6,744 bases of DNA from Actinomycetota bacterium (GTDB taxonomy: Bacteria; Actinomycetota; Thermoleophilia; Gaiellales; Gaiellaceae): the NCBI GenBank assembly GCA_013812465.1, contig JACCTK010000244.1, forward strand, positions 1 to 6,744. Reading direction: 5' to 3'. Below the pieces are notes generated by a model. That model saw nothing but the letters and a program-made list of their open reading frames with translations. It was not told the origin of the DNA and searched no databases. Positions 1-6,744 of this stretch are shown one piece after another. Each line of letters starts with the position of its first letter. The first letter of the stretch is position 1. Made by a program: the position numbers and the translations under genes.

Positions 1-24
1 ATAGAAATCACTTGACCTAGCTAC

Positions 25-53
25 TTGACTTATTTGGACATGGCTCCTATAGT
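25..53 (+). promoter_or_regulatory. Near-consensus sigma-70 promoter
   Basis: A -35 hexamer TTGACT (25-30) and a -10 hexamer TATAGT (48-53) are separated by exactly 17 bp, giving a transcription start near 60. This is the best consensus promoter in the window. It faces away from any open frame with coding character and reads straight into a foldable stretch that ends in an intrinsic terminator. A second -35-like TTGACC lies at 12-17, so CTTGAC is repeated at 11 and 24, but no matching -10 is seen for it. That promoter elements are present is read directly; activity is inferred. Confidence 0.7.
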
Positions 54-59
54 CAGGCC

Positions 60-232
60 ACATCGCACCGATCGGACGCCAGATCGGATGCGCGGGCGCC
101 ACCGCCGGATCCGCAAGCGGGCGCAGGCAGAACGTGGCTGGGCCGCAGAGCCACGATTCTCCGGCTCGTTGCCCCCGGAAGGGTCGCCTCGAACGGAAAT
201 CGCCCCCGGAGCCGCAGCCGGGGGCGTTTTCT
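60..232 (+). ncRNA. Candidate structured small RNA (no recognised family)
   Basis: The stretch between the strong promoter and the terminator has no credible ORF but several exact helices. Hairpin 1 pairs 64-67 with 89-92 and 68-73 with 82-87, with one bulged A at 88. A closing helix 104-109/160-165 (GCCGGA/TCCGGC) encloses a small CCG-CAAG-CGG hairpin (111-120) and a 7-bp hairpin 133-139/149-155 (CGTGGCT/AGCCACG). The terminator stem follows at 201-226. The 5' end (about 60) is inferred from the promoter, and the 3' end from the T-run after the terminator. I considered 6S, SRP, tmRNA, RNase P and c-di-GMP-I riboswitch and recognised none with confidence. It could also be an attenuated leader whose downstream gene has been lost. 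Confidence 0.45.
201..232 (+). terminator. Rho-independent terminator
   Basis: A perfect 9-bp GC stem, CGCCCCCGG (201-209) with CCGGGGGCG (218-226), encloses an 8-nt loop and is followed directly by TTTTCTT. This is the classic intrinsic terminator form on the plus strand. Its upstream transcript is the RNA that starts near 60. The block GCCCCCGG also occurs at 171-178, so the 3' arm has a second possible partner. Confidence 0.75.
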
Positions 233-234
233 TG

Positions 235-261
235 CGTGGGGGAACCCGTGGTTCCCCCACG
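235..261. repeat. Perfect 12-bp inverted repeat (second hairpin)
   Basis: CGTGGGGGAACC (235-246) and GGTTCCCCCACG (250-261) are exact reverse complements around a 3-nt loop (CGT). It begins 3 bases after the T-rich tail of the upstream terminator. On the plus strand a loosely pyrimidine-rich run follows, so it may be a back-up terminator for the same transcript. It could also block transcription arriving from the minus-strand operon to the right, although no T-run follows in that direction. The symmetry is certain; the function is inferred. Confidence 0.5.
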
Positions 262-387
262 TGCCCCTCCTTCTGTTCTGGGTACCGAGCGACGTTGCGT
301 CGGGCCTGCGGGCGAGTGAATCGCCCTCCGGCCTTCGGTTGGGACGACGACTCCGCTCGCTTCGAAAGTCCTTAGATCAGACCTCGT
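262..387. other. Non-coding stretch with a compound hairpin
   Basis: No credible gene is seen here. GGCC (303-306) pairs with GGCC (330-333) around an internal loop, and inside it GGGCGA (310-315) pairs with TCGCCC (321-326) around GTGAA. A short CGACG/CGTCG hairpin sits at 290-302. These may be part of the 3' ends of the converging transcripts or remnants of another structured RNA. No promoter or T-run was recognised here. Confidence 0.3.
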
Positions 388-416
388 GGTGCCTGTCACC
401 GCAGGTGACTGGCACC
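388..416. terminator. Hairpin just past the TetR gene stop (possible terminator or REP-like palindrome)
   Basis: GGTGCC-T-GTCACC (388-400) and GGTGAC-T-GGCACC (404-416) form a stem of 6+6 bp with a single T-T mismatch and a 3-nt loop (GCA). It lies 5 bases beyond the TAA stop of the minus-strand TetR gene, the position expected for a 3'-end hairpin of the exporter-TetR transcript. The bases following it on the minus strand are not a T-run, so it is not a textbook intrinsic terminator. A stabilising 3' hairpin or a dispersed palindromic repeat are alternatives. Confidence 0.45.
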
Positions 417-421
417 CGCGG

Positions 422-1024
422 TTACGAGCTCGTGCCCGTGAGCCAGCGGAGGCGCTCGGTCTTGATCGCCTCGAAGTCCTCCGCTCTGAGGGGGCCGCCG
501 AGGCGGTCGGCGACCGAGACGAGGAGGCTGCCCGCGATGAAGATCCACGCCTCCGTCTCGGGGTCGCGATCCGGATGGATGCCGCCCTGCTCCTGGACGC
601 GCCGGAGCACTTCGGCGAAGAATTCGTGCACCTCGCGCATGTGGCCCCGCACGTGGCGGCGGATCTCGGGATCCTCCCCGGCCTCGGTGATCGCCTGCAT
701 CCACAGGCTCGGGAGCACGACCTTCATCTCGCGCATCGTCGCCGGACCGATCGCGCGCCACCCGAGCTCCGGGCCGAGCTCATCGATCTTCTCCTCGATG
801 CGTAGCTGAATCCGCTGCCACGCCTCGCTCAGGCAGGCGAAGTAGAGCTCTCGCTTGGAAGCGAAGTGCCGGTAGAGGATCGGCTCCGAGACACCGGCCT
901 CGCGCGCGATCTGCGCAGTCGTCGCGCCCGCGTAGCTCCCCTCCGAGAACACGCGCAACGCTGCCTCGACGAGCTCACGGCGCCGCTCCGCGGCGGGAAG
1001 ACGCGCGCTGGGGAGCGCCGTCAC
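422..1024 (-). CDS. TetR/AcrR family transcriptional regulator
   Basis: This is a 200-aa DNA-binding repressor, a typical TetR length. The N-terminal helix-turn-helix covers about residues 13-60. It runs from the first helix (RRRELVEAALRVFSEG) through TTAQIAREAGVS to the recognition helix and the family hallmark LYRHFASKREL (50-60). The rest is a helical ligand-binding and dimerisation domain with no recognisable ligand signature. The start is GTG at 1022-1024, which overlaps the exporter's TGA stop as GTGA. A GGAG 8 nt upstream (1033-1036) supports this start and translational coupling. Being the last gene of an exporter operon whose promoter region carries a TetR-type palindrome, it most likely represses its own operon, and perhaps the divergent acyl-CoA ligase, with release by a ligand that is either exported or degraded. 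The family call is firm; target and ligand are inferred. Confidence 0.92.
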   Translation of the reverse strand: MTALPSARLPAAERRRELVEAALRVFSEGSYAGATTAQIAREAGVSEPILYRHFASKRELYFACLSEAWQRIQLRIEEKIDELGPELGWRAIGPATMREMKVVLPSLWMQAITEAGEDPEIRRHVRGHMREVHEFFAEVLRRVQEQGGIHPDRDPETEAWIFIAGSLLVSVADRLGGPLRAEDFEAIKTERLRWLTGTSS

Positions 1025-2448
1025 GCAGCCGGCTCCGCGATGCCGTGGCTGGCGCGCCGCGCGGCTTCGTGCGGACGAACCGTCGTGAACGCCACGACCG
1101 CGCCGAGAGCGGCGATCCCAGAGGCCACGAGAAGCGCTGTCTGGAGACCGTCGACGAACGCCTCGGGCGTCCTCTCGCCACCGGCCTCGATGGCCATGAT
1201 CGCTCCGATCAGCGCGATGCCGAGCGAGCCGCCAACCTGGCGCGACGCGTTCAGAACGGCGGCGCCGACCCCCGCTTTGTCAACGGGAACGCTGCGCGTC
1301 GCCGCAGCCGCGCTCGGGGTCATCGTGAGAGCCATCCCCACGCCGCCCACGAGGAACGCAGGCAAGAGGTTCCAGAACGACGAGTCCACCCCGAGCCGCG
1401 AGAAGTACAGGAGCTGAACCGCGATCAGGATCATCCCCGCGGTCATGAGCCCGCGCGACCCGAACCGATCGCTCGTCTTCCCGGCGACGGGCGCGATCAA
1501 GATGATCAGGATCGTCATCGGCAGGAACGCGGCCCCGGTCTGGACGGCGGAGTAGCCGAGGACGTTCTGCATGTACAGGGAGAGGAAGAAGAACACTCCG
1601 AACATCGCCAGCGCGACCAGGAGCATGACGGTGTTCGCTCCCGCGTACGTTCTGTTGCGGAAGAGCTCGAGCGGGAGCATCGGCGCCCGCTGGTAGCGCT
1701 CGAGGAGGATGAATGACAGGATCGCGGCGCCGGCGACAGCGAACGCGCCGAGGATCCGAGGCGACGTCCACCCGTACGTGTTCGCCTCGATCAGCGCGTA
1801 CGTCAAAGCGAAGAGCCCGAGGGCCGACGTGGCCAGGCCGGGCAGGTCGAGCCGCACGTGGGTCTCGTCGCGCGACTCGTCGATGAAGAGGAAGCTCGCG
1901 GCGATCGCGAGGATCCCGACGGGGATGTTGACGAAGAAGATCCAGCTCCAGTCGAGGTGCTCGGTGATGAGGCCGCCGACGAGCGGGCCGATAGCGAGCG
2001 CGAGCGCGGACACGCCTGCCCAGATGCCGATCGCCGTTCCTCGCTGGTGCGGCGGGAAGGTCGCCGCGATGATCGAGAGCGTCGCCGGGTTCATCAGAGC
2101 CGCACCCGCTCCTTGGAGGACGCGTGCCGCGATCAGCTCGTCCCCCGAGCCGGCGAGGCCGCACCACAGCGAGGCGCTCGTGAACACGGCGATCCCGACG
2201 ACGAAGATCAGCCTGCGGCCGTAGGCGTCCGCGACCTTTCCGCCGATGAGCATCAGCGCCGCGAACGTCAGCGCGTAGCCGGTGACGATCCACTGCAGCG
2301 ACGACAGGTCGGCTCCGAGATCGCGCTGGATCGACGGAAGGGCGACGTTCACCACCGTGTTGTCGAGCATGATCATGAACAGACCGAACGAGACAGCGGC
2401 CAGCGTGAACCACTTGCGTCTCTCCTCTGCGAAGATCCGAGCCCTCAT
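1021..2448 (-). CDS. MFS transporter, DHA2 (14-TM, EmrB/QacA-like) drug exporter
   Basis: This is a 475-aa integral membrane protein of the major facilitator superfamily, expected to export hydrophobic compounds by proton antiport. TM1 carries the DHA2 motif LDNTVVNVALPSI (28-40) with Asp29. The loop after TM2 has motif A (GGKVADAYGRR, 69-79). TM4 carries ARVLQGAGAALMNP, and motif C with its following loop reads GPLVGGLITEHLDWSWIFFVNIPVG-like. The remaining hydrophobic segments fit a 14-helix topology, and a charged Arg/His-containing tail ends the protein. I chose ATG at 2446-2448 because GGAAGGG lies 5 nt upstream and the next residues lead directly into TM1. A GTG 129 nt further upstream would add 43 non-homologous-looking residues and run into the divergent gene. 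It is first in an operon with the TetR gene. The substrate cannot be read from sequence; DHA2 membership is firm. Confidence 0.92.
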   Translation of the reverse strand: MRARIFAEERRKWFTLAAVSFGLFMIMLDNTVVNVALPSIQRDLGADLSSLQWIVTGYALTFAALMLIGGKVADAYGRRLIFVVGIAVFTSASLWCGLAGSGDELIAARVLQGAGAALMNPATLSIIAATFPPHQRGTAIGIWAGVSALALAIGPLVGGLITEHLDWSWIFFVNIPVGILAIAASFLFIDESRDETHVRLDLPGLATSALGLFALTYALIEANTYGWTSPRILGAFAVAGAAILSFILLERYQRAPMLPLELFRNRTYAGANTVMLLVALAMFGVFFFLSLYMQNVLGYSAVQTGAAFLPMTILIILIAPVAGKTSDRFGSRGLMTAGMILIAVQLLYFSRLGVDSSFWNLLPAFLVGGVGMALTMTPSAAAATRSVPVDKAGVGAAVLNASRQVGGSLGIALIGAIMAIEAGGERTPEAFVDGLQTALLVASGIAALGAVVAFTTVRPHEAARRASHGIAEPAA

Positions 2449-2465
2449 GCGATCCCTTCCCGAAT

Positions 2466-2498
2466 AGTTAGTGAACACTAAGCTAGCAGCTACTAACT
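2466..2498. promoter_or_regulatory. TetR-type operator in the divergent promoter region
   Basis: TTAGTG (2468-2473) and CACTAA (2476-2481) form a perfect inverted repeat around AA. AGTTAGT (2466-2472) is also complementary to ACTAACT at 2492-2498, so a further half-site lies one to two helical turns away. Palindromes of the form TTAGTnnnnACTAA are typical TetR-family operators. The site lies just upstream of the exporter's Shine-Dalgarno and overlaps the GTG start of the divergent ligase, so a bound repressor could block both directions. The palindrome is seen directly; binding by the neighbouring TetR is inferred. Confidence 0.65.
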
Positions 2499-4384
2499 CA
2501 CGCGCGCACGATGAGTACGCATGGGCGCCGACCGCGGAGCAGCTCGCGGACGCGAACGTCGTCCGCCTGGCCGGCAAGCTCGGTTGCGACGACTACGCCG
2601 GGCTGCACCGCTTGTCTGTTGAAGAGCCAGACCGATTCTGGCGCGCGGTGCGAGACGATCTCCGGATCCCGCTCGCGCGGGATTGGGACGCCGTCTCGAA
2701 CGACTCGCGAGGGATCGAGTGGACGACCTGGTTCGAAGGCGCGCGGCTCAATCTCGCCCACGCCTGCGTGCATCGGTGGGCTGACGAGCAACCGGATGCG
2801 CTCGCCGCGGTTTTCCAGGGCGAGGACGGGACGCGTGACGAGTGGTCGTTTGCCGGTCTCTCCATGCGGGTCGTGCAGCTGGCCGAGGCCCTGGCGGCGC
2901 TCGGTGTCACCGCCGGCGACCGCGTCGCGCTCTACATGCCGATGTGCCCGGAGGTTGCCGTGGCCGCACACGCCTGCGCGCACATCGGCGCCGTGCAGGT
3001 GCCGATCTTCTCGGGGTTCGCGGCGCCGGCGATCGTGCAACGGCTGCGTGACTCGGAGGCCAAGGTCGTGATCACCGCCGACTACTCGCTCCGTCGCGGC
3101 GCCCGAATACCCATGCGCGAGACGATCGACGAGGCTGTGCGTGCGTCGCCTTCTGTCGAGCACGTCGTCGAGTGGTCACGCGCCGATCGGACCTGGAATG
3201 TCGAGTTGGGTCCGGGCGAGCTGCCGGCGCTCGAGCTCGAGAGCGAGGCGCCGTACCTGCTCGCGTACACGTCCGGGACGACCGGGAAGCCGAAAGGAGC
3301 GCTCCACGTCCAAGGCGGGTTCCTGCTCTCGATCGCTCGCGAGGCGGCCTACCAGTCGGATCTGAAGCGCGGCGACCGCGTCCTCTTCGCGACCGACATG
3401 GGTTGGATCATGGGGTCGTGGACCGTCGTCGGAGCCGGCGCAGCGGGGGCGGCCGTCGTCTACATGGAGGGCGCGCCGGACTGGCCCGCGGACCGTCTCT
3501 GGCGCATCGTCGAATCCGAGCGCGTGACGATGCTCGGCGTGTCACCGACGCTCATCCGCGCGCTGATCCCCAAGGGCGAGCCTGTTGCCGACCTCTCGTC
3601 GCTTCGAGCGGTGACGACTACCGGAGAGCCCTGGAACCGCGGTCCCTACGACTGGCTGAACGAGCACGTGTGTGGCGCGGGGCGGATCCCGATCGTGAAC
3701 ATCTCCGGCGGGACCGAGGTCGGCGCGTGCTTCCTCGGAGTGTCGATGATGGCGCCGACGAAACCGTGCTCGCTGGGATTCCCCGCTCTGGGACAGGACA
3801 TGGATGTCGTCGACAACGCGGGCCGCCCGGTACGTGGAGAGGTCGGAGAGCTTGTCTGCAAGCGGGCCTGGCCAGGCATGACACGCGGCTTGTGGCGGGA
3901 TCCCGAGCGCTTCCTCGAGACGTACTGGGAGCGCTTCCCGGGCGTCTGGACTCACGGAGACTGGGCCTCTGTCGACGAGGACGGCTACTGGTTCCTGCAC
4001 GGCCGCTCTGACGACACGCTCAACATCGCGGGCAAGCGGATCGGGCCTGCCGAGCTCGAGTCCGCCGCGGTGAACCATCCTGCGGTCGTCGAGGCGGCGG
4101 CGATCGGCGTGCCGCACGAGGTGAAGGGCGAGGTACCCTGGCTCTTCTGTGTGCTCGAGTCGGAGGAAGAGGTCGGACCTGAGGATGTGTCTCGCGCGGT
4201 GACGGACGAGCTCGGGAAGTCGTTCAAGCCGGAGCGCGTGCTCTTCGTCGCGGCCCTCCCGAAAACGCGGAGCGCGAAGATCGTGCGACGAGCCGTGCGG
4301 GCCACTGCGCTCGGAGAGGATCCTGGTGACCTCTCGACGCTCGAGAATCCCGAGTCGCTCGAGGAGATAGCGCGTGTCGTCTGA
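2471..4384 (+). CDS. Acetyl-CoA-synthetase-like AMP-forming acyl-CoA ligase
   Basis: This 637-aa ANL-family enzyme would activate a carboxylic acid with ATP and CoA through an acyl-adenylate. After an acetyl-CoA-synthetase-type N-terminal region (PDRFW, WFEGARLNLAHACV) come the phosphate loop YTSGTTGKPKG (266-276), NISGGTE (410-416), the ATP-ribose aspartate in THGDW (D497), the hinge region GRSDDTLNIAGKRIG (511-525) and PKTRSAK with the catalytic lysine K603. Length and end match the ACS subfamily. True acetyl-CoA synthetases have WWQTE where this protein has SGGTE, so the tryptophan that closes the acetate pocket is replaced by Gly. A larger acid is therefore likely. GTG at 2471 is the only usable start that keeps the conserved WAP region. 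It has no clear Shine-Dalgarno and overlaps the operator, so leaderless translation is possible. It overlaps the downstream SDR gene by 11 bp. Confidence 0.9.
   Translation: MNTKLAATNSRAHDEYAWAPTAEQLADANVVRLAGKLGCDDYAGLHRLSVEEPDRFWRAVRDDLRIPLARDWDAVSNDSRGIEWTTWFEGARLNLAHACVHRWADEQPDALAAVFQGEDGTRDEWSFAGLSMRVVQLAEALAALGVTAGDRVALYMPMCPEVAVAAHACAHIGAVQVPIFSGFAAPAIVQRLRDSEAKVVITADYSLRRGARIPMRETIDEAVRASPSVEHVVEWSRADRTWNVELGPGELPALELESEAPYLLAYTSGTTGKPKGALHVQGGFLLSIAREAAYQSDLKRGDRVLFATDMGWIMGSWTVVGAGAAGAAVVYMEGAPDWPADRLWRIVESERVTMLGVSPTLIRALIPKGEPVADLSSLRAVTTTGEPWNRGPYDWLNEHVCGAGRIPIVNISGGTEVGACFLGVSMMAPTKPCSLGFPALGQDMDVVDNAGRPVRGEVGELVCKRAWPGMTRGLWRDPERFLETYWERFPGVWTHGDWASVDEDGYWFLHGRSDDTLNIAGKRIGPAELESAAVNHPAVVEAAAIGVPHEVKGEVPWLFCVLESEEEVGPEDVSRAVTDELGKSFKPERVLFVAALPKTRSAKIVRRAVRATALGEDPGDLSTLENPESLEEIARVV
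4361..4366 (+). promoter_or_regulatory. Ribosome binding site that fixes the SDR start
   Basis: GAGGAG lies inside the 3' end of the ligase gene, 7 nt before the GTG at 4374. It supports the GTG as the true SDR start and implies that the two proteins are made from one message by coupled translation. Confidence 0.7.
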
Positions 4385-5138
4385 CCGGCTCGACGGGGTC
4401 GCGCTGGTGACCGGCGGCGGCCGCGGGATCGGCGCGTCGATCGCGCGGGAGCTGACCGAGGCGGGCATGCGCGTGGCGGTGACGGCGCGCACGCGCGAGC
4501 AGGCGGAGGCGGTCGCCGCGGAGATCGACGGCCTCGCGCTCGTCGGCGACGTCTCGCGCGCAGACGATGTCGAGGAATGGGTCGAGCGCACCGCGAAGGA
4601 GCTCGGTCCGATCGACCTCCTCGCGGCCAACGCGGGCATCGGCAGCCCGGAATGCGCCACATGGGAGGTCCCGGTCGAGGATTGGTGGGGGGTGCTCGAG
4701 GTCAACGTCCTCGGTGTGCACCTCTCGTGCCGCGCGGTGATTCCTGGCATGCTCGAGCGCGGAAGCGGGCGCATCGTCATCACCGGTAGCGGCGCCGCGT
4801 ATCTGCCCGGAGGAGGCAGTCAGACCGCATACCCGACGAGCAAAGCCGCGGTATGTCGCTATGCGGAGACGCTCGCCAACGAGCTCCGCGATCGTGTTCC
4901 GGTGTTCGTGATCAGTCCCGGCCTCGTTCGCACCGATATGACCGAGCGTTTCGGCGACGACATGCCATGGACCCCGCCCGAGCTTGCTCCGGAGCTCGTG
5001 CGCGTGCTCGCATCAGGCCGCGCGGATTCGCTCGCGGGCCGCTACCTGCACGCGGAGCACGACGACATCGAGGACCTGATTCGTCGCGCCGACGAGGTCC
5101 TCGAGAACGACTTGAACGCGATTCGGCTCCAGCGCTGA
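4374..5138 (+). CDS. SDR family NAD(P)-dependent oxidoreductase
   Basis: This is a 254-aa classical short-chain dehydrogenase/reductase, the usual length for the family. The Rossmann dinucleotide motif is TGGGRGIG (13-20), with the adenine-pocket D59-V60 and NAG (86-88). The catalytic tetrad is complete: N111, S139, Y153 and K157 (YPTSK). SPGLVRTDM follows the active site, as in the family. The second beta-strand ends in ART (38-40) rather than with an acidic residue, which favours NADP(H), though this is only a rule of thumb. The GTG start overlaps the ligase stop by 11 bp and has a strong Shine-Dalgarno. Tight coupling with an acyl-CoA ligase suggests a hydroxyacyl/ketoacyl or alcohol/ketone step in the same pathway. 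It resembles FabG-type proteins, but the substrate cannot be read from the sequence. Confidence 0.9.
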   Translation: MSSDRLDGVALVTGGGRGIGASIARELTEAGMRVAVTARTREQAEAVAAEIDGLALVGDVSRADDVEEWVERTAKELGPIDLLAANAGIGSPECATWEVPVEDWWGVLEVNVLGVHLSCRAVIPGMLERGSGRIVITGSGAAYLPGGGSQTAYPTSKAAVCRYAETLANELRDRVPVFVISPGLVRTDMTERFGDDMPWTPPELAPELVRVLASGRADSLAGRYLHAEHDDIEDLIRRADEVLENDLNAIRLQR

Positions 5139-5153
5139 AGCACTCGGGCGCGC

Positions 5154-5321
5154 TTAAGGGCCTGTCAAAAAAGCCGTCCGGGGCGCCTGGCACGCGTGAC
5201 GCACCGCGATGCGGCGTTCTCAGTCGCGCCAATATGGCTCATATTGGCGCTCCCTGCGTCCTTGCCTCACGGCACGTCCCGCGTATCATCCACCGCGGCG
5301 ACTTTCTGGACAGGCCCTTAA
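5154..5321. mobile_element. 168-bp palindromic MITE-like element with 13-bp terminal inverted repeats
   Basis: TTAAGGGCCTGTC (5154-5166) is exactly complementary to GACAGGCCCTTAA (5309-5321). The centre is a second exact repeat, GCGCCAATATG (5226-5236) with CATATTGGCGC (5240-5250) around GCT. Between them the arms stay aligned on the same centre: ACGCGTGACG (5192-5201) faces CGTCCCGCGT (5275-5284) with one mismatch. The whole unit is therefore one long imperfect hairpin. It encodes nothing credible. TTAA at each end could be a target duplication or part of the repeat. It starts 15 bp after the SDR stop and fills most of the gap before the next gene. A non-autonomous transposable element fits best; a dispersed palindromic repeat or a long hairpin RNA are alternatives. 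Confidence 0.6.
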
Positions 5322-5344
5322 CTCCTGGCAAACGCCGCGGCCCC

Positions 5345-5356
5345 TACTCTGCGACG
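5345..5356 (+). promoter_or_regulatory. Possible -10 element for a leaderless transcript of the PAS gene
   Basis: TACTCT (5345-5350) fits the TAnnnT pattern of actinobacterial -10 boxes and lies 6 nt before the GTG at 5357, which has no Shine-Dalgarno. That spacing would put the transcription start on or next to the start codon. No convincing -35 is seen. This is a weak, short-motif call. Confidence 0.35.
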
Positions 5357-5791
5357 GTGCCGTTCTTCATCTGCCCCAACTGCAAGCAGCGGTCGGTCGA
5401 CAGCGATGGCTACGACGGCCTTTCCATGCAGGCGGTGCAATGCCGGAGCTGCGGCTTCGGGTTCCTCTATGAGCTGCTCGAGGACTACTACCCCGCCCCG
5501 GAGACGGGGTTCGTCGTCTGCGACCGCGAGGCCCGCGTGCTCGCTGTCGGCCGGGGCGTGTTCGAGCTGACCGGCTATCGGGACGCCGATCTCATGGGCC
5601 GCGAAGTCGGCGAGGCGCTCGCGCTCTCGGATCCATCCCCGATCGACGTCGTCCAGGAGTGGGGCGTCCGAAAGATGGGGCAGCAGCTTGCGATCCGCAC
5701 GCGCGCCGGGCTGCCGAAGGCCGTGACCGCTGATTTCTTCCCCGCCTACGACGACGATGGCGGGCTGATGGTCGCTCTGACGCCCCGCTAA
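5357..5791 (+). CDS. Small zinc-ribbon plus PAS domain protein
   Basis: This is a 144-aa protein with two parts. The N-terminus carries CPNC (C6, C9) and CRSC (C29, C32), 19 residues apart, which fits a four-cysteine zinc ribbon. A single PAS domain follows from about residue 50 to the end, with the PAS opening GFVVCDREARVLAVG, the ELTGY helix (70-74) and the LMGREVGE turn (79-86). It ends in strands (VTADFFPAYDD, GLMVAL). There is no kinase, GGDEF, HTH or membrane segment, so it would act as a cytoplasmic sensor or adaptor passing a signal to a partner. The frame is open far upstream, through the palindromic element and into the SDR gene. I chose GTG 5357 because the cysteine motif begins right after it and upstream sequence is not protein-like. 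Ligand and partner are unknown. Confidence 0.75.
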   Translation: MPFFICPNCKQRSVDSDGYDGLSMQAVQCRSCGFGFLYELLEDYYPAPETGFVVCDREARVLAVGRGVFELTGYRDADLMGREVGEALALSDPSPIDVVQEWGVRKMGQQLAIRTRAGLPKAVTADFFPAYDDDGGLMVALTPR

Positions 5792-5823
5792 GCGCGTGGG
5801 CCAGCCATGCCCGGCCTCGTGCG

Positions 5824-6501
5824 TCACGACGCGCGCGGAATGATCCACGTCTGGCGCGCGAGCGCCAGAAGCTCACCATCCTCTGCGAAGAGCGCGGTGC
5901 CCGCGAAGAGCTTCCGGCCATCCTCGCCGAGCGGCCAGGATGCGACGGCGCAGGAATCGCCCACGGCGGGGACACGCAGGATACGAGCGGTCATCCGCCC
6001 GAGAACGGCTCCCCCCCGCCCTTCTGCGCCGACCGCGAAGGCGCCGGGACAGTCGATCGCCGCCCACACGATCTCCGGTGCCGACTCGGTGGCGATCCAG
6101 GGCGCCGCGTGCAACGGCTCACGACCTGCGACCGGACCGACACGGATTCCGAGCACGTCGCCGTCAGCGCGCTCGCCGCAGACGAAGCACTCGTTGAACT
6201 CCCCGCTCCATTCGCGTACGTGGCGCTCGCGCGCACGCTCCGCCTCCGCGATCGACACGGGAGGTGGAGCCTGAATGTCGAGCGTCGCCGGCCGAGCCTC
6301 GGCGACAATCTCGTCTCCGTCCAGGAGGAGCGCCAAATCGCCGTCATGTCGGACGACGAGGGAACGATCGAGAGGTGGAGGCAGGCGGAGAGTGACCTCG
6401 ACGTCCTTCACGTCGACGAACGCGGCCAGACGACCCGCCGCGTAGCCGCCGTTGGCCGACGCGGACGGTCCGCGGAAGCGGCGGGAAATGGTGACCTCCA
6501 T
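5824..6501 (-). CDS. Hotdog-fold (PaaI/thioesterase-like) protein
   Basis: This 225-aa protein resembles actinobacterial proteins of the hotdog/thioesterase superfamily, which act on acyl-CoA or acyl-carrier thioesters. Visible landmarks are an N-terminal FRGPSASANGGYAAG (9-23), a central CFVCGERADGDVLGIR (105-120) with a CxxC pair, and VWAAIDCPG (145-153), followed by strand-rich sequence with a GRMTARI segment. The layout suggests two hotdog-like halves joined around the CFVCG segment. No signal peptide or membrane helix is seen. It starts with ATG at 6499-6501 without a clear Shine-Dalgarno. It converges on the PAS gene with a 32-bp gap and diverges from nadE. The ligase gene nearby makes an acyl-CoA role attractive, but they are not co-transcribed. 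I am fairly confident of the superfamily and not of the reaction. Confidence 0.65.
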   Translation of the reverse strand: MEVTISRRFRGPSASANGGYAAGRLAAFVDVKDVEVTLRLPPPLDRSLVVRHDGDLALLLDGDEIVAEARPATLDIQAPPPVSIAEAERARERHVREWSGEFNECFVCGERADGDVLGIRVGPVAGREPLHAAPWIATESAPEIVWAAIDCPGAFAVGAEGRGGAVLGRMTARILRVPAVGDSCAVASWPLGEDGRKLFAGTALFAEDGELLALARQTWIIPRAS

Positions 6502-6552
6502 GCGCCCGCACTCTAATGTCTAGACTAGGTTTGTGACTGTGAGGCGAAAACC
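6502..6552. promoter_or_regulatory. Divergent promoter region between the hotdog gene and nadE
   Basis: This 51-bp gap must serve both genes. On the minus strand TAGAGT (6515-6510) lies 8 nt before the hotdog ATG, placing the start of transcription at or beside that codon. On the plus strand TAGGTT (6526-6531) or TAGACT (6521-6526) fits the TAnnnT -10 form for nadE. An 8-bp palindrome GTCTAGAC (6518-6525) sits between them. No good -35 elements were found, so the assignments are tentative. Confidence 0.35.
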
Positions 6553-6744
6553 TTGAGACTCGCTCTCGCGCAGATCAACACGGTCGTGGGCGATCTTGGA
6601 GGCAATCGCGCGAAGATCCTCGACCGTCTCGCGGATGCGCGCGACGCGCGTGCCGATGTGGTGGTCTTTCCGGAGCTCACGATCACGGGCTACCCGCCCG
6701 AGGATCTCCTGCTTCGTCCCGGTTTCATCCGCGCTGCCCACGAG
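6553..6744 (+). CDS. nadE: Glutamine-dependent NAD+ synthetase, N-terminal part (cut by window end)
   Basis: The 64 codons present are the start of the glutaminase (nitrilase-fold) domain that supplies ammonia to the C-terminal NAD+ synthetase domain, the last step of NAD+ biosynthesis. The opening [17 protein letters not shown] (2-18) and [21 protein letters not shown] (36-56) are family hallmarks. E41 in FPEL is the expected general base of the Glu-Lys-Cys triad; the Lys and Cys lie beyond the window. Deamido-NAD+ is amidated using glutamine and ATP in the cytoplasm. The start is TTG at 6553-6555, supported by GAGG (6541-6544) 8 nt upstream and by alignment to the usual MRLALAQIN beginning. 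No in-frame ATG or GTG lies just upstream. The call could only be wrong if this were another nitrilase-family amidase, which GYPPEDLL argues against. Confidence 0.88.

Follow-up and report, generated by a model that had tools for sequence, protein, structure and literature searches.

In the usual picture, a MITE consists of the ends of an insertion sequence (IS) around a disposable middle. ERIC and Correia elements, about 100-170 bp long, are imperfect palindromes found at TA targets. Prokaryotic MITEs are described as small, geneless, intergenic elements with terminal inverted repeats (TIRs) and short direct repeats, are moved in trans by a related IS, and would give transcripts that form strong stem-loops (PMC10969869; PMC5896051 for Coxiella QMITE1/2). 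ERIC and Correia elements are situated in mRNAs (PMC10969869). The bcr repeats of the Bacillus cereus group are MITE-like and are found in UTRs and mRNAs and within operons; several of these families conserve their secondary structure and possibly function as RNA (PMC3446304).

Here we discuss a hairpin family of soil actinobacteria represented by one copy, at 5154-5321, in a 6,744-nucleotide stretch of Gaiellaceae DNA (the window). The family has the basic anatomy of the MITEs in these reports, but differs in that the ends vary by subfamily while an internal loop is kept. The bcr repeats (bcr1 and others) belong to another phylum, and the likeness to them is drawn from their description. We know of no swapping of TIRs around one core among bcr repeats. 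ERIC and Correia elements resemble the hairpins in size and TA targets; they too belong to other lineages and are likened to them by description. The hairpin family inverts the usual MITE picture, having a near-constant middle across many genomes of the class and variable ends, and it is tolerated between ribosomal-protein genes. Should its fold work at the RNA level or as a site for a protein, the element would be a parasite with its own function.

Our main reading, to which we give a probability of roughly 0.8, is that 5154-5321 is a non-autonomous MITE-like hairpin, about 160 bp long and bordered by a duplicated TTAA, which an IS5-type DDE transposase moved in trans. We file it as a variant of the MITE-like elements, and as new because the core rather than the ends is conserved.

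Anatomy and Predicted Fold of the Palindrome

The first-pass annotation, made from the letters of the window alone, described a unit with exact 13-bp ends and an exact 11-bp core, and an inverted-repeat search returned both. The 13-bp repeats lie at 5154-5166 and 5309-5321 (extended arms of 23 bp at 87%), and they are the sole exact 13-bp pair in the window with arms at most 150 bp apart (0.105 expected, 200 shuffles). The core has 11-bp arms at 5226-5236 and 5240-5250 around a loop at 5237-5239; 11-bp pairs by themselves are unremarkable, with 1.4 expected by chance. The centre that ends and core were said to share holds to within half a base (5237.5 vs. 5238). A plainly palindromic middle does not hold: ungapped self-complementarity of the unit is 64 of 168 positions, against a mean of 48.0 (sd 9.1) for 168-mers of the window and a maximum elsewhere of 86. 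The unit can still be folded as the single long hairpin that was proposed, with the qualification that the predicted folds need bulges and G-U pairs. The predicted RNA fold of the minus strand has -105.8 kcal/mol (z -9.6) and that of the plus strand -85.8 kcal/mol (z -6.4), values that none of 200 shuffles equalled in either case; the predicted DNA fold of the plus strand has -47.5 (z -5.4).

The features of the element are as follows.

5154 to 5157, no strand: left TTAA, target-site duplication; a single TTAA stands at the empty site of locus L001, and the true length is 2-4 bp
5158 to 5176, plus strand: left terminal inverted repeat, GGGCCTGTC...; similar ends occur in L069, L070, L088, L089, L108 and L109
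5177 to 5214, plus strand: left outer arm, pairing with 5265-5298 with bulges in the folds; its sequence varies by subfamily
5215 to 5225, plus strand: conserved core loop, left side; family consensus from alignments CGTCCTCRGTC, with T at 5218 here
5226 to 5250, plus strand: terminal stem-loop with 11-bp arms and a 3-nt loop; covariation among copies
5251 to 5264, plus strand: conserved core loop, right side, TCCCTGCGTCCTTG; the best conserved part of the family
5265 to 5298, plus strand: right outer arm, from the folds
5299 to 5317, plus strand: right terminal inverted repeat, ...GACAGGCCC, from the inverted-repeat search
5318 to 5321, no strand: right TTAA, target-site duplication, from the L001 empty site
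5200 to 5277, minus strand (the better-folding one): matched by covariance model R1 with 80.8 bits and E 1.3e-16, the 53 training sequences of R1 including the window copy

As annotated, the element is geneless and sits between two genes: on one side an SDR gene at 4374-5138, on the other a small gene of PAS-like type at 5357-5791. Its 160-168 bp are crossed by mechanical ORFs alone, and Pfam-matched genes lie outside. The product of the downstream gene is 144 residues long and has Cys pairs, PAS-like relatives and 5837 homologues; the protein of 5357-5791 itself has no Pfam match. Elsewhere in the window, a perfect inverted repeat (GTGGGGGAACC/GGTTCCCCCAC, 235-261) lies past the 3' end of a TetR gene and is perhaps a terminator.

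Insertion between the SDR and PAS-like Genes

An alignment of 17 sequences, the window's own and 16 of 120 listed relatives, led to 48 loci in named genomes. L001 and L002, at 95% protein identity, are the nearest and come from uncultured actinobacteria; some others belong to Gaiellaceae or Thermoleophilia. Genomes G001, G002, G006 and G010 (Thermoleophilia) are those of loci L001, L002, L006 and L025.

The annotation had proposed a search for orthologous gaps that lack the palindrome, and L001 has such a gap. Its sequence is GCGCTTAACTCC; at the corresponding place the window carries GCGCTTAA, then 160 bp, then TTAACTCC. One TTAA at the empty site corresponds to a TTAA on each side of the element. 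Since this gap is empty and the DNA adjoining the element aligns to L001 at 79-85%, the window copy represents, relative to L001, an inserted segment of about 160 bp. The insertion point lies just past the stop codon of the SDR gene. The duplication could be TA, TTA/TAA or TTAA, and this ambiguity in length (2-4 bp) counts against the MITE reading.

The gap in L002, before a PAS-like gene that starts at 3626, also lacks the window element and holds 36 bp instead, which match the left arm of L086, a copy from another subfamily, at 97% identity and are followed by AAGCTCTTAACTCC. The piece is thus what deletion has left of another hairpin, inserted independently at this site, and the gap has been struck at least two times. 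A cleanly empty site is therefore present in just one of the two closest relatives, which is a further point against the MITE reading. In L017, a copy matching the model precedes the same PAS-like gene; its different ends and different upstream gene indicate an independent insertion. Flank comparison gave further cases of one gap occupied in two genomes by copies with differing ends (L060/L089 vs. L075; L092 vs. L126). Such repeated use of one gap by different subfamilies speaks for the main reading.

Copy Number and Spread of the Family

The multiple copies that the annotation expected in relatives are present. blastn with the window element gave 24 matches at E<=1 in G001, 34 in G002 and 28 in G006, and 1 to 9 in each of eight other genomes, the weakest of which are probably chance. 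Among the 48 named loci, the covariance model of the core matched L017 (E 1e-15) and L020 (3e-6), and weakly L034 (0.046) and L033 (0.43). Three draws of genomes, all made under stricter filters and each including its centre, known beforehand to match, differed in how many genomes matched: for the family of G002, 37 of 41; for the class of G322 (a draw that takes in G010), 16 of 41; and for the phylum, with 11 candidates scored per genome, 24 of 396. Fuller scoring spanned 22 genomes, mostly picked for earlier matches, and gave 52 model matches in G322, 29 in G006, 24 in G001, 23 in G002 and 15 in G331; it gave none in the single-contig Gaiella genome G009.

The copies that we fetched are mostly 160-170 bp long and have constant geometry and differing ends, among them GGGCCTGTCC, GAACTCGWWTCA, GAGCCTCTAACAC, GTGCTYCCCGCCG, GTGGTCTCTCCGG, GAGCTCGCTTCAG, GGAGGACTTGGCG and others. 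The exact core pattern, which is over-strict, was absent from the contigs searched, viral and genomic, and plasmids and phages gave no match to the element by blastn. One copy lies in a contig of a viral collection (L222:587-665) beside sequence that is terminase-like by eye; this contig may be a host fragment. The family is undescribed in the literature searched, in which subscription journals are thinly covered.

Target Duplications, Ends and a Candidate Insertion-Sequence Partner

A recent burst of copies in G322 bears on mobility. Of 21 copies, all from G322, three without a recognised end were left out; identical 3-bp flanks, TTA or TAA, surround 14 of the 18 copies with both ends, and the other four, which lack a 3-bp duplication, weigh against the MITE reading. 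Twenty fetched G322 copies have near-identical interiors and two end types, and one mixed copy (L201) has one end of each type, which suggests that ends have been exchanged between copies.

A candidate partner is present in G002. It is an 898-bp IS (L214:928-1825) that has GAACTCGAATCAAAATGA ends and a TTA at either flank, and its two reading frames gave matches to DUF4096, to DDE_Tnp_1 and to NF033580, the IS5 model of NCBIfam. Two hairpin copies of the same genome, L095 and L100, bear GAACTCGAATCAGAATGA, ends in common with this IS. The ends and TTA duplication of this IS5-family member thus match those of the GAACTCG subfamily of hairpins; the hairpins differ in having no transposase, and the model did not detect the core in L214. 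The annotation had suggested searching for an IS with shared ends, and one exists for this sister subfamily. For the window's own GGGCCTGTC ends, none was found among the matches listed, for 5 of 12 genomes and for G002 incompletely, which tells against the MITE reading, as do the transposase-domain matches (DDE_Tnp_1 in three of six genomes, DUF4096 in one of ten). In G006:C144, a facing pair of ends stands 960 bp apart, with three mismatches per end.

The copies, the empty site with its duplication, the TA-type targets and the IS5 partner of one sister subfamily support the earlier proposal of a MITE moved in trans, the movement in trans being the step that we infer. A DDE transposase of the IS5 kind would recognise the terminal repeats and target TA-containing sites, which are common at stop codons and in gaps of these GC-rich genomes. 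The window's subfamily would be served by the same kind of transposase, and, if ends are exchanged, several transposases could serve one core lineage.

A different kind of mobility is known for REP/REPIN elements with RAYT, which are many-copy intergenic palindromes like the hairpins (PMC3733652, PMC3116915). We regard it as very improbable that the hairpins are REP/REPIN-like palindromes moved by a Y1 (RAYT) transposase. A Y1_Tnp match is present in three of six genomes, but G322, which has the most hairpins of the six, G001 and G331 have none, and the RAYT/REP identity is disfavoured for this reason. The hairpins differ from REP/REPIN elements also in length (165 bp vs. 20-40) and in having target duplications.

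A Conserved Core between Diverging Arms

A plain MITE should retain its ends and lose its middle; the reverse is seen here, which counts against the MITE reading. Among 81 core spans, 17 fell outside 46-54 bases; 63 were kept, 62 folded, 61 aligned and 53 used in the core alignment. In the 61 aligned copies, mean pairwise identity stands at 0.45 for the outer arms and 0.62 for the terminal stem; the core loop has 0.83 on one side and 0.92 on the other. The core reads, on the minus strand, GCWAGGACGCAGGGAG, stem-loop, CGACYGAGGACG. Its conservation is partly built in because the copies were gathered by likeness to the window copy or to the core. A check made from the ends only took the facing GGGCCTGTCCGGAAAG-like ends separated by 140-210 bp among the matches listed for G001, G002 and G006: all eight such pairs enclose the core. 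Among the same matches, a 59-bp end pair in G002:C240 is too short for it.

The stems of the core covary. In the 53 copies, 85.1% of cells pair (72.0 in shuffled controls), two-sided changes occur in 20 of 29 pairs, with 200 such cells against 66.7 shuffled and 26-45 for slid structures, and the covariation score is 0.375 against 0.154 shuffled, counts that are inflated by related copies and refer to a structure derived from the same copies. Selection probably keeps the core as a folded single strand, the model strand, which corresponds to the minus strand of the window, for a putative function.

In L072, L086, L090, L102, L112 and L119, the core loop has an extra small hairpin of the CCCCAGAAAGTGC...GCACTTTCTGGGG type, inserted always at one position; these copies belong to two different end-subfamilies. 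Many subfamilies have below the core another internal loop that recurs, GCGAAAAGC against GCTTTGCAGCC, as in many copies of L158-L177. Coreless palindromes of 53-68 bp with the same ends are present at L182:1501-1553 and L183:1501-1568 in G322 and at G002:C240:16123-16181; the two in G322 look like internal deletions of the hairpin. A hammerhead-like CUGAnGA in the core loop was considered and dropped by eye, one of its bases varying (C or T).

Strand Bias of the Fold

The model strand folds better than its complement in all 62 folded copies, in 22 of 23 that come from 20 other regions (the exception is L174) and, with RNA and DNA parameters alike, in 109 of 112 cleaned copies, a set that overlaps the other two. 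The 112 are what is left of 136 pattern matches after removal of 17 with a poor loop, two duplicates, three cut copies and two with N. When the core is replaced and the arms are folded alone, the bias remains in 60 of 62 copies, with G-U in 292 of 2986 pairs on the model strand and 81 of 2757 on the other.

Two readings of this bias have been weighed. One puts RNA first: the element would encode a structured RNA transcribed from the model strand, such as a protein-binding small RNA, its mobility would be the means of spread, and the host or the element would depend on the RNA. The widely kept loop sequence, the covarying stems, the better folding of the model strand in nearly all copies, the persistence of this bias in the arms and compensatory changes at one orthologous locus speak for it. 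We nonetheless hold it to be rather unlikely. In a strand-neutral alignment of the 112 copies, the model strand has 471 G-T against 189 A-C mismatches, and also 337 G-A against 84 C-T and 145 G-G against 67 C-C; all G mismatches are thus in excess, the G-U excess is no proof of RNA, and a purine skew may explain the bias. That DNA parameters give an equal bias, and that no Rfam family reaches the gathering threshold for the window copy (best E 1.4, far under the cut-offs), also tell against an RNA.

The other reading stays at the level of DNA: the palindrome would be kept by template switching from arm to arm or by gene conversion among copies, the bias would reflect selection for weak structure in mRNA, and the core would be a DNA site for the transposase or a host factor. 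It is a serious contender, although we would put it at somewhat under even odds. The mixed ends of L201 and the short versions with internal deletions agree with it, as does the equal bias with DNA parameters. Template switching leaves the invariant unpaired loop unexplained.

The direction of neighbouring genes, called in the 112-copy set from codon-position GC alone, bears on both readings. Where the neighbours are co-directional, their mRNA corresponds to the other strand in 47 cases and to the model strand in 17 (p 0.0002). This orientation places the weaker strand in mRNA, which favours the DNA-level reading, and it counts against an RNA made from the model strand. The sign of the bias, however, is the same throughout: the model strand folds better in 45 of the 47 copies, in 16 of the 17 whose neighbours' mRNA is the model strand, which favours RNA, and in 30 of 30 between opposed genes, convergent or divergent; the last two results argue against selection on mRNA. 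A bias that is the same whatever the direction of the neighbours is a property of the element. It would reflect selection for folding of the model strand or, alternatively, selection against folding of the mRNA strand over the family's history. A UTR regulator of fixed orientation, considered for the whole family, was rejected, as neighbours occur in all four orientations.

Copies within Housekeeping Operons

Copies often occupy an entire intergenic gap, the stop codon being supplied or touched by the element. In a set of 21 copies from 18 further genomes, 16 adjoin housekeeping genes by eye and ten of those ribosomal-protein genes, counts that need not mean enrichment. Pfam on ten flanking pieces gave S4, S11, S9, L5 (twice), L24, L14, RpoB, RpoC and a KH domain, which we read as S3; neighbours in trp, nuo and suf and those identified as S7, L16, L23/L4 and S19 were named by eye. 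Both flanks run opposite to the model strand in 14 of the 21 copies, with it in three, and are mixed or open in four; the 14 of 17 co-directional cases are in line with the DNA-level reading of the bias.

Some copies could have been co-opted as regulatory parts of host operons (ribosomal proteins, rpoB-rpoC, nuo, suf, trp), which we think unlikely. In its favour, copies adjoin ribosomal-protein genes in several genomes, and a copy between L5 and S14 (S14 by eye) has the same place, arms and orientation in G001, G010 and G122. But insertions are easiest to spot in such operons, which are long, conserved and present in every genome, and gaps have been struck repeatedly by different subfamilies, so that recurrence may reflect a site preference. 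The L5-S14 copies, moreover, have more broken pairs (4, 9, and 11) than two-sided pair changes (2, 5, and 5).

These L5-S14 copies bear also on the annotation's view that conservation at orthologous loci with compensatory changes would indicate an RNA instead of a mobile element. Some compensatory changes are indeed present. Orthologous conservation and covariation of the core occur together in this family, so the alternative was drawn too sharply, and the element is mobile while its structure is also maintained. We tentatively suggest, as an idea that is less likely true than false, that the conserved folded core, a module working as RNA or as a single strand, and not the ends defines a class-wide mobile element, that the ends are swapped so that one IS5-like transposase after another carries it, and that some copies are retained in operons for ribosomal proteins and RNA polymerase through an effect of the fold. 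One copy lies between rpoB and rpoC (L175, G057:C532:12300-12377), and three copies share a 2.3-kb stretch of one ribosomal-protein operon, beside L14, L24 and L5 (L170, G111:C26:1-3000).
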